Source: Bifidobacterium asteroides | GTDB taxonomy: Bacteria > Actinomycetota > Actinomycetes > Actinomycetales > Bifidobacteriaceae | NCBI RefSeq assembly: GCF_030758775.1 | Contig: NZ_CP132384.1 | Location: 1,550,001 to 1,614,000, forward strand | Direction: 5' to 3' | Length of the DNA stretch: 64,000 nt | Part shown: positions 1 through 64,000 of the stretch, one piece after another | Layout of the letters: each line of letters opens with the position of its first letter | How positions within the stretch are numbered: the stretch's first letter is position 1 | Translations under genes and position numbers: made by a program | The notes under the pieces: model-generated | What the model was told of the DNA's origin: nothing | Database searches by the model: none | Seen by the model: the letters and a program-made list of their open reading frames with translations, nothing else

Positions 1-521
1 ATGATGTCAGCCAAGGCCCTGTGGCCGCCATGCTTGGCCGGCTTGTTCTTGTAGACGTCCGGGTACCAGCGGCGGGACAGCTCCTTGAGGGTGCTCACGT
101 CGATGACCCGGTAGTGCAGAAGATCCATCAGTTCAGGCATGTACCTGTCGAGGAACTTCTTGTCGGAGCCCACGGAGTTGCCTGCCAGATGGGCCTTGCC
201 GTTCTTGGGCAGGAAGGGCTTGACATACTCGATCACCTGACGCTGGGCCTCCTCAAGATCCAGGCCGGTCTTCATCTCCTCGATCAGGCCCGAGGAGGTG
301 TGCATCTTCCTGACGAAGTCCCCCATATGGTCCAGGGCCGCCTGGGAGGGCTTGATGACCAGGTCAATGCCCTTGTCCAGGACCTTCATGTTGAAGTCGG
401 TAGGCACCACGGAGACCTCGCACAGCTCGTCATGGAAGATATCCAGACCGGTCATCTCGCAGTCAATCCAGATCATGCGGGATTCCTCCGCAGAGAAAGT
501 CAGATCATTGTTATCGCTCAT
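1..521 (-). CDS. orn: Oligoribonuclease, 3'-partial
   Basis: DEDDh-family 3'-5' exonuclease that degrades 2-5 nt RNA fragments to mononucleotides in the cytoplasm. Reading the minus strand from an ATG at 519-521 gives a protein beginning [13 protein letters not shown]. Exonuclease motif I ([10 protein letters not shown]) follows, then motif II ([13 protein letters not shown]) and the [12 protein letters not shown] motif. The last visible motif is [10 protein letters not shown], where the window ends, so roughly the last 40 residues are outside. A Shine-Dalgarno-like AAAGG lies just upstream. Confident family call; only the C-terminus is missing. Confidence 0.93.
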
Positions 522-664
522 CTGTACGCCTTTCAGATCCGGGTCGCGCACCGGATCGCTTCTTCCGCCGTCTTGAACGGAACATTACAAGATACCGCCA
601 GCACGTGACCGGCGGAGGGTCCGCCAGCACAGCCGGCCGGACCATGACTGACTTGTGATATGCA

Positions 665-698
665 ATCGGCGCAGGTCCTGATGAGATCCTGCGCCGAT
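665..698 (-). terminator. Stem-loop downstream of guaB
   Basis: An 11-bp perfect inverted repeat (ATCGGCGCAGG / CCTGCGCCGAT) with a 12-nt loop lies 18 bases past the guaB stop on the minus strand. The following bases are only moderately T-rich, so it is a probable but not textbook terminator. Confidence 0.6.
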
Positions 699-715
699 CA
701 CCTGCCTATCTAGGC

Positions 716-2272
<1,557 letters not shown>

Positions 2273-2329
2273 CTACAAGTGCTTCTTGACCGTTCACTGC
2301 ACCGTGTCCGCACTATTTCATTGGGCGAA

Positions 2330-3520
2330 TCAATTGTCCTCATCTTTGTCGTGGCGGATCTTGCGATGCCTGTGCGGTCTGGCCGCATGCTGCGAACCTT
2401 GGGTGGCGAGAAGAGCGTTCTCACGCCTGATTTCGGGAAGGCGGCGACGATAGTAGGGGTAGAGGGTAGCGAAGGTCAGCAGCATGGCGGCCAGGGCCAG
2501 ACCGATCAAGACATATCTCAGTGGGAAGAAAAGAATAAAGAGCGAGCCGAAGGCAATCAGGGCGGCCCAGCCCCAGAGGATCAGGACCGCGGACCGAACC
2601 GTGTGACCGATGCGCAGCATACGATGGTGCAGGTGCATGCGGTCAGGGTGCATGGGTGATTGCCCGTGGCTGAGCCGCCGGACGATGGCCAAGCACATGT
2701 CCAGAACGGGCAGGAAAAGCACCAGGATAGGCAAAAGAATGGGCATAAAGGCCGGCAGATAGATGCTGGCGTGAATGGTGGCCGGATCCAGCCGACCAGT
2801 GACCACAATCGAAGCGCAGGTGATCAAGTATCCCAGCAGCATGGATCCTGAATCGCCCATGAAGAGCTTGGCCGGATGCCAGTTGTGCAGGAGGAATCCC
2901 ACGCAAATGCCCACCATGGCCACGTCGATCAGGGTCGCCAGGGAGGCATAGTCGGGCGAGATGCGGGCGATGATATAGGAGTAGATGGCGAAGGCGATGC
3001 CCCCGATGGCTACGATGCCTGCAGCCAGGCCGTCCAGGCCGTCCACAAAGTTGACCGCATTGATGGAGGCCACGATCAGGAAGGCTGTGATGGCCATGGA
3101 CAGGCTGGGCGAGGCCGCCACCAGGGATCCCAGAGGCAGGGAGATGATCTGGATGCCACCCCAGGAGACGAAGACCGAAATCAGCAGCTGGCCGGCCAGC
3201 TTGAGCATCCAATCCAGGTCCCAAAGGTCGTCGGCTATGCCCAGCAGGCAGATGGCCACGGCCCCGGCCAGAATGACCCAGGCCTGATGTCCGGACTGGA
3301 AGAGGCCCGTGATGAAGGGAATGCGGGAGGCGAAGCACATGGCCACGGCAAAGCCTATCAGCATGCCCAAGCCGCCCATACGAGGAGTGGGCACCTTGTG
3401 CACGTCGCGAGCGCGGACCACGCCTACGGCACCGACCCGGATGGCGAGATGACGAACCATGGGCATGACCAGCCAGGTGGCTCCGCCAGCGATGGCAGCA
3501 ATGAACAGGTATACCCTCAC
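2330..3520 (-). CDS. Polyprenyl-phosphate sugar-1-phosphate transferase (WecA/TagO/MraY family)
   Basis: Integral membrane enzyme of glycosyltransferase family 4 that transfers a UDP-sugar phosphate (typically GlcNAc-1-P) to undecaprenyl phosphate to start cell-wall polymer synthesis. The 396 residues hold about ten hydrophobic segments. The family motifs are DLWDLDW after IADD, NAVNFVDGLDGLAAG, and FMGDSGSMLLG. The C-terminal tail is basic. Its start overlaps the tsaC stop by 4 bases (ATGA), so the two are translationally coupled in the rpmE-prfA-prmC-tsaC string. Which sugar is transferred cannot be told from sequence. Confidence 0.88.
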   Translation of the reverse strand: MRVYLFIAAIAGGATWLVMPMVRHLAIRVGAVGVVRARDVHKVPTPRMGGLGMLIGFAVAMCFASRIPFITGLFQSGHQAWVILAGAVAICLLGIADDLWDLDWMLKLAGQLLISVFVSWGGIQIISLPLGSLVAASPSLSMAITAFLIVASINAVNFVDGLDGLAAGIVAIGGIAFAIYSYIIARISPDYASLATLIDVAMVGICVGFLLHNWHPAKLFMGDSGSMLLGYLITCASIVVTGRLDPATIHASIYLPAFMPILLPILVLFLPVLDMCLAIVRRLSHGQSPMHPDRMHLHHRMLRIGHTVRSAVLILWGWAALIAFGSLFILFFPLRYVLIGLALAAMLLTFATLYPYYRRRLPEIRRENALLATQGSQHAARPHRHRKIRHDKDEDN

Positions 3521-4185
3521 TGACCCTCCCCTCTGCTGGTCTGGCCGGACAGTATTGCACGGACCCGAGTCTCGCCTATGACGCCCTGCCGCAGCACGTG
3601 TATTCCGTCAGGATCATTCTTGTCGGCTTCCACCACCGTGCTGGCCACTGAGCCAGGGGTCGGCCCCCCGTCCAGGTAGAGATCGACGCTGTCACCCAGC
3701 TCGGATTCGGCCTGCTGGACGGTCTCCACGCTGGGATTGCCGGATCGGTTGGCGCTGGAAGCAGCCAGGGGGCCGGTCACCAGCAGGAGAGCCCGGCAAA
3801 TGGACGAGTCAGGCACTCTGACGGCCTGGGTGGGACCCTCGGGCTCCCTTCGAGGGGTGCGCAGAGGGCAGGAACTCCCTACAAGGGCAATAGGCGAAAA
3901 GGGGCCCGGCAACAGGGCATCGGACAGGCGATCCAGAGGCGCAGGCAGGCTAAGATCCAGCCGGTCCATGGCCTGGACCCCATCCAACAGCACCTGGATG
4001 GACTTGGTCCTGGGACGGTGCTTGGCCTGGAAGAGCCTATCGATGGCCGCGTCATTGCATGGATCGCAGACGATGCCATAGACCGTGTCGGTAGGAATGA
4101 CCGCCAGCCCCCCGGCGGCCACCACCTGGGCCAGTAACTGCGGCGACCGACTGTCATAGGTCATCACCCGGCTCATACCCTGCAT
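3517..4185 (-). CDS. tsaC: L-threonylcarbamoyladenylate synthase (Sua5/YciO/YrdC family)
   Basis: Makes threonylcarbamoyl-AMP from threonine, bicarbonate and ATP for t6A37 of ANN-decoding tRNAs. The YrdC-type motifs GGLAVIPTDTVYGIVCDP and KHRPRTKSIQVLL are present, followed by RVPDSS and ASSANRSGNPS. An ATG at 4185 is preferred over the more upstream one because AAAGG sits 5 bases before it, giving 222 residues. There is no separate C-terminal Sua5 domain, so it is the short TsaC form. It overlaps the downstream transferase gene by 4 bases. Confidence 0.92.
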   Translation of the reverse strand: MQGMSRVMTYDSRSPQLLAQVVAAGGLAVIPTDTVYGIVCDPCNDAAIDRLFQAKHRPRTKSIQVLLDGVQAMDRLDLSLPAPLDRLSDALLPGPFSPIALVGSSCPLRTPRREPEGPTQAVRVPDSSICRALLLVTGPLAASSANRSGNPSVETVQQAESELGDSVDLYLDGGPTPGSVASTVVEADKNDPDGIHVLRQGVIGETRVRAILSGQTSRGEGQ

Positions 4186-4285
4186 CACGACCTTTCGGCT
4201 CGACATGTTCATGTGACCAGCTACCAATCTATCCCAGGACCCCGGCAGCCCGCCAGGACCTGAAGAACCGCGGATCTGCGTCCCG

Positions 4286-5236
4286 TCACCCTGGCCGTCG
4301 GGCTGTCAGGTAGCGGTCGCGGCCAGCCAGATCCCGGTGTGTGTGCGCATCCAGGTACCCTCGCTTCTGTGCAGCTGCAACCATGGCCGCCCCCTGGGAG
4401 GCGTCATGCTCCATGACCAGCAGACCGCCGGGTGCCAGCAAAACCATGGCCCTGTCCAGAATGCGGCAGGGCACAAGGCACCCGTCGGGTGAACCGCCAT
4501 AGAGGGCCAGGTCCGGATCCCAGTCACGCACCTCGGGCTGGCTAGGAATCGCATCCATGGGGACGTAGGGAGGGTTGCTGATGACCAAATCCACATGGGC
4601 ATCCAGATCAGACAGGGCGGCGGAATCCGTGGCATCAGCCAAGAGCAGCTGATAGTCGGATCCAGCCTCCCGAATGGCAGCCTCCTGAGCGGCGGCATTC
4701 AACGCACCCCACCGATATGCCTCCTTGTCCACCTCCACGGCCCGAACCCGCGCACCTGGAACCTCTGTGGCCAAGGACAGGCCGATGGCTCCACTGCCGG
4801 AACACAGATCCACCGCCAGTGGATGATCCATTCCAGTCAAGGCATCGATACCTGCCTGAACCACCGTTTCGGTCTCAGGACGGGGGATAAAGACCCCCGG
4901 ACCCAGGCGGAGATCCAAATAACGAAAGCAGGCGTGGCCAAGAATGTACTGCAAGGGTTCGCGTCCGACCCGCCTTTGCAGATAGGACTGATAACGGTCC
5001 AGGGACGCCGACTGGGAGTCATCGGCCTGTCTGCGACCAACACCGTTCGTCAGCAGTTCCTCAGCAGTCCGATCCAAGAGCAGCGCCTGATCCAGCTGGT
5101 GCAGATCGCACCCAAGGGCATCGGCCAGCAGCAGCCTGGCATCATTGAGCGGAGTGGGCAGGCCAGCCTGGGCCAGCATGTGATGGCCCCTATCGACCAG
5201 CTCAGCCAGACTGGTCCCGCGCTCCTGCTGATTCAC
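4286..5236 (-). CDS. prmC: Release factor glutamine methyltransferase
   Basis: SAM-dependent N5-methyltransferase that modifies the Gln of the GGQ motif in RF1/RF2. The 316-residue protein has an N-terminal helical substrate-binding domain containing LQRRVGREPLQYILG and FIPRPETE. The Rossmann-like domain holds VDLCSGSGAIGLSLA and the catalytic motif VISNPPYVP. The ATG overlaps the prfA stop by 4 bases, so enzyme and substrate are translated from one message, as in many bacteria. Confidence 0.95.
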   Translation of the reverse strand: MNQQERGTSLAELVDRGHHMLAQAGLPTPLNDARLLLADALGCDLHQLDQALLLDRTAEELLTNGVGRRQADDSQSASLDRYQSYLQRRVGREPLQYILGHACFRYLDLRLGPGVFIPRPETETVVQAGIDALTGMDHPLAVDLCSGSGAIGLSLATEVPGARVRAVEVDKEAYRWGALNAAAQEAAIREAGSDYQLLLADATDSAALSDLDAHVDLVISNPPYVPMDAIPSQPEVRDWDPDLALYGGSPDGCLVPCRILDRAMVLLAPGGLLVMEHDASQGAAMVAAAQKRGYLDAHTHRDLAGRDRYLTARRPG

Positions 5237-6321
5237 CCCTGCGAAGCCATTCTGCGGGCCTCATCAGCCTGAATGTCGGAGTCGATGACGGCCTGCAGAT
5301 CGCCGTCCAGCACCTGTTCCAGGTTGTAGGCCTTGTAGCCGGTACGGTGATCCACGATCCGGCTCTCTGGGAAGTTGTAGGTCCTGATACGCTCGGACCG
5401 ATCCAGGGAACGGACCTGGGAATGGCGCATGTCTGCGGCCTGGGCGGCCTCCTCCTCGTGCTTCATGGCCAGCAGACGGGACTTGAGCACCCGCAGGGCG
5501 GCCTGGCGATTCTGTATCTGGGATTTCTCATCCTGCATGGAGACTACGATGCCGGTGGGAATGTGGGTCATCCGCACAGCAGAGTAGGTGGTGTTGACGG
5601 ACTGTCCTCCCGGACCGGAGCTCATGAAGATGTCTACCTTGAGGTCCTTGGGATCGATCTCGATCTCGTCGTCGTCCTCGTCAGCCTCTGGAAAGACGAT
5701 GACCCCCGCAGCGGAGGTCTGAATACGGCCCTGGGACTCGGTGACGGGGATGCGCTGGACCCGATGCACGCCGCCCTCGTACTTGAGCGAAGCCCAGACG
5801 CCGTCGGCCGGAGCCACCTGGCCGCGAGCGCGAATGGCCAGCTGGGCATCCTTGACCCCGCCCAGCTGGGTACGGTTCTCGCTCATGATCTCGGTGGTCC
5901 AGCCGCGTTTTTCGGCATAACGCACATACATGCGCATCAGATCGCCAGCGAAGAGGGCCGCCTCCTCGCCGCCGCTGCCGGCCTTGATTTCCATGATCGT
6001 ATCGCGGCCGTCATCGGGATCACGCGGAATAAGCGCGGTGCGCAGGGCCTGTTCCAGGTCCGGTATTCGGTCAGCCATGGCCTTGGCCTCTTGCGCGAAG
6101 TCAGGATCCTCCCGTGCCATCTGTTCGGCGGCCTGGCTGTCTTCCAAGGCGCTTTGATAGGCCTTGTAGGCTTCAACGATGGGTGCGAGCTCAGCATGCC
6201 TGCGGCCCAACTTGCGGATCTGCGCCGGATCTGAAGCCGTTTCGGGCTGACTCATCTGCTTTTCCAGGCGACCGTACTCCTCAACGGCAGCCACCGCCGC
6301 CGGAAACTGCTCCTCGCTCAT
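5233..6321 (-). CDS. prfA: Peptide chain release factor 1
   Basis: Recognises UAA and UAG and triggers peptidyl-tRNA hydrolysis. The 362 residues carry the GGQ motif in SSGPGGQSVNTTYSAVR. The RF1 signature HRVQRIPVTESQGR lies upstream of it, and RIRTYNFPESRIVDHR follows. An AAGGG-type ribosome site precedes the ATG. The gene sits only about 40 bases downstream of a strong stem-loop plus T6 that follows rpmE, so it may depend on read-through or on a short promoter in that gap. Confidence 0.97.
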   Translation of the reverse strand: MSEEQFPAAVAAVEEYGRLEKQMSQPETASDPAQIRKLGRRHAELAPIVEAYKAYQSALEDSQAAEQMAREDPDFAQEAKAMADRIPDLEQALRTALIPRDPDDGRDTIMEIKAGSGGEEAALFAGDLMRMYVRYAEKRGWTTEIMSENRTQLGGVKDAQLAIRARGQVAPADGVWASLKYEGGVHRVQRIPVTESQGRIQTSAAGVIVFPEADEDDDEIEIDPKDLKVDIFMSSGPGGQSVNTTYSAVRMTHIPTGIVVSMQDEKSQIQNRQAALRVLKSRLLAMKHEEEAAQAADMRHSQVRSLDRSERIRTYNFPESRIVDHRTGYKAYNLEQVLDGDLQAVIDSDIQADEARRMASQG

Positions 6322-6362
6322 CTACACCCTTCCCGTCCGCTCATCCGCATGGTTCAAGTCAT

Positions 6363-6415
6363 AAAAAACGCCAGTCCCCACCGGGCATAGCAGAGCGACC
6401 CGGAAGGGACTGGCG
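6363..6415 (-). terminator. Rho-independent terminator between rpmE and prfA
   Basis: CGCCAGTCCC (6369-6378) pairs with GGGACTGGCG (6406-6415), with an inner CCGGG/CCCGG pair. On the minus strand the stem is followed directly by six T residues (6363-6368). It lies just after the rpmE stop and just before prfA. Confidence 0.88.
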
Positions 6416-6424
6416 TTGGAAGTG

Positions 6425-6637
6425 CTACTTGGTCCTCTTGCCGTAACGGGCTTCGAACCGAGCCACGCGACCACCGGTGTCCAGAATCTTCTGCTTGCCG
6501 GTGTAGAAGGGGTGGCAGTGCGAGCAGACATCAACCGTCATATGATCGCCGGGAGCGGTCGAACGGGTGATGAAGGTATTGCCGCACGAGCACGTGACCT
6601 CAACGGGATGATAATCGGGATGAATTCCCTGCTTCAT
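6425..6637 (-). CDS. rpmE: 50S ribosomal protein L31, zinc-binding type
   Basis: A 70-residue ribosomal protein starting [19 protein letters not shown]. The CSC pair near residue 16 and the [13 protein letters not shown] motif give the four-cysteine zinc ribbon of the C+ form, so a Zur-regulated C- paralogue would be expected elsewhere if present. AGGAG stands six bases before the ATG. A longer upstream reading frame exists but lacks L31 similarity. Confidence 0.96.
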
Positions 6638-6793
6638 GGTTACTCCTAGATTCAAGGGCCCCGGGTCGACCGCCCCTGTGGCGGACGTGAACCGGCAACC
6701 GCGTAATAGTCTAGCGCAACCCGGGGAGAATACGACTCCCTTGCGCCACACGCCGAATCAGCCAACCGGTGTGGCGGACCGCTCGCCCTTTAG

Positions 6794-7618
<825 letters not shown>

Positions 7619-7648
7619 GTCTTTAGCAAGGATTCGCTCGCATATGAT

Positions 7649-7687
7649 GGACCCTCGCCGATCGGCTCTGTCCGACAGCGAGGGTCC
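7649..7687. terminator. Bidirectional terminator between budC and malY
   Basis: Perfect 10-bp inverted repeat GGACCCTCGC / GCGAGGGTCC with a 19-nt loop, between the convergent stops of budC (7618) and malY (7707). Confidence 0.65.
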
Positions 7688-7706
7688 ACGATCGTTCAGG
7701 GATCGT

Positions 7707-8918
7707 TCAGGCGTTGAAGACGTACTTGTCCAGACGGTCCATGGCCTCCTGGACACGGCTCAAAGGCAGAGCCAGGTTCATGCGGATGGCGCAGGGAGCC
7801 TTGAACTGCCGCCCGTCCTGGACGGCCACACCCACATCCCAGGCACGCTTCAGCAGCTGGTCCAGGCCCAGATCATGGTCCTTGCACCATTGCGTGCAAT
7901 CAAGGAAGAGCATGTAGGTGCCCTGGGGCTTGGAAAGCTCGACTCCCTCGAAATGCTGCCGGATGTAATCGTAGGCGTAGTCCACATTCCCGGTCAAAAC
8001 CTGCCGGAGTTCATCCACCCACTCCTGGCCCTGGGGCTTGTAGGCCCCGATCAGGGCATGCATGGACAGCACGTTCATGTCGTTGTAGTGGGCCTTGGAC
8101 CCCTTGGCCACAATCCTGTCGCGCAGATACTTGTTGTAGATGATGTGGTAGGAGCCGACCAGCCCGGCCAGGTTGAAGGTCTTGCTGGGTGCATAGAAGG
8201 CAGCCGTCCTGTTGCGGGCATCCTCGCTGACCGATTGGGTGGGGATGTGCCTGTGGCCCGACAGGATCAAGTCTGACCAGATCTCGTCGGAGATGACCAC
8301 GCAGTCGTTCTCCTTATATACTTCCATGGCCTTCTCGATCTCCCACTTCTCCCAGACACGGCCGCAGGGGTTGTGCGGGCTGCAGAAGACCGCCACATGG
8401 ATGTTGTTCTCCTTGAGCTTGCGATCCATGTCCTCGAAGTCCATGCGCCAAACGCCCTGCTCGTCCTTCTTCAAGGGGCTGTGCACGATGTGGTAGCCGT
8501 TGTTCTCGATGCAGGACGTGAAGCCGACATAGGTCGGGCTGTGGAGCAATACCGCATCGCCGGGCGCCGCAAAGGCGGTCAAAGTCGAGACGACACCGCC
8601 CAGGACCCCGTTCTCATAGCCGATATCCTCGGCCGTCAGGCCTTCCACACCATTGCGGTTGCGCTGCCAGTTGATGATGGCGTCGTAGTACTCGTCAGTG
8701 GGATTGAAATAGCCGAAAGCCGGGTGCTTGGCACGCTCGATGATGGCCTCGGGTATGGTCGGCACCGTGGGGAAGTTCATATCGGCAACCCACATGGGGA
8801 TGACATCGAAGCCCTCCTTTGGAGGATCGGGGGCGAATCCAGGCTCGGCACCCAGGCCGTCAACCGCAATGGCGTCCTTGCCGTGCCTGTCCATGATACT
8901 GGTGAAATCGTATGTCAT
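7707..8918 (-). CDS. malY: PLP-dependent C-S lyase of the MalY/PatB family
   Basis: Fold-type I aminotransferase-like enzyme; family members cleave cystathionine or cysteine conjugates to release a thiol, pyruvate and ammonia. The 403 residues include VIPMWVADMNF near the N-terminus, CSPHNPCGRVW, ISDEIWSDL, and the PLP lysine in APSKTFNLAGL. The C-terminal Arg site is in CAIRMNLALP. It is divergent from the YheO-like regulator at 9061, separated by about 140 bases. That arrangement makes the regulator a candidate controller, which is inference. Confidence 0.88.
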   Translation of the reverse strand: MTYDFTSIMDRHGKDAIAVDGLGAEPGFAPDPPKEGFDVIPMWVADMNFPTVPTIPEAIIERAKHPAFGYFNPTDEYYDAIINWQRNRNGVEGLTAEDIGYENGVLGGVVSTLTAFAAPGDAVLLHSPTYVGFTSCIENNGYHIVHSPLKKDEQGVWRMDFEDMDRKLKENNIHVAVFCSPHNPCGRVWEKWEIEKAMEVYKENDCVVISDEIWSDLILSGHRHIPTQSVSEDARNRTAAFYAPSKTFNLAGLVGSYHIIYNKYLRDRIVAKGSKAHYNDMNVLSMHALIGAYKPQGQEWVDELRQVLTGNVDYAYDYIRQHFEGVELSKPQGTYMLFLDCTQWCKDHDLGLDQLLKRAWDVGVAVQDGRQFKAPCAIRMNLALPLSRVQEAMDRLDKYVFNA

Positions 8919-9060
8919 TAGTCAACCTCTCATCCCGTGCAGATGTGCTCGCAGCGACCTTCCGCCAGTCTACAGCCGCGGACTCCGTCCGAGTGTCTGC
9001 GTCTAATACCAGAGCAGCGATGGTACTATCTGGCTTTAGTCAGTGGATGGGGGTGACCAA

Positions 9061-9837
9061 ATGAGTGCATCAAAGCCCGTTTCATCTTCTCTGCAGCTTT
9101 TCGTCCCGCTGGTGGACTTCCTGGGTAAGATCCTCGGCCCCAAGACGGAAGTTGTGCTTCAGAACGTCAGGGATTTCTCGCATTCGGTGGTTGCCATCGC
9201 CAACGGCAACTTGAGCGGACGCACCATAGGCAGTCCCGCCACCGACCTGGTCCTGCACATCTGGCGGAACCACGAATACGACCAGCACAACTATTTGACC
9301 CATTACGCTGGCTACACCATCCATGGGCATCCCGTGGTCTCGTCCACCCTGTTCGTGCGGAATTCCAGAGGACGGGTGATCGGCTTTCTCTGCATCAATT
9401 TCGACAGCTCCGCCTTCCGACAGGCCAGCAAAGAGCTCAGAAGAGCAAGCGCTTATCTGGACGCTCTGGGACTGGCCGATCCTGCTGCGGTACTGAACGA
9501 CGATAGAGCCGCATCAGAAGAATCGGATGCTGAGACCGGGACCGGCCAATCGACCCGTGAAGTGCTCTCAGTCAACACAGACGAAGTAGTTACGCATAAT
9601 ATTGCCGAATTCGCCGCAGAGCTTGGTATTCCTCCGGCAAGAATGAACCGGCAGGAGCGACTGCAGCTGATCACGCGCCTGGATGGGTCAGGGGTCTTCC
9701 TGGTCAAGGGCTCGGTGGACGCAGTTGCCCGGGCTCTAGGGATCTCCTCACCCAGCGTCTACCGCTATTTACACACGATACGCAATGCGGCTGCGGACCC
9801 AGATCAGAGCACCCCGGCTCGCCCTGCTCAGCTTTGA
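9061..9837 (+). CDS. YheO-like PAS / helix-turn-helix transcriptional regulator
   Basis: A 258-residue protein with an N-terminal YheO-like PAS domain (about residues 10-130; motifs FLGKILGPKTEVVLQN and HSVVAIANG). A variable linker follows, then a C-terminal HTH (about 195-245) with SVDAVARALGISSPSVYRYL. An ATG at 9061 preceded by GGGGGTGA is chosen; an in-frame GTG at 9043 is the alternative. Family members are DNA-binding regulators of unknown ligand. It is divergent from malY, and a strong promoter for the next transcript begins inside its stop codon. Confidence 0.85.
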   Translation: MSASKPVSSSLQLFVPLVDFLGKILGPKTEVVLQNVRDFSHSVVAIANGNLSGRTIGSPATDLVLHIWRNHEYDQHNYLTHYAGYTIHGHPVVSSTLFVRNSRGRVIGFLCINFDSSAFRQASKELRRASAYLDALGLADPAAVLNDDRAASEESDAETGTGQSTREVLSVNTDEVVTHNIAEFAAELGIPPARMNRQERLQLITRLDGSGVFLVKGSVDAVARALGISSPSVYRYLHTIRNAAADPDQSTPARPAQL

Positions 9838-9861
9838 CACACCCCCTCCAAGGTGTATGAT
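9834..9861 (+). promoter_or_regulatory. Near-consensus sigma-70-type promoter starting in the yheO-like stop codon
   Basis: TTGACA at 9834-9839, a 16-base spacer, then TATGAT at 9856-9861. The TGA of the preceding gene lies inside the -35 box. Predicted transcription would start near 9868 and read into the leader peptide region. Confidence 0.7.
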
Positions 9862-9871
9862 TAGTACAAGA

Positions 9872-9888
9872 TATACGGGGGACGTATA
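9872..9888. promoter_or_regulatory. Inverted repeat TATACG-N5-CGTATA at the start of the leader transcript
   Basis: Perfect 6-5-6 inverted repeat 11 bases past the -10 box. It could be an operator overlapping the transcription start, or a small RNA hairpin with a GGGGA loop. The two roles cannot be told apart from sequence. Confidence 0.45.
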
Positions 9889-9939
9889 CACGATGGACCT
9901 ACAGGGGCTGAACTATTTTCAGTTCCAGAGGAGATGTAC

Positions 9940-10023
9940 ATGCGTATAGTTTCCCGGCATAAGCCGACGGCTCCTACTCGAGCCCGTCCCGTATTCTTTT
10001 CCCTGATAAATTCTCATACTTAG
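9940..10023 (+). CDS. Predicted 27-residue leader peptide
   Basis: A short frame ATG(9940)...TAG(10023) with an ideal ribosome site: GAGGAG at 9928-9933, six bases before the ATG. It begins MRIVSRHKPT and continues with an Arg/Pro-rich middle (TRARP) before ending FFSLINSHT. A small hairpin (CTGAAC / GTTCCAG, 9908-9928) abuts the Shine-Dalgarno. It follows the strong promoter at 9834 and is followed by structured RNA rather than by a gene, so it looks like a translated leader. No match to a known leader peptide is recognised. Confidence 0.5.
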   Translation: MRIVSRHKPTAPTRARPVFFSLINSHT

Positions 10024-10031
10024 CGGTTCTA

Positions 10032-10045
10032 CGGAAGCGCTTCCG
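10032..10045. promoter_or_regulatory. 14-bp perfect palindrome resembling a LacI-family operator
   Basis: CGGAAGCGCTTCCG is perfectly self-complementary around a central CG, the symmetry usual for LacI/GalR operators. It lies 9 bases after the leader peptide stop. No sugar gene follows on the plus strand, so its role is unclear. Confidence 0.4.
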
Positions 10046-10143
10046 GATTATTGTGCCGTGCGCAGATCTGATGGCTGTCTACGTAAGCACGTTTGGGGCA
10101 CCGAGAAGTGGATATACACCGAGGGTGCTCTATGATCCGACAT

Positions 10144-10268
10144 AAAAAACGCGCCTAGCTCTTTTCCCCCGGCTTACATGTGAAGCCATACATATTTGCA
10201 TCGGTGAATCATGGATGCTAGAGCTAGGCGGCGAGAGGACGGCCCCGACATTAGCCGGGGCTGGTCCT
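10144..10268 (-). ncRNA. Candidate structured non-coding RNA with 3' T-run
   Basis: On the minus strand a GC-rich hairpin (10236-10268) is followed by a 10-bp closing stem, CGCCTAGCTC / GAGCTAGGCG (10152-10161 with 10221-10230). That stem encloses two 5-bp hairpins (GGCTT/AAGCC at 10171-10187; GCATC/GATGC at 10198-10218). Six T residues follow at 10144-10149, the same stem-plus-T6 style as the rpmE terminator. No known RNA family is recognised. The same pairings form on the plus strand, where they would lie in the leader transcript, so the transcribed strand is uncertain. Confidence 0.4.
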
Positions 10269-10390
10269 TCTACTAAGACTATCAAGAAAGTTCGGGGGAC
10301 AAAACCTTAGTCATTCCACTGGCAGTCATCGAAGACGCGAACCAGTACTGGGCTGAGAAACCTGAACCTCTTAATTCGATCCATCAATAA

Positions 10391-10423
10391 AGCCCCCGAA
10401 ACCTTCTAAAGGTTCCGGGGGCT
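10391..10423 (-). terminator. Terminator downstream of tRNA-Met
   Basis: AGCCCCCG-AACC pairs with GGTTCCGGGGGCT around a short loop. On the minus strand the stem is followed by TTTATTG. It lies 9 bases beyond the tRNA 3' end. Confidence 0.85.
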
Positions 10424-10431
10424 TGTCTGTG

Positions 10432-10505
10432 TGGGGCCTCAGGGGCTTGAACCCTGGACCGAACGATTATGAGTCGTTTGCTCTAACCGACTGAGCTAAG
10501 GCCCC
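10432..10505 (-). tRNA. tRNA-Met(CAT), elongator-like
   Basis: A 74-nt cloverleaf. The 7-bp acceptor is GGGGCCT/AGGCCCC, the D arm GCTC/GAGC, the anticodon stem AACGA/TCGTT with loop CTCATAA (anticodon CAT), and the T arm CAGGG/CCCTG. The discriminator is A and CCA is not encoded. The acceptor has a full first pair and the anticodon stem lacks the initiator GGG/CCC pairs, so it is not the initiator. Elongator Met is favoured; a lysidine-modified tRNA-Ile2 cannot be fully excluded. Confidence 0.92.
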
Positions 10506-10575
10506 GCGCCGATTGTACCGGCCAGAGTCATGGTATCAAAACGACTCGTCATCAAGCAGATCCGGATTGTCGGAC

Positions 10576-12204
10576 CTACTTGGTGACCTGGTTGTAGACA
10601 GGCAGGCCCATGTATCCGAAAGGAGCCTGGCGAACCTGCTTGCCGGCCACCGCCGATACCTTCCTGTACCAGAGCGGCAGCACCGGAAGATCCTTGAAGA
10701 GGACGGCCTCGGCCTGGCGATAGTCCTGCATGGCTTCGTCCTGATCGGTCTTGGAGGCGGCACGGGAAAGAATGGCATCGTATTCGGCGCTCTTGTAGTC
10801 CCCGTTGTTCAGACCCTTGCCATCAGCCTGGCTGGAGGCATATCCCTGAACCAAGTAGCCTTCGGGGTGGGGATAGTCCGAGGTGATGCCCGAATTGAAA
10901 ATACTGTTGACCTGACGGTTATGAACTGCAGTATTGAATTCCTTGCCAGTCGGGAAGATATTCGGTGCCGTCTTGATTCCCAGAACCTGGGCATACTCAT
11001 GCAGAACCGCATCAACCCAGTCCTTGTCTGCCCCGTCGGCACTGTACGCAATGCGAAGCGTGCCTTCCCAGGGAGATATGGCATCAGCCTGCTTCCACAG
11101 TTTACGGGCCTGGTCCGGATCGTGCTTCAGTACCTCTTTGCCTGTGATGTCGGAAGCATTCCCCTTGATGGTGGGTGCCAGGAAATCAGTGGTCGGCGTA
11201 ACCGAACCAGCGAAGACCTTGTCGGCTATTTTCGCGCGATCCAGGGCATACGACAGGGCCGCCCGGCGAAGGGCGCCCTCCTGCCCCTGGAAATGCTGCA
11301 GGCCTTGCGGGATGGTCAGGGACCGGAAGGCCGGCCCTGGCTTGATCAAGGGCTGCAGGCCCGAATCGGTATGGAAGGTTTTCAGGCGGGAGACCGGAAC
11401 CGTATCGAGCACATCCAGGTGACCGGCTTGGATATCGGCATAGGCGGCATCGAGGCTCTGGTAGTCCCTGAACTCCAGGCTTCCGTTCCGAGCCTTGCGC
11501 GGTCCCTTGTATGAGGGATCCTTCTCCAGCTTGATGCCCTGATTAGGCACCCATGATTTGAAGCGGTAGGGCCCGTTCCCGATCGGTTTCTTGCCGAAGG
11601 CCTTGATGTCCTTGTAGGCGGCTGCCGGCAGTGGCAGGAAGGCCACATCTCCCACCTTGTAGGGGAAGGAGGAATCCGGCTTGTCCATGGTCACCTCCAG
11701 GGTCAGGTCGTCGACCACCCGGAGACCGGACAGAGGAGCCTTGGGGTCGCCATGCTCATCCTGCACCTGCTCGTACCCGGCGATGGTCGAAAAAGCCGAG
11801 GCGCCCAGCTGCCCATTGGCTGCATTCGCCGCGAAGGACCAGGAATCCGCATAGGTCTTGGCTGTGATCTGTTCCCCGTCGCTGAAGGTGAGTCCTGGTT
11901 TGAGGACAATCGTGTACTGGCTTGCATCCTGATTGGGAGTAATCGATTTGGCCTCGACCAGGGTCATCCCGCCTTTGGCATCGAAGGTGACCAACCCGTC
12001 GAAGAGCTGGGTCATCACCTTCCAGCCCGCGGTGTCGTTGGTGCTGGAGGGAATCAGCGGAGCCGTAGGTTCGGCATTGTTGACGCTGATGGCGGCCTGA
12101 GGGTCAATCCTGTCTTCTTGGGAGGCCTGGGAGGGGCCGCAGGCGCCCGCTGCCAGGATGAGCGGAAGCACCGCTGCTGCAAGGTAGGAACGAAGTTTGG
12201 TCAT
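10576..12204 (-). CDS. Peptide-type ABC transporter substrate-binding lipoprotein (SBP_bac_5)
   Basis: Extracytoplasmic binding protein of the OppA/DppA family, 542 residues. It has a signal peptide ending in LAAGAC (lipidated Cys at residue 22). SBP_bac_5 features include FSDGEQITAKTYADSW, KPIGNGPYRFKSW and ALSYALDRAKIADKV. The start has AGGAAGGG upstream. No permease or ATPase genes lie next to it in this window, so it is an orphan that must use a transporter encoded elsewhere. Ligand unknown; peptides are the usual substrate of the family. Confidence 0.9.
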   Translation of the reverse strand: MTKLRSYLAAAVLPLILAAGACGPSQASQEDRIDPQAAISVNNAEPTAPLIPSSTNDTAGWKVMTQLFDGLVTFDAKGGMTLVEAKSITPNQDASQYTIVLKPGLTFSDGEQITAKTYADSWSFAANAANGQLGASAFSTIAGYEQVQDEHGDPKAPLSGLRVVDDLTLEVTMDKPDSSFPYKVGDVAFLPLPAAAYKDIKAFGKKPIGNGPYRFKSWVPNQGIKLEKDPSYKGPRKARNGSLEFRDYQSLDAAYADIQAGHLDVLDTVPVSRLKTFHTDSGLQPLIKPGPAFRSLTIPQGLQHFQGQEGALRRAALSYALDRAKIADKVFAGSVTPTTDFLAPTIKGNASDITGKEVLKHDPDQARKLWKQADAISPWEGTLRIAYSADGADKDWVDAVLHEYAQVLGIKTAPNIFPTGKEFNTAVHNRQVNSIFNSGITSDYPHPEGYLVQGYASSQADGKGLNNGDYKSAEYDAILSRAASKTDQDEAMQDYRQAEAVLFKDLPVLPLWYRKVSAVAGKQVRQAPFGYMGLPVYNQVTK

Positions 12205-12307
12205 AGTAGGACCCTTCCTGCCCGGTATGGGCTGTCACAGCTGCACGGGAAACACTGAGTCAATAAACATATGGTCAATACGGTCGGGTGGGCGAGGATG
12301 CCGATAT

Positions 12308-12934
12308 TCAGACCTGCCTGACATCCTGCCCGGATGCCAGCCGATCCAGAGCACCGGTGCTGCCGATGGCCCGGAAGAGGAACCAGCTGACCAGTCCAGC
12401 CAGGACCACTCCACTGATCAGCTCGCAGATGGTGCCGATGATCCCCCTCGGGCTGAGGAGGGAGACCCCCTGATAATAGAAGGCCAGGAGAAAAGCGTTA
12501 TAGACCAAGGCTATCAGGACACCCCCCAGAACGGTCGTTCCCAGGGTCCAGCGGCGGTAGCGGAATATTCCGAAGGCCAGTTCCGCGCACAGGGCCTCGA
12601 TGATGGCCTCCACCAAAATCATCGGCACGTTATAGGCGTTGCCAGGCAGAATCTCGACCAGGACACTGATGATGCCAACGTAGACGGCTGCGCCTGGCTT
12701 GCGCAGTATCAGCAGGGAAAGGGTGCAGGGAAAGTAGAAGACCCCATGCAAAAGGGCCGCCATCCCCGGAAGCAGGGCCGTCATCAGCGGGAATATCCAC
12801 GAGGCGAGCAGGCTGGCCAACCAGTAAATCAACCCCGACACCGCGCCCAGGCCTGCGCCGACCGCTATGTCAAGCGGCCTCCAACGCAACCGATGAGCTG
12901 TGGAAATCCGACCCTGCTGCTGTTTCTCCGTCAT
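12308..12934 (-). CDS. ECF transporter S component, YkoE family
   Basis: A 208-residue integral membrane protein with about five hydrophobic helices. It starts with the conserved RWRPLDIAVGAGLGAVSGLIYW segment of the YkoE family, the substrate-binding component of ECF importers linked to thiamine or hydroxymethylpyrimidine uptake. GGGAG precedes the ATG. The usual ykoD/ykoC energising genes are not adjacent, and no canonical TPP riboswitch is visible in the 300-base leader. The thiamine-related substrate therefore rests on family membership alone. Confidence 0.78.
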   Translation of the reverse strand: MTEKQQQGRISTAHRLRWRPLDIAVGAGLGAVSGLIYWLASLLASWIFPLMTALLPGMAALLHGVFYFPCTLSLLILRKPGAAVYVGIISVLVEILPGNAYNVPMILVEAIIEALCAELAFGIFRYRRWTLGTTVLGGVLIALVYNAFLLAFYYQGVSLLSPRGIIGTICELISGVVLAGLVSWFLFRAIGSTGALDRLASGQDVRQV

Positions 12935-13239
12935 TGATACTCCCTTGCAACCGTCATAGAGCGGACGGCCCGTTCCTCATGCGCACAGCGATAGGAGGGA
13001 ACCCGCCCAAGCCGGCAAAGATCCGTCCGGCGTTCCTTGACCTGCGCATGCCGGGCGGGAACGTCGACTCAAGGCTACCCCGACCACGGCGGCAGAACCA
13101 GGGTCTGGTCATAGGTCTTGTTTATAGGCGGCCATCCGCCTGACTGACCTTGCTTATCAGCCCGGCGCATAAGTCAGAAGTTCCCACTACCATGAATGCA
13201 GTTTCCACTGTCTTTTCTATGGTTCTGTGAGGTAGCTTC
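12935..13239. other. Divergent intergenic region between ykoE-like gene and ettA
   Basis: About 300 bases with no credible gene. It contains GC-rich inverted repeats, for example GTTCC...GGAAC around 13034-13062 and CCGGC/GCCGG pairs, that could fold in the minus-strand leader. A diagnostic TPP-riboswitch core was looked for and not found. Promoters for both flanking genes must lie here but none is close to consensus. Confidence 0.5.
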
Positions 13240-14916
13240 TTGGCCGAATTCATTTATCAGATGATCAAGGCGCGCAAGTCCTTCGGCGACCGCGTCATCC
13301 TGGACGATGTGACCCTGAGTTTCCTGCCCGGCGCCAAGATCGGCGTGGTGGGCCCCAACGGCATGGGCAAGTCCACCCTGCTGCGGATCATGGCTGGCCT
13401 GGACACGGTCAGCAACGGCGAGGCTCAGCTCACCCCCGGCTACACGGTAGGCATCCTCCAGCAGGAGCCGCCCCTGGACGAAGACAAGACCGTCGGCGAG
13501 AACATTCGCATGGCCTTCGGCGACATCATGAGCAAGGTGGACCGCTTCAACCAGATCGGCGAGCAGATGGCCGATCCCAATGCCGATTACGACGCCCTCA
13601 TGACCGAGATGGGCCAGCTCCAGGAGCAAATTGATGCCGCCAACGGCTGGGATCTGGATTCCCAGCTGGATCAGGCCATGGATGCCCTGCAGTGCCCCGA
13701 CCCGGACACCCCGGTCTCGGTCATCTCTGGAGGGGAGCGCCGCCGGGTGGCTCTATGCCGGCTGCTGCTGGAAGCCCCCGACCTGCTCCTGCTGGACGAG
13801 CCCACCAACCACTTGGATGCCGAGTCCATCCTCTGGCTGGAGCAGTACCTGCACACCTATAAGGGCGCTGTCCTGGCCGTGACCCACGACCGGTACTTCC
13901 TGGACAACGTGGCCGAATGGATCTGCGAGGTGGACCGCGGCCACCTCTACCCCTACCAGGGCAACTACTCCACCTACTTGGAGACCAAGGCCAAGCGTCT
14001 GGAGGTCCAGGGGCAGAAGGACGCCAAACTGGCCAAGCGTCTCAACAACGAACTGGAATGGGTCCGCTCCTCCCCCAAGGCCCGCCAGGCCAAGAACAAG
14101 GCCCGTCTGGAGCGCTATGAGCAGATGGAGAACGAGGCCCGGAACAACAAGAAGCTGGACTTCTCCGAGATTCAGATTCCGCCGGGTCCCCGTCTGGGCT
14201 CCAAGGTGCTGGAGGCCGAGCACATCCACAAGGCCTTCGGCGACCGCGTCCTGATCGACGATCTGAGCTTCACCCTGCCTCGAAACGGGATTGTGGGCGT
14301 CATCGGGCCCAATGGCGTGGGCAAGTCGACGCTCTTCAAGACCATTGTGGGCTTGGAGCCTCTGACATCGGGCTCCTTGGAGGTCGGCGACACGGTCAAG
14401 ATCTCCTATGTGGATCAGAACCGCGAGGGCATCGACCCCAACAAGAACCTCTGGGAGGTGGTCTCCGGCGGGCTGGACTTCATCGAGGTCGGCGGCGTCG
14501 AGGTGCCCACCCGCGCCTATGTGGCCTCATTCGGCTTCAAGGGTTCGGATCAGCAGAAGCCGGCCGGCGTCCTATCCGGTGGCGAGCGCAACAGACTGAA
14601 CCTGGCACTCACCCTCAAGCAGGGCGGCAACCTCCTCCTGCTGGACGAGCCGACCAACGACTTGGATGTGGAAACCCTGGAGAGCCTGGAGAACGCCCTG
14701 TTGGTCTTCCCCGGCTGCGCTGTGGTCATCTCCCACGACCGCTGGTTCCTGGACCGGATCGCCACTCATATTCTGGCCTGGGAGGGCACGGACGAGAATC
14801 CGGCCTCCTGGTACTGGTTCGAGGGCAACTTCCAGGCCTACCAGGAGAACAAGGTCAAGCGTCTGGGCGAGGAGGCCTCCAGGCCCCACCGCATCCACCG
14901 CAAGCTGACCCGCTGA
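13240..14916 (+). CDS. ettA: Energy-dependent translational throttle protein EttA (ABC-F)
   Basis: Soluble ABC-F ATPase that binds the ribosomal E site and gates entry into elongation according to ATP/ADP. The 558 residues hold two ABC domains with Walker A GPNGMGKST and GPNGVGKST, and signatures SGGERRRVAL and SGGERNRLNL. The Walker B motifs are LLLLDEPTNHLD and LLLLDEPTNDLD, and a charged arm plus linker lies between the domains. The family N-terminus MAEFIYQM requires a TTG start codon at 13240, supported by GAGGTAG upstream. Near full length for the family. Confidence 0.95.
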   Translation: MAEFIYQMIKARKSFGDRVILDDVTLSFLPGAKIGVVGPNGMGKSTLLRIMAGLDTVSNGEAQLTPGYTVGILQQEPPLDEDKTVGENIRMAFGDIMSKVDRFNQIGEQMADPNADYDALMTEMGQLQEQIDAANGWDLDSQLDQAMDALQCPDPDTPVSVISGGERRRVALCRLLLEAPDLLLLDEPTNHLDAESILWLEQYLHTYKGAVLAVTHDRYFLDNVAEWICEVDRGHLYPYQGNYSTYLETKAKRLEVQGQKDAKLAKRLNNELEWVRSSPKARQAKNKARLERYEQMENEARNNKKLDFSEIQIPPGPRLGSKVLEAEHIHKAFGDRVLIDDLSFTLPRNGIVGVIGPNGVGKSTLFKTIVGLEPLTSGSLEVGDTVKISYVDQNREGIDPNKNLWEVVSGGLDFIEVGGVEVPTRAYVASFGFKGSDQQKPAGVLSGGERNRLNLALTLKQGGNLLLLDEPTNDLDVETLESLENALLVFPGCAVVISHDRWFLDRIATHILAWEGTDENPASWYWFEGNFQAYQENKVKRLGEEASRPHRIHRKLTR

Positions 14917-14955
14917 ACGAAGCACATCACGAGGGATTGAGGGCCCAGGAGAAGC

Positions 14956-15870
14956 ATGAGCACCGAGGATGAAGCACTGGCCCAGGCCATCGCCGGGTTG
15001 AATTTGCAAAAACAGCAGCCTGCCGATGGCCGTTCCCGTTTTCTAGGCAAATCGCTGGACTTCCCCACAGGCCGCCTTTACGGGGGCCAGCTGCTGGGTC
15101 AGGCTATCATGGCCGGCGGGCGGACCGTGCCGAAAGGTCGATTGCCCCACTCGATGCACGCCTATTATCTGCGCACTGGACTCCTGGATCAGGACGTTCA
15201 AGCTGAAGTCGAGACCATTCGAGATGGGCACTCCTTCTCCTCCAGACGTGTTGATCTGCACCAGGGGGAACGGACCATCCTGAACGCCCTGCTCTCCTAC
15301 CAGCAGGTCGGCCAGGAGGGCATCCGCTATGCCGACCCCATGCCGACGGGGCTGCCCGATCCGGAGGATCTGCCTGGCTCCCGAGAGCTGATGGAACCCT
15401 ATGCCGACCAGTCCCCCTTCGCTGACTACTATGCCCATCAGAGCCCCTTCGACATGCGCCACGTCGGCGGCACGGTCCTGCTGGATGATGCAGATGAGGC
15501 AGACAAAAGGGATTCCGAGGATGACAGCAGGAGCCGCCAGGCCGTTTGGAGCCGCACCCAGGGAGGTGCCGACCTGGATCCGCTGATGCGCCGGGCCCTG
15601 CTGGCCATGGAATGCGATCAGATCATGATGGAGCCCGCCCTGCGCCGTGCCGGGCTGAGCATGACCACCCCGGGTATCTCCTTCGCCTCCATCGACCATG
15701 CCATGTGGTGGTATCAGGATCTGGATCCTTGCGATTGGCACTGCTTTATTCAGGAGTCCCCAGTGGCCGACCACGGCCGCAGCCTGTGCATGGCCAAGGT
15801 TTACAACCGTCAGGGTGATTTGGCAGCCTACATGGTTCAGGAGGCCATGATCAGGGTGCCTAAAAACTGA
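14956..15870 (+). CDS. tesB: Acyl-CoA thioesterase II
   Basis: Double hot-dog thioesterase, 304 residues, that hydrolyses acyl-CoA to free acid and CoA. Motifs include GRLYGGQLLGQAIMAGGRTV near the N-terminus, HSMHAYYLRTG, and FASIDHAMWWYQD in the second hot-dog. An acidic, low-complexity insertion (DDADEADKRDSEDDSRSR) lies between the two halves. It begins 39 bases after ettA on the same strand and is probably co-transcribed. Physiological substrate unknown. Confidence 0.9.
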   Translation: MSTEDEALAQAIAGLNLQKQQPADGRSRFLGKSLDFPTGRLYGGQLLGQAIMAGGRTVPKGRLPHSMHAYYLRTGLLDQDVQAEVETIRDGHSFSSRRVDLHQGERTILNALLSYQQVGQEGIRYADPMPTGLPDPEDLPGSRELMEPYADQSPFADYYAHQSPFDMRHVGGTVLLDDADEADKRDSEDDSRSRQAVWSRTQGGADLDPLMRRALLAMECDQIMMEPALRRAGLSMTTPGISFASIDHAMWWYQDLDPCDWHCFIQESPVADHGRSLCMAKVYNRQGDLAAYMVQEAMIRVPKN

Positions 15871-15978
15871 GCGGCCACAAGGTCATCGCGTATTTTTCCA
15901 AGGCGAAGAGTCAACAGCCTGGTCTGCAGCAGGTCGGCCATCTTCGGAAATGCCTTAGGCTACGGCCTTGAACCCTGT

Positions 15979-16533
15979 TCAGCCCGGCCTTTTACTTGAA
16001 TTGGCCTTTATCTTCGCCCTGTCAGCGGTATCGGTCGCATCGGCCATGGGTCTACGCGAGGACTTGCGCCGATCGGGGTTCTCAGGCCCGTCATCCGGGG
16101 GCAACTGGCAGAGCCACTCCCCCACAGCTCCGGCCACCACATCGATCAGACAGACCAGGGAGGCGACCAGGCACTCCTGCATGACCCGTGTGTAATAGGG
16201 CGCGCCTGCATGCCCCATGCTGATCAGTGCCTGACTGCCATACCAGCCCAACAGGGCGGCACAGGCAACGCCCAAGGCCTTGCTCATGATCAGCACGTTG
16301 ACCGCGAAGCGCAAATCCATCTCCTTGCGGTCTCCCTTGGCGTAGCGATGCACCTGGAAGGCCATGATCAGGATGGCCGCCCCCAGCAGGAAGAGCAAAA
16401 CGCTGACCAGCCAGGGAACCCCCATGAGGTCCGTCCTGGTGGACATGCCCAGTTCCGAGATGCCGGCGCCTCCCATCAGCCCCAAGACCAGGGCGACCAG
16501 GTAGTGCACGAGCGGTGTGCGGCGGGCCCTCAT
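15979..16533 (-). CDS. DUF3180 family membrane protein
   Basis: A 184-residue actinobacterial membrane protein with four predicted transmembrane segments. The N-terminal one is LVALVLGLMGGAGISELG. A basic tail follows (RRKSSRRP). It overlaps the folB-folK stop by 4 bases. DUF3180 genes commonly sit at the end of the folate gene string beside ftsH; no function is known. Confidence 0.8.
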   Translation of the reverse strand: MRARRTPLVHYLVALVLGLMGGAGISELGMSTRTDLMGVPWLVSVLLFLLGAAILIMAFQVHRYAKGDRKEMDLRFAVNVLIMSKALGVACAALLGWYGSQALISMGHAGAPYYTRVMQECLVASLVCLIDVVAGAVGEWLCQLPPDDGPENPDRRKSSRRPMADATDTADRAKIKANSSKRPG

Positions 16534-17612
16534 GACAACCCGTCCAGAATCCAGTCCTCCGAGACCAGGCTGATGCGATCCCGGTCAGGAGCGCGGTTGG
16601 CCAGGCTTGCCAGACAGGATCCGTCAGCTCCAGGCAGACTGTGTTCAGGCTCCAAGTAAGCCCAGGGAATCAAAATGCGCGATGGAGCATGGGCAGCCAG
16701 CAGAGGCGGACGGTCCTGAGAGGACAGAACCGAACCATCCAAGCTCTCCACCTCGACCACGTCTGCATCCAATCCGCCCATCTGTCTGATAGGGGCGGCC
16801 ACCATGTCCAGGGCCGACCGCAGTTCCTCCAGATTCAGCGGTGTCTGCAGAATAACCACGGCCGATAGACGCTGATCCCCCTGGTCGTCCCGATAGGCAT
16901 ATAGGGGCGAGATGCCGACCAACTGGCTGCCGGGGATCCCGTCCAAGGCTGCGAGAGCACGAAGCATGGTCAGCCGGTCGGTTCCCGATGCTCCCTCCAG
17001 CGCAATCACATCACGCATCAGAAGGCCCTTTGGCTTGGCCCCCTCAACAGTCGGCTGACTAGACGCTTCGTTATCATTCTCCAAATCTGAGGACAGGCCG
17101 TTCTGCGTGGAGGAGGTTACGGGGTGACGCAGCCGGGCCTGTGCCGCATGGCCAGAATCGGCCTGACCAGACAGCAGGAAGGAGGGATGCCCTAGAGCAG
17201 CATTCCCGCCGCCCCTGACTCGTCCAGATTCCATGCTGGCCGGGTTGCCTTCCACCTGATCGTCGGCCGCACGCTCCAGGGTGACGCCCACCTGGAAACC
17301 GACCCCTGTTCCCTGGTCAGCACCCAGACGGGTGACCGTGACCCGGGTGCGGCGGATCTGATGGGAGAGCAGGATGGCATCAGCCACCTTGGCGGTCAGG
17401 GACTCCAGAATCTCATCAGCCGGCTCGTTTTGGACCAGGTTGACGATCCGCCGGACAATCTGCACATAGTCCACGGTCTGAGTGCCGTCGTTGAGCCTGC
17501 CTGCCTCACTCAAATCCAGGTAGAGGACGGCATCGACCTGGTAGCCGAGCCCAGGCTTCTGCTGGCCATGCAGGGGTGCGACCTTGATGGAACTCAGACG
17601 GATGGAATCCAT
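16530..17612 (-). CDS. Dihydroneopterin aldolase-HPPK fusion (FolB-FolK), apparently decayed
   Basis: A 360-residue fusion. FolB-like residues 1 to about 115 are followed by a low-complexity linker and a FolK-like domain from about residue 195 (ALEGASGTDRLTMLRAL...GISPLYAY). Both halves lack hallmark residues. The FolB segment reads HGQQKPGLGYQ where the active-site Glu is expected, and RLGADQG where the KPxAP lysine is expected. The FolK segment keeps only LDADVVEV, without the Arg-rich GRxR...PR loop. In many bifidobacteria folE and folP lie between ftsH and this gene; here only 82 bases separate them. Probably no longer functional in folate synthesis, though a divergent activity is possible. 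Confidence 0.75.
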   Translation of the reverse strand: MDSIRLSSIKVAPLHGQQKPGLGYQVDAVLYLDLSEAGRLNDGTQTVDYVQIVRRIVNLVQNEPADEILESLTAKVADAILLSHQIRRTRVTVTRLGADQGTGVGFQVGVTLERAADDQVEGNPASMESGRVRGGGNAALGHPSFLLSGQADSGHAAQARLRHPVTSSTQNGLSSDLENDNEASSQPTVEGAKPKGLLMRDVIALEGASGTDRLTMLRALAALDGIPGSQLVGISPLYAYRDDQGDQRLSAVVILQTPLNLEELRSALDMVAAPIRQMGGLDADVVEVESLDGSVLSSQDRPPLLAAHAPSRILIPWAYLEPEHSLPGADGSCLASLANRAPDRDRISLVSEDWILDGLS

Positions 17613-17694
17613 GATGTACGCTCCTCCCTCGCCTTGGAAGATTCACTGGCACCGGCCCCGGGACCATATGCAGGGCACCGAGCCGATTCAGAAT

Positions 17695-19809
17695 TCAGTG
17701 CTGGTCCTCTGCGGACGGTCCGTTTACGCTGCGCCTGAGCTCCTCAGGAATCTCCACCGGAGGCTGCTCGGAGTCCGGCCGATCCGGCGCAGACAGCCAG
17801 AGCTGACGTTCGGGAGCCTTGCGCAGACCAGCGAAGACCGCAGCCAGCTCGTCCTTGTTCAGAGTCTCTTTGACCAGGAGCTGTCGAACGAGCTCATCCA
17901 GCACGTCACGGTTTTCAGTGATGATCCGCCAAGCCTCTTCGTGAGCCGTCTCGATGAGATTGTGGACCTCCTCATCGATGGCCTCGGCCGTCTTCTCTGA
18001 GTAGTTGTGGGGCTTCAGGGCATCGAGTCCGGCGTCCTGGTCATTTTCGTCAGCCCACTTGATGGCGCCCAACTTGGATGAGAACCCATACTGCAGGACC
18101 ATCTGGCGGGCGATGCTGGTGGCCTTCTCGATGTCGTTGGAGGCGCCAGTGGTCGGGTCATGGAAGACCACCTCCTCCGCCACGCGGCCGCCCATGGCAT
18201 AGGCCATCTGGTCCAGCAGCTCGTTGCGGGACTGCGAGTAGCGGTCCGTGGTGGGCATGACCGCGGTGTAGCCCAGGGCCCGCCCGCGAGGCAGAATGGT
18301 CACCTTGGTGACCGGGTCGGTGTGGTGCAGGGCCGCAGCAACCATGGCATGGCCGCCCTCATGGTAGGCGGTGTTGCGCATCTCGGCCAGAGCCATGCCC
18401 TTGGTCCGCCGCCGAGGTCCGCTCAGCACGCGGTCGATGGCCTCGTCGATGGCCCGGTTGTCGATCAGCTGGGCATCGGAACGTGCGGTCAGCAGAGCAG
18501 CCTCGTTGAGCACGTTGGCCAAGTCGGCGCCGGTGAAGCCAGGCGTCCGCACGGCCACAGTGTGCAGATCCACGTCAGGCACGAAGGGCTTGCCCTTGGC
18601 ATGGACCTTGAGGATGGCCTCACGGCCCTCCAGATCAGGAGCTTCCACGGCTACCTGGCGGTCGAACCGGCCGGGCCTGAGCAGGGCCGGATCCAGAATG
18701 TCGGGACGGTTGGTGGCTGCGATGATAATCAGGTTGGTGTCGTTGTCGAAGCCGTCCATCTCCACCAGCAGCTGGTTCAGGGTCTGCTCGCGCTCGTCAT
18801 GGCCACCGCTCATGCCGGAGCCGCGCTTGCCGCCCACAGCATCGATCTCATCAATGAAGATGATGGCCGGCGCGTTCTTCTTGGCCTCATCGAACAGGTC
18901 GCGCACTCGGGAGGCGCCCAGACCGACGAACATCTCGACGAAGTCAGAGCCTGCCATGGAGTAGAAGGGCACGCTGGCCTCGCCGGCGATGGCCCTGGCC
19001 AGCAGGGTCTTGCCGGTTCCAGGGGGACCATAGAGCAGGACGCCACGGGGTATGCGAGCGCCCAGGGCCTTGTACTTGGAGGGATCCTTGAGGAACTCCT
19101 TGATCTCCTCCACCTCCTGGACTGCGGCCTCCTCGCCGGCCACGTCCGAGAACTTGGTCTTGGGGGTCTGCCCGTCGCTGAGCTTGGCGGAGTTCTTCTT
19201 GCCCCCCATGCCGAACATGCCGCCGCCGGCCGCCGAGGACATGCGCGAGAGCAGGAACCAAAAGACTCCCAAAATGATCAGCATGGGCAGGATGGAGGAT
19301 ATCAGGTAGCTCATCATGCTGGTCTGCGGCACCACCGAGTTGTACCCCTCGGAGGGCTTGGCCTTCTCTACGGCCTTGACCACCTGCTGCCCCTGGGCCT
19401 CCACGTAGTAGAACTGTACGTCCTTGCCGAAGTTCTTGGAGGTGCGGTTGCCGCGGAAGCCGGGCACATCCTTAACGAAGTCACTATTGAGCTTGAGCTC
19501 GACGACCTGCATTTTCTCGGTGATCTCGGCCTTCTTGACCATGCTGCTGCGGTCGTTGAGCAGCTCCAGGCCGTCCTGGGTATCGATGGTCTGAGCGCCG
19601 TTCTGGCTGCTGAAGAAGCCGAAAATGGCCAGGATGATGACCACGGCCAGAATCCCCCAGAGCCAAGGGGAACGCCAGAATGAGCGGTTGCCCCCATTGG
19701 GGCCAGAACCGTTGTTGCCCAGGTTGAAGTTGAAGGGGTTGTTGCCCTTGTCTCCGTTGTCCTTGCCCCCATTGGGCGGACCCTGCTGCGGTCCCTGCGA
19801 GTAGCTCAT
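17695..19809 (-). CDS. ftsH: ATP-dependent zinc metalloprotease FtsH
   Basis: Membrane-anchored AAA+ protease for quality control of membrane and regulatory proteins. The 704 residues begin with a Gly/Asn/Pro-rich cytoplasmic stretch, then TM1 ([18 protein letters not shown]), an extracytoplasmic domain and TM2. The AAA module has Walker [12 protein letters not shown], Walker B IIFIDEID and [20 protein letters not shown]. The peptidase domain carries the zinc motif HEGGH. The start overlaps the hpt stop by 4 bases. Confidence 0.97.
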
Positions 19810-20420
19810 GACTGCTCCCCCTGATCCTGATGATCCTGTTTCTGGGTCGGGTCCATGTATTCCTCGGACCTGAGTACGGCTATCGAGTCGAGATTACGGT
19901 ACTGCTCGTCGTAATCCAGCCCAAAGCCCACAACGAATTCGTCGGGTATGGCGAACCCTGGATATTTGACATCCACCTCCACCTCGTGCCGCGAGGTCTT
20001 GTCCAGCAGAGTGAAGATCTCCACCGATGCAGCCCCTCGCTCCTTGAGATGCTCGACCAACCAGTGCAAGGTGTAGCCGGAATCGATAATATCCTCAACG
20101 ATCAGAATATGCCGACCGCGCACATCGCAGTCCAGATCCATCCTGATGTCCAGGTCTCCCTCAGAAACGCTGGTCTTGCCTGCCGGATAGCTGGAGATGC
20201 TCATGAACTCGATCTGAACCGGAATGGTGACGGCCTGCGAGAGGGCGGCAAGCGTGTTGAAAGCCCCCTTGAGCACGGCCAGCATGATCGGGTTCTTGCC
20301 CCGGTAATCCCGGCTGACCTGCTTGGCCGTCCGGTTGATCAGCTCTTCTATCCGTTCCTTGGACACCAGTTCATGGTCGATATGGGATTGAATATCAGCG
20401 ATGCGCATGGTCTCCATCAT
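19806..20420 (-). CDS. hpt: Hypoxanthine phosphoribosyltransferase
   Basis: Purine salvage enzyme forming IMP or GMP from hypoxanthine or guanine and PRPP. The 204-residue protein has the PRPP motif ILIVEDIIDSGYTL, an AVLKGAF segment and the C-terminal DEFVVGFGLDYDEQYRNL motif. The start is ambiguous: MMETMRIADIQ could begin at 20420 or at the internal ATG at 20408, which matches relatives better. It overlaps tilS by 14-26 bases and ftsH by 4, making one coupled tilS-hpt-ftsH transcript. Confidence 0.95.
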   Translation of the reverse strand: MMETMRIADIQSHIDHELVSKERIEELINRTAKQVSRDYRGKNPIMLAVLKGAFNTLAALSQAVTIPVQIEFMSISSYPAGKTSVSEGDLDIRMDLDCDVRGRHILIVEDIIDSGYTLHWLVEHLKERGAASVEIFTLLDKTSRHEVEVDVKYPGFAIPDEFVVGFGLDYDEQYRNLDSIAVLRSEEYMDPTQKQDHQDQGEQS

Positions 20421-21504
20421 TGCATATGAGAATGACTTGACCCTTACGGATTGCTGTATGGGAGCTGGGAAAACGAGGGCCCTGCTGGCCGTGCCACCGG
20501 CAGACCAAATTATCCAGAGCCTGGACCTGCACGGCCGTGAACCTTATGCCCAGTTTGGTCAGTACCTGGGCCAGCAAGCGGGTGCGCAGAGCCGGATGGC
20601 AGTCGGCCAATCCGTGGGCATCCAAGCAGGCCAGCACCCCCTTGGCTATATGATCCGAATCGGGGCGGGAGACCAGCCGCTGGAACAAGCCATCCACCTG
20701 GGTGTCCAAATAATCCTGATCCAGACGGGCCATATCCGCGCCAAGGGCCAGGCGGCGGGCCATGTCCCGCCCAGCGAAGCGATTCAAGGCCGGCAGCAGG
20801 TCGTGGCGGATCCGCGAGCGCAGCGGCAGGGTCTCGGGAAGCGTGGAATCAGCCGGTCGATCATCGCCGTTAGTAGGGTCATCCCACCAGTCGATCCCCT
20901 GCTGGCGGCAAATAGCCGTGGTATCCTTCCGGTCCAGGTCCAGAAAGGGACGCAGGTAACGCATTCCCCCACGCTCCACACGCCGAGCCATGCCGGTGAT
21001 GGCCTCCAGCCCCTGTGAGCGAATCAGTCCGATCAGCACCGTCTCAGCCTGATCGTCACGAGTGTGCGCCAGAAGGACGGCCTTGGCCCCCAGCTCAAGG
21101 GCCTGTTCGGAGAGCGCCTGGTAGCGGGCTGCACGTGCATCGGCCTCAGGGCCGGCCGAGGTGACCGGTACATCCACTCTGGTGACTCGGACCGGATTCA
21201 ATCCCAGCTTTCGGCAGGTTCCAGCCGCGCGCTCTGCGACCTGATCCGAATCAGGCATCAGACCATGATCGATCAGCAGGGCACCGCACCGCAGCCCGGT
21301 CATGTCGGCCACCAGGTGGGCCGCACAGGCCAGGGCCAGGGAATCCCGGCCTCCAGAGCAGGCCACCAGAATCAATGGGGCATCCGGATCGGGCCGATGC
21401 ACCCCGTGATGGGCGAACCGCTGATCCTGCAGGCCCAAGCCCTCCCCGTCAAGGGTCGAACGCAGGAGCCCCACCGCCTTTTTCATTGCCGCTGAATAGA
21501 CCAT
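20395..21504 (-). CDS. tilS: tRNA(Ile)-lysidine synthase
   Basis: Converts C34 to lysidine in tRNA-Ile2 so that it reads AUA. The N-terminal PP-loop CSGGRDSLAL is clear, followed by LLAHTRDDQAETVL and WWDDPTNGD, then an Arg-rich RSRIRHDLLPALN segment. The chosen ATG (MVYSAAMKK) gives 369 residues; a longer frame upstream would overlap dacB. It is co-directional with dacB upstream and overlaps hpt downstream. Confidence 0.93.
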   Translation of the reverse strand: MVYSAAMKKAVGLLRSTLDGEGLGLQDQRFAHHGVHRPDPDAPLILVACSGGRDSLALACAAHLVADMTGLRCGALLIDHGLMPDSDQVAERAAGTCRKLGLNPVRVTRVDVPVTSAGPEADARAARYQALSEQALELGAKAVLLAHTRDDQAETVLIGLIRSQGLEAITGMARRVERGGMRYLRPFLDLDRKDTTAICRQQGIDWWDDPTNGDDRPADSTLPETLPLRSRIRHDLLPALNRFAGRDMARRLALGADMARLDQDYLDTQVDGLFQRLVSRPDSDHIAKGVLACLDAHGLADCHPALRTRLLAQVLTKLGIRFTAVQVQALDNLVCRWHGQQGPRFPSSHTAIRKGQVILICNDGDHAHR

Positions 21505-21523
21505 GGTCCAGGCTTCTTCCTGC

Positions 21524-23029
21524 TCAAATCCGATCCAAAGATCCGACCAAGGTGTCCACAGCCTGTCGGGCAGCAGCCGCGTCCTCGGGATCGTTGACGA
21601 CCACAGCAAAGACCAAAACACCGCCAGAGCGACGAATCACATTGCCCGTGAGCGAGGTCACCTGATCCAGAGTGCCGGTCTTGGCCCGAATCAGTCCATC
21701 AGCCTGGTCATCCACCTTTCGGCTGGCCGCTGTGCCGGTCAGGCCCACTACAGACAGGCCCTTGACCAGAGGAGTCAAACCCTTGTCAGCAAGAGCCAGT
21801 TGCTGGACGTCAGCCAAGGTGCCCACCCGCAGGACGGAGCCGGGGGTAAGCCCCGAGCAGTCGGCCATCTTGAGTCCCGCGGTGTCCACGCCCAGCTTGT
21901 TCAGCGTGCTGACAACGGCCTTCACAGCACCGGCTGGGCTGTTGGGCATGTTCAGGGCCAGAGCGGTCAGGCGGCCGAAAAGCTCGGCCAGACTGTTGTC
22001 GGAGTTGCGCAGCATCAGCGACATAACCTCACTGAGCCGCGCCGAGCTGATACGGGCCAGAACCCTGCCCTGGGCGTGGTCGGCCCGGTCGGGCCCCTGG
22101 GCATTGTCCACCTGGATCCCGGACTCCATCAGGCGGCTGGCGAAGACTGTTGCAGCGACTCCTGCCGGGTTTTCGACCCTGGGAAGGTAGATCTCGCCAG
22201 CATCCGGATAAGCAACAGGCTCAGTCCGGCCCTGCCTGGCCTCATCCACGGCCATGGAGACGGGCTCCTGGAAGTAGATTCCATCGGGATTGTTATCTTC
22301 GATTCCCTTCGGTGTCAGATCGTCGCCGAAAAGCGTGTCTTGGTAGGCGAGAGTCACTCGGTCTATCCCTCGCTTATGCAGGGCCTGTGCCGTCTTCTCG
22401 GCCAGAGTCCCTAGTCCGGCCCGGCCATTGACATGCAGGGGGTCGTCTTTGCCTACCCCTAGGAGCATATCGCCGTGACCGCGCAGGGTCAGCGTTGCCT
22501 GCGAGGGGGTAGAGGAATCCAGAACCGCCTCGGTATCCAGCTGTGAGGACATGTCCAGAACAGAGGCGGCTGCGGCTGCGGTCAGGGTCTTCATAGTGGA
22601 AGCTGGCTGGCGTGCCTGGTCCGCGTTTTTCTGGGCCAGCACCCGTCCGTCAGCCTGTCGCACGACCAGCGAGTAGCCATTGCCCAGGCCCGGTGTGTCG
22701 GCGAAAGCGTTGACCAGCTGCTGGACCTGGCCGGCATCCGCTGCGGACCCAGGCTTGTCGGCGGCAAGGGTCGGCGGCACGCCCATCATGACCGCAGGGG
22801 GGACCGAAGAATGACTGGTCTTGGCCAAGGTGAGCGGTCCAGGCACCAGGTCAGCCAAGTCCATGCATGCATAGCCGGCAACCAGTATGACAGCCACAAG
22901 CGTGGCCAGGGCCACCCGCCAGCGTCGCTTGATCCGACGACGGCGTGTCATGCGCAGCTGATGTCTGTCACCCAATTGCTCACTCCCGGACTTGTGCTCG
23001 CCAACCGAGTTCGGATCGGTAGGCATCAT
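21524..23029 (-). CDS. dacB: D-alanyl-D-alanine carboxypeptidase/endopeptidase (PBP4, S13)
   Basis: Low-molecular-weight class C penicillin-binding protein that trims or cleaves peptidoglycan cross-links outside the membrane. The 501 residues start with a basic cytoplasmic tail (RRRRIKRRW) and one transmembrane anchor (LATLVAVILVAGYACM). The catalytic motifs are SxxK in PASTMKTL, SxN in SDNSLAE, and KTG in RAKTGTLDQV. It lies 19 bases upstream of tilS. Confidence 0.93.
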   Translation of the reverse strand: MMPTDPNSVGEHKSGSEQLGDRHQLRMTRRRRIKRRWRVALATLVAVILVAGYACMDLADLVPGPLTLAKTSHSSVPPAVMMGVPPTLAADKPGSAADAGQVQQLVNAFADTPGLGNGYSLVVRQADGRVLAQKNADQARQPASTMKTLTAAAAASVLDMSSQLDTEAVLDSSTPSQATLTLRGHGDMLLGVGKDDPLHVNGRAGLGTLAEKTAQALHKRGIDRVTLAYQDTLFGDDLTPKGIEDNNPDGIYFQEPVSMAVDEARQGRTEPVAYPDAGEIYLPRVENPAGVAATVFASRLMESGIQVDNAQGPDRADHAQGRVLARISSARLSEVMSLMLRNSDNSLAELFGRLTALALNMPNSPAGAVKAVVSTLNKLGVDTAGLKMADCSGLTPGSVLRVGTLADVQQLALADKGLTPLVKGLSVVGLTGTAASRKVDDQADGLIRAKTGTLDQVTSLTGNVIRRSGGVLVFAVVVNDPEDAAAARQAVDTLVGSLDRI

Positions 23030-23061
23030 CCAACTAGCCTAGTACTGGTCCTGTCACTGCC

Positions 23062-24693
23062 TCAGGACTGCAGAGAAGCATAGCGATCCAGAGTCAGCAG
23101 AATGGCCGACTGTCGACGATCAAAGATCCGGGACCCTAAAGCTACACCTATGGCGAGGGTAATCAAACCGTTGGCCAGTGCTACCGGCATAGGCAGCCAG
23201 AGCGGAAGCATCCCGCCTTTGGTCATAGACAGCAGCGCCACTAATAAAGTGGGCAGCATGATCACCAGGCTAGCCAGCAACTGCAGCATTGGCAGGAAGC
23301 CTTGGGCAACAGCACGCCCCTGGGGCGAAGTGAAGGGCTGGTCCATAGAGGGGACCGGATAGATCAGCAGGGCCGAGAAAATCTGAGCAACTCCCAGACC
23401 AGACAGAAGCAATCCGACCGTCACAGCAAGCATATCCAAGGAGATGGCCAGGTCCCTTCCGCCCTTCATTGCCCCGGAGAGGATCAAAGTCACCAGCCCA
23501 AGCAGGAGCATGCAGGGCATAGCCACGATCAGATGGCTGCGGACACGGGACAGCCGGTCCTCACGACCCTTCACTCCCGCAGCTATCTCCATGCGCAGGG
23601 CGAGCCCATCGTAGGCCAAGGCGTTGCCCTCGGGAATCTCCAGTATCAGGGCGCCCAATACCGGTCCCAGCCATAGCATCATGGGCATCTGACGGAAGAT
23701 TATTGCGTATAAAATCACCACGACCAGCAGAAGTGGATAGCTGACAAGCTTACGAGAGTCCTGACGAAGATAGATCAGCAATCGCGCAGCCATAGCATCC
23801 ACAACGTTCTGGGACCGGCCCAGCATCCCCAGCCCCTTGGGAGCGGTCGGCCGCTCAGCACTCGCCCCAGTATGCAAACGGTCATGACGCAGGCACACCA
23901 TGCCGATCATGAAGCAGAGAGCCAGGGTGGCCAGCTCCATAAACAGACGTCCGACCAGAGCCCACCATGATCCCGAAAGGAGATCCTCCGGCAGACGGAC
24001 AGCGGCACCCAGTGGCGTCCAGGCCAGTATGTCGGCCACGGACTTGAGAGAATCAGTGTCGACGGCCATGCCATCCATAATCCCGCTGGTCAGCAGAGAG
24101 GGCAGCATGCACAAAACCATGATCACCACGGTGACCAGCAGGTAGAACCCGGATCGGGTGCGGTGGGAGACTACCAAGGTACCAACCAGGTCCAAAACAG
24201 CCCTAGATAGGGCCAGCATCACCATGACAGCCAGCAGTGCCGCTACCAAAGCCATGATCGAAGCTCCGACACCCATGCGGGCATAGATGGCCGTCAGAGC
24301 CAGAAAGCAGACAAGACCGGTCAATCCCGCAGGCCCGGCCAGCCCGGCCAGGTAGAGCCCCAATTGCAACTGACCGTCAGGAATCCCGTAAAGGACGAAT
24401 CGCGAAGGGCCCAGGATCGACCCCTGGCCCAGAAAGGTCAGTTGAATCAGAATCACTCCCAGGGTCAGCCCGACCAGGAACAGGACCAAGATGGTTCCCA
24501 TACGCTGGCGGTCGCCCGGATCGGCCTTGGGCAGCCATCCTCCCAGTACCAGCGCAGCCTGCCAGGAGGCCAGGCAGATGCCAATGGCCATGAGCAGACT
24601 GATGATGGCGCCGACCATCTGCCAGGAGGAGTGCTTGACCGTTCCCCAGGTAATGGACCAACGCATGGCGATGATGGTGGCTGCCGTTCTCAT
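23062..24693 (-). CDS. ABC transporter permease (exporter type)
   Basis: A 543-residue polytopic protein with about 12 hydrophobic segments and no recognised extracellular domain. The start MRTAATIIAMRWSITWGTVK at 24693 overlaps the stop of the upstream ATPase gene by 4 bases (ATGA), so the two form one transporter. Actinobacteria carry many such two-gene exporters of unknown substrate; multidrug or lipid export are possible. A second frame extends 14 residues upstream but would overlap the ATPase more deeply. Confidence 0.78.
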   Translation of the reverse strand: MRTAATIIAMRWSITWGTVKHSSWQMVGAIISLLMAIGICLASWQAALVLGGWLPKADPGDRQRMGTILVLFLVGLTLGVILIQLTFLGQGSILGPSRFVLYGIPDGQLQLGLYLAGLAGPAGLTGLVCFLALTAIYARMGVGASIMALVAALLAVMVMLALSRAVLDLVGTLVVSHRTRSGFYLLVTVVIMVLCMLPSLLTSGIMDGMAVDTDSLKSVADILAWTPLGAAVRLPEDLLSGSWWALVGRLFMELATLALCFMIGMVCLRHDRLHTGASAERPTAPKGLGMLGRSQNVVDAMAARLLIYLRQDSRKLVSYPLLLVVVILYAIIFRQMPMMLWLGPVLGALILEIPEGNALAYDGLALRMEIAAGVKGREDRLSRVRSHLIVAMPCMLLLGLVTLILSGAMKGGRDLAISLDMLAVTVGLLLSGLGVAQIFSALLIYPVPSMDQPFTSPQGRAVAQGFLPMLQLLASLVIMLPTLLVALLSMTKGGMLPLWLPMPVALANGLITLAIGVALGSRIFDRRQSAILLTLDRYASLQS

Positions 24694-25535
24694 TCCGCCT
24701 CCTGGTCTTCCTCGGACCCGGAACCGTTCAGCCAAGCGATCCGGCGGGCCTGATGGCGGCCGCCGACGAGATCCAGGAAGCGATCCTCCAGATCCTCCCC
24801 TGCTGCGACCTGGGCCACCGTGCCATCAGCCCGAACCAGACCATGATTGATGATGGCTACATGCGTGCACATCCGCTCCACCAGGGCCATGACATGCGAG
24901 GAAATGACCACGGTTCCTCCAGTATCGACATACTCGACAAGGATGTCCTTGAGATTGGCGCTGGAGACCGGGTCGACCGATTCGAAGGGCTCATCCAGTA
25001 CAAGGAGTCTGGGGGAATGAATCATGGCAGTAGCCAGGCAAATCTTCTTGGTTATTCCGGATGAATAATCGCAGACGCGCTTTCCTCCGGCATCGGTCAG
25101 GTCAAAAGCCTCCAGCAGGTCCCTGGCCCTGCTCAGCGCCTCCTCGCGCGGCATTCGACGCAGCATGCCCGAGTAGACCAGCAATTGCAGACCGGTCAGC
25201 CTGTCGAAGATCTGGTCGCCTTGGGGCATGACGCCTATGATCCGCTTGGCTGTATCCACGTCAGACCATACGTCCCTGCCCAGAATCATGACCTTTCCGG
25301 AGTCAGGCGCCAGGAGGCCGGTCACCATGTTCAGCGTGGTGGTCTTTCCCGCGCCGTTGGGGCCGACAATCCCATAGAAGGACCCCCTGGGAATATCCAG
25401 AGAGAGGGCATTGACAGCAGGCCGGCCCTGGTAGCACTTGACCAGGGCGCGAATAGAGACCGCTGCCTGTGGATCGGGCGGAGGAGCCACTGCCGTGTGG
25501 GCGGTCATGCTGGCTGATCGGGCTTCATCGGACAT
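24690..25535 (-). CDS. ABC transporter ATP-binding protein
   Basis: A 281-residue nucleotide-binding domain with Walker A GPNGAGKTT, Q-loop MPQGDQI and signature DYSSGITKKICLA (an SSG variant of the usual SGGQ). Walker B is RLLVLDEPFES and the H-loop is VVISSHVM. The SSGI signature resembles the CcmA/drug-exporter group. It is coupled by an ATGA overlap to the downstream permease. Confidence 0.9.
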   Translation of the reverse strand: MSDEARSASMTAHTAVAPPPDPQAAVSIRALVKCYQGRPAVNALSLDIPRGSFYGIVGPNGAGKTTTLNMVTGLLAPDSGKVMILGRDVWSDVDTAKRIIGVMPQGDQIFDRLTGLQLLVYSGMLRRMPREEALSRARDLLEAFDLTDAGGKRVCDYSSGITKKICLATAMIHSPRLLVLDEPFESVDPVSSANLKDILVEYVDTGGTVVISSHVMALVERMCTHVAIINHGLVRADGTVAQVAAGEDLEDRFLDLVGGRHQARRIAWLNGSGSEEDQEAE

Positions 25536-25613
25536 GGCCTTAAGTCTATCCCACCATTATCTCGCTCCTGGCCACCTCCATAATCTAGTTTGCATGTCGG
25601 CGGATGCCCGGTC

Positions 25614-26840
25614 TCAGTGCCCGGAGTGCTCGATGGGCTTCCATCCAGGATTGGCGAAGATGGCCTGGAATGAGATGGGCAGGTAGCTCAGCATGAAGAT
25701 GGGGAAGCTCAGGCAGTAGGCGAAAAGCTCCTTGTTGGAAGCGCCTATCTTGTCCCGCTCGGCCAGGACCGTCAGTGCGGCCAGGCCCATCATGGCCAGG
25801 ACACCCAGAACCCCGGCTGCGATGCCATTGATCAGTTCAGTCACCTGGCTGGTCCAGGTCACGAAGCCCAGAGCCGGGAAGAGCAGACCGAAGAAGCAGC
25901 GGACCAGAGCCAGGACGGTCAGCGGGCAGATGAGAATGGTCAGGTCCACGGCCGAGAAGTCGCGTTCACGGAAGGCTCTGGAGATCAGGGCGGGCCCGTA
26001 GTAGCGGAAGACCTGAAGGAAGCCCTTGCTCCAGCGCAGCCGCTGCCGCCAGCTCTGCTTGAAGGTGACCGGCTGCTCGTCATAGAGGATGGCGGTGCCG
26101 CAATAACCGATGCGCTCGCCGTGCAGAACCGAGTCCATGGTGAACTCCAGGTCCTCGGTCAGCAGGTGGAACTTCCAGCCGTTGTTGCGCTCCATAACCT
26201 CCCTGGAGAACATGAACCCGGTGCCGCCCACATGGCAGCTGGAGCCGATGACCATCCTTGAGGTGTTGAGGAACCGGGATTCACGGATGAACCATAGGGC
26301 TGAGCCGGAGGAGACCCAGTTGTCCGAAAAGTTGACCGAGTTGCGGTAGCTGGTCAGTATGCGGAAGCCGGACTGGAAGGCCTTGTTCATCTCTTCGATG
26401 TAATGGCGGTCCAGGAGGTTGTCCGCATCGAAGACGAAGTAGGCATCGTAGCGGGAGGCAAGGCCCCGCTCAAGTATCTGGTCCAGCAGAAAGGTCAGAG
26501 CGTAGCCCTTGCCCACCTGGTTCGGATCCCGCCGCTCTACCACATGACAGCCCAGGGACCTGGCCAGTCCGGCGGTGTCGTCAGTGCAGTTATCGGCCAC
26601 CAGCCATATGTCGATCATGGAGGATGGATAGGTCTGTTCCTTGATGGAATTGATCAGATGACCGACCACCTGCTCCTCGTTGCGGGCCGAAATAAGGACG
26701 GCGAACCGCTTGTCGAAAGGGGCCTCGGGAAAAACCGTGGGCTTGGAGACAAAGGAGATGACGATGCAGATGGCCTGGTAGACGATGCCCACCCCGCCCA
26801 ACAGCATCATCAGAACGTCCAGCACTTTGAGCAGAGCCAT
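25614..26840 (-). CDS. Membrane-anchored glycosyltransferase family 2
   Basis: A 408-residue GT-A fold transferase related to processive beta-glycosyltransferases. One N-terminal transmembrane helix precedes FAVLISARNEEQVVGHL, the DNCTDDT and FVFDADNLLD (DxD) motifs, and QRLRWSKGF (QxxRW), followed by three to four C-terminal membrane segments. ATG at 26840 is chosen because AAGGAG lies 8 bases upstream; it shares one base with the stop of the AI-2E family gene (TGATG). It probably makes or extends a surface polysaccharide; donor and product unknown. Confidence 0.85.
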   Translation of the reverse strand: MALLKVLDVLMMLLGGVGIVYQAICIVISFVSKPTVFPEAPFDKRFAVLISARNEEQVVGHLINSIKEQTYPSSMIDIWLVADNCTDDTAGLARSLGCHVVERRDPNQVGKGYALTFLLDQILERGLASRYDAYFVFDADNLLDRHYIEEMNKAFQSGFRILTSYRNSVNFSDNWVSSGSALWFIRESRFLNTSRMVIGSSCHVGGTGFMFSREVMERNNGWKFHLLTEDLEFTMDSVLHGERIGYCGTAILYDEQPVTFKQSWRQRLRWSKGFLQVFRYYGPALISRAFRERDFSAVDLTILICPLTVLALVRCFFGLLFPALGFVTWTSQVTELINGIAAGVLGVLAMMGLAALTVLAERDKIGASNKELFAYCLSFPIFMLSYLPISFQAIFANPGWKPIEHSGH

Positions 26841-28279
26841 CAGCGCCACTCCTTGCGAGGGTTATCCTCTTCCTCGGAGGCCTCGTTGGTGGTCTCGGTG
26901 CCTTTGAGCGGCCTGTGCCTTACCGGAGCCGAGGCGGACTTGGGTATGGGAACCGTGGCTGACTCATCCAGATCCTTGGCCGTCGGGGAAGAGGTCGGGT
27001 AGAGCTCACGGGCAATCGTCATGACCGGATCGTCCACTCTGACCCTGGCGCTGGTCCCCTTGGCCGACCGGCTGCCCACATGGCTGGCCACCGGCTGAAC
27101 CACGTGCTCGTTGAAGGCCTCTACACCCTCGACCACCTTGGACTTGCCGACCGGCTTGGGATCCTGCATGAGCGGGGAGTCGATCAGCTCATAGTGCTTG
27201 ACTGAAGCCGAGAATATAGCCTGGAAGCTGGCCGCCAGAGGCAGGGCCAGGAAGGCACCCAGGGCGCCGAAGACCGCACCCAGGGCCAGTACGGAGAGGA
27301 AGGCGATGGCTGGGTTGAGGTCCATGGTCCGCTGGGAGATCTTGGGAGCCAGGATCATGTTTTCGATCTGCTGGTAAATGATGATGTAGACCAGCACGAT
27401 CACGGCCACCAGCAGTCCGCGGCTTCCCCAGGCCACCACTACGGGAATAGCTCCGCCTATGTAGGTGCCGATGGTTGGCACGAACTGGGAAACCAGCCCG
27501 CAGAAGAGGGCCAGCGGCAGCCAGTAGGGCACCTTCAGAATGACCAGAAAGACCGACATGCAGGCCGCAGAGATGAGCGCCAGAATGGTTCTGCTGAACA
27601 GGAAGCTGGAGATCTGGTCCTGGGCGATGGTCCAGACAAAAAGGAAACGGCGCTGGCTCCTGGGGGCCAGCCACTGGCAGAGGCTGCGGCGCAGTTTGGG
27701 GCCTGCGGCGGAGATGTAGTAGATGACCAGCAGGACGGTCATGACATTAATGAAGGACCCGACCAGGCCCACGGTGGTGTTCAGGGCCTGTCCTGCGAAG
27801 TCCGTCACCCAGGAGGTCTGGATGTTCTTGACGATCTCACCGCCAAGATCCTGCATGGCCGGCAGGTGCCAGGGTGTGCGACTGGCGATGAATTCCGCCA
27901 CCTGCTCATAGAGTGCCGGCGCCCCGTTGGCCATGCCGATGACCTGCTGAACCAGCAAATTGCCGAACATGCCCATAAGGACGATCACAATGATAATCAG
28001 ACCTATCAACGTAACCGCAGAGGCTGCCCCCCGCCGCCAGCCATGCCTGACCAGTCTGAGCACCAGAGGCTCCATGGCAAGGGAGACAAAGATGGCGATC
28101 ACCACATCCAGCACCAGGAATTCGATCTTCCACCAGGAGGCGTAAGCGAACCAGGCCAGAAAGACAGCTATCACTACATAGAGGAGGGCACGGCCGAACC
28201 ATTCCGGAGGTCGGCGCGGATCCCCCTTGGGCGGGAAGACCGTCGCGAAATCGAAGCGCTGCTTTTGCTCGTTGGCCAT
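26840..28279 (-). CDS. AI-2E family transporter (PerM/YdiK type)
   Basis: A 479-residue membrane protein of the AI-2E/PerM superfamily with about eight helices, including FALLYVVIAVFLAWF-type N-terminal and LVYIIIYQQIENMILAPKI (family core) segments. It ends in a hydrophilic tail of over 100 residues rich in Ser, Lys and Glu. A second ATG nine bases upstream (28288) is possible. The family includes exporters and Na+/H+ antiporters, and the AI-2 name should not be taken as function. It is coupled to the downstream glycosyltransferase by TGATG. Confidence 0.82.
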   Translation of the reverse strand: MANEQKQRFDFATVFPPKGDPRRPPEWFGRALLYVVIAVFLAWFAYASWWKIEFLVLDVVIAIFVSLAMEPLVLRLVRHGWRRGAASAVTLIGLIIIVIVLMGMFGNLLVQQVIGMANGAPALYEQVAEFIASRTPWHLPAMQDLGGEIVKNIQTSWVTDFAGQALNTTVGLVGSFINVMTVLLVIYYISAAGPKLRRSLCQWLAPRSQRRFLFVWTIAQDQISSFLFSRTILALISAACMSVFLVILKVPYWLPLALFCGLVSQFVPTIGTYIGGAIPVVVAWGSRGLLVAVIVLVYIIIYQQIENMILAPKISQRTMDLNPAIAFLSVLALGAVFGALGAFLALPLAASFQAIFSASVKHYELIDSPLMQDPKPVGKSKVVEGVEAFNEHVVQPVASHVGSRSAKGTSARVRVDDPVMTIARELYPTSSPTAKDLDESATVPIPKSASAPVRHRPLKGTETTNEASEEEDNPRKEWR

Positions 28280-28369
28280 ATGTTCCATTATCCCAAGATG
28301 GCTGACATGACGGGCTATAGGGCACAGGTTGAGCCGACGGTGTATCCGGGCACACGTATCCTGAGGGGT

Positions 28370-29263
28370 ATGTTGACCGTTTCCATAGTCATACCCGCCT
28401 GGAATGAGGAAGAACGCATTGAGGACTGCCTCCTGAACGCCACCAGGCAGAGCCTGGCACCCAAGGAGGTGCTGGTAGTCGACAACCACTCCACAGACGC
28501 AACGGCCTCCATCGTCCAGCACTTCATCGATCAGCACCCTGACCAGCATGTCAAGCTTCTCCATCAGGACAGTGAACAGGGGCTGATCCCCACCCGCAAT
28601 TACGGACTTGACCGGGCAACCGGCGATGTGCTGGGCCGGATTGACGCCGACTGCATGCTCCGTCCCAATTGGGTGGAGGTGGTCTCCGGCATCTTCACCC
28701 GGGACCCCAAGGCCATGGGCGCCACTGGACCGGTGGCCTACTATGACATGCCAGGCAAGCGGATCGGGCTCAAGGGCGACAATACCATCCGCAAGGCCAT
28801 CTACCGGGCCGACGACGGGCAATACCTGCTCTACGGTTCCAACATGGCCCTGCGCGCCACGGCCTGGCGGGCCATACGCAGCCACGTCTGCAGGGACAAA
28901 GAGGACATCATGCACGAGGATGTCGATATCTCCCTGCACCTGATCGATCAGGGGTTCAAGACGGTCTACTGCAAGGACATGAACGTGGGCATCAGCGCCC
29001 GCCGGATGGACACTTCCTTCACATCCTTCCGCCACTACATGCAGCGCTTCAAGAACACCTTCGACGCCCACCCGCAACACACCAGGGAACAGAAGCCCGA
29101 GCACACCCTTTACGCCATCTACCCCATTCTGCGAGCCTTCTACCCCGTCTACCAGAAGTACCTGGAATCCGCTGATATCAACCCTGCGGAACGTGTCTGG
29201 ATCCGCGAACAGATGGAGCTCTTTCATCGCCGCGACCAGGAACTGGACCAGGAGGATCACTGA
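28370..29263 (+). CDS. Glycosyltransferase family 2
   Basis: A 297-residue soluble GT-A protein starting MLTVSIVIPAWNEEERIEDC. The metal-site motif is GRIDADCML (DxD) and an HEDVDISLHLIDQG acceptor-side motif follows. GAGGGG lies directly before the ATG. A longer open frame upstream is the antisense of the divergent AI-2E family gene and is ignored. Likely substrate class is a lipid- or polymer-linked sugar, by family only. It ends 60 bases before tRNA-Glu. Confidence 0.85.
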   Translation: MLTVSIVIPAWNEEERIEDCLLNATRQSLAPKEVLVVDNHSTDATASIVQHFIDQHPDQHVKLLHQDSEQGLIPTRNYGLDRATGDVLGRIDADCMLRPNWVEVVSGIFTRDPKAMGATGPVAYYDMPGKRIGLKGDNTIRKAIYRADDGQYLLYGSNMALRATAWRAIRSHVCRDKEDIMHEDVDISLHLIDQGFKTVYCKDMNVGISARRMDTSFTSFRHYMQRFKNTFDAHPQHTREQKPEHTLYAIYPILRAFYPVYQKYLESADINPAERVWIREQMELFHRRDQELDQEDH

Positions 29264-29323
29264 CCGGCGGACGGCACACCAGGCTTGCCTGGTCCATAGG
29301 GGGCGGGTATCATGGCCACGTTC

Positions 29324-29395
29324 GCCCCCGTCGTCTAACGGTTAGGACACCAGACTTTCAATCTGACAGCGAGAGTTCGACTCTCTCCGGGGGTA
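29324..29395 (+). tRNA. tRNA-Glu(TTC)
   Basis: A 72-nt cloverleaf. The acceptor is GCCCCCG/CGGGGGT and the anticodon loop is CTTTCAA (TTC). The T arm is GAGAG/CTCTC and the discriminator is A. CCA is not encoded. Confidence 0.95.
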
Positions 29396-29413
29396 CAAGG
29401 CAAAGGGTTGGAA

Positions 29414-29433
29414 AACGGCGGTATTCCGCCGTT
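29414..29433 (+). terminator. Stem-loop after tRNA-Glu
   Basis: Perfect 8-bp inverted repeat AACGGCGG / CCGCCGTT with a 4-nt loop, 18 bases past the tRNA. The following bases are A-rich rather than T-rich, so termination is probable but not certain. Confidence 0.55.
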
Positions 29434-29602
29434 CAACAAATTCGCAAAAAATCAGCATAGAATCCGAACCAGGCTGTTTCGGTCTATCTTGAGCCAAGAT
29501 AGTGCACACAACAGTACACACTTATAGATCACCGCCGACGAGAATCCACCAGCATGGTGAAGACACACCTATTCAAATTTCTACGGCTTTGCGTGGCGCA
29601 GT
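29434..29602. other. Non-coding spacer with a palindrome between tRNA-Glu and the xylB end
   Basis: About 170 bases without a credible gene. A perfect 8-3-8 inverted repeat, CTATCTTG-agc-CAAGATAG, lies at 29484-29502, followed at once by GTGCAC and GTACAC half-sites. Such a cluster could be a protein site or the scar of an insertion at the tRNA. Plus-strand frames here look like chance readings. Confidence 0.4.
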
Positions 29603-29698
29603 CTACGAGCATAGGAAAGCAGTCAGAATTGTTGCCACAATTAGGCCAGCCTGGATCATCCTCGCCGGCCATGAGGAACAACTGCATCCGATGGGCAT
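29603..29698 (-). CDS. Possible 31-residue membrane peptide after xylB
   Basis: An ATG placed immediately after the xylB TAA (TAAATG) opens a 31-codon frame starting MPIGCSSSWPARM and ending in a strongly hydrophobic run (AGLIVATILTAFL). No good Shine-Dalgarno is present, so translation would need coupling. It may be a real small membrane protein, the remnant of a lost transporter gene, or chance. Confidence 0.25.
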   Translation of the reverse strand: MPIGCSCSSWPARMIQAGLIVATILTAFLCS

Positions 29699-31231
29699 TT
29701 ACCGAAGCGAATCCAAAGCTGGATATAGACGCCGGAACCGGCTGTAACCGGCATCGTACACTTGACGGTTCGCACCGTCGGGAGAATAGACGCCTCCTGC
29801 AAGGTTCGCCTCCACCAACTCCTCCAAGGCTTGCAAATCAGGCTGTGAAGAAGAGCTGGTCTGCTTGCCAACAGAGACCAGTTGGGCCAGGGCCACGGCA
29901 GGCATGAGATGAGCATCATCAAGCACCTGAACGGGCGCGTCAAGGATATCCGCCAACATCTGGCACCATTGGGGTTCGCGGGTGCCGCCACCAATCAGGG
30001 TGACGCGTTCGATAGGCGTGCCCAGCAGGTCAAGCCCCTGACGAATCGAATAAGACACGCCTTCCAGCGCGGCTCTGGCAAGGTCGCAGGCCTCGGTCTC
30101 GGAAGAAATCCCGACATAGGCTCCGCGAATCGAAGGGTTCATCATAGGGAAGCGCTCCCCCACCAGATAGGGCATGCAAATCACGCCGCGTGCCCCTGCA
30201 GGGCTGGATTCCAACAAATACCCCATGCGCTGATAGAGGTCGCTGTCGCCCTTGGTCGGACTGCCCCCCGCAAAGACTCCTGTGGCCCAAGCATGCACGT
30301 TGCCGGCATTCAAGAAAGGCACTGTATTGACAATGCTGTCAGTGCCCAGATAGGCCAGATTGACCATTCCAGGGCGATCAGTCACAGCCCGGTCTGTCAC
30401 CGTAGCGATCCACCCGGATGTGCCCAAGTTGATATTGAACTGACCGGGATGGAATACCCCGCCGCCCAAGGTAGATGCGCCAGCATCCCCCATTCCCGCA
30501 TAGACCGTGGTTCCCGGAGCAAATCCCGTGGCAGCGGATGCACCCGGCGTGCTGATGCCGACGCTTTCCCATGGCCAATAGAGTTCCGGGAAGATTGCGG
30601 CATCCACGCCTGCTGCCTCCAGGATGTCCCTTCTCCACTTCTGCGAGTGCAGATCCATGGCGCCTGCCGTCGAGCAGGCCGTCATATCGCCGCAGTAGAC
30701 ACCGGTCAGCCACCAAATCAGATAATCCTTGGCATCGATGAGCACATGGCGAACCTGCGCATACCGGTCGGGCTGATGCCTCGACATCCACATCAGTTTG
30801 GCCACCGGCAGGGACCCGTCGCACGGGTTCCCCACTACGGCGCAGAAGGACTCAGCCCCATAGATTTCAGTCAGCTCCGCCGACTCTTCTTCGGCCCTGC
30901 CGTCCGCGTACAGGATCGCCGGCCCGACGGGCTGTCCCTGCGCGTCCAGAGCAATCAGGTCCTGCATCTGTCCGCTCATGATGATGCCGGTGACCTGGTC
31001 GCTCTTGAAGTGATCGATGCTCCGCCCGGCTTTGGACAAAAGGTCACGGGACACCTCGATGAAGGCCTGCAACCAATCCTCGGGATTCTGCTCGATACGC
31101 CCATCACCTGTGTCAATCGGCAGAAAGCCGCTGGACGCGCAGACCCTGGCGGAACCCTGGTCATCCACAAGAACGGCCTTGACCTGCGTGGTCCCCACGT
31201 CGAATGCGGCTGTATAGGTCATACCGGTCAT
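29699..31231 (-). CDS. xylB: Xylulokinase-type FGGY carbohydrate kinase
   Basis: A 510-residue sugar kinase of the FGGY family. Motifs are AAFDVGTTQVKAVLVD at the N-terminus, SGQMQDLIALD, GMGDAGASTLG and the ATP-site VTLIGGGTREPQWCQMLAD. It resembles bacterial xylulokinases, which feed xylulose 5-phosphate to the bifidobacterial phosphoketolase shunt; another pentulose or hexulose is possible. The start is uncertain between 31231 and 31222, both with a usable ribosome site. It follows the VOC gene on the same strand. Confidence 0.85.
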   Translation of the reverse strand: MTGMTYTAAFDVGTTQVKAVLVDDQGSARVCASSGFLPIDTGDGRIEQNPEDWLQAFIEVSRDLLSKAGRSIDHFKSDQVTGIIMSGQMQDLIALDAQGQPVGPAILYADGRAEEESAELTEIYGAESFCAVVGNPCDGSLPVAKLMWMSRHQPDRYAQVRHVLIDAKDYLIWWLTGVYCGDMTACSTAGAMDLHSQKWRRDILEAAGVDAAIFPELYWPWESVGISTPGASAATGFAPGTTVYAGMGDAGASTLGGGVFHPGQFNINLGTSGWIATVTDRAVTDRPGMVNLAYLGTDSIVNTVPFLNAGNVHAWATGVFAGGSPTKGDSDLYQRMGYLLESSPAGARGVICMPYLVGERFPMMNPSIRGAYVGISSETEACDLARAALEGVSYSIRQGLDLLGTPIERVTLIGGGTREPQWCQMLADILDAPVQVLDDAHLMPAVALAQLVSVGKQTSSSSQPDLQALEELVEANLAGGVYSPDGANRQVYDAGYSRFRRLYPALDSLR

Positions 31232-31288
31232 CCTAGGACTTCCCAACCGCCCGGATGCCGACATGATTCCGTATGTGGACCGACGCAC

Positions 31289-31675
31289 TTACCCCTGGGC
31301 CCCTGACCAGTCCACCACTGCTTCGACATTGTTCCCGTCCGGGTCCAAAACGAAAGCCGAATAGTAATGGGGGTGGTAATCGCGCAGTCCTGGAGCACCA
31401 TTGTCACGGCCCCCGGCGGCGAGCGCCGCCCTGTAAAAGGCATCCACCGTTGCGGCATCGGCAGCCCTGAAAGCTATATGGGTCACCGGCGAAGCAGTCC
31501 CATCCTCACTCGGTGTCAGATAGAAGTCCGAGTGGGCCCCGTCGTCCTCTGGGCCTAACCCAATAGTGGGCTCATGGTGGGCCTTGGCCACGTACCCCAA
31601 TGGCTCCAGGGCTTTGCTATAGAAATCGATGGAAGCCTGAATGTCCCGAACCTTCAGCGTCAGATGATCAATCAT
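31289..31675 (-). CDS. VOC (glyoxalase/bleomycin-resistance) superfamily protein
   Basis: A 128-residue single-domain VOC protein starting MIDHLTLKVRDIQASIDFYSKAL and ending FVLDPDGNNVEAVVD, the usual beta-alpha-beta-beta-beta ends. Metal-ligand candidates are the first His (residue 3), a central THIAF His and the last Glu. The start at MIDHL is preferred since the longer frame adds a non-homologous 32-residue extension. It lies between xylB and the EF-G-like gene. Substrate unknown. Confidence 0.82.
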   Translation of the reverse strand: MIDHLTLKVRDIQASIDFYSKALEPLGYVAKAHHEPTIGLGPEDDGAHSDFYLTPSEDGTASPVTHIAFRAADAATVDAFYRAALAAGGRDNGAPGLRDYHPHYYSAFVLDPDGNNVEAVVDWSGAQG

Positions 31676-31787
31676 GTCCGTAATTCTAGGTGACTCATCA
31701 ACCAACAATGGCAGACCGCCCAGAATGATCTTTTCCGCATGCCGCTCAGTGCTGGGGATAACCAAGCTCAATCATCAAGGCTGTGCT

Positions 31788-33770
31788 TCAGATGTATTGG
31801 CCGCCGGGCAGGTGCATGAAGTCCTCCACCTTGTTCCATTTGACCGGGTATCCTGCCCCGTGGGCGCAGAAGACCGAATCAGGGGTGTTCTCCAGGTCGG
31901 ACTCGGGGTCATAGCCGATGGAATCCACAAGAGCATCCTGGTCCTGGCAGGGACGATACCCGTTGAAGAAACAGGTCAGATGTCCGCGGCCGTGGGTGTA
32001 GGTGCTGACTTCGATGGCATAATCACGCATCTGTGATACCGGGGCATCTCCCTCCAGTTCAACCGTGTCCCCGTCTGCCTGAGGTTCCGAGAAGCTGCCC
32101 TTCATCCGGTAGATGTCCGACATAGCCCTGCCCAGATTCTCCTGCGGAAGGGCGAGCCTGAAGTGGTACCAGGGCTCCAGCAGAATACTGCTTGCCTTCA
32201 TCAGCCCCTGCCGGACGGCACGGTAGGTGGCCTGGCGGAAGTCTCCTCCCTCGGTGTGCTTGATATGCCCGCGGCCGTCCAGCAAGGTGATGCGCATGTC
32301 TGTGATGGGCGAACCTGTCAGGACGCCCAGATGCTCCTTCTCGGTCAGATGGGTCATGATGAGCCGCTGCCAATTGCCGTCCAAGCGGTCCAGGCTGCAG
32401 GTCGACGCGAAGCTGAGACCGCTGCCCGGCCCCGTAGGTTCCAGGAGCAGATGGACTTCGGCATAATGCCGGAGGGGCTCGAAATGTCCAACCCCTTCGA
32501 CGGGGGCCGCGATGGTCTCCCTATAGAGGATTCCGCCCTGGCTGAAGGAGACCTGCATGCCGAACCGCCGCTCCAGCTCCTCCTGGATCACCTCTAACTG
32601 GACCTGGCCCATCAGCCGTAAGTGAATCTCTTGAAGCTGCTCCTGCCAGACCACATGCAGCAGAGGATCCTCATCCTCAAGGATGCGCAAGGCCTTCAAC
32701 ACCTGATGCGGATCCAGCCCCTCAGCCGTCACTGCGTAGGTCAGCACCGGCTCCAGCACAGGCTCCAGATCCTTCCGCTCGCAGCCAAGCCCCTGTCCTG
32801 GATGTGTCAGATCAAGCCCGGTTGCAGCCACGACGCTCCCGGCCTGAGCGCAATCCGTCAGCCTATAAGCCGCTCCCGAATAGAGCCGAAGCTGGTCAAT
32901 CGTCTCGCTGATCTGTCTGTATCCTGTCTTCCCGGAACCTGATTGGCCTTCGGATCCATTGCACAAATCGGTAATCACGGACGACTTGACCGGCAGGTCG
33001 CCACCAGTCACCTTGAGCCAGGTCAGCCTGGCGCCTTTGTCATCATGCGATACCTTGAACACCCTTGCGCCGAACTCTCTGCCGTACCCAGGCGAAAAGG
33101 TGTACCGCTCCAGCCCTTCCATGAGGGCGTCTACCCCGTCCAGACGCAGGGCAGACCCAAGGAAGCAGGGAAAGAGACGACGCTCGGCAACCAGCCGTGC
33201 CAGGCTCTCATCAGATATGCCCTCGGTCTTGAGGTACTCATCCATGACGTCCTCATCGAGCAAGGCCACATCCTCCATATCGCCATGCTCAAGTCCACGG
33301 CTCAGATCGAAGCAGCCCGGAGACCAGCGCTGCTTGCAGCTTTGAAGAATGCGGGCAGCATCAGCTCCAGGGGCATCCAACTTGTTGACGAAAATGAAGG
33401 TGGGTACCTCGTAGCCTGCCAGAAGCCGCCAGAGCGTATCGACATACCCCTCTAATCCAGCGGTTGCATCGACGACCAGGAGGGCATAATCCAAGACTGA
33501 CAGGACCCGCTCCATCTCGGCCGAGAAATCGACATGGCCGGGTGTATCGATAAGGGTCAGCTCGACATCACGATAGGCCAGCCGGGCCGGTTTGGAGAAG
33601 ATGGTAATACCGCGTTGACGCTCCAAATCGTTGGTGTCCAGATAGGCGTCGCCATGATCCACCCTGCCCGGGCGGCGAATTTCCCCGCCTCGGTAGAGCA
33701 TGGCTTCCGAGAGCGTGGTCTTGCCGGCATCCACATGGGCCAGCATCCCCACCACTATCCTCTTGACCAC
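31788..33770 (-). CDS. Ribosomal-protection-type translational GTPase (TetM/TetW/Otr(A)-like)
   Basis: A 660-residue EF-G paralogue. G1 is AHVDAGKTT, G3 is DTPGHVDF and G4 is NKLD. Domain IV has LGVLTGSPITDMRITLLDGRGH and EGGDFRQATYRAVRQG. The C-terminus has SYTHGRGHL-like (TYTHGRGHL) and ENTPDSVFCAHGAGYPVKW. This is the family of tetracycline ribosomal protection proteins, but its base composition matches the chromosome and no mobile gene is near. It may be an intrinsic, uncharacterised member; whether it confers resistance cannot be told. Confidence 0.86.
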   Translation of the reverse strand: MVKRIVVGMLAHVDAGKTTLSEAMLYRGGEIRRPGRVDHGDAYLDTNDLERQRGITIFSKPARLAYRDVELTLIDTPGHVDFSAEMERVLSVLDYALLVVDATAGLEGYVDTLWRLLAGYEVPTFIFVNKLDAPGADAARILQSCKQRWSPGCFDLSRGLEHGDMEDVALLDEDVMDEYLKTEGISDESLARLVAERRLFPCFLGSALRLDGVDALMEGLERYTFSPGYGREFGARVFKVSHDDKGARLTWLKVTGGDLPVKSSVITDLCNGSEGQSGSGKTGYRQISETIDQLRLYSGAAYRLTDCAQAGSVVAATGLDLTHPGQGLGCERKDLEPVLEPVLTYAVTAEGLDPHQVLKALRILEDEDPLLHVVWQEQLQEIHLRLMGQVQLEVIQEELERRFGMQVSFSQGGILYRETIAAPVEGVGHFEPLRHYAEVHLLLEPTGPGSGLSFASTCSLDRLDGNWQRLIMTHLTEKEHLGVLTGSPITDMRITLLDGRGHIKHTEGGDFRQATYRAVRQGLMKASSILLEPWYHFRLALPQENLGRAMSDIYRMKGSFSEPQADGDTVELEGDAPVSQMRDYAIEVSTYTHGRGHLTCFFNGYRPCQDQDALVDSIGYDPESDLENTPDSVFCAHGAGYPVKWNKVEDFMHLPGGQYI

Positions 33771-33847
33771 CGGGGGCCTCCCTCACTCTTCGCATCTACA
33801 AGGTTCACATCTACAAGAACCAGACGCATATCCTATCTATGCGCACT

Positions 33848-34669
33848 CTATGGTCTGTCTGCCGAAACCTGATAAGTCAGGTCGTGGATGACCCGGCCGG
33901 CCTCAATCCCCTTACGCTCGAAATTGGTCACGATTCTGCCCTCGAACCGCTCCGACTCCATGAACATGGCATGAGGTAGGGATTCGGCCTGATCAGCCGT
34001 CCCCTTGCCTACATGTTGGGTGGGCAGACTGACTGGCAGAGTGCCCAGGTTTCTGAACCTCGGATTCTCATCCATCACCTCATGCACATGCAGAGCGTAA
34101 TCCTCGATGTCAGTTGCAATTCGCCAAAGGCCACCAGGCTCCAGACAATCCGCCAAGTCATCAGCCAGAGCCGGCTGGACCAGACGACGCTTGTGGTGCT
34201 TCATCTTGGGCCAGGGATCAGGAAAGAAGGTCCATACCTCCTTGATCAGTCCAGGATCCATTCGGGCCAGAAGGTCCGGGGCGTTGACCTGGGCAAGCCG
34301 CAGATTATCCAAGTCCGATTTACCGGCCATCAGCATGGTATGGGCCAACCCCGGCTGATAGACCTCCAGGGCCAGGTAGTTCCGATCAGGGTGTTCCCGG
34401 GCCGAGGCCACTACATTCTCTCCCTGGCCGGATCCGATCTCGACGATCAGCGGGGCCTGTCGCCCCCAGGCCGACCTGACCATTGCTGCATCACAACGCA
34501 GATCCTCGGCAACTGTCAACGAACCCTCAGCCTGGCCCAAATCGAGAAGGTATCTGGAGGAATACCGGGCCCAAGCCTTCGCCAGCCGTTCGCTGAGCTT
34601 CTCGGAGCGCCTCACATAGGAGACGATGGACCGCCTAGGGGCCTTGCTCTGTCTTTCTTCACTCATCAC
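33848..34669 (-). CDS. trmB: tRNA (guanine-N7)-methyltransferase
   Basis: SAM-dependent enzyme that makes m7G46 in the tRNA variable loop. The 273 residues contain [15 protein letters not shown] (SAM motif I), [11 protein letters not shown] and [17 protein letters not shown], the TrmB signature. The N-terminal extension is rich in Ser and Arg. Two adjacent Met codons could start the protein. It lies 77 bases upstream of the EF-G-like gene on the same strand. Confidence 0.93.
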
Positions 34670-34815
34670 AGCTCATATATATCCTAGAAAATACAAACAA
34701 GCGGACATAGCGGGCACATGTTCTCGTGATATACTCAATCTAGAACAAAAAACAACAAAATGTTGCAAAACCGAACAGTCTCTTACGTACGATTTTCGAC
34801 AGGAAAGGCATGCGG

Positions 34816-35826
34816 ATGTCAGTTTTAGTTACAGGCGGCTGCGGGTATATCGGCGCCCATGTGGTCCACGCCCTGCATGAGGCCGGCAAGGAGGTCGTCG
34901 TGGTCGATGACCTCAGCTACGGAAAGCCCGACCGGATCGGCAATGCGAGGCTTTATGGCGCCGACGTGGCTGCACCTGGCGCCGATCAGCGCCTGGCTGA
35001 GATCATTGAGGAGAACAAGGTCGACTCGGTCATCCACTTCGCCGCCCGCAAGCAGGTGGGCGAGTCGGTGGAGAAGCCCATCTGGTACTACCGGCAGAAT
35101 CTGAACGGCATGATCAACGTCCTGTCCGCCATGGCAAAGACCAACGCCAAGAAGCTGGTCTTCTCCAGCTCGGCCGCAACATACGGCGAGCCTCCGGTCG
35201 ACGTGGTCCCTGAGGACGTGCAGCCCATGGTCCCCATCAACCCCTACGGCCAGACCAAGCTGGTCGGCGAGTGGATGGCCCGCGCCTGCGAGCAGCCTTA
35301 CGGCATCCGCTTCTGCGCCCTGCGCTACTTCAACGTGGCCGGCTGCGGACCGGTCAGCCTGGAGGACCCGGCTGTCCTCAACCTGATCCCCATGCTCTTC
35401 GACAGGCTGCGGCAGGGCAAGGCACCCGCCATCTTCGGCGACGACTACCCCACCCCCGACGGCACCTGCGTGCGAGACTACATTCACGTCTCCGACCTGG
35501 CCGATGCCCACATCGCTGCCTTGGACTACCTGGACCGCGACCAGCGCCGCTACGATGCCTTCAATGTGGGCACCGGCCAGGGCACATCCGTCCGCCAGAT
35601 CGTTGACGAGGTCAAGAAGGTGACGGGCCTGCCCTTCACTGAGGCCATCAAGCCCCGCCGCGCTGGCGATCCGCCGCACCTGATCGGCGACCCCACCCGA
35701 ATCAACACCGAGATGGGCTGGCATGCCAAGTATGGCGTCGAGGAGATCGTCGAATCTGCATGGAAGGCCTGGCAGGCCAACCCTGCCCACCACATCGACA
35801 CCGACGGCTGGCAGCAGCAAGACTAG
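34816..35826 (+). CDS. galE: UDP-glucose 4-epimerase
   Basis: NAD-dependent extended SDR that interconverts UDP-glucose and UDP-galactose in the Leloir pathway. The 336-residue protein begins MSVLVTGGCGYIGAHVVHAL. The catalytic segments are SSSAATYGE and PYGQTKLVGE (YxxxK). The ATG at 34816 is favoured over 34810 because AAAGG lies 7 bases upstream. The preceding 145 bases are A+T rich, with a TATACT hexamer at about 34731 as a possible -10. Confidence 0.95.
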   Translation: MSVLVTGGCGYIGAHVVHALHEAGKEVVVVDDLSYGKPDRIGNARLYGADVAAPGADQRLAEIIEENKVDSVIHFAARKQVGESVEKPIWYYRQNLNGMINVLSAMAKTNAKKLVFSSSAATYGEPPVDVVPEDVQPMVPINPYGQTKLVGEWMARACEQPYGIRFCALRYFNVAGCGPVSLEDPAVLNLIPMLFDRLRQGKAPAIFGDDYPTPDGTCVRDYIHVSDLADAHIAALDYLDRDQRRYDAFNVGTGQGTSVRQIVDEVKKVTGLPFTEAIKPRRAGDPPHLIGDPTRINTEMGWHAKYGVEEIVESAWKAWQANPAHHIDTDGWQQQD

Positions 35827-35898
35827 GCAGCGACGCGCCGGGGCTTGCATTCCTCCGGCGCTCATGTAAACTTTCCTCTTGGCTGTTCAAGCAGCCTC

Positions 35899-35972
35899 GG
35901 CTCCGTAGCTCAGTTGGTTAGAGCGCCGCCCTGTCACGGCGGAGGTCACCGGTTCAAGTCCGGCCGGAGTCG
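35899..35972 (+). tRNA. tRNA-Asp(GTC)
   Basis: A 74-nt cloverleaf. The acceptor is GGCTCCG/CGGAGTC and the anticodon stem is CCGCC/GGCGG with loop CTGTCAC (GTC). The discriminator is G and CCA is not encoded. It sits 73 bases after galE. Confidence 0.95.
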
Positions 35973-36019
35973 CTGGGAATGGTCTGACCCGGTTTTTCCG
36001 GGTCTTTTCGACTGTTCAT

Positions 36020-36095
36020 GGCTCTGTAGCTCAGTTGGTAGAGCGAGCGACTGAAAATCGCTAGGTCAACGGTTCGATCCCGCTCGGAGCCACCA
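36020..36095 (+). tRNA. tRNA-Phe(GAA)
   Basis: A 73-nt cloverleaf plus an encoded CCA. The acceptor is GGCTCTG/CGGAGCC, the anticodon loop is CTGAAAA (GAA) and the discriminator is A. It lies 47 bases after tRNA-Asp and is probably co-transcribed with it. Confidence 0.95.
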
Positions 36096-36099
36096 GCCA

Positions 36100-36137
36100 T
36101 TAAGCCCCTGAGATTCTTAAGGAATCCAGGGGCTTAA
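36100..36137. terminator. Bidirectional terminator between tRNA-Phe and the phosphatase gene
   Basis: TTAAGCCCCTG (36100-36110) pairs with CAGGGGCTTAA (36127-36137), 11 bp, with ATT-rich flanks on both sides. It serves the tRNA pair from the left and the minus-strand phosphatase-dfrA-thyA group from the right. Confidence 0.85.
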
Positions 36138-36161
36138 TTGATATTTGCGTTCATCGATCGT

Positions 36162-36701
36162 TCACGACAGCTGACGCGTCACCCAATCGACGATGTAGGG
36201 CGCCGTGTGCTCGATTTGATCGATGGCCACCTCGAACTCATGGGGGCCGCCATACCAAGGGTCCACTAGGTCGATTTGGCTCTCCCGGCCCGGTGCCGGC
36301 TTGGGCAGATCCGGGTCAAAGCTACGGTACAGGTGAACAGCGGATCGCTTGCCTGAGGGCAACAGACGCAGCAGGGCTCGCATATGGTCGGCCGTCATGG
36401 GCAGCAGCAGGTCGGCGTCTTCGGCCTCCTCCCGGGTGATCCGGTGGGCGAAGTGGTCAGCCGGCACCTCATAGCCCCGCTCGCGCAGAACTTTCTGAGC
36501 ACGTCGATCTATGGGGTTGCCGAACTCCTCGTCACTGACTCCGCTGGATTCCACCCTGACCTGATCCTCATCCAGTCCGCGATCTTGGAAGAACTTGCGC
36601 AGGATGACCTCAGCCATGGGCGACCGGCAGATGTTGCCGGTGCAGACGGTCATGACGTTGTAGGGACCCCGTGAGGCCTTTCCTTCAGAATCCTGGCCCA
36701 T
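36162..36701 (-). CDS. Low-molecular-weight protein-tyrosine phosphatase
   Basis: A 179-residue cysteine phosphatase with the P-loop VCTGNICRSP (C-X5-R) and the general-acid Asp in LVDPWYGG. The protein starts MGQDSEGKASRG. Its ATG shares one base with the dfrA stop codon (TGATG), with AAGGTG upstream. In actinobacteria such enzymes often counter a tyrosine kinase for surface polysaccharide; no kinase is seen here. Confidence 0.92.
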   Translation of the reverse strand: MGQDSEGKASRGPYNVMTVCTGNICRSPMAEVILRKFFQDRGLDEDQVRVESSGVSDEEFGNPIDRRAQKVLRERGYEVPADHFAHRITREEAEDADLLLPMTADHMRALLRLLPSGKRSAVHLYRSFDPDLPKPAPGRESQIDLVDPWYGGPHEFEVAIDQIEHTAPYIVDWVTRQLS

Positions 36702-37369
36702 CAACGCACCTTCCCATAGGTGATGTACCGGAACCGCGGGATTGCAGCCGCCTGATCCGGTTTCGCAGGGGTCATCCATTGGCTCTCGTCGCGCACCTGC
36801 CAGAACCGCTTGCTGACCAGCTCCTCCATATCGGGCACAAAGACATCAGCTGGAGTCCGCAGATCCAGATCCGTCACGTAGGCGGCATCAGCCAGCGGGA
36901 AGAAGGTGCTGAAGACCCCTGCGCCGCCGATGACCCAGATTTCACTGCGATCCATCCCATCGTCGGGAATGGCTTCCTGCCTGGCCAGCTCAAGAGCATC
37001 GTCAGCCGCAGATACCACCGTGGCACCTGGTGCCCGAAACCCTGGATCACTGGACAGAATGATGTTGTCCCTCTTGGGCAGAGGCCGCTCCCCCATGGAG
37101 ACCCAGGTTCGCCTCCCCATGATGACAGGATGGGAGACGGTCAGCTCCTTGAAGTGCCGCATGTCCTCGCTCAGATGCCAGGGCAATGCATTGTGGTAAC
37201 CAATGGCGCCGCGCCTACCGTCAGTGGCCTGCGCCTGCGCCCAGATCATATTGACCGATGAGCGGCGACCTATCTCTTCTTCCTGATGCCGCCATTCCTC
37301 ATCACCTAAAAGCCCGGCCTGACCGGGCTCGGGTTCGTGATAGCCGCTTCGACTATTGTCATGCTCCAT
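36701..37369 (-). CDS. dfrA: Dihydrofolate reductase
   Basis: Reduces dihydrofolate to tetrahydrofolate with NADPH, recycling the product of thymidylate synthase. The 222-residue protein has an unusual hydrophilic N-terminal extension of about 38 residues. The core begins NMIWAQAQATDGRRGAIG; the LPWHLSEDMRHFKELT and VIMGRRTW motifs follow. It lies 89 bases downstream of thyA. Presence of thyA-dfrA alongside a decayed folB-folK suggests folate is used but may need to be acquired. Confidence 0.93.
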   Translation of the reverse strand: MEHDNSRSGYHEPEPGQAGLLGDEEWRHQEEEIGRRSSVNMIWAQAQATDGRRGAIGYHNALPWHLSEDMRHFKELTVSHPVIMGRRTWVSMGERPLPKRDNIILSSDPGFRAPGATVVSAADDALELARQEAIPDDGMDRSEIWVIGGAGVFSTFFPLADAAYVTDLDLRTPADVFVPDMEELVSKRFWQVRDESQWMTPAKPDQAAAIPRFRYITYGKVR

Positions 37370-37458
37370 CTGTTGCGTTCACTCCTCATAGCGAGTAGAT
37401 ATACGAGTACATTCTAATCTGCGGATCCGACGGTGCCCGTATTCCGCTCACCGCACCA

Positions 37459-38334
37459 TCAGACTGCCACAGGGGCCTTGATGGCGGGGTGGCAGTGATA
37501 GTCCACCATCTCGAAGTCTTCGTACTGATAGGAGAAGATCGAGTCAGCCTTGCGGATGCGGATGGTCGGGTAAGGATAGGGCTTGCGCGACAGCTGCTCC
37601 AGAACCTGCTCCACATGGTTGTCGTAGACGTGGCAGTCGCCGCCGGTCCAGACGAACTCCCCAGGCTCAAGATCGGCCTGCTGGGCCATCATCAGAGTCA
37701 GCAAGGCGTAGGAGGCGATGTTGAAAGGCACCCCCAGGAACATGTCGCAGGAGCGCTGATAGAGCTGGCAGCTCAGCCTGCCGTCGGCCACATAGAACTG
37801 GAAGAGCGCATGGCAAGGAGGCAGGGCCATGCTGTCAACCTGGGCCGGATTCCAAGCAGTGACGATCATTCGACGGGAGTCCGGGTGGGTACGAATCAAA
37901 TCCAGCACCTTGGCGATCTGGTCGATGGTGTGATGGGGGTCCTCCGGCGTCGGAGCGGGCCAGCTGCGCCACTGGACCCCATAGACCGGTCCCAGGTCCC
38001 CTGTTTCCGGATCGGCCCACTCGTCCCAGATATGCACGCGATTCTCCTGCAGCCAACGCACGTTCTGCGAGCCCTTGAGGAACCAAAGCAGCTCGTAGGC
38101 GATGCCACGGAAATAGACCTTCTTGGTGGTGATCAGCGGGAAGGAATGCGACAGATCGAAGCGCATCTGCCTCCCGAACAGAGAGATGGTCCCGGTACCC
38201 GTCCTGTCGGACTTCAGGGTGCCCTCGCGCAGGATGGTGCGCACCAGATCCTCATAGGGGGTGGGAATGTCCGAGTCGGGACGCTCGGGGATGCGTGTGC
38301 GGATACGTTGCAGTTCTTCGGAAGTCAAGGCCAT
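37459..38334 (-). CDS. thyA: Thymidylate synthase
   Basis: Methylates dUMP to dTMP using methylene-tetrahydrofolate. The 291 residues show the N-terminal [19 protein letters not shown] motif, the active-site Cys in [12 protein letters not shown], and [19 protein letters not shown]. It is the first gene of a thyA-dfrA-phosphatase run. The start [10 protein letters not shown] is the only plausible one. Confidence 0.97.
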
Positions 38335-38477
38335 GCGGCCATACTATCAAGTCCTCGGTCAGCTGAGCGCGCCCCGGTGACGAATCGCCAAGTCCGGGTT
38401 AGATTGGAGGAGCAGGTCCGGCCACAGGGTCGGATCCGGATGGCGCACCCGGGCGGGTGCCGGACAAGGAGGAACAG

Positions 38478-38891
38478 ATGGGCAAGAGACTTTGGGTCGA
38501 ACGCGACAAGGACGGTACCTGGAACGCCTATGGCGACAATGGAGCGCACATCACCTTCGGCAAGGGCGAGGATCAGTTTAACCCCGGTGATCTGATGAAG
38601 ATCGCTCTGGCCGCCTGCGGAGCCCTCTCCAGCCAGTTCGCCGTGGAGAGCGCCCTAGGCAAGGGCAAGGGGGCGAAAATCGTGGTGGACGGCACCTATG
38701 ACGCCGACGACGACGCCTACCTGAGCTTCGACGAGCAGGTGGACGTCGATGCCACTTCTGCCAGGTTGGCCCAGGATGATGCAGACAAGCTGGAGGAGCG
38801 GGTCCGCCGCCATATAGCCAAGTCCTGCACCGTGGCCCACACCTACCAGAGGGAGACACCGGTCAGGATCTCCGTCAAGGTTCGCCACTGA
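38478..38891 (+). CDS. OsmC/Ohr family protein
   Basis: A 137-residue OsmC-fold protein. The two redox cysteines are in LAACGALSSQF and KSCTVAHTY, so it is a likely thiol-dependent (hydro)peroxidase. GGAGG lies 6 bases before the ATG. It starts divergently from thyA and ends convergently with the universal stress protein gene. Family members remove organic peroxides; substrate unknown. Confidence 0.88.
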   Translation: MGKRLWVERDKDGTWNAYGDNGAHITFGKGEDQFNPGDLMKIALAACGALSSQFAVESALGKGKGAKIVVDGTYDADDDAYLSFDEQVDVDATSARLAQDDADKLEERVRRHIAKSCTVAHTYQRETPVRISVKVRH

Positions 38892-38908
38892 TCTGACGAC
38901 AATAAAGA

Positions 38909-38949
38909 AGCGGGAACCTCCAGGTTCTTTGAACTCGGGGGTTCCCGCT
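38909..38949. terminator. Bidirectional terminator between osmC and usp
   Basis: AGCGGGAACC (38909-38918) pairs with GGTTCCCGCT (38940-38949), with a further AGGTTC/GAACTC pair inside. T-rich flank on the minus strand (TTCTTTATTG). Confidence 0.82.
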
Positions 38950-38979
38950 CTTCGTCGGGGCAGCCGCTGAATCGACTGC

Positions 38980-40026
38980 CTACTCCTTGTGCTCGGGATC
39001 GATGGTCGACTCCAGGTCAGCCAACTGCTCGGGCTTGGCCGAATCCACGGAGATACGCTCCACGCCGGTAATCTCAGCCACATCCGTGCCTTCAGCCGCC
39101 TCTGCTGCGGCCTTGAGCCCGGACTCCTCAGCCTCCACGTACTTGCGCGGCACCACGTAGACCGGGCTGACTGCATGCTGCAGGAGCCCCTGGCTGGTCG
39201 ACCCCAGCAGAAGCCCTGTGAAGCCGCCGCGACCACGCGAGCCGACCACAACCACATCATGGGTCTTGCTGGCCTGGGTCAGAGCTTCCACAGCCGATCC
39301 CGGCACCACGGTCTTGTTGATGCGCAGATCCGGGTAGGTCTTCATAAGCGGTGCAATTCGGGTATTGAGGTCATCCAAGTAGGAATCCATGACGCTGCGC
39401 TCCTCGGCCGAACCCGTACCGGTCAGTCCGGAAATATTGGGCACTGCAGACATGACGTCCAGCTCGGCATCCCAGCTGTCGGCGAAGGAGGCGGCTATCT
39501 GAAGGGCCTTGAGGCCCCACTTGGACTCGTCGGAGCCCACAGCGACCCGCTTGATGTCATTGCTCAGATGCATCAGATTGCCGTCGTCGTCGGTGTAGGG
39601 AACAACCACGATAGGGCAGTAAGCATAAGCGGGCAGGCTGGAGCTGGTAGTTCCCAGCAGACGCTCGGCCAGGCCGCCCTTGCCCCTGTTCCCGATGACG
39701 ATCAGCCGGTAATTACGGCTCAGCTCCACGAAGACCGAGGAGGGATCCCCCGTCACGATCAGCGTAGCCGCACTGACGCCTTGCTCATCGGCGATGGCCT
39801 TGGCCTTGGAGAGGATCTCCTGGGCGTCGTTGTGAGCGGCCACGTCGTCACCCATGGTAGTATACGTCGCATCGAAGGAGACTGCGGCATACGAGGGAAG
39901 GGAATAGGCGCAGACGATTTGCAGGGTCAACCCTGCATGCTTAGCGTAGTTGGCGGCCCACCACGCCGCCTTGTAGCTGGCGTCCGAGCCATCGACGCCT
40001 ACCAGAACAGCCTTGTCGTTGCTCAT
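38980..40026 (-). CDS. Universal stress protein with two Usp domains
   Basis: A 348-residue tandem Usp protein. Domain 1 (about 5-145) and domain 2 (about 158-300) each end in the nucleotide-binding pattern G-x2-G-x9-G-S/T: GNRGKGGLAERLLGTTSS and GSRGRGGFTGLLLGSTSQ. An acidic C-terminal extension follows. A GGAGG lies 8 bases before the ATG. Such proteins bind ATP and help survival under stress; the specific role is unknown. Confidence 0.92.
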   Translation of the reverse strand: MSNDKAVLVGVDGSDASYKAAWWAANYAKHAGLTLQIVCAYSLPSYAAVSFDATYTTMGDDVAAHNDAQEILSKAKAIADEQGVSAATLIVTGDPSSVFVELSRNYRLIVIGNRGKGGLAERLLGTTSSSLPAYAYCPIVVVPYTDDDGNLMHLSNDIKRVAVGSDESKWGLKALQIAASFADSWDAELDVMSAVPNISGLTGTGSAEERSVMDSYLDDLNTRIAPLMKTYPDLRINKTVVPGSAVEALTQASKTHDVVVVGSRGRGGFTGLLLGSTSQGLLQHAVSPVYVVPRKYVEAEESGLKAAAEAAEGTDVAEITGVERISVDSAKPEQLADLESTIDPEHKE

Positions 40027-40154
40027 CCGACGACCTCCTTTAAACTTGGCGATGACAAACCGACATCGCTCCTTCTGTCAGAATATCGCATGCAGGTCTG
40101 ATCAATAAGTTTGCAGGGACCAACACGCGAGGAACCTCGACTCCGAATATGCAA

Positions 40155-40176
40155 AACGCCCCCATAGGGGGGCGTT
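40155..40176 (-). terminator. Terminator of the NlpC/P60 gene
   Basis: AACGCCCCC pairs with GGGGGGCGTT across a 3-nt loop, followed on the minus strand by TTTTGCATATT, 22 bases after the stop. Confidence 0.85.
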
Positions 40177-40198
40177 AACGCTGCATAAAACCTATGCC

Positions 40199-40912
40199 TC
40201 AGACCAGACGACGGTAGTTGAAAGTCTGATAGACCGCCTGAACCTTGACGCTCTGGCCGGGAGCCGGAGCGTGGATCATGCGTCCACCGCCGACATAGAT
40301 GCCGACATGGCTGCCATCGGGGGCTACCATCAGGTCGCCAGGAGCAGGATCCGTAACAGGCACGCCCATCGAACCCTGAGCATCGGCTGTGCGGGGCAGG
40401 CCAATGCCGAAGTGGGCAAACACGTACTGGGTAAATCCAGAGCAATCAAAGCCCGTGGCAGGATCTGTTCCTCCCCACACATAGGGAATCCCCTGGAACT
40501 GAAGGGCGTAGTTGACCACATCTGCACCCGTACCGGTGGCCGGCACGTCAGCGACTCTACTAGAGGCACCGCCACGAGCAGCCGAACGACTGACCTGCGC
40601 GGCCTGGCGCTGGCTGGCCGCCGCCTGGGCCTGCTGAGCTCTGGCCTCAGCATCCTTCTCAGCCTGTGACTTGGTAGCAGGGACGTTCAAGGACTCGATG
40701 CCACCCCAGCGGCTGTCCTTTTCGACGGTGGTCGCCGTCGATTCGGTCAGCAGGTCGGCACGCACCTTGCTGCCTGGGGTGAATGAACGCGACGAAGTGG
40801 CTACGGCCTCACTACCATCACTGGCCTGGGCCACGGCGGGTATACCGATGAAAAGCGTGCCACAGATTGTGGCCGCTGCCATCATGCTCACATACTTGCG
40901 TGTTTTTTTCAT
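40199..40912 (-). CDS. Secreted NlpC/P60 peptidoglycan endopeptidase
   Basis: A 237-residue exported cysteine peptidase that cleaves wall stem peptides. It starts MKKTRKYVSMMAAATICG with a signal peptide ending near AVAQA. A Gln/Ala-rich coiled linker (residues 75-110) leads to the C-terminal NlpC/P60 domain with the catalytic Cys in TGFDCSGFTQYVF and the His in GSHVGIYVG. The frame is open further upstream but the signal peptide fixes the start. It lies 70 bases downstream of the CHAP gene and shares its likely transcript. Confidence 0.92.
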   Translation of the reverse strand: MKKTRKYVSMMAAATICGTLFIGIPAVAQASDGSEAVATSSRSFTPGSKVRADLLTESTATTVEKDSRWGGIESLNVPATKSQAEKDAEARAQQAQAAASQRQAAQVSRSAARGGASSRVADVPATGTGADVVNYALQFQGIPYVWGGTDPATGFDCSGFTQYVFAHFGIGLPRTADAQGSMGVPVTDPAPGDLMVAPDGSHVGIYVGGGRMIHAPAPGQSVKVQAVYQTFNYRRLV

Positions 40913-40981
40913 CGTGCACAATTCTATCACGTGTAGGGAACAGAAACTAACTTTGGGGAACACGATCCGCGCAACCAAGGA

Positions 40982-41893
40982 TCAGTAATGGATATAGCGC
41001 AGAGCGTGCACATTCGTCAGAGTGCGGGAGTAGGTCTTCCCGTTCATCACGGCGCCACACTCGGAGGTGACGATGGAGCCATCAGGATTGATCTTCTCCA
41101 CAATGGCCACATGGCCATAAGCGGAATCCGAACCCTCCTGGCCGGCCTGGAATACCACGATGTCGCCGACGTTGCGCGGCGTGTCATCCACCCAGTAGCC
41201 TAAAGTGCGGGCCGAGCCTGACCAGTCCTTGGCATTGCCCATATGGGAGCCCACCGGCAGACCCAGCTGGTGACGACGGACATAGGCCCACCAGGTGCAC
41301 TGGCTGAATTCATAGGCGTTGCCCACATCTCCCGTGGCATGGTTGGGATTGAACCCTGCCGGCAGAACCGATCGGTTGGCATCCATCAGCGCCGCCACGG
41401 CCGGATTGTTTGCCGAGGATTTGGACATCTGCCCGGCATCGAGCTCAGACTCGCCCAGGTCCCAACTGCCCTCGTTGCGCTGTGAAGCCGTGGGCAAAGG
41501 CTGACGGTAGTCGGAGCGGGAGACCCTTGAACTGCCACTAGCGCCAGAGTAGCCGGTGGAGGATGAGGGGGTGACAAGGTTGATCGCGACGCTGCCGGCC
41601 ATAGGCAGGGACCAGTCGCCCCGAGCCTGGTTAACGGCCATCGAGGAAGCTGCCGCACCGACAAGGACAGTCAGGGCCGAACCAGTCATGATATGGGAGC
41701 GACGGGCTGAGGCCTTCGCCGCCAAACGAATAGAACGTCGGGTTCGAGGGGCTACTTCGTTGAGTTTGGCCGCCAAGGCATCATCGGCGCCTTGAATGCC
41801 GACCTCCCGGGTTGCATCCGTCGATCGGCTGGTCGGCGAACTGCCGACACCTGCGCCCCGCGTGGCCGAAGCCCTGTGCGCAGCATGCTTCAT
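40982..41893 (-). CDS. Secreted CHAP-domain amidase/endopeptidase
   Basis: A 303-residue protein with a long basic N-terminal cytoplasmic segment (about 65 residues) before a membrane anchor or signal (HIMTGSALTVLVGAAASSMAV). A Ser-rich linker follows, then a CHAP domain with catalytic Cys in YEFSQCTWWAYVRR and His in AYGHVAIVEKI. Acts on peptidoglycan. An upstream promoter with perfect TATAAT predicts a roughly 170-base 5' leader. It is the first of a two-gene wall-hydrolase unit. Confidence 0.9.
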   Translation of the reverse strand: MKHAAHRASATRGAGVGSSPTSRSTDATREVGIQGADDALAAKLNEVAPRTRRSIRLAAKASARRSHIMTGSALTVLVGAAASSMAVNQARGDWSLPMAGSVAINLVTPSSSTGYSGASGSSRVSRSDYRQPLPTASQRNEGSWDLGESELDAGQMSKSSANNPAVAALMDANRSVLPAGFNPNHATGDVGNAYEFSQCTWWAYVRRHQLGLPVGSHMGNAKDWSGSARTLGYWVDDTPRNVGDIVVFQAGQEGSDSAYGHVAIVEKINPDGSIVTSECGAVMNGKTYSRTLTNVHALRYIHY

Positions 41894-42070
41894 GTAGAAT
41901 CACTCCCGTTTATGTTCCGACGCGACTTTCGTGCCGTATCACGAACCATCACAAGGGAACACCATAACGCAAGCGAGAACCCAGGCCAAATGACCTGAAT
42001 TGTCCATACTGGTGTACTCAAGCATGGCTTCGGTGGTCGCTCATCTTCGACAACCACGGAATACGCTAGG

Positions 42071-42100
42071 ATTATACGGACATAAGGCGGACATGGGCAA
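42071..42100 (-). promoter_or_regulatory. Promoter for the CHAP/NlpC gene pair
   Basis: On the minus strand TTGCCC (42095-42100), an 18-base spacer and a perfect TATAAT (42071-42076). It predicts a start near 42064 and a long untranslated leader that contains a hairpin (GTGGT...ACCAC) near its 5' end. Confidence 0.7.
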
Positions 42101-42176
42101 ACCCGCATGCGTGCCGCCTGCCACGGCGTGTCTCTCCGTTTTGAGCCCTGTGTGGTCCACCCTGAGCGAACCCTGA

Positions 42177-43562
42177 TCAAACCGGGGTCGAGGCCAAGAG
42201 GAAGGATCCGCCGGCATTCTCGGAATCCTGAGGCATGGTGATGTCGACACGGCCGTCCTGGGAGGGAATGAAAAGGGCCCGGCCCTGGTCCAGCACACAG
42301 GACTGGTCAGCGGTTGCACAACGGATCCGACCATCAGTACAGACGATGATGCGCGGCCCGCGGCGCGGAATCATCAGGTGACGAGGTCCTAGGCGCTCTA
42401 TCAGATCCCCGTAACGCTGCTGAAGTCTGTTGAGCAAGGGCCACGTGGCTCCGCCCTCCTCCACATGCCCGTAGACCAGCATGTATTCGTTGATCTTGGG
42501 CCGGTAGGTCACCATATTGTGCATGATCAGGGTGGCGATCATGGAGCTGGATGGGTCAATAGGGGCCGAAGGCTGGCAGTCCAAGCTATGCAGGAGGTTG
42601 GGAATGTCCCGATGCTTGGGGGTCATGCCTGCCCTGAGCACATTGTCGGAGTTGGTCATGATCTCTGCAGCAGTACCGTGGATGTATGCGTGAGGAGTCC
42701 CGGCAGGGATATAGACCGAATCGCCCTCCTCCAGGTCCACAGGGTTGAGCATGAGCAGACAGAGCACAGCCGGATCCTCCGGGAAAGCCCGCGCGGCACA
42801 CAGGGCATGATTCAGTACGGCTCCCGCTCGTTTCGAACGCAGCCGCCCAGCGGCAGCCTCCAAGGCTTCTTCCATGCCTCGGGCCGCCTCTGGCTGGGCA
42901 GTCACGGCGGCGTGGAAGGCCCGGAAAATACGCCGACGGGAATCCGGCCAGATCAAGGAGGAGACCGGCATCATGGCATCAGCCGAAGCGAAGCGGGCCG
43001 GCGGAACTCCCAGGTGGAAGGTACGGGCGGTCAGCGCCTGAGTCATCAGCTCGGCCAGAGGGTGGTCCACAGCGCGCAAAAGGGTCAGCTGAGTGGAAAT
43101 GGTTGCGAAGCCAACACAGGCCTGGAAGGGCTCCAAGGCTACCACCATTTCGTTCTTGGCCAGACTGTCATGAAAGGAGCGTCTCGGATCGTCGTCAGGC
43201 ACCCCTTGGGCATTCTCACGGTTGAAACCGGCACGAGCCTCGAAATCCAGGGGATGCACCTGCAGGGAGAGAGGAATGCGGGCCGAAATGATCTTGAACA
43301 GGTAGGGCAGTGTAGGACCGAAGAGGCGAGAGTCGCGCTCTCCCAGCATGGTCATGGGATTGCGGCGAATGGCCTCGGTCAACGGCATGAGCGAACCGTC
43401 GGGCAGTGTCAGAGGCGAGGGGGATTCGGTATGCCCGCTGAACCACATCTCCGCCAGGGTGTCCCCCTGGCCTTCTGTTGACTCATGCAGATGGAACATG
43501 CGCTGCAGTCGGTCATGCGAGCCCCAGGCGTAGTGCTTCTCCACAGCTTGGATCGGATACAC
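42177..43562 (-). CDS. manA: Mannose-6-phosphate isomerase, class I
   Basis: Zinc-dependent cupin enzyme interconverting mannose 6-phosphate and fructose 6-phosphate. Motifs include YAWGSHDRLQ, AEMWFSGHTESPS, PYLFKIISARIPLSLQVHP and DNVLRAGMTPKH. The frame has no ATG at the family N-terminus; a GTG at 43560-43562 (protein MYPIQAVEKHYAWG) with GGGGAG three bases upstream fits best, giving 461 residues. The C-terminal part is longer than in short ManA proteins, as in actinobacteria. Confidence 0.9.
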   Translation of the reverse strand: MYPIQAVEKHYAWGSHDRLQRMFHLHESTEGQGDTLAEMWFSGHTESPSPLTLPDGSLMPLTEAIRRNPMTMLGERDSRLFGPTLPYLFKIISARIPLSLQVHPLDFEARAGFNRENAQGVPDDDPRRSFHDSLAKNEMVVALEPFQACVGFATISTQLTLLRAVDHPLAELMTQALTARTFHLGVPPARFASADAMMPVSSLIWPDSRRRIFRAFHAAVTAQPEAARGMEEALEAAAGRLRSKRAGAVLNHALCAARAFPEDPAVLCLLMLNPVDLEEGDSVYIPAGTPHAYIHGTAAEIMTNSDNVLRAGMTPKHRDIPNLLHSLDCQPSAPIDPSSSMIATLIMHNMVTYRPKINEYMLVYGHVEEGGATWPLLNRLQQRYGDLIERLGPRHLMIPRRGPRIIVCTDGRIRCATADQSCVLDQGRALFIPSQDGRVDITMPQDSENAGGSFLLASTPV

Positions 43563-43702
43563 GCACTCCCCTTTCCACGGGAAATCCCTCCATGGGCCGG
43601 TGCATACGAACCCACCAATCCCCGTCATGATAGGACAAGGGCCAAGGCCTGGGCAAGGCGTGGGGGTCGCCGCATGTCATTGCGAACGGTACAGTGAGGG
43701 GT

Positions 43703-43990
43703 ATGAAGCTGGCTCCCATTTTCGATCCGGACGCCCGCAGGCCATCGCCGCGTCCCGTGCAGGTGGACCTGCGGCGCATCTTCTTGCTCGGCACAGGAGC
43801 CTGGATTCTGGCGCTGGCCGTAGTCGGCATCCTAGCTCTGACTGGAATGACGGTCACTAAGCCCCTTATTGTCTGCCTTTCCGGGGTTGGCGTGGGCATC
43901 CTGCTGTTAATCTGGGAGCACTTCAATCGCTGGGATTATCGCCGTCTGGCCCAGCAACCGGACCCTGAGCCAGAGGAAGCATCAGCGTAA
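43703..43990 (+). CDS. DUF2530 family membrane protein
   Basis: A 95-residue actinobacterial protein with two hydrophobic helices (WILALAVVGILALTG and PLIVCLSGVGVGILLLIW). The tail after HFNRWDYRR is acidic. ATG at 43703 with GAGGGG upstream is favoured over a GTG nine bases earlier. Its 3' end overlaps the convergent kinase gene by 68 bases. Function unknown. Confidence 0.78.
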   Translation: MKLAPIFDPDARRPSPRPVQVDLRRIFLLGTGAWILALAVVGILALTGMTVTKPLIVCLSGVGVGILLLIWEHFNRWDYRRLAQQPDPEPEEASA

Positions 43991-45173
43991 ATGTGCTCCC
44001 CTCTCCCGGCGCACTCCAGACAGTGACCGATCCATGGTGGGTCAGGGCCACATGTTTGACGATGGCCAGCCCTAGGCCGATGCCCACTGCAGTCTGCTCA
44101 TTCTGATTGTCTGCACGGTAGAAGCGTTCGAAGATCCTGCCCTGGTCCGCCTTGGATATGCCTCGGCCGTGGTCGACCACCCTGATGATCCCGTAATGCC
44201 CGTCCCTGGAAGCCTGTGCCACCAAGGAGACAGTCGAGCCCGAAGGTGAATAGGATATAGCGTTCTCCACCAGCTTGGCCAAAGCCGCTCTGATCTGCTG
44301 CCCGTCACCATGAATCGTCAGTGGTTGGTCACATCGCCACCGTAATGTCACATGGGCCTGATCAGCCCCATCCTGCTCATCATGCACCACTGTCCTTATC
44401 TGCTCAGCCACGTCAAGCACGTTCTCCCTGCTGGGCTTGATCCGCTCCTGAGCCCGGATCAGCAGAAGAAGATCCTTGAGCACATGCCCCAGATAGGCGC
44501 TGTAGCGCTGAACCGAGGAGGCATCCTTGGAGACGCTGCGCAGGTGGCTGCGTAGCAGATCCGGGTCATCCCCCTCCAGGTGCGAGGTGGTTTTCAGTTG
44601 CGCTGCAAGCTCCTCCAGGGCCTGGACCGGCTTGAGCATCTGCTCGGATACATTGGTCATGAATGCATCCCTGGTCCGAATGAACCTCACCGAATCGCTC
44701 ATATCATCGACGAGCACGACGACCAGTGACTTGTCTATGCGTCCCAGGGTGACCTTGAGCCAGTTCCTTCTGGATACCGCCTGGGCCTGAACATGGGTCG
44801 CATCCACGCGATCTTCGACCTCGTCAATAGCCAAATCTTCGGATTCCGGGCTCTCGGTAGCGGCATCCAGAGCAAATTCCGTAGGCGTTCGCGTGGTCAG
44901 ATTGAAGCTGCGTCGACCGCCTGAGCGGCGTACCTGCGCAATGGCTTCGGTGATCTTCGGATCCGCAATCTCATCGTTGCTGACGATTCCCAGCCTGTAG
45001 GCATCCGGGCTGGAGCGAACAACCTCGTCATCGCCATCGACCACTACCGTGACGGCAGGAATGAGCGCCAGCAGAGCCTGCGCCGAGCCTTCCAATGCCC
45101 CGCCATCGGCCTGTTCACCATCCTTGCCGCGGTTGCCCATAAAGCTGCGCAGGCGGTCCACAAACCGTCTCAT
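43923..45173 (-). CDS. SenX3-like sensor histidine kinase lacking the phosphoacceptor His
   Basis: A 416-residue protein with a PAS-like N-terminal part and no clear membrane helix. The HATPase domain is intact: N box LVENAISYSP, G1 DHGRGI, G2 GIGLGLAIVKH. The dimerisation helix reads FMTNVSEQMLKPV where relatives have NVSHELKTPV, so the His is replaced by Glu (codon GAG). It neighbours phoU and gpmA, as senX3 does in actinobacteria, but no regX3 response regulator is present in the window. ATG at 45173 has GGAAG 5 bases upstream; longer starts exist. Autophosphorylation at the usual site would be impossible. Confidence 0.82.
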   Translation of the reverse strand: MRRFVDRLRSFMGNRGKDGEQADGGALEGSAQALLALIPAVTVVVDGDDEVVRSSPDAYRLGIVSNDEIADPKITEAIAQVRRSGGRRSFNLTTRTPTEFALDAATESPESEDLAIDEVEDRVDATHVQAQAVSRRNWLKVTLGRIDKSLVVVLVDDMSDSVRFIRTRDAFMTNVSEQMLKPVQALEELAAQLKTTSHLEGDDPDLLRSHLRSVSKDASSVQRYSAYLGHVLKDLLLLIRAQERIKPSRENVLDVAEQIRTVVHDEQDGADQAHVTLRWRCDQPLTIHGDGQQIRAALAKLVENAISYSPSGSTVSLVAQASRDGHYGIIRVVDHGRGISKADQGRIFERFYRADNQNEQTAVGIGLGLAIVKHVALTHHGSVTVWSAPGEGSTFTLMLPLAQGPVAGPDGDNPSD

Positions 45174-45374
45174 AAGGACTTCCCTCCAGTCCGGCGCCGA
45201 CCCCGGACGCTGCGACATCAACCAAGTCTCATCGGCAGTTCCGGCTTTATTCTCGCATATCCGACATTGATTGCCGCTCCCATGGCCCGACATTCTTCAG
45301 GACTGGCTTTTTCTTGCCATCCTGGTCACATAGACTGGAGTCATATCGTTGACCGAGGCCGAAAGGGAAGAACA

Positions 45375-46052
45375 ATGCGCGTGATTTTCAACGAGGAACT
45401 GGGGCTGGTGGCCGACGATCTCGATCGTATGGCTGCCAAGGTTCGCGATGCCATCAAAAAGGCCGGGCGATCCCTGATGGACTGCGACGTGGAGACAGCC
45501 CAGGAGGTCATCGACGGAGATGCCGATATAGACAACCTCCAGGCCAGCATCATCGATCAATGCATCAGACTCCTGGCCAAGCAGAGCCCTGTGGCCACTG
45601 ATCTGCGGGTGGTGGTCTCCACGCTGAGCCTGTCAGCCACCTTCGAGCGCATGGGAGACCTGGCCAGGCACATCGCCGAGACAGCGAGGCGCTCCTACCC
45701 TGAGCCCACTCTGCCTGACGAGGTCATTCCCCTGTTCAAACAGATGCAGGACTTTCTGGACGTCATGGCTGACCGTCTGGTCGACATGCTCTCCGACAGG
45801 GACACGACTATAGCCGAGCAGATCATCGTCAGCGATGACCAGATGGACAAGCTCCATCAGAAAACTTTCAGCTATGCCCTCTCGGACGACTGGAAGGGGA
45901 GCAGGCAGCAGCTGATCGACCTGGTCCTGGTGGCACGGTTCATGGAACGACTGGGAGACCACGGCGTCTCGGCGGCCCGGCGTGTGGTCTACATCGTTTC
46001 GGGCTTCGACCCCTCCAAGGATCCCAAGGATCTGGACATCGACCTGGACTGA
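45375..46052 (+). CDS. phoU: Phosphate signalling protein PhoU
   Basis: A 225-residue helical protein of two PhoU repeats, with DLDRMAAKV and ATFERMGDLARHIAETAR in the first and LVARFMERLGDHGVSAARRV in the second (E-R-x-G-D metal-site motifs). It damps Pho signalling through the sensor kinase and the Pst transporter. AGGGAAG precedes the ATG. It is divergent from the SenX3-like gene; pst genes are not in the window. Confidence 0.94.
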   Translation: MRVIFNEELGLVADDLDRMAAKVRDAIKKAGRSLMDCDVETAQEVIDGDADIDNLQASIIDQCIRLLAKQSPVATDLRVVVSTLSLSATFERMGDLARHIAETARRSYPEPTLPDEVIPLFKQMQDFLDVMADRLVDMLSDRDTTIAEQIIVSDDQMDKLHQKTFSYALSDDWKGSRQQLIDLVLVARFMERLGDHGVSAARRVVYIVSGFDPSKDPKDLDIDLD

Positions 46053-46068
46053 ACAGACAGCAACTGTG

Positions 46069-46111
46069 CGGTTCGTCACCTGACAGTTAATCAGGCGACG
46101 AACCGTTTTTT
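46069..46111 (+). terminator. Terminator of phoU
   Basis: CGGTTCGTC and CCTG pair with CAGG and GACGAACCG, followed by six T residues, starting 17 bases after the phoU stop. Confidence 0.9.
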
Positions 46112-46143
46112 GACTTCGCCAACGGCCAGGAATAAATACGAAA

Positions 46144-46177
46144 GGCGGTGTCTTCCACAAAGGGAGAAGACACCGCC
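46144..46177 (-). terminator. Terminator of gpmA
   Basis: Perfect 12-bp stem GGCGGTGTCTTC / GAAGACACCGCC with a 10-nt loop, followed on the minus strand by TTTCGTATTTATT. It faces the phoU terminator. Confidence 0.9.
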
Positions 46178-46244
46178 CAATTAGCTTGGATACTCTGCGT
46201 CCAAAGCCCGATTCACATCAACGGATAGATCTATCTGAAGGATC

Positions 46245-46985
46245 TCACTTCTGGCCCTGGGCCGCCACTGCAGCAGCACCGGCAGCGGCTGCCTCCGGAT
46301 CCAGATACTCGCCGCGAGGCTTGATGGGCTTGAAGTTCTCGTCCAGCTCGTAGACCAGGGGGATGGCCGTGGGGATGTTGACCTTGGCGATCTCGTCCTC
46401 AGTCAGGTTGTCGAGCATCTTGACGATGGCCCTCAGCGAGTTGCCATGGGCGGCAATCAGGACGGTCTTGCCTGTCTTGAGTTCCGGGACAATGTCGCTC
46501 TCCCAGTAGGGGGTGACGCGCTTGACCACGTTGGCCAGTGCCTCGGCTCGGGGCACAGGGGCTCCGGCATACCGCGGATCATGGGACTGCGAGTATTCGT
46601 CGTCAGGGTCGATCTCGGGCGGCGGGGTGGCATAGGAACGACGCCAGAGCATGAACTTCTCATCACCGTACTTCTCGCGGATCTCGGTCTTGTTCTTGCC
46701 CTGCAGTGCTCCGTAGTGACGCTCGTTCAGCCTCCAGTCACGCTTGACGGGGATCCAAAGGCGGTCAGCCTCGTCCAAGGCGATGTTGGCGGTGTTGATG
46801 GCGCGGCGCAGCAAGGAGGTGAAAACAATGTCCGGCAGGACACCCTTATCCTTGAGCAGCTTGCCGCCCTTGCGGGCCTCCTGCTCGCCCTGCTCGGTCA
46901 GCGGGACGTCCACCCAGCCGGTGAACTGATTGGTGTTGTTCCATGCGCTCTGGCCGTGCCTGAGCAATACTAGTTTGTAGGTCAT
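46245..46985 (-). CDS. gpmA: 2,3-bisphosphoglycerate-dependent phosphoglycerate mutase
   Basis: Glycolytic enzyme interconverting 3- and 2-phosphoglycerate. The 246 residues start [16 protein letters not shown] with the catalytic RHG. The ERHYGALQG motif and the second His in [11 protein letters not shown] follow, and the tail is Ala-rich ([13 protein letters not shown]). The frame is open upstream, but the RHG position fixes the start. Confidence 0.96.
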
Positions 46986-47052
46986 AGTGAAAATTCTAAG
47001 ACCTAAGAGGGACTGTTTGGCGGACCTACAGCTCCCCCTGTAGAGCGGCCAC

Positions 47053-48000
47053 TCAAAGCAGACAGACACCCAGCCAGCAGAACCCTGTCAGCAGATCGGT
47101 ATAGCCCGACAGTGCAAAGGCCCTGCTGAAGCGGTTCCGACAACTGGCCACTGTGGTGGCAATGGCCAGCGCCAGGACAGGCAGCAGACAGACCAGGCGG
47201 GGCCAAGCAGCCGCAAGGGAGCCGTCAGACAGGGACCATGACTCAATCACGCCCAAGATCACAGCCAGGGCATAGCAGGATCCCATCAGAATCAGTGTGC
47301 CTTTGGCTCCGATGAAAGAAGACAGCGTGTACTTGCCAGCCAGAGGATCAGCATCAATGTCTCGATAATTGTTGATCTCCAGAACGGGAATGCAGATAAG
47401 ACCGCCAACCAGAGCGCCGATGAACCCATGGCGGTCGACGATGCCGGTCTCCATGTACTGAGTGGCCAACACGCCCACCAGGCCGAAGAAGATCATGATG
47501 CTCAGCTCGCCCATGGCCCTATAGCCGTAAGGGTGTTTGCCTCCCGTGTAGAACCAGGCTCCCAGCAGGCAGAAGATGCCGACCAGGATCATCCACCAGT
47601 AGCCGGTCACCCAACAGAGGGTCAGTCCGGACAGGCAAGCCATAAGGATGTTGAGGTAGGCGGACAGCAGGACCTTGCGAGGCTCCACACCACCGGCCAC
47701 CCCTCTTCTGGGCAAATCAGGCACCGAACCGTCGGCGCCAGCTCCCGAAAGGCTGCTCCGGCCTTCGTCAGTGCCCCTGATGCCGTCAAAGTAGTCGTTG
47801 GCCAGATTGCAGGTGCTGTGAATGAACACAGCCGTCAGACAGCACAAGAGAGCGATCAGCCAGAAGCGCATATCCGGACTCAGCCCTTGGCTGAACAGCT
47901 GCCGGAGGGCCACCGCCGTGCCGATCAGCACCGGCGTGGGCGAGCAAAGCAGGGCCGAGGGTCGCAGTGCGTCCTTGTATTCCCGAAGTGTGATGAACAT
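47053..48000 (-). CDS. UbiA/MenA-family prenyltransferase (copy 1)
   Basis: A 315-residue membrane protein with about eight helices. The prenyl-diphosphate motif [16 protein letters not shown] (NxxxDxxxG) is clear, and the second Asp motif is [18 protein letters not shown]. It resembles 1,4-dihydroxy-2-naphthoate octaprenyltransferase (MenA). The ATG at 48000 is chosen; a TTG start 21 bases upstream also reads through. It is a divergent tandem paralogue of the next gene. No other menaquinone genes are in the window, so the acceptor is uncertain. Confidence 0.82.
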
Positions 48001-48066
48001 GATTGCCTGATTATCCACCAAATCGCTTGAAAGTCGGACTGCTCTCTTATGAGAGTATCAAGATTT

Positions 48067-49047
48067 TCACAGCTGCAGGAGCAGGCCCGCCGACCAGCAC
48101 AGGGCGGAGACCAGAGTACCCTTGCCTGCCATGCCAAAGGCCTTGGGCACCTGGCCGCGGGCAAAGGCTCGACAGATCAGCAGAAAGACAACAGCCACAG
48201 GCAGGAGGACCAGCACAAGGGGGAAGCCAGGCAGGCCACGCCGCATGACAGCCGGAACGAACTGAATCAGGCCCAGGACCAAGCTCAGGATGTAGACCAG
48301 GTAGATGGAGATAGCCGCAGCACGCGCCCCCACCAGAACAGCATATGTGTGCTTGCCGGCTTGACGGTCATCATCCAGGTCCCGGTAATTGTTGAGCATG
48401 AGCAGGCCCACGGCATTGAGCCCGCAGACGCAGGCGCCCAGGATGCCGGCGGCATCGACCCTATTAATGAGGAAGTACTCGGTGCCCAGGGTGGCCACCA
48501 GACCGAAGAAGATGAAGACGCTGACCTCGCCCAGCCCGTGGTAGCCGTATGGATGCGGGCCGCCTACGTAACACCAGCCGGCTATCAGACAGCAGACTCC
48601 GACCAGGATCATCCACCAATGACCGGTCAGAGCCATGACAATCAGGCCCATCAGGCAGGTGAAGGCCGCCGAGATCATGGTGGCGTACAGCACCTTCTTG
48701 GGCGGCACGCCGGCGGCCACCAGACGCCTCGGTCTGCCAGAGGCGGCCTCCTCGCCTCCACGGCCGGAGTCGGTGCCGCGAACACCATCGGCGTAGTCGT
48801 TGGCGAAGTTGGCTGCAATCTGCATAGACAGGGCGAGCAGGACCAACAAGACCACGATTAGAGCCAGCCTTCCCGGTGTGGCTGCCTTCAGGGCAGGGTC
48901 GACAGGAGAGGGCGAGCAGGAGCTGGTGCACTGTTCCAGGAGCCGTGACCGCTCCAGGAGTGCAGCCGAAGCGCCCACGCAGACAGGCGCCACCGAAGCA
49001 GGCAGCGTCCGGGGACGCATGCCATCCATCCACAGCCTGATATTCAT
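48067..49047 (-). CDS. UbiA/MenA-family prenyltransferase (copy 2)
   Basis: A 326-residue paralogue of the preceding gene with the same core: NFANDYADGVRGTDSG, GHWWMILVGVCCL and LNNYRDLDDDRQAGKHT. Start MNIRLWMDGMRPRTLPAS carries the MenA-like N-terminus, with GAAGGG upstream. It lies 66 bases from copy 1 and about 30 bases from lysS. This copy looks closer to a classical MenA than copy 1, by eye. Confidence 0.84.
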   Translation of the reverse strand: MNIRLWMDGMRPRTLPASVAPVCVGASAALLERSRLLEQCTSSCSPSPVDPALKAATPGRLALIVVLLVLLALSMQIAANFANDYADGVRGTDSGRGGEEAASGRPRRLVAAGVPPKKVLYATMISAAFTCLMGLIVMALTGHWWMILVGVCCLIAGWCYVGGPHPYGYHGLGEVSVFIFFGLVATLGTEYFLINRVDAAGILGACVCGLNAVGLLMLNNYRDLDDDRQAGKHTYAVLVGARAAAISIYLVYILSLVLGLIQFVPAVMRRGLPGFPLVLVLLPVAVVFLLICRAFARGQVPKAFGMAGKGTLVSALCWSAGLLLQL

Positions 49048-49081
49048 GACCGTCCCTTCCCTGTCATCATCTCATATCGTC

Positions 49082-50710
49082 TCAGACCAGCGGCTTGACC
49101 AAGGGGAAGGTGATGGTCTCGCGGATGGATGCGCCGGTAAGGGCGATCAACAGCCGATCGATGCCCATGCCCATGCCACCAGCCGGAGGCATGCCTACGC
49201 CCAGGGCCTCCAGGAAGTCCTCGTCAATATCCATGGCCTCGACATCGCCGCGGCTGGCCATCTTGGCCTGCTCGACGAACCGCTGCCGCTGGACCACCGG
49301 ATCGTTGAGCTCAGAATAGCCCGTGGCCAGCTCGAACCCGCGAACGTAGAGATCCCACTTCTCAACCACTCCCGGCTTGGTGCGGTGAGCCTTGACCAGT
49401 GGCGAGGTCTCAACCGGGAAATCCCGCACGAAGGTCGGCTCGTAGAGCTTGTCCTGCCAGAAATGCTCCCAGAGGTGTTCGACCAGCTTGCCATGGTTCT
49501 CGGCAGGCTCCTCCTCCAGGCCCAGTTTGTCAGCAATGGTCCGCAGATGGTCCACGCTGGTCTGTGGGGTGATCTTTTCGCCCAGGGACTCGGAAAGGGA
49601 ATCGTACATGCTGATTTGGCGCCAATCGCCGCCGAAGTCGTACTGGCTGCCGTCCTGCAGGGTCACCTTCAGTGATCCCGACGTGGCCATGGCCGCCTTC
49701 TGGATCAGCTCCTTGGTCAGTTCCCCGATGGTGTCGTAGGTACCGTAAGCCTGATAGGCCTCCAGCATGGTGAACTCCGGGGCATGCGTGGCATCCACGC
49801 CCTCATTGCGGAAGTCGCGGTTGATCTCGAAGACGCGCTCAATGCCGCCGACCAGACAGCGCTTGAGGAAGAGCTCGGGAGCGATGCGCAGATAGAGATC
49901 AATGTCGAAGGCGTTCATATGCGTGGTGAATGGTCGGGCCGCGGCACCGCCATGCACGGTCTGGAGCATGGGGGTCTCGACCTCCATGAAGTCGTGATCC
50001 TCGAAGGTACGCCTCAGGGAGGAGACGGCCTTGGAACGACGGCGGACCATGGCCCGCACATCCTCATCGGCGATCATGGCCAGGTAGGGCTTGCGGGTGC
50101 GCTGTTCCTCGGTCAGTTCCTTGTGAAGGGCAGGCAGGGGCTGTAAAGCTTTGGCTGCGATGTTCCACTCGGTTGCGAAGACAGAGAGCTCACCGGTCTT
50201 GGAAGCGACCACGCGGCCGCGCAGGTAGAGGTGGTCGCCCAAGTCGACCAGCTGCTTGAAGCGCTTCAAAGAATCAGCGCCGATCTCACGCTTGGAGATC
50301 ATGCCCTGGATGCGGGTGCCGTCGCCTGCCGCCAGCTGGACGAAGCAGAGGCCGCCACCGTTGCGCAGGAAGAGGACCCTGCCGGCAATGCCGACCACAT
50401 CCTCGGTCTCCTGGCCTGGCTCAAGGCGGTCCTGATACTTGCGACGCACATCCTCGATGCGGTCGGTCACATCCAGATGGACCGGGTAGGGCTCAATACC
50501 CTCCTTAAGCATGAGCGCCCTCTTGGCCACGCGCATGCGCACCTGTTCGGGATGGCCTTCAGCGCTCTCCGCTAGGTTGCCGGGATCAATGGCGTCATCC
50601 AACTGGGCGCCCTGATCAATCTTCTCCGTGATGGCCATATCCTGGTCAAGCAGTGCCTGAGCACGCTCGACCGTCGTCAGACGAGGGGTTTCTTCCGATG
50701 AGTCATTCAT
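49082..50710 (-). CDS. lysS: Lysyl-tRNA synthetase, class II
   Basis: Charges tRNA-Lys. The 542-residue protein has an N-terminal OB-fold domain (GRVLFLRNGGGLCFVQL) and class II motif 1 in FMEVETPMLQ. Motif 2 is RVFEINRDFRNEGVDATHAPEFT and motif 3 is GMGIDRLLIALT. The N-terminal 50 residues are longer than in E. coli LysS and poorly conserved. No strong Shine-Dalgarno precedes the ATG. Confidence 0.96.
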   Translation of the reverse strand: MNDSSEETPRLTTVERAQALLDQDMAITEKIDQGAQLDDAIDPGNLAESAEGHPEQVRMRVAKRALMLKEGIEPYPVHLDVTDRIEDVRRKYQDRLEPGQETEDVVGIAGRVLFLRNGGGLCFVQLAAGDGTRIQGMISKREIGADSLKRFKQLVDLGDHLYLRGRVVASKTGELSVFATEWNIAAKALQPLPALHKELTEEQRTRKPYLAMIADEDVRAMVRRRSKAVSSLRRTFEDHDFMEVETPMLQTVHGGAAARPFTTHMNAFDIDLYLRIAPELFLKRCLVGGIERVFEINRDFRNEGVDATHAPEFTMLEAYQAYGTYDTIGELTKELIQKAAMATSGSLKVTLQDGSQYDFGGDWRQISMYDSLSESLGEKITPQTSVDHLRTIADKLGLEEEPAENHGKLVEHLWEHFWQDKLYEPTFVRDFPVETSPLVKAHRTKPGVVEKWDLYVRGFELATGYSELNDPVVQRQRFVEQAKMASRGDVEAMDIDEDFLEALGVGMPPAGGMGMGIDRLLIALTGASIRETITFPLVKPLV

Positions 50711-50838
50711 AAATCGCTATTTTACGCATGAGCCGGTACTTGGTCCCGGTTGCCGCCTGACGGCAAGCGGTTGAATGGTCGCGCCGCGCAGACAATAGCG
50801 TTTGGCCGACCATACGTGTACTATATAGAACGTTGTCA

Positions 50839-50912
<74 letters not shown>

Positions 50913-50917
50913 CAAGC

Positions 50918-50941
50918 ATTCCGGTCCTTACGGGCCGGAAT
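50918..50941 (+). terminator. Terminator of tRNA-Pro
   Basis: ATTCCGG pairs with CCGGAAT around a short GC-containing loop, followed by TTTCTGTATT, 6 bases after the tRNA. Confidence 0.82.
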
Positions 50942-51177
50942 TTCTGTATTCGTAACTTTTATAGATAGGCGTATACAAGATTACCAACTCTCCCTTTCCC
51001 TTCTTAAGCAGCAAAAAGCGATTCTCGTTTTTCTTGCACTTTTTACAAGTTCGGGATTATGGCCCCAATGATTCTGAAATTTTTTACCACATCAATATTT
51101 AGGTTCCTGAGTACCAACACCCAATCATCTGCATTCAGATGTAGTATATAAACAAATATTCTGTTCAAAGGAGCATA
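50942..51177. promoter_or_regulatory. A+T-rich spacer upstream of the ATPase gene with an inverted repeat
   Basis: About 235 bases, distinctly A+T richer than the surrounding genes. An inverted repeat CATCTG-catt-CAGATG lies at 51126-51141, just before TATATA (51145-51150), a possible -10. AAGGAG at 51168-51173 serves the ATG at 51178. The composition shift is what one expects at the edge of an acquired module; no integrase, repeat of the tRNA end or other gene is visible. Confidence 0.5.
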
Positions 51178-52380
51178 ATGCGGATCTTAGCCTTTGACCT
51201 CAAAGGACTTCGCTTGTACGACAAGGGCGCACTACGCATGATCCTGTTCGCCGAGGATAGGATTACCGATGGCAGCTTCACCCATCGCCTTCAGGGCACC
51301 ACCTCACCGCTTGGCATCGTCACAGCCATAGGCATCTCCGGCATCAATGCCTCCGGCAAAACCACTGATCTACGCCTGCTTTCGCTCATCATCAACATTG
51401 CCAGAGGCGCTTCATTGGGAACTCAACGCTCCACCATCGATCCGCTGATGGACATTCTTGATCCCACGATTACAGCACGCATCATCTTCGAGGAAAGCGG
51501 CGAAGCTTGGCTGCTCAATGCCACACTCCGGCGCGCCGATAAGGACGAGGCCACCGCCGACTCCCCCTTAGTTTTCGAAAAGGAACGGCTGTGCCAGTAT
51601 GCAGGCAGAAGTCTGAGCAAGATTCGTTTGAAAAGAACCATAGATGGCGACGAAGAATCCTGGTGGACTGTAGCGACTCGAGGAATGAATAAGTCGGGCG
51701 ACAAAAAGGAGCTGGCCGAGGATGTCAAGAGATTTTTGCCCCCCGATCGCTCTCTAACGACGGGGATTCTGCGCACCAAGGAGACCGTGGTCACCCTCTG
51801 TCTGCAAAATCCGCTGCAAATGTCCATTCCTGTCACTCCCCCATCGCAAGTGGTACGTCTATTCGATCCGACCATCGAACACTTGGAGGTAAGCGATCAC
51901 CAGTTCCATATCAAGTTCCGCAATGAAAAGATTGAGCGTGATTGTGATCCCTCACAAGCTATGGCCATGATATCGGCGGGAACATTCCGTGGAACTTCCT
52001 TGGCGCAACATGCCATCGAAACACTTGCGCAAGGAGGCTACCTACTATTCGACGAAATCGAAAACAGCATAAACAAACAGCTGGTCTTCGCTATCATCGA
52101 CTTGTTCTCCTCTCCTGCTACTAACCCGCATGGAGCAGTGCTCGTTTTTTCTACGCACTACCCTGAATTGCTGGATCATTTCACCAGGAAGGACAACATT
52201 TGGTTCGCTGTCAGACATGAGAACGCAGGATTCCAATTGGTCCGATACAACAAGCTGGTCACCCGAGGAGAGCTCAAGAAGAGCGTTCAGTTCATGTCAG
52301 GCGCCTTGCAAGGAACGGCACCTTCAGCCGCTTCCATCAGCGCCTTGCGGAGCTACGTCAAGGATACGGTTCATGGATAG
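51178..52380 (+). CDS. AAA-family ATPase (OLD/AriA/RloA-like)
   Basis: A 400-residue protein of the AAA_15/AAA_21 group. Walker A GISGINASGKTT lies at residues 52-63. An ISAGTFRG segment at about 260 matches the signature region (SxGT). Walker B LLFDEIEN has its Asp at about 292, and VFSTHYPEL (His at about 327) is the H-loop. This domain is typical of defence ATPases that partner a nuclease or TOPRIM protein. The next gene overlaps by 8 bases. Function is inferred from this arrangement; no family name is certain. Confidence 0.72.
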   Translation: MRILAFDLKGLRLYDKGALRMILFAEDRITDGSFTHRLQGTTSPLGIVTAIGISGINASGKTTDLRLLSLIINIARGASLGTQRSTIDPLMDILDPTITARIIFEESGEAWLLNATLRRADKDEATADSPLVFEKERLCQYAGRSLSKIRLKRTIDGDEESWWTVATRGMNKSGDKKELAEDVKRFLPPDRSLTTGILRTKETVVTLCLQNPLQMSIPVTPPSQVVRLFDPTIEHLEVSDHQFHIKFRNEKIERDCDPSQAMAMISAGTFRGTSLAQHAIETLAQGGYLLFDEIENSINKQLVFAIIDLFSSPATNPHGAVLVFSTHYPELLDHFTRKDNIWFAVRHENAGFQLVRYNKLVTRGELKKSVQFMSGALQGTAPSAASISALRSYVKDTVHG

Positions 52381-52954
52381 TCGAGCGATATATGATGAAC
52401 CTACCTTGGTTATCTGCGAAGGATCTGCCGAAAGCGTCATCTTCGAACTCCTGCTGGCAGAAGGAAAACTGATCATTCCTAAAGATTCCCTTATTGAAGA
52501 TCCGCAGACTGGTCGGCTTTATACTCGTTGCCGCAAAGATAGGGAAATCGAGGAACGGTTCCTTTCCGTGACCTATGGTTCTTCGTGCGTGAATATCGTC
52601 CGTATTATTGACTCGCCAAATGAACGCTTTCACTTGTCGCCTCTGTACCAGTCTAAAGCCCGTGTATATACACTGACCACCCGTCCGGAGATCGAGATCC
52701 TGGCCATCATCAAAGAGGGGGCCTATAGGGACTGGACGCACGTCAATAACATGAAACCCAGCGAATTCTGCAAGGAGAAACTGGGGCTGCACAAGATCAA
52801 GCAGTATGCTTTCTTGCACCAATATTGGAATGACGCGGATGAGCTCTGTCGTGTCATCGAGTTGTATCGAAGAAACCATCACTTCCAAAATCATGAGCGA
52901 TGTTTGGCCGAGCTCCTCGTTACCCATTCAGGAAGCTGCACCGGGCAGGTGTGA
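52373..52954 (+). CDS. TOPRIM-like partner protein of the AAA ATPase
   Basis: A 193-residue protein starting MDSRAIYDEPTLVICEGSAES. The segment TLVICEGSAESVIFELLLAEGKL looks like a TOPRIM motif 1 with the Glu at residue 16; VRIIDSPNE follows but keeps only one of the usual DxD aspartates. A TTRPEIEILAII segment and a C-terminal half with KPSEFCKEKLG complete it. It resembles by eye RloB or AriB (DUF4435-type) partners, which are nucleases or anticodon nucleases in known systems, but it is shorter and the match is uncertain. Its ATG lies inside the ATPase gene, so the two are coupled. Confidence 0.5.
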   Translation: MDSRAIYDEPTLVICEGSAESVIFELLLAEGKLIIPKDSLIEDPQTGRLYTRCRKDREIEERFLSVTYGSSCVNIVRIIDSPNERFHLSPLYQSKARVYTLTTRPEIEILAIIKEGAYRDWTHVNNMKPSEFCKEKLGLHKIKQYAFLHQYWNDADELCRVIELYRRNHHFQNHERCLAELLVTHSGSCTGQV

Positions 52955-53082
52955 CCTAGGCGACATAGCCGACTGAAGTCCATCAAAGAGCATCAGCCTA
53001 CACTGATAGATAGAAGCGACCAGGGCGCTAGGGCTCCATGAGGGACCCGCACCTACAGATACCCTGACAGCAAGGGAGCCAA

Positions 53083-55122
53083 ATGAGCCAGGACCAGACA
53101 CCGATCACAGGCAGCAAGCAGGGAGAGCCTCAACAGGCCTATATGCAAGCGGACGGCGGCTTCGACACCCAAGCCTTCCTGGACGGTCTGGACGCCATCT
53201 TCAGCGCCGGCAAGGCCCGCGACGAAGCTGAACCCTACCTGCAACAGGCGCTGGTGGATGCGGAGAACGCTGGTGATGACGCCGGACTGCTGACGGTGCT
53301 TAACGAAACCATGGGATTCTATCGGTCCCAAGGCCGCCACCAGGAGAACATGTGGATGATCCAGCGCGCCATCGAGCTGGCCTCACGCATGCGCATCGAA
53401 GGGTCCGAGGCATGGACGACCACCCTGATCAATGCGGCCACAGGTCTGCGGGCAGCCAAGAAGTACGACCAGGCCGAAGACCTCTACCGGCAGGCGCTTG
53501 CCTCCGCAGCCAAGACCCTTGGGCCCAAGGATCGGCGCCTGGCGGCCCTGCACAACAACCTGTCCATGCTCTACAGCGAAACCGACCGACCCGACCAGGC
53601 CGAGCAGGAGCTGCGCCAAGCCATGGACATCCTTGAAGATTCCAGCACTGATCCTTCCCAGGACCTGGATCTGGCCACCACCCACACCAATCTGGCCCTT
53701 CTGCTCATGCAGCGCAGCGACAGTCCGCAGGCTTTGCAAGAGGCCTGGGACCAGGCTCGCACAGCCCTGGATATTTATCGAACCGGCCGCCTGGAGAATA
53801 GCGCACACTACGCCTCGGCCCTTGCAGGCTTTGCCCAGGTCTGCTACGTGACCGGTCGCTTCAGCCAGTCGGCAGACACCTATCGCAAGGCCCTGTCCAT
53901 CATTGAGGACCGGTACGGCAAGGGCAGCGACTACTACCAGATCACCAAGGCCAATCTGGACCAGGTCCAGGCCGCCGCCGAAGAAGCCGGGGACAAGGAT
54001 CAATCCAAGCAGGCCGACGAAGCAGCATCCAGCCAGCCGAAAGCCAGCTCAGATCGGACCCCGGCCAGAAATCACAGCAGTGACAACGATCGGCATGGCT
54101 CCCATCCGGATGTTCAAGGGCTGGACCTGGCCAAGGCCTATTGGGAGCATGTGGGTCGTCCCATGCTGGAGGAACGCTACCCCCAGTATCGCAGCCGAAT
54201 CGCCGTAGGCCTGATGGGCCATGGCTCGGACTGCTACGGCTTTGACGATGCCATCTCCCGCGATCATGATTTCGGCCCCGGCTTCTGCTTGTGGCTGACC
54301 AGCGAGGATTATCAGGCCATCGGAGACCGGCTGCAGAAGGACTACGAGGCCCTGCCCACCGAATTCATGGGGTTCGGCTCGCGAACCGACAGCGTCAGAG
54401 CAAAGGGGGCCAACCGCCGCGTGGGCGTCTTCGAGATCGGCGCCTTCTTCGAGTCGCTGACCGGCTACCGGCAGGCACCCCCGGAAGATCACCCCCACGA
54501 GTGGCTGCTCCTGGACGAGGCCACGCTGGCTGCGGCCACCAACGGCCGAATCTTCGCAGATCCTCTGGGACAGATGCTGGCCACCCGGCAGGGGTTCAAG
54601 GCCATGCCCGACGATGTGCGCTTCTGCCTGATCTCCCGCCGGCTCGGCATGATCGCCCAGGCGGGCCAATACAATCTGCCGCGGAGTCTGCAGCGGGGCG
54701 ACGGGGCTGCAGCCATGCTGTCAATCAACGAATTCATCAAAGCCTGCGCCTCCCTGATCTTCCTGATCAACAATCCGCTGATCGTCGGGTATCTGCCCTA
54801 CTACAAGTGGACCTTCGCAGCCCTGCGGCGACTGAGCGGACGAATGGCCACCAGGCTGGCCGACCTGACCGAGCAACTGGAGGACATCCTGCGACTGGCT
54901 TCGGCTGCCTGTTACGGAGGGCAAGGCTTCGGCGAAGGCGGCAAGGGGGCCCGCCCGGCTGCCGAACGCGTCACCGAGCTTGTGGAGTCCATCTGCGCCA
55001 GAATCGTAGAAGAGTTGCAGGCGGAGGGCTTGACCAACAGCCCGGAAACCTTCCTGGAATGGCAGCGCCCCTACGTCGAGGCTCACATCTCCAGCGACGA
55101 TCCGGTTCTGCACAGCATCTGA
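53083..55122 (+). CDS. TPR protein with C-terminal DUF4037 nucleotidyltransferase-like domain
   Basis: A 679-residue two-part protein. Residues about 25-310 form tetratricopeptide repeats (for example LINAATGLRAAKKYDQAEDLYRQAL and ALHNNLSMLYSETDRPDQAEQELRQAM). After a Ser/Asp-rich linker, the C-terminal DUF4037 domain has the nucleotidyltransferase-like pattern GHGSDCYGFDDAISRDHDFGPGF, where GS and the Asp residues mark the active site. GGGAG precedes the ATG. It is paired with a DUF4125 gene 12 bases downstream. Substrate and biological role are unknown. Confidence 0.8.
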   Translation: MSQDQTPITGSKQGEPQQAYMQADGGFDTQAFLDGLDAIFSAGKARDEAEPYLQQALVDAENAGDDAGLLTVLNETMGFYRSQGRHQENMWMIQRAIELASRMRIEGSEAWTTTLINAATGLRAAKKYDQAEDLYRQALASAAKTLGPKDRRLAALHNNLSMLYSETDRPDQAEQELRQAMDILEDSSTDPSQDLDLATTHTNLALLLMQRSDSPQALQEAWDQARTALDIYRTGRLENSAHYASALAGFAQVCYVTGRFSQSADTYRKALSIIEDRYGKGSDYYQITKANLDQVQAAAEEAGDKDQSKQADEAASSQPKASSDRTPARNHSSDNDRHGSHPDVQGLDLAKAYWEHVGRPMLEERYPQYRSRIAVGLMGHGSDCYGFDDAISRDHDFGPGFCLWLTSEDYQAIGDRLQKDYEALPTEFMGFGSRTDSVRAKGANRRVGVFEIGAFFESLTGYRQAPPEDHPHEWLLLDEATLAAATNGRIFADPLGQMLATRQGFKAMPDDVRFCLISRRLGMIAQAGQYNLPRSLQRGDGAAAMLSINEFIKACASLIFLINNPLIVGYLPYYKWTFAALRRLSGRMATRLADLTEQLEDILRLASAACYGGQGFGEGGKGARPAAERVTELVESICARIVEELQAEGLTNSPETFLEWQRPYVEAHISSDDPVLHSI

Positions 55123-55134
55123 AAGGAGCCAAAG

Positions 55135-55770
55135 ATGGCAAACGACGAGCAATGTCAGGATGAGGAATCCCTGCGCGAGCGGATCGTCCGCCACGAATGG
55201 GAACAGTTCCAGCAGGTCAACAACGAGGGTGGCCCGGCCAACTGTCAGGGCAACTGGCCCATGTTTCACCAGATGCGCCTAAGCCAATTTCTGACATGGC
55301 CACATCCCCTGCTGACCAGCTATGCGGACGACCTGGATCAGGCCGACAAAGCGGGACGCAACCTGTTGACCGAGAAGTATGGGCGGATGATGGAGTCCAC
55401 AGCCCCGGATCTGTACCACAGCAACATCGCCCCCTACCTGCCCAAGCTGGGCCTGGACCGTCAGGAACAGCAGGAGCGCATCATCGACAGGCAAGTGGCC
55501 TGGGCCAAGGACTTTCGCGAGCGCTACCCCCGTCTAGGCCAGGAGATGCGGGTCCTACGCACCAGCGAGGACACGCCGGAAGCCACCTCCTTTGAGACTT
55601 ATCTGCGTGGCGAACTGGGCACCTATTCGGCCCGGACCCTGGACCTTTACCAGTCCATGGTGGACCAGATCGAGGCCCGGGGCGGCAATCTGACCGAGGA
55701 AACCATCCTGGCCACAGTGCAGATGAATGGATTTGAGACCCTGGACGAAGCCGAGCAGGCCCAGGACTGA
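55135..55770 (+). CDS. DUF4125 family protein
   Basis: A 211-residue soluble protein that is mainly helical and rich in Trp, Arg and acidic residues. The family-conserved EWEQFQQVNNEGGPANCQGN lies near the N-terminus and QVAWAKDFRERYPRL in the middle. AAAGGAG lies 7 bases before the ATG. DUF4125 genes accompany DUF4037 genes in actinobacteria and some Firmicutes. No function is known; the close coupling suggests the two proteins act together. Confidence 0.78.
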   Translation: MANDEQCQDEESLRERIVRHEWEQFQQVNNEGGPANCQGNWPMFHQMRLSQFLTWPHPLLTSYADDLDQADKAGRNLLTEKYGRMMESTAPDLYHSNIAPYLPKLGLDRQEQQERIIDRQVAWAKDFRERYPRLGQEMRVLRTSEDTPEATSFETYLRGELGTYSARTLDLYQSMVDQIEARGGNLTEETILATVQMNGFETLDEAEQAQD

Positions 55771-55835
55771 CCTCCTGAACCACAATCAGGAGGTTCATCT
55801 TTCCAACCAGTCGCGCGGTCGGGTAGAGTTGACGG

Positions 55836-57392
55836 GTGCAAAAGCTGAAACGGGCGGGCTTTACCGCCGCCTCCTTCGTAGTCATCCTGCTGGTCATGCT
55901 CCTTTTAGGCCAAGCCATGACGCCGGACTGGCGAGTGGAACCCTACCGTGACCATCTGCAGGTCTCGACCCGATCCACCGCAGTCGCCTCGAGCCTTGGA
56001 ACCACGACCCCTGAGGGCACCCACCAAGTCAGGGAACAGAAAATCAGCATAACTCTGGATGGCGGAGTCCACATCCAGGCCATTGTCAGAGAGCCAAGCG
56101 ACCGAAAGGGCACTGGACCAGCCTGTCTGTTCATCCACGGCGCCGGAACAGGCAAATCCTCCGAAGTATACGGCGACCTGGCTTCAGCTATGGCCTCGGC
56201 CGGCATTACCACCCTGGTGCCTGACAAGCGTTTGGACACCTACACCACCTTTCACCGTGATTATCAGGCCATGGCCGCCGACTATGGACGATCCCTTGAC
56301 CGTCTACGCTCCTGGCCGGGTGTGGATCCAACCAAAGTAGGCCTGTACGCCGAGTCCGAGGGCACCTGGATATCGTCCATCATGACTGCCAAGGACCCCA
56401 GCATTGCCTTCTCCATCCTGACATCTCCTCCGGTTTACCCGGGACGGCGGCAGATGGCCATGGCGGCTACCAACTACTTGGATCTGATTGGCGCGCCCAA
56501 GGGAATCCGCAACGTTATACCCCGGCTCATAGGCATGGACCTGTCCCTGCTGGGCCTGGAGTACGCCGACTTCCCCTCTCTGCCTTATCTGGACCAGCTG
56601 CGCATGCCGGTCATGATCAACTTCGGCACCATGGACTTCTCCATGCCAGTCGAACAGGGGGCGCAGGAGATCATCCGCAGAACTCATGCAAGCGGCAACG
56701 ACAACGTGACCCTGCGCTACTACCCCACCAACCATCAGATACGCACCGGCAGCCGGCTGGCCAAGGACGGGTTGCCTCTGGAACCCCGCTATACCCATAA
56801 TCTGGAAGACTGGATCAACGCTGTAGCCTTGGGCACCCAGGCCGATCAATGGTCCACTCCCATGATTGCCGGCAGCCAGCCCCACCAGCTCAATCAAGTA
56901 CCTGATCGTACTGATTCCGGATTGGTTTCCTCGCTGACCGCCCTGCTGACCTTGATGGCCAGTGGCCCCGTTCTGCTGGTTGCTGCCCTCATAACTGCCC
57001 TGATAGGAGCCTTGAACTCACATCTGCGGGCTCGAGGCAATGTCAGACAACGGTCCGGCTTCAGCAAAGGTCTGGCCGGACGGCTTTGGGCACTGGGACT
57101 GTTGGCCGCAGGACTGATAACCGCTCTGCTGGCCTATGCCTTCACTGTGGTCCGCCAGGCCTTCGGCCTGGTCCATCTGTCCTCGATGATGACATTCTCC
57201 TGGTTCCTACTATCAGGTCTCTGCCTGATGCTCATCCTGCTCTTGGCGAGCACCCTGGCCTCCATCTTCAGCCGGCCTGACGGCAAACCAGCTGTAGTTG
57301 GCGCTGGCCACTGGCTGACCCTGACCCTAACCCTGTTGGGGTCACTGACCATCCTTGGCAGCCTGATCTTCTGGAATATCTTGGTCTTTTGA
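55836..57392 (+). CDS. Membrane-anchored alpha/beta hydrolase
   Basis: A 518-residue protein with an N-terminal signal anchor (FVVILLVMLLLGQAM). The extracytoplasmic alpha/beta-hydrolase domain has the oxyanion motif LFIHGAGTGKSS and the nucleophile elbow LYAESEGTW (Ser). The catalytic His is in YPTNHQIR, and three or four C-terminal membrane helices follow. It starts at a GTG (55836) with no strong ribosome site, so the start is less sure. Its 3' end overlaps the convergent gene by 51 bases. Likely an esterase or peptidase of unknown substrate. Confidence 0.78.
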   Translation: MQKLKRAGFTAASFVVILLVMLLLGQAMTPDWRVEPYRDHLQVSTRSTAVASSLGTTTPEGTHQVREQKISITLDGGVHIQAIVREPSDRKGTGPACLFIHGAGTGKSSEVYGDLASAMASAGITTLVPDKRLDTYTTFHRDYQAMAADYGRSLDRLRSWPGVDPTKVGLYAESEGTWISSIMTAKDPSIAFSILTSPPVYPGRRQMAMAATNYLDLIGAPKGIRNVIPRLIGMDLSLLGLEYADFPSLPYLDQLRMPVMINFGTMDFSMPVEQGAQEIIRRTHASGNDNVTLRYYPTNHQIRTGSRLAKDGLPLEPRYTHNLEDWINAVALGTQADQWSTPMIAGSQPHQLNQVPDRTDSGLVSSLTALLTLMASGPVLLVAALITALIGALNSHLRARGNVRQRSGFSKGLAGRLWALGLLAAGLITALLAYAFTVVRQAFGLVHLSSMMTFSWFLLSGLCLMLILLLASTLASIFSRPDGKPAVVGAGHWLTLTLTLLGSLTILGSLIFWNILVF

Positions 57393-57749
57393 GTCGTGAC
57401 GAACGCGCTTTGTTGATGCCAGCCAAGTTGATATAGCAGCGACAATCAGCACCAAGCCCAGGCCGGCGAAAATCAATGGAATAATCCGCTGCCAGGGTAT
57501 GACTAGGGTCAGATCCGTACCGTAACGCAGAAAGACCAATCCTAAAGCCAACATGGTCAGGGCCAAAAGTCCAACCAAGATGCCAAAAATGATGGTAGGC
57601 ATGCTGGGGCCGCTAGGACGGATCGGCTCCGGCGGCTGCATCCGAACCTGGTATATCGGGGGTGCCTGTGATTCAACGGGCATGACCTTGGTGGTGGGCT
57701 CCTGACGATCCAGCGGCTGGCCTCCTTCTGGTTGCTGCATATCAGTCAT
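57342..57749 (-). CDS. Small membrane protein, function unknown
   Basis: A 135-residue protein with a Pro/Gln-rich N-terminal cytoplasmic segment. Two transmembrane helices follow (IIFGILVGLLALTMLALGLVFL and IIPLIFAGLGLVLIVAAI), then a charged tail. The ATG at 57749 lies 8 bases inside the end of the PspC-domain gene, so the two are coupled; an ATG at 57740 is possible. No family is recognised. Its 3' end overlaps the hydrolase gene by 51 bases on the other strand. Confidence 0.65.
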   Translation of the reverse strand: MTDMQQPEGGQPLDRQEPTTKVMPVESQAPPIYQVRMQPPEPIRPSGPSMPTIIFGILVGLLALTMLALGLVFLRYGTDLTLVIPWQRIIPLIFAGLGLVLIVAAISTWLASTKRVRHDSKDQDIPEDQAAKDGQ

Positions 57750-59646
57750 CTTCCTGATCCTCCCCAAACTGCCATGGATTGTAGCTATAATCCCAATATT
57801 CATTGATCGATCCGCTGTAGAGCTGCGCCCGCTTCGGCTGGGTGGCACTCCCCTGGGCTTGCACGGTGACCCGCGCACCGGCCATGAGGTTGGCTTCGAC
57901 GATCAATTCGGGATCGTCGGGCATATGCCACTGATCCTCCTTGGACGCTCGCAGTGCCTCCTCCCAATTGCGTCGTTCAGCTGATGGCGATGTATCGCCC
58001 CACCACATCCGGTTTCCCTGTTCCGTTTCGGTTATCCAGTCAGCCGCGCCTGATCCCAAGACCCTGTAGAGGTCGGTGTGTTCCCTATAGGACAGACTGC
58101 ATCCCTTAGGAATGAGCAGGCGAACGTCAGCATAGGCCACAGCCAGGCGGACGGTGCCCGTCGGACAGCCTGAGACTGTACTCTCCGCATCATCCATAAT
58201 CTGAACACGATGGGTGCCGTGTTTCTGCTCATAACCAGTCAGGTCAATGACGGCACTTCCCTGATCCTGCGGGTCTCCGACCAGCGCGATTCCGCGGCGG
58301 TAACGCCTCATGTCTGCACTGTCCGCCCCCAACAAGCGCCCATGGTTGTTGCCGTTAACTTGAACTGTGGCGTATTCGGCCAGGATCCTGCGGTTCTGGG
58401 TTTGCTCAATGCCTGGTATGGCCGAACCAGAAGCCAGCATCAGGACAACCAGGCAGGCCATCAGGGCAATGGGGGTCAGTCCTCCAGACCTGCGGCCCAT
58501 CAAGCCCAGGATCAGTATGACCACGCCAAGTATCAGCGTGACACCTCCAGCCCAGATCAGAGCGAAGGTCAAGGCCACATTCAATCCGCGATAGGGGTTC
58601 GTGGCCATCCACCAAACCCCTGCGCCGGAGACCAGGATCAGCCCTGACAGAAGACTGACCAGCGCAGGTCCGGCGGGACGACGCCGTATCCGGGGCGGAA
58701 CCGACGGAGTCCTACGGGCTATTCCCGGCCCTGTCGAGAATGACCCGGCTGTGCCATAGCCCGGCCAGTCACTGAATCCATATGCCTGATTCATGTTCCC
58801 AGCAGGTTCTGCAGGGCCTTCTGCCCCCGTCCAACCTCCAGGAGCTGCACCAGCGACAGGATTCTCAAAGCCTTGCGTATTGTTCGAATCGCTGGCAGCG
58901 TTTGCCGAATCCGCTGTCTCAAAAATATGTCCGGAAGCAGTCGCATCCCCTTGTTGTTCCCGAGTTCCATACGAATCGGAATCCCCTGGCTGGTTCCTGT
59001 ATCCTTCTGTGCTCGCATTGCCGTCTGTCTGCGTATTGCTTCGCGTCCCTGTGTAATCCTGGTACCCCTCATACCCCGAAAAGCTTGGGTACTCAGGCTG
59101 ATTCGGATACCATTGCGAGCCTGCATCACTCGGCCGGTCCGAATACTGCGGTCCCATCACCCAGGGATCGCCCGAAACCGGTCTGCCAGCATCCGGCCCA
59201 GTCCAGTACCCTCTTTGGTACTCCAGGGCCTTGTTGCGGCTCCACCGGATGAACAGATACAGGACCAGGGCACCGAAGGCCAGTGAAAAGATTCCGACTC
59301 CAGGAATCAGGATGGCCAGCAGCCAGTAAATGATGATGCCCACCATGGAAGCATGCCAAATCCCGTGGATCAACTCCTGGGCGATAATGACCCCACGCCG
59401 ATCCGGCAGGACGAACCAGGCAAAGCCGTAGAAGGCGGCACCGGCACCGAAGAAAAAGACCGCCAGAATCATCAAGGCTCTGACCAGGGTCACGCTCCAA
59501 CCCAGGCGACGGGCCAAGGCTACGCAAACACCGCCTACCCATCCCTGGTCACGGATCAGATAGGACTCCCTGCAGGCGCGGAAGAACCTGTCGAACTTCC
59601 ACTGCCAGCCGGTATCGGGGCCATTGCCGTTCATGTCGCTACTCAT
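57742..59646 (-). CDS. PspC-domain membrane protein
   Basis: A 634-residue protein with an N-terminal PspC domain (FFRACRESYLIRDQGWVGGVCVALARRLGWSVTLVRALMIL). Two helices follow, then a low-complexity Gln/Gly/Ser/Tyr-rich cytoplasmic stretch (about 170-310). Four further helices at about 325-430 lead to a C-terminal domain of about 190 residues. PspC proteins are membrane stress sensors or partners. It is divergent from a PspC-containing histidine kinase by about 110 bases, an arrangement like the EsrI-EsrSR envelope-stress system of corynebacteria, so it may restrain that kinase. Confidence 0.78.
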   Translation of the reverse strand: MSSDMNGNGPDTGWQWKFDRFFRACRESYLIRDQGWVGGVCVALARRLGWSVTLVRALMILAVFFFGAGAAFYGFAWFVLPDRRGVIIAQELIHGIWHASMVGIIIYWLLAILIPGVGIFSLAFGALVLYLFIRWSRNKALEYQRGYWTGPDAGRPVSGDPWVMGPQYSDRPSDAGSQWYPNQPEYPSFSGYEGYQDYTGTRSNTQTDGNASTEGYRNQPGDSDSYGTREQQGDATASGHIFETADSANAASDSNNTQGFENPVAGAAPGGWTGAEGPAEPAGNMNQAYGFSDWPGYGTAGSFSTGPGIARRTPSVPPRIRRRPAGPALVSLLSGLILVSGAGVWWMATNPYRGLNVALTFALIWAGGVTLILGVVILILGLMGRRSGGLTPIALMACLVVLMLASGSAIPGIEQTQNRRILAEYATVQVNGNNHGRLLGADSADMRRYRRGIALVGDPQDQGSAVIDLTGYEQKHGTHRVQIMDDAESTVSGCPTGTVRLAVAYADVRLLIPKGCSLSYREHTDLYRVLGSGAADWITETEQGNRMWWGDTSPSAERRNWEEALRASKEDQWHMPDDPELIVEANLMAGARVTVQAQGSATQPKRAQLYSGSINEYWDYSYNPWQFGEDQEDD

Positions 59647-59759
59647 ATCTTCATTACAACACCCTGCGAGCGCAAATCTCATGGGGGAACACCCTGATTC
59701 GACCCTGATTTCTTCCCCTTATTGCCCTATCGGTACGATCCGAAACCGATAATGGAGGC

Positions 59760-61073
59760 ATGAACGCAGCCATGCAGGAAGAACAAACGTTGAGGGAACC
59801 ACCTCCTCTGCACCCTGCGCGCATGCCCCTGATGAGGCCACACAAGGGCAGGATCCTGTGCGGAGTCTGCAAGGGCGTCAGCCTACACCTGGGCATTCCC
59901 GTCTTCTGGATCCGCCTGGTCATGGTGCTTATGGCCCCCAAATTGATCACCTGTGTAATCTACTGCTTTCTGTGGTTGGCGCTCCCCCAGGGCGACCCCA
60001 CCCAGGCAGTCCAACCGAATGACCCGAAGTCAGCCCCGCTGGCGCCCAGCATCCTTACTGAACAGCCAGATCAGAAGGAGGATCACAGCATCAGTCCCGG
60101 GCGGATAACCAGACTGCTGGCAGGCCTGGGCATCATCCTCCTGCTGACTGCGGTCTTTCTGCTCAACAGCGGTATGCGCCCCGCCTTTGTCGTCCCCTGC
60201 CTGCTTTTCTGCGCAGGACTGGTTCTGGCCTGGCTGAGGCCGGAAAACCAAGGAACTGGCTACCACCTGCCGACCCTGATAGGCAGCCTGGCCCTGATCC
60301 TGTCTGCCGCGGTGATCTTCCTGCTGTCCACTCAGGAATTGCATTGGGCCCTGACCCTGATAGTCCTGGCCGGCCTGCTTCTTATAGGCGTAACCGCAGT
60401 GGTCGTGCCCTGGGTAGGCTCGATCCTCAGCCAGCTGGGCGATGAACGAGCCATGAAGGAACGCGAGGAGGAGCGGGCCGATATGGCGGCCCATCTGCAT
60501 GATGGCGTCCTGCAGACCCTGGCCCTGATCCAGCTGCATGCCGACGACCCGCATACCGTCTTCACCCTGGCTCGCTCCCAGGAGCGCGATCTGCGCAACT
60601 GGCTCTACCAGGAACGCACTCCCTCAGACCGGTCCGTCAGCACTGGGCTGAGCCAGATAGCCGCACAGGTGGAGGACGATTCAGGCAAGCCGATCGAGGT
60701 GGTCACCGTGGGCGACGCCATGCCCTGCGCCCAGACCGATGCCCTGCTCAACGCGGCTCGACAGGCCCTGGTCAATGCTGTAACCCACGGCGGTGAACCC
60801 ATCTCCGTCTATTGCGAGGCCCGCAGGAATCAGGTTGAGGTCTACGTGCGCGACCACGGTTCAGGCTTCGATATGGATGCGATTCCAGCCGACCGTCTGG
60901 GAATCCGAGAGTCCATCATCGGCCGGATTCGGCGGCGTGGCGGCAGGGTCGAGATCGTCTCCCGCCCTGGTTGGGGCACCGAGGTCAGGATGCATATGCC
61001 GCTGTCCGAGGCCAGCCAACACCAGGAGGGCAAGGTTGGTCAGACTGAAAAGGGGACTGAGGCCCAGCAATGA
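59760..61073 (+). CDS. PspC-domain sensor histidine kinase (NarL/LiaS type)
   Basis: A 437-residue kinase. An N-terminal PspC domain (KGRILCGVCKGVSLHLG) is followed by four to five transmembrane helices. The HisKA_3 domain has the phosphoacceptor His in MAAHLHDGVLQTL; the HATPase has NAVTHGG and DHGSGF, then GWGTEV near the end. GGAGG immediately precedes the ATG. The LuxR-type regulator 99 bases downstream is its partner. Likely senses envelope stress, by analogy to actinobacterial EsrS. Confidence 0.88.
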   Translation: MNAAMQEEQTLREPPPLHPARMPLMRPHKGRILCGVCKGVSLHLGIPVFWIRLVMVLMAPKLITCVIYCFLWLALPQGDPTQAVQPNDPKSAPLAPSILTEQPDQKEDHSISPGRITRLLAGLGIILLLTAVFLLNSGMRPAFVVPCLLFCAGLVLAWLRPENQGTGYHLPTLIGSLALILSAAVIFLLSTQELHWALTLIVLAGLLLIGVTAVVVPWVGSILSQLGDERAMKEREEERADMAAHLHDGVLQTLALIQLHADDPHTVFTLARSQERDLRNWLYQERTPSDRSVSTGLSQIAAQVEDDSGKPIEVVTVGDAMPCAQTDALLNAARQALVNAVTHGGEPISVYCEARRNQVEVYVRDHGSGFDMDAIPADRLGIRESIIGRIRRRGGRVEIVSRPGWGTEVRMHMPLSEASQHQEGKVGQTEKGTEAQQ

Positions 61074-61172
61074 TAGGATGCATGGTGAACCATTCATTCA
61101 CAGACGCATGCCGGTCCGATCCCACCCACACTTGAGGACCCCGCGTCGGGAAAGGCGGGCTGAACCACGCCC

Positions 61173-61874
61173 ATGACCACGACTGCAGCAGAGCCCCATC
61201 AAGCCGAGGATGGGCCCGCAAGTATTCGCGTGGCCGTCGTCGACGACCATGAGATGTTTCGTACCGGAGTCATCACCACCCTGCAGCCGCATTTTCACGT
61301 CGTGGGCCAAGCGGCAGACGTGGAATCCTCCATCCTCATGGTCAGGCAGACCCGGCCCGATGTGGTTTTGCTGGATGTGCACGTGCCCGGTGGCCAAGGC
61401 GGCGGAGGTGCCGAAATCTTAAGCCGCTCGCATCCCCTCTCCCCCAGGTCGGTCTTTCTGGCTCTTTCCGTATCCGACTCGCCCAGGGACGTGGGCTCGG
61501 TCATCCGCGCCGGAGCCCGCGGTTACGTGACCAAGACCATCTCTGCCAAGGACCTGGTCTCCTCAATCCGCCAGGTTCACGAGGGGTACGCGGTCTTCTC
61601 CCCAAAGCTGGCCGGATTCGTGCTCTCCGCCTTCCAGGAGGACGAGGCAGCAGATGCTGGTCTGGCGGAAGACGACGAACTGAATCGGCTCTCCGCACGC
61701 GAGCAGGAGGTCATGCGCCTGATCGCCCGTGGCTACACCTACCGCGAGGTAGCCTCTGAGCTGTTCATCTCCATCAAGACGGTTGAGACCCACGTCTCCA
61801 ACGTTCTGCGCAAACTCCAGCTATCCAACCGAACCGAGCTGACCCGCTGGGCCGCTGACCGCCGCATCGTCTGA
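61173..61874 (+). CDS. LuxR/NarL-family response regulator
   Basis: A 233-residue regulator. The receiver domain has acidic VVDDHEMFRTG, phosphoacceptor Asp in VVLLDVHVPG and the conserved Lys in YVTKTISAKDL. The C-terminal LuxR HTH reads RLSAREQEVMRLIARGYTYREVASELFISIKTVETHVSNVLRKL. A Gly-rich GGQGGGG insertion follows the phosphorylation site. It is the partner of the upstream PspC kinase; targets unknown, with the divergent PspC gene an obvious candidate. Confidence 0.92.
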   Translation: MTTTAAEPHQAEDGPASIRVAVVDDHEMFRTGVITTLQPHFHVVGQAADVESSILMVRQTRPDVVLLDVHVPGGQGGGGAEILSRSHPLSPRSVFLALSVSDSPRDVGSVIRAGARGYVTKTISAKDLVSSIRQVHEGYAVFSPKLAGFVLSAFQEDEAADAGLAEDDELNRLSAREQEVMRLIARGYTYREVASELFISIKTVETHVSNVLRKLQLSNRTELTRWAADRRIV

Positions 61875-61882
61875 AAGTCCGC

Positions 61883-62602
61883 TCAACAGGCGATGCCGCG
61901 CTGACGAAGCAGATGACGCAGACCGCGGATGTCATGGGCAACAATCCCATCCATGCCCAATCGGTCAGCCACAGCAACATGCTCAGGATCCGCATCAACG
62001 AAGATCGTATGTCCGGGGCTGATGGCGAAACGACGCAGGGCCAGACGATAGAAGAGCGGATCAGAAAGGTCCAGATGCTCCTGTGATGAAATCAGGACAC
62101 CTTTCAGGGAAGAGAGCGGCGAAAGCACCTTGGATACCGACTCGATCAATTGACGAGTCGTTGCCGACAGGCCCCAAAGCGTCAACCCGGCTCGCCGCAG
62201 ATTTCCCAGCAGCTCCGATGCTCCAGGAAGCAGGCCCTTCACTGCCAGGGTGTAGTTTTCCAGACAGACCCTAACCACCCAGGTGACCGCAGGCCCGTGA
62301 GTAGTTTCATAGTCGGCCAGTGCCTGCTGTGGGTCCACGCCCAGATTGATCTGTCTTCTGACGCAGGCGAAGCCCCAAGGGTCCTCCGGGTCCAGCACCA
62401 TATCGACCACCCCGTCAGGGTACTGCCCGACCAGGGCTCGGCGCGGGTCCCAATCCACCAAGGTCCCAGGCAGAGCGAAGAGAATGCTGCCGCCGGGAGC
62501 TACTGGATCGGGGCGGTCATCGCTGAATTTATCCTCGCCTGGCAGGTCGTCCAATACGCCTTGGCCAGATCCCTGCTGGAACTCCTTATGCTGCCTTGCC
62601 AT
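61883..62602 (-). CDS. HAD-superfamily protein lacking catalytic aspartates
   Basis: A 239-residue HAD-fold protein. Motif I reads ILFALPGTLVDW where active enzymes have FDxDGTL, so both catalytic Asp are replaced (Ala and Pro). Motif II LWGLSATT is kept. The motif III Lys is absent (SDPLFYRL) and motif IV FVDADPEHVAVADRLGM keeps its Asp. The fold is thus intact but hydrolase chemistry is unlikely: a regulatory or binding role, or gene decay. ATG at 62602 has GGGGG upstream. It is convergent with the response regulator gene (9 bases). Confidence 0.75.
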   Translation of the reverse strand: MARQHKEFQQGSGQGVLDDLPGEDKFSDDRPDPVAPGGSILFALPGTLVDWDPRRALVGQYPDGVVDMVLDPEDPWGFACVRRQINLGVDPQQALADYETTHGPAVTWVVRVCLENYTLAVKGLLPGASELLGNLRRAGLTLWGLSATTRQLIESVSKVLSPLSSLKGVLISSQEHLDLSDPLFYRLALRRFAISPGHTIFVDADPEHVAVADRLGMDGIVAHDIRGLRHLLRQRGIAC

Positions 62603-62774
62603 GCCCCCAGAATAAACATCCGGACCTACAGGGCCTGTGCCGGATTCCAGTCGACATGTAGTCAATCACTATGTGGAAGCCCATTGCATGGATATATTGA
62701 GGTCAGCAATGGTCGGATTTTATACTTTGCGACCTGCCCAGGGCGAAGTCCCGCCTGGCATGAAAGGAGCCGTC

Positions 62775-63386
62775 ATGCATCGACTGCTGCTCACATCCTC
62801 ATTCTCTGCTACCGCTGAAAGGTTGCCCACCTTTCTGGAAAGCTCTCCTAAGAATCGTACTGTGGCTTTCATCCCCACGGCCAATCTTCCACAGCGTTCG
62901 GATAGTTATGTCCAGGAGGCTCGTCGAGCCTTCACCGACATGGGCTGCCGGATCGACGACCTGGAAGTCTCAACAGCCGATCCGGAGACCATACGTCGCA
63001 GCCTGGAGGAGGACGATCTGATCTACCTGTCCGGCGGCAACACCTTCTTCCTGTTGCAGGAGTTGCGTCGCTCAGGCGCTGCTGATCTGATCAGACAGCA
63101 GGTGGATCAGGGCAAACCTTACATCGGCGAATCGGCTGGCGCTGTGGTGACCGGTCCCGATATCGGCTTCCTGGATGCCATGGATCCGCGCTCGGCCGCC
63201 CCGAATCTGGACTCCACCGCCGGGCTGGGTCTGGTGGACTTCCGTCTCCTCCCCCACCTTGATTCCGAACCCTTCGCCGAGGTGACCAGGAAAATTCTGG
63301 ACCGCTACGGCGACGATGCGCCCATGGTGGCCATCAACAACAGCCAGACCGTGGCAGTCCACGGGCAGTGCCTGACCATCCTTTAG
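62775..63386 (+). CDS. Peptidase E-like protein (S51)
   Basis: A 203-residue S51-family serine peptidase; characterised members cleave Asp-Xaa dipeptides or process cyanophycin. The nucleophile elbow is IGESAGAVV, the FIPTANLPQRSD and LIYLSGGNTFFLL motifs precede it, and a VAINNSQTV segment is near the C-terminus. AAAGGAG lies 5 bases before the ATG. Substrate is uncertain. It is convergent with the ClC gene, 10 bases apart. Confidence 0.88.
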   Translation: MHRLLLTSSFSATAERLPTFLESSPKNRTVAFIPTANLPQRSDSYVQEARRAFTDMGCRIDDLEVSTADPETIRRSLEEDDLIYLSGGNTFFLLQELRRSGAADLIRQQVDQGKPYIGESAGAVVTGPDIGFLDAMDPRSAAPNLDSTAGLGLVDFRLLPHLDSEPFAEVTRKILDRYGDDAPMVAINNSQTVAVHGQCLTIL

Positions 63387-63396
63387 AGAACATCAG

Positions 63397-64000
63397 TCAG
63401 CGACACAGGCTTTCCATGACCCGTCGGGCCTGATCCAGACGATCACCGGGACAGAGCAGGATGACACCGTCTCCGGCGAGCAACCTCAGATCACCAGCAG
63501 GAATCAGCCGATGCTCACCCCGGCGAAGACCGATTACGGCACATCCGTGCGGCCAGGGAACCTGCCCAAGCAGACGACCAGCCGCCGGACTGCCATGCTC
63601 TATGGGGAACTCCACAGTGACCCTGTCAGGAACCTGAGCATCGGGAGCACGTCCTCGGCGATAACGCTCCAGCAGAGCCTCGTAAATAGGCTGGACACCC
63701 AGCAAATCGGACACCATCAAAGCCGTAAAAGCGCACAGGGCCACAGGGAGCATGTGGACCAGAGAGCCTGACATCTCCACCGTCAGCAGGATGGAGGTTA
63801 TGGGGGCCTTGACCGAGGCCGTCAGAGTGCCCGCCATGGCACAGACCGCGCAGACCGGAATGATCCGAACGGGCATTCCCAGGGCGGCCGCACCCATCCC
63901 GCACAGTGATCCGGTCAGCGTGCCAACTGCCAGGATGGGCATGAAGATGCCCCCGGGGGCACCGCTGCCGAAGGAGGTAGCCGTAAAGAGCATCTTGACC
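63397..64000 (-). CDS. ClC-family chloride channel/transporter with TrkA-C-like tail, 5'-partial
   Basis: The C-terminal 201 residues of a ClC protein; the start lies beyond the window. The selectivity-filter region GSGAPGGIFMP is visible, followed by MAGTLTASVKAPITSILLTVEMSGS and a cytoplasmic RCK/TrkA-C-like end (VPDRVTVEFPIEHGSPAAGRLLG). Members are Cl-/H+ antiporters or channels, sometimes fluoride-related. Confidence 0.9.
   Translation of the reverse strand, partial: VKMLFTATSFGSGAPGGIFMPILAVGTLTGSLCGMGAAALGMPVRIIPVCAVCAMAGTLTASVKAPITSILLTVEMSGSLVHMLPVALCAFTALMVSDLLGVQPIYEALLERYRRGRAPDAQVPDRVTVEFPIEHGSPAAGRLLGQVPWPHGCAVIGLRRGEHRLIPAGDLRLLAGDGVILLCPGDRLDQARRVMESLCR

What the first reader, a model, noticed from the sequence alone, without database searches (positions are those of the whole stretch)
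9834..10423. Dense RNA/leader locus with no gene downstream
A near-consensus promoter begins inside the stop codon of the YheO-like gene. It drives a region holding a well-initiated 27-codon ORF, two palindromes and a branched RNA fold, and then meets the minus-strand tRNA-Met terminator. No protein gene follows on the plus strand, so the roughly 400-base transcript appears to be an end in itself: a regulatory RNA with a translated uORF, or the leader of a lost gene. I recognise no Rfam-like family. The sequence elements are direct observations; the transcript itself is inference.
Basis: partly seen in the sequence, partly recalled or inferred. Interest (0 to 1): 0.72.

Follow-up and report, generated by a model that had tools for sequence, protein, structure and literature searches.

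The report
New structured RNA in bee bifidobacteria
The gap holds what looks like a stand-alone gene for a folded RNA of about 400 bases, kept by most bee-associated bifidobacteria examined and matching no catalogued RNA family; what it does is unknown.

Summary
Window 9834-10300 carries a conserved structured-RNA gene: near-consensus promoter, fold better than 100 of 100 shuffles (z -5.8). Homologues occur in 21 of 27 genomes of its genus (B. asteroides group, B. indicum, B. xylocopae, Bombiscardovia coagulans); none was confirmed in the other 162 family genomes searched. Two helices show two-sided compensatory changes between subclades: a 5' hairpin with a GGGGA loop and a 13-bp 3' core helix. 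All 21 members carry that loop motif and an invariant UUCCCCC strand beside the core, a candidate long-range pseudoknot. No Rfam family matches. No plus-strand gene follows directly, and its neighbours change, so a stand-alone RNA is likelier than a leader. The 27-codon ORF has its Shine-Dalgarno and start in 16 of 16 near members, but none of the 5 distant members has such an ORF; selection on the peptide is not shown (P 0.06). The RNA probably ends near 10270-10300, not 10423. Most likely it is a trans-acting or protein-binding RNA. Transcription, 3' end and function are untested.

The parts
9834..9861 (+). sigma-70-type promoter-like site, TTGACA N16 TATGAT; overlaps the stop codon of the YheO-like ORF
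   Evidence: best-scoring site 9 to 11 of 12 in 21 of 21 members (TTGACA in 20, TTGACT in 1) at 10, 19 or 23-25 nt before hairpin P1; no null was computed for that scan
9868..10300 (+). structured RNA; start inferred from the promoter, end inferred from conservation (10270-10300)
   Evidence: z -5.83 for 9868-10423; homologues in 21 of 27 genus genomes
9872..9888 (+). hairpin P1 with GGGGA loop (9878-9882)
   Evidence: 12 of 21 members aligned: 100% of cells paired, 3 of 5 scored pairs with two-sided changes, 0 of 500 shuffles reach the covariation score, 51 of 500 reach the number of two-sided pairs
9904..9926 (+). hairpin P2, 9 bp
   Evidence: 96.6% of cells paired in the 13 nearest members, one-sided changes only
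9930..9954 (+). hairpin P3; its 5' arm carries the Shine-Dalgarno sequence and the start codon lies in its loop
   Evidence: 8 scored pairs 100% paired, almost no variation
9940..10023 (+). 27-codon ORF with AGGAG six bases before ATG
   Evidence: same length and stop in 13 of 13 window-clade members; SD-ATG with ORFs of 30, 38 and 38 codons in 3 of 3 indicum-group members; none of 27 codons or more in 5 of 5 distant members
10022..10041 (+). UNCG-tetraloop hairpin
   Evidence: UACG, UGCG and UUCG in different members; 7 scored pairs 100% paired
10044..10139 (+). helix P5 (10044-10051 with 10132-10139) closing a branched domain
   Evidence: 7 or 8 of 8 pairs at the same place in 13 of 13 nearest members; in 4 of 5 distant members a similar helix at a like distance; the fifth and the 3 indicum-group members gave their best match elsewhere; consensus fold of distant members
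10150..10233 (+). core helix P6 (10150-10162 with 10220-10233)
   Evidence: 21 members, 18 distinct rows: 97.0% of cells paired, 5 of 13 pairs with two-sided changes, 0 of 500 shuffles reach the covariation score
10163..10174 (+). strand UUUCCCCCGGCU, candidate partner of the P1 loop
   Evidence: UUCCCCCGGCU in 21 of 21 members
10236..10269 (+). 3' hairpin; followed by a T-run in the distant members, weak T-run here
   Evidence: compensatory changes; tails
10270..10297 (+). mostly conserved tail CTACTAAGACTATCAAGAAAGTTCGGGG after the hairpin; role unclear
10390..10424 (-). inverted repeat, likely terminator of the minus-strand tRNA-Met; outside the conserved RNA

Best explanation
The region is a stand-alone gene for a structured RNA of about 400 nt with its own promoter. 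Shown by computation: conservation, covarying helices between subclades, a promoter-like site in every member, no direct downstream gene in common, no Rfam match. Inferred: it is transcribed, and folds into a 5' hairpin (P1), a fast-changing middle with a branched domain, and a conserved 3' core (P6). The GGGGA loop of P1 pairs with the UUCCCCC strand at the base of P6 and ties the two ends together. Most likely it acts in trans, as a protein-binding RNA or as an RNA regulator that exposes the C-rich strand to purine-rich sites when the loop contact opens. In the B. asteroides and B. indicum groups a small ORF is present whose ribosome-binding site sits in hairpin P3. The act of translating it may change the fold; whether the peptide matters is open.
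For: Fold z -5.83. Homologues by DNA in 15 of 26 same-genus relatives and by a model built from 16 of them in 21 of 27 genus genomes, five of these new. 16 of 27 predicted pairs of the 3' part have two-sided changes in 13 aligned members. P1 and P6 exceed 500 shuffles and every slid version in covariation score. GGGGA in the P1 loop and UUCCCCC beside P6 in 21 of 21. Promoter-like site in 21 of 21. Upstream genes differ between subclades and no plus-strand gene follows directly in common. No match in plasmids or phages, none in viral contigs by core pattern.
Against: No transcript data. Within the 13 nearest members there are no two-sided changes and neither pairing (91 of 500) nor covariation score (131 of 500) beats shuffles. 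For P1, 51 of 500 shuffles reach the number of two-sided pairs and all 500 the number of pair types; for P6, 86 of 500 the pair types. Both sides of the pseudoknot keep their motif, so covariation does not prove it, and distant members hold 2 to 4 GGGGA motifs that could compete. The other strand also folds well (z -4.61). No target or partner was found or tested. Six of 27 genus genomes gave no confirmed copy. The 3' hairpin in the window has a poor T-run.
Confidence: 0.78

Rival explanations
1. A dual-function RNA or small-protein mRNA: the 27-codon ORF is the product and the rest is its untranslated region.
For: 1 of 17 sites at 9926-9942 varies. SD and start in 16 of 16 near members. In the 13 nearest, 15 of 37 distinct changes are synonymous against 10.7 expected (P 0.06), and the pairwise synonymous share in frame is 0.47 against 0.26 expected, higher than in the other two frames (0.29, 0.17).
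Against: Variable sites by codon position are 13, 8 and 10. Peptides of the indicum group are unlike the window's. No such ORF in 5 of 5 distant members. The SD bases also form hairpin P3. The core downstream of the ORF is better conserved (16 of 95 sites vary, ORF 30 of 78).
Confidence: 0.12
2. A cis-acting leader or attenuator of a gene now lost or of the region downstream.
For: Promoter, small SD-led ORF and ordered hairpins resemble an attenuator. A plus-strand ABC-F-like gene lies 1.4 to 5 kb downstream in 8 of 11 loci (name by sight).
Against: That gene lies beyond minus-strand genes (at least tRNA-Met in L082), and no plus-strand gene follows directly in common. tRNA-Met is on the other strand, more than 1.3 kb from the core in 4 of 10 fetched loci and not found in the 12 kb of 2 others. 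A lost gene's leader should not keep compensatory changes.
Confidence: 0.06
3. Functional replacement of 6S or Ms1 RNA: it binds RNA polymerase.
For: This genome gives no 6S match even at E 10, and a published synteny search found no intergenic region able to hold Ms1 in Bifidobacterium (passages of PMC9130861). Size and own promoter would fit.
Against: No 6S-like rod was seen. Synteny differs from Ms1. The idea rests on an absence, and only this genome was searched for 6S.
Confidence: 0.1
4. Conserved DNA rather than RNA (operator or attachment site by tRNA-Met).
For: Lies beside a tRNA gene in the window and several members; inverted repeats.
Against: Compensatory changes in helices, conservation spread over more than 400 bases, tRNA not beside it in several members, no phage or plasmid copies.
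Confidence: 0.03

Closest known systems
Ms1 RNA of Actinobacteria (PMC9130861, passages read)
   Same: Stand-alone structured RNA of actinobacteria, hard to find by sequence alone
   Different: Ms1 lies by a HAD hydrolase gene and was not found in Bifidobacterium; here the neighbours are prfA/rpmE or YheO-like genes and tRNA-Met; no known RNA-polymerase link
6S RNA (RF00013)
   Same: Stand-alone RNA with its own gene (recalled)
   Different: No match in this genome at E 10; no rod-like fold seen
ROOL, GOLLD and OLE ornate RNAs (PMC12286853, passages read)
   Same: Large, intricate RNAs with loop contacts; ROOL and GOLLD are often near tRNA islands
   Different: Many GOLLD RNAs exceed 800 nt; ROOL and GOLLD are carried by phages and prophages, while this one lies in a conserved chromosomal setting and is not in the phage collection; no Rfam match
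RNase P RNA (RF00010) and tmRNA (RF00023)
   Same: Similar length; tmRNA also holds an ORF (recalled)
   Different: Both are found elsewhere in this genome over their cut-offs
Dual-function small RNAs such as SgrS (recalled)
   Same: Regulatory RNA with an SD-led small ORF
   Different: Peptide unlike between groups and ORF absent in distant members

Membership tests
Any Rfam 15 family | Score at or above a family's gathering threshold | tested here: not met
   Window: none on the RNA. 9800-10440 at E up to 10: best on the RNA 15.7 bits against a cut-off of 114. Five distant members at E up to 3: best on the RNA 22.4 bits against 39
6S RNA | Match to RF00013 | tested here: not met
   0 matches in own genome at E up to 10
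6S RNA | Binds RNA-polymerase holoenzyme | not testable with these tools
   needs RIP-seq
Ms1 RNA | Conserved neighbours (HAD hydrolase, oxidoreductase; from PMC9130861) | tested here: inconclusive
   Neighbours seen are prmC-prfA-rpmE, or SDR/aminotransferase/YheO-like, and tRNA-Met, but the genes were named by sight, not by a family search; an SDR is an oxidoreductase
Ms1 RNA | Binds RNA-polymerase core | not testable with these tools
   needs pull-down
RNase P RNA / tmRNA | This locus matches the family model | tested here: not met
   The genome's matches over cut-off are at C1:791613-791989 and C1:686579-686977
Ornate oligomeric RNAs (ROOL, GOLLD, OLE) | Match to their Rfam families | tested here: not met
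   (that these families are in Rfam is recalled)
Ornate oligomeric RNAs (ROOL, GOLLD, OLE) | Homo-oligomer held by loop contacts | not testable with these tools
   needs native gel or cryo-EM
Cis-regulatory leader | Conserved same-strand gene directly downstream | tested here: not met
   11 loci, ORFs of 90 aa or more
Dual-function sRNA | Conserved encoded peptide | tested here: inconclusive
   Weak hint in the 13 nearest (P 0.06); unlike between groups
Dual-function sRNA | Conserved ribosome-binding site and start | tested here: inconclusive
   16 of 16 near members, 0 of 5 distant members; the same bases also form hairpin P3

The most novel reading that the evidence does not exclude
A new class of large structured bacterial RNA, confined to bee-associated bifidobacteria, whose GGGGA loop and CCCCC strand meet between molecules as well as within one. 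It would form an RNA-only or RNA-protein assembly, and its fold would be switched by a ribosome translating a small built-in ORF.
Probability: 0.1. Interest if true: 0.85.

Novelty: new variant of a known kind. Interest (0 to 1): 0.62.

Why it matters
Orphan structured RNAs of this size are few (recalled), and this one matches no Rfam family. It sits in bifidobacteria that live with bees (recalled), and this genome shows no recognisable 6S RNA. Its core is conserved while its middle domain differs beyond recognition between subclades, and one subclade has a small ORF the other lacks, which makes the evolution of a modular RNA open to direct study.

Tried and rejected
Rejected: Rfam families at loose thresholds, far below cut-off on the RNA. 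RNase P and tmRNA as identities. 6S. Members outside the genus: model R2 gave 4 matches in g34 genomes of the family (24.8 to 29.5 bits). I read all 4; none has UUCCCCC or GGGGA in the 701 bases around the match; L071 has a similar stem but directly follows a coding frame. In the order search 20 of 297 genomes match, 8 in the genus and 12 outside with 13 matches of 23.6 to 32.8 bits; I did not read those, and 3 of the 13 cover only the terminal hairpin. Of 31 stretches in the genome collection that fit the core pattern, 14 are Bifidobacterium or Bombiscardovia; the 17 others score at most 14.4 bits with R2 against 102 and 117 for the two members scored with them. The six genus genomes without the RNA were searched in 6.5 kb beside prfA and whole; R2 gave three weak matches there (16.2, 14.2 and 11.6 bits), which I did not read. 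Model R3 of the distant members' middle domain does not match 7 near members tested. Covariation inside the 13 nearest members: none. Literature: no description in the listings; apart from passages of PMC9130861 and PMC12286853 only listings were seen.

Full report
Observation. The promoter-like site TTGACA-16-TATGAT (9834-9861) overlaps the stop codon of the YheO-like ORF 9043-9837. A 27-codon ORF with AGGAG six bases before its ATG starts at 9940. tRNA-Met lies at 10431-10505 on the minus strand, with a strong inverted repeat at 10390-10424. The plus-strand RNA 9868-10423 folds to -211.9 kcal/mol, z -5.83, with 0 of 100 shuffles as good. No Rfam family matches the RNA at the gathering score, and at E up to 10 the best match on it is 15.7 bits against a cut-off of 114.

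Conservation. A DNA search of 59 genomes matched 17: this genome, 15 of 26 same-genus relatives, and one 27-base hit in another family that I regard as chance. Nine of the relatives are 89-95% identical over 468-583 query bases, three are 80-83% identical over 469-515, and three match the 3' core only at 74-76%. Two of the loci lie on the other strand and were turned for the second alignment. In the 13 nearest sequences 1 of 21 sites varies at 9872-9892 and 16 of 95 in the core, against 65 of 92 at 10049-10140.

Wider family. A covariance model of the 3' core built from 16 members (R1) finds the RNA in 21 of 27 genomes of the genus, adding five distant members at E 6.8e-7 to 1.7e-4. These five carry the same order of parts: promoter-like site, hairpin with G-rich loop, 295-342 bases from that hairpin to the core (260-277 in the near members), core helix with AUUCCCCCGGCU, and a hairpin with a T-run. 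A broader model R2 was built with them included, so its 102 to 120 bits for them are by construction. R2 matches 25 of 189 family genomes: 21 in the genus and 4 of the other 162, which I read and rejected. Contig lengths and titles in the genome collection name 14 members: three B. asteroides strains, B. polysaccharolyticum, B. apousia, B. indicum, B. mizhiense, B. mellis, B. choladohabitans, B. xylocopae, Bombiscardovia coagulans and three unnamed Bifidobacterium. The six genus genomes without the RNA form one group in a release-factor (PrfA) tree with support 95/94. B. coagulans, which has the RNA, is next to them in the midpoint-rooted drawing. Loss, or divergence beyond recognition, is therefore at least as possible as later gain.

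Structure. RNAalifold on 13 representative 3' regions predicts 27 pairs, 16 with at least one two-sided compensatory change. For hairpin P1 (12 of 21 members; the other 9 have the same P1), 100% of cells pair and 3 of 5 scored pairs have two-sided changes. For the 13-bp core helix (21 members, 18 distinct rows), 97.0% of cells pair and 5 of 13 pairs have two-sided changes. Both exceed all 500 shuffles in covariation score and all slid versions. But 51 of 500 shuffles reach P1's number of two-sided pairs, and the count of pair types does not stand out for either helix. Related sequences share changes, so the cells are not independent events. Inside the 13 nearest members the proposed helices stay paired (98.4%), but changes are one-sided and do not beat shuffles. 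A hairpin at 10022-10041 carries a UNCG tetraloop whose second base is A, G or U in different members.

Long-range contact. All 21 members have GGGGA in the P1 loop and UUCCCCC next to the core helix, five or more Watson-Crick pairs as read from those rows. In the 16 near members the P1 loop is the only GGGGA from P1 to 130 bases past the core start; in the distant members there are 2 to 4, so the partner is less certain there. Since the motif is kept on both sides, this is co-conservation and not covariation.

Stand-alone gene. All 21 members have a TTGAC[A/T] element with a -10-like element, at 10 nt (13 window-clade members), 19 nt (3 indicum-group members) or 23-25 nt (5 distant members) before P1. 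I took the best-scoring site and computed no null. Among 11 loci compared, the distant members have prmC-prfA upstream with rpmE near by; in the window clade short-chain dehydrogenase, aminotransferase and YheO-like genes lie in between (gene names by sight, rpmE from its leader). No plus-strand gene follows directly in common. An ABC-F-like plus-strand gene lies 1.4 to 5 kb downstream in 8 of 11, beyond minus-strand genes. Of the ten fetched loci, tRNA-Met is within about 0.4 kb of the core in four, 1.3 kb or more away in four, and not found within 12 kb in two. So the RNA follows neither neighbour.

The small ORF. SD and start are kept in 16 of 16 near members, and length and stop in the 13 nearest. 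The indicum group has unlike peptides of 30-38 residues, and 0 of 5 distant members has an SD-led ORF of 27 codons or more. In the 13 nearest, variable sites by codon position are 13, 8 and 10, while the pairwise synonymous share is 0.47 against 0.26 expected. Counting each distinct change once, 15 of 37 are synonymous against 10.7 expected, P 0.06. This is a hint at most. The SD region also forms a hairpin arm, which alone could explain its invariance. Translation is possible but is not a defining trait of the RNA.

3' end. Distant members end in a hairpin followed by a T-run, as an intrinsic terminator. In the window the same hairpin (10236-10269) is followed by CTTCTACT, the terminator scan does not list it, and 28 further bases are mostly conserved. 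I place the end at 10270-10300; read-through to the tRNA-Met terminator remains possible.

Function. Nothing here shows a target or partner. This genome gives no 6S match, and a published synteny search found no intergenic space for Ms1 in Bifidobacterium (PMC9130861, passages). That leaves a polymerase-regulator role open but unsupported. A conserved core with a middle domain that differs between subclades fits an RNA whose 5' and 3' parts do the work. I commit to a trans-acting or protein-binding structured RNA, with the P1-P6 contact as its key fold; this step is inference.

Novelty. No Rfam, plasmid, phage or viral-contig match was found, and the literature listings show no description. 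The paper library is limited, so absence from print is not proven. The broad kind, an orphan structured RNA, is known; this family and its layout appear new.

Noticed in passing
window 6657-6702 (-): L31-Actinobacteria ribosomal-protein leader over its Rfam cut-off; the same leader is present in the fetched stretches of all 5 distant members.
   Followed up: partly
window 6845-9837: Short-chain dehydrogenase, aminotransferase and YheO-like genes sit between the rpmE side and the RNA in the window clade but not in the distant members compared, as if inserted there (names by sight).
   Followed up: partly
L014, 78 bases after the P1 start: The uncultured indicum-group member has a second UUCCCCC strand just after the start codon of its small ORF.
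   Followed up: no
L045-L049, from about 190-200 bases after the P1 start in four of them: A strongly conserved block GGGGATTCG..AGAATC..GACCCGG..TCCGGATGA in the five distant members with its own branched fold; not found in 7 near members tested.
   Followed up: partly
window 10004-10023 and 10273-10284: TGATA..CTTAG could pair with CTAAG..TATCA beyond the 3' hairpin, which would place the conserved tail inside the RNA; suggested in part by a consensus fold and otherwise by eye.
   Followed up: no
G123:C1:1263643-1263829 (L071): Weak R2 match (29.5 bits) outside the genus with a similar stem followed by a hairpin, directly after a coding frame; probably chance.
   Followed up: partly
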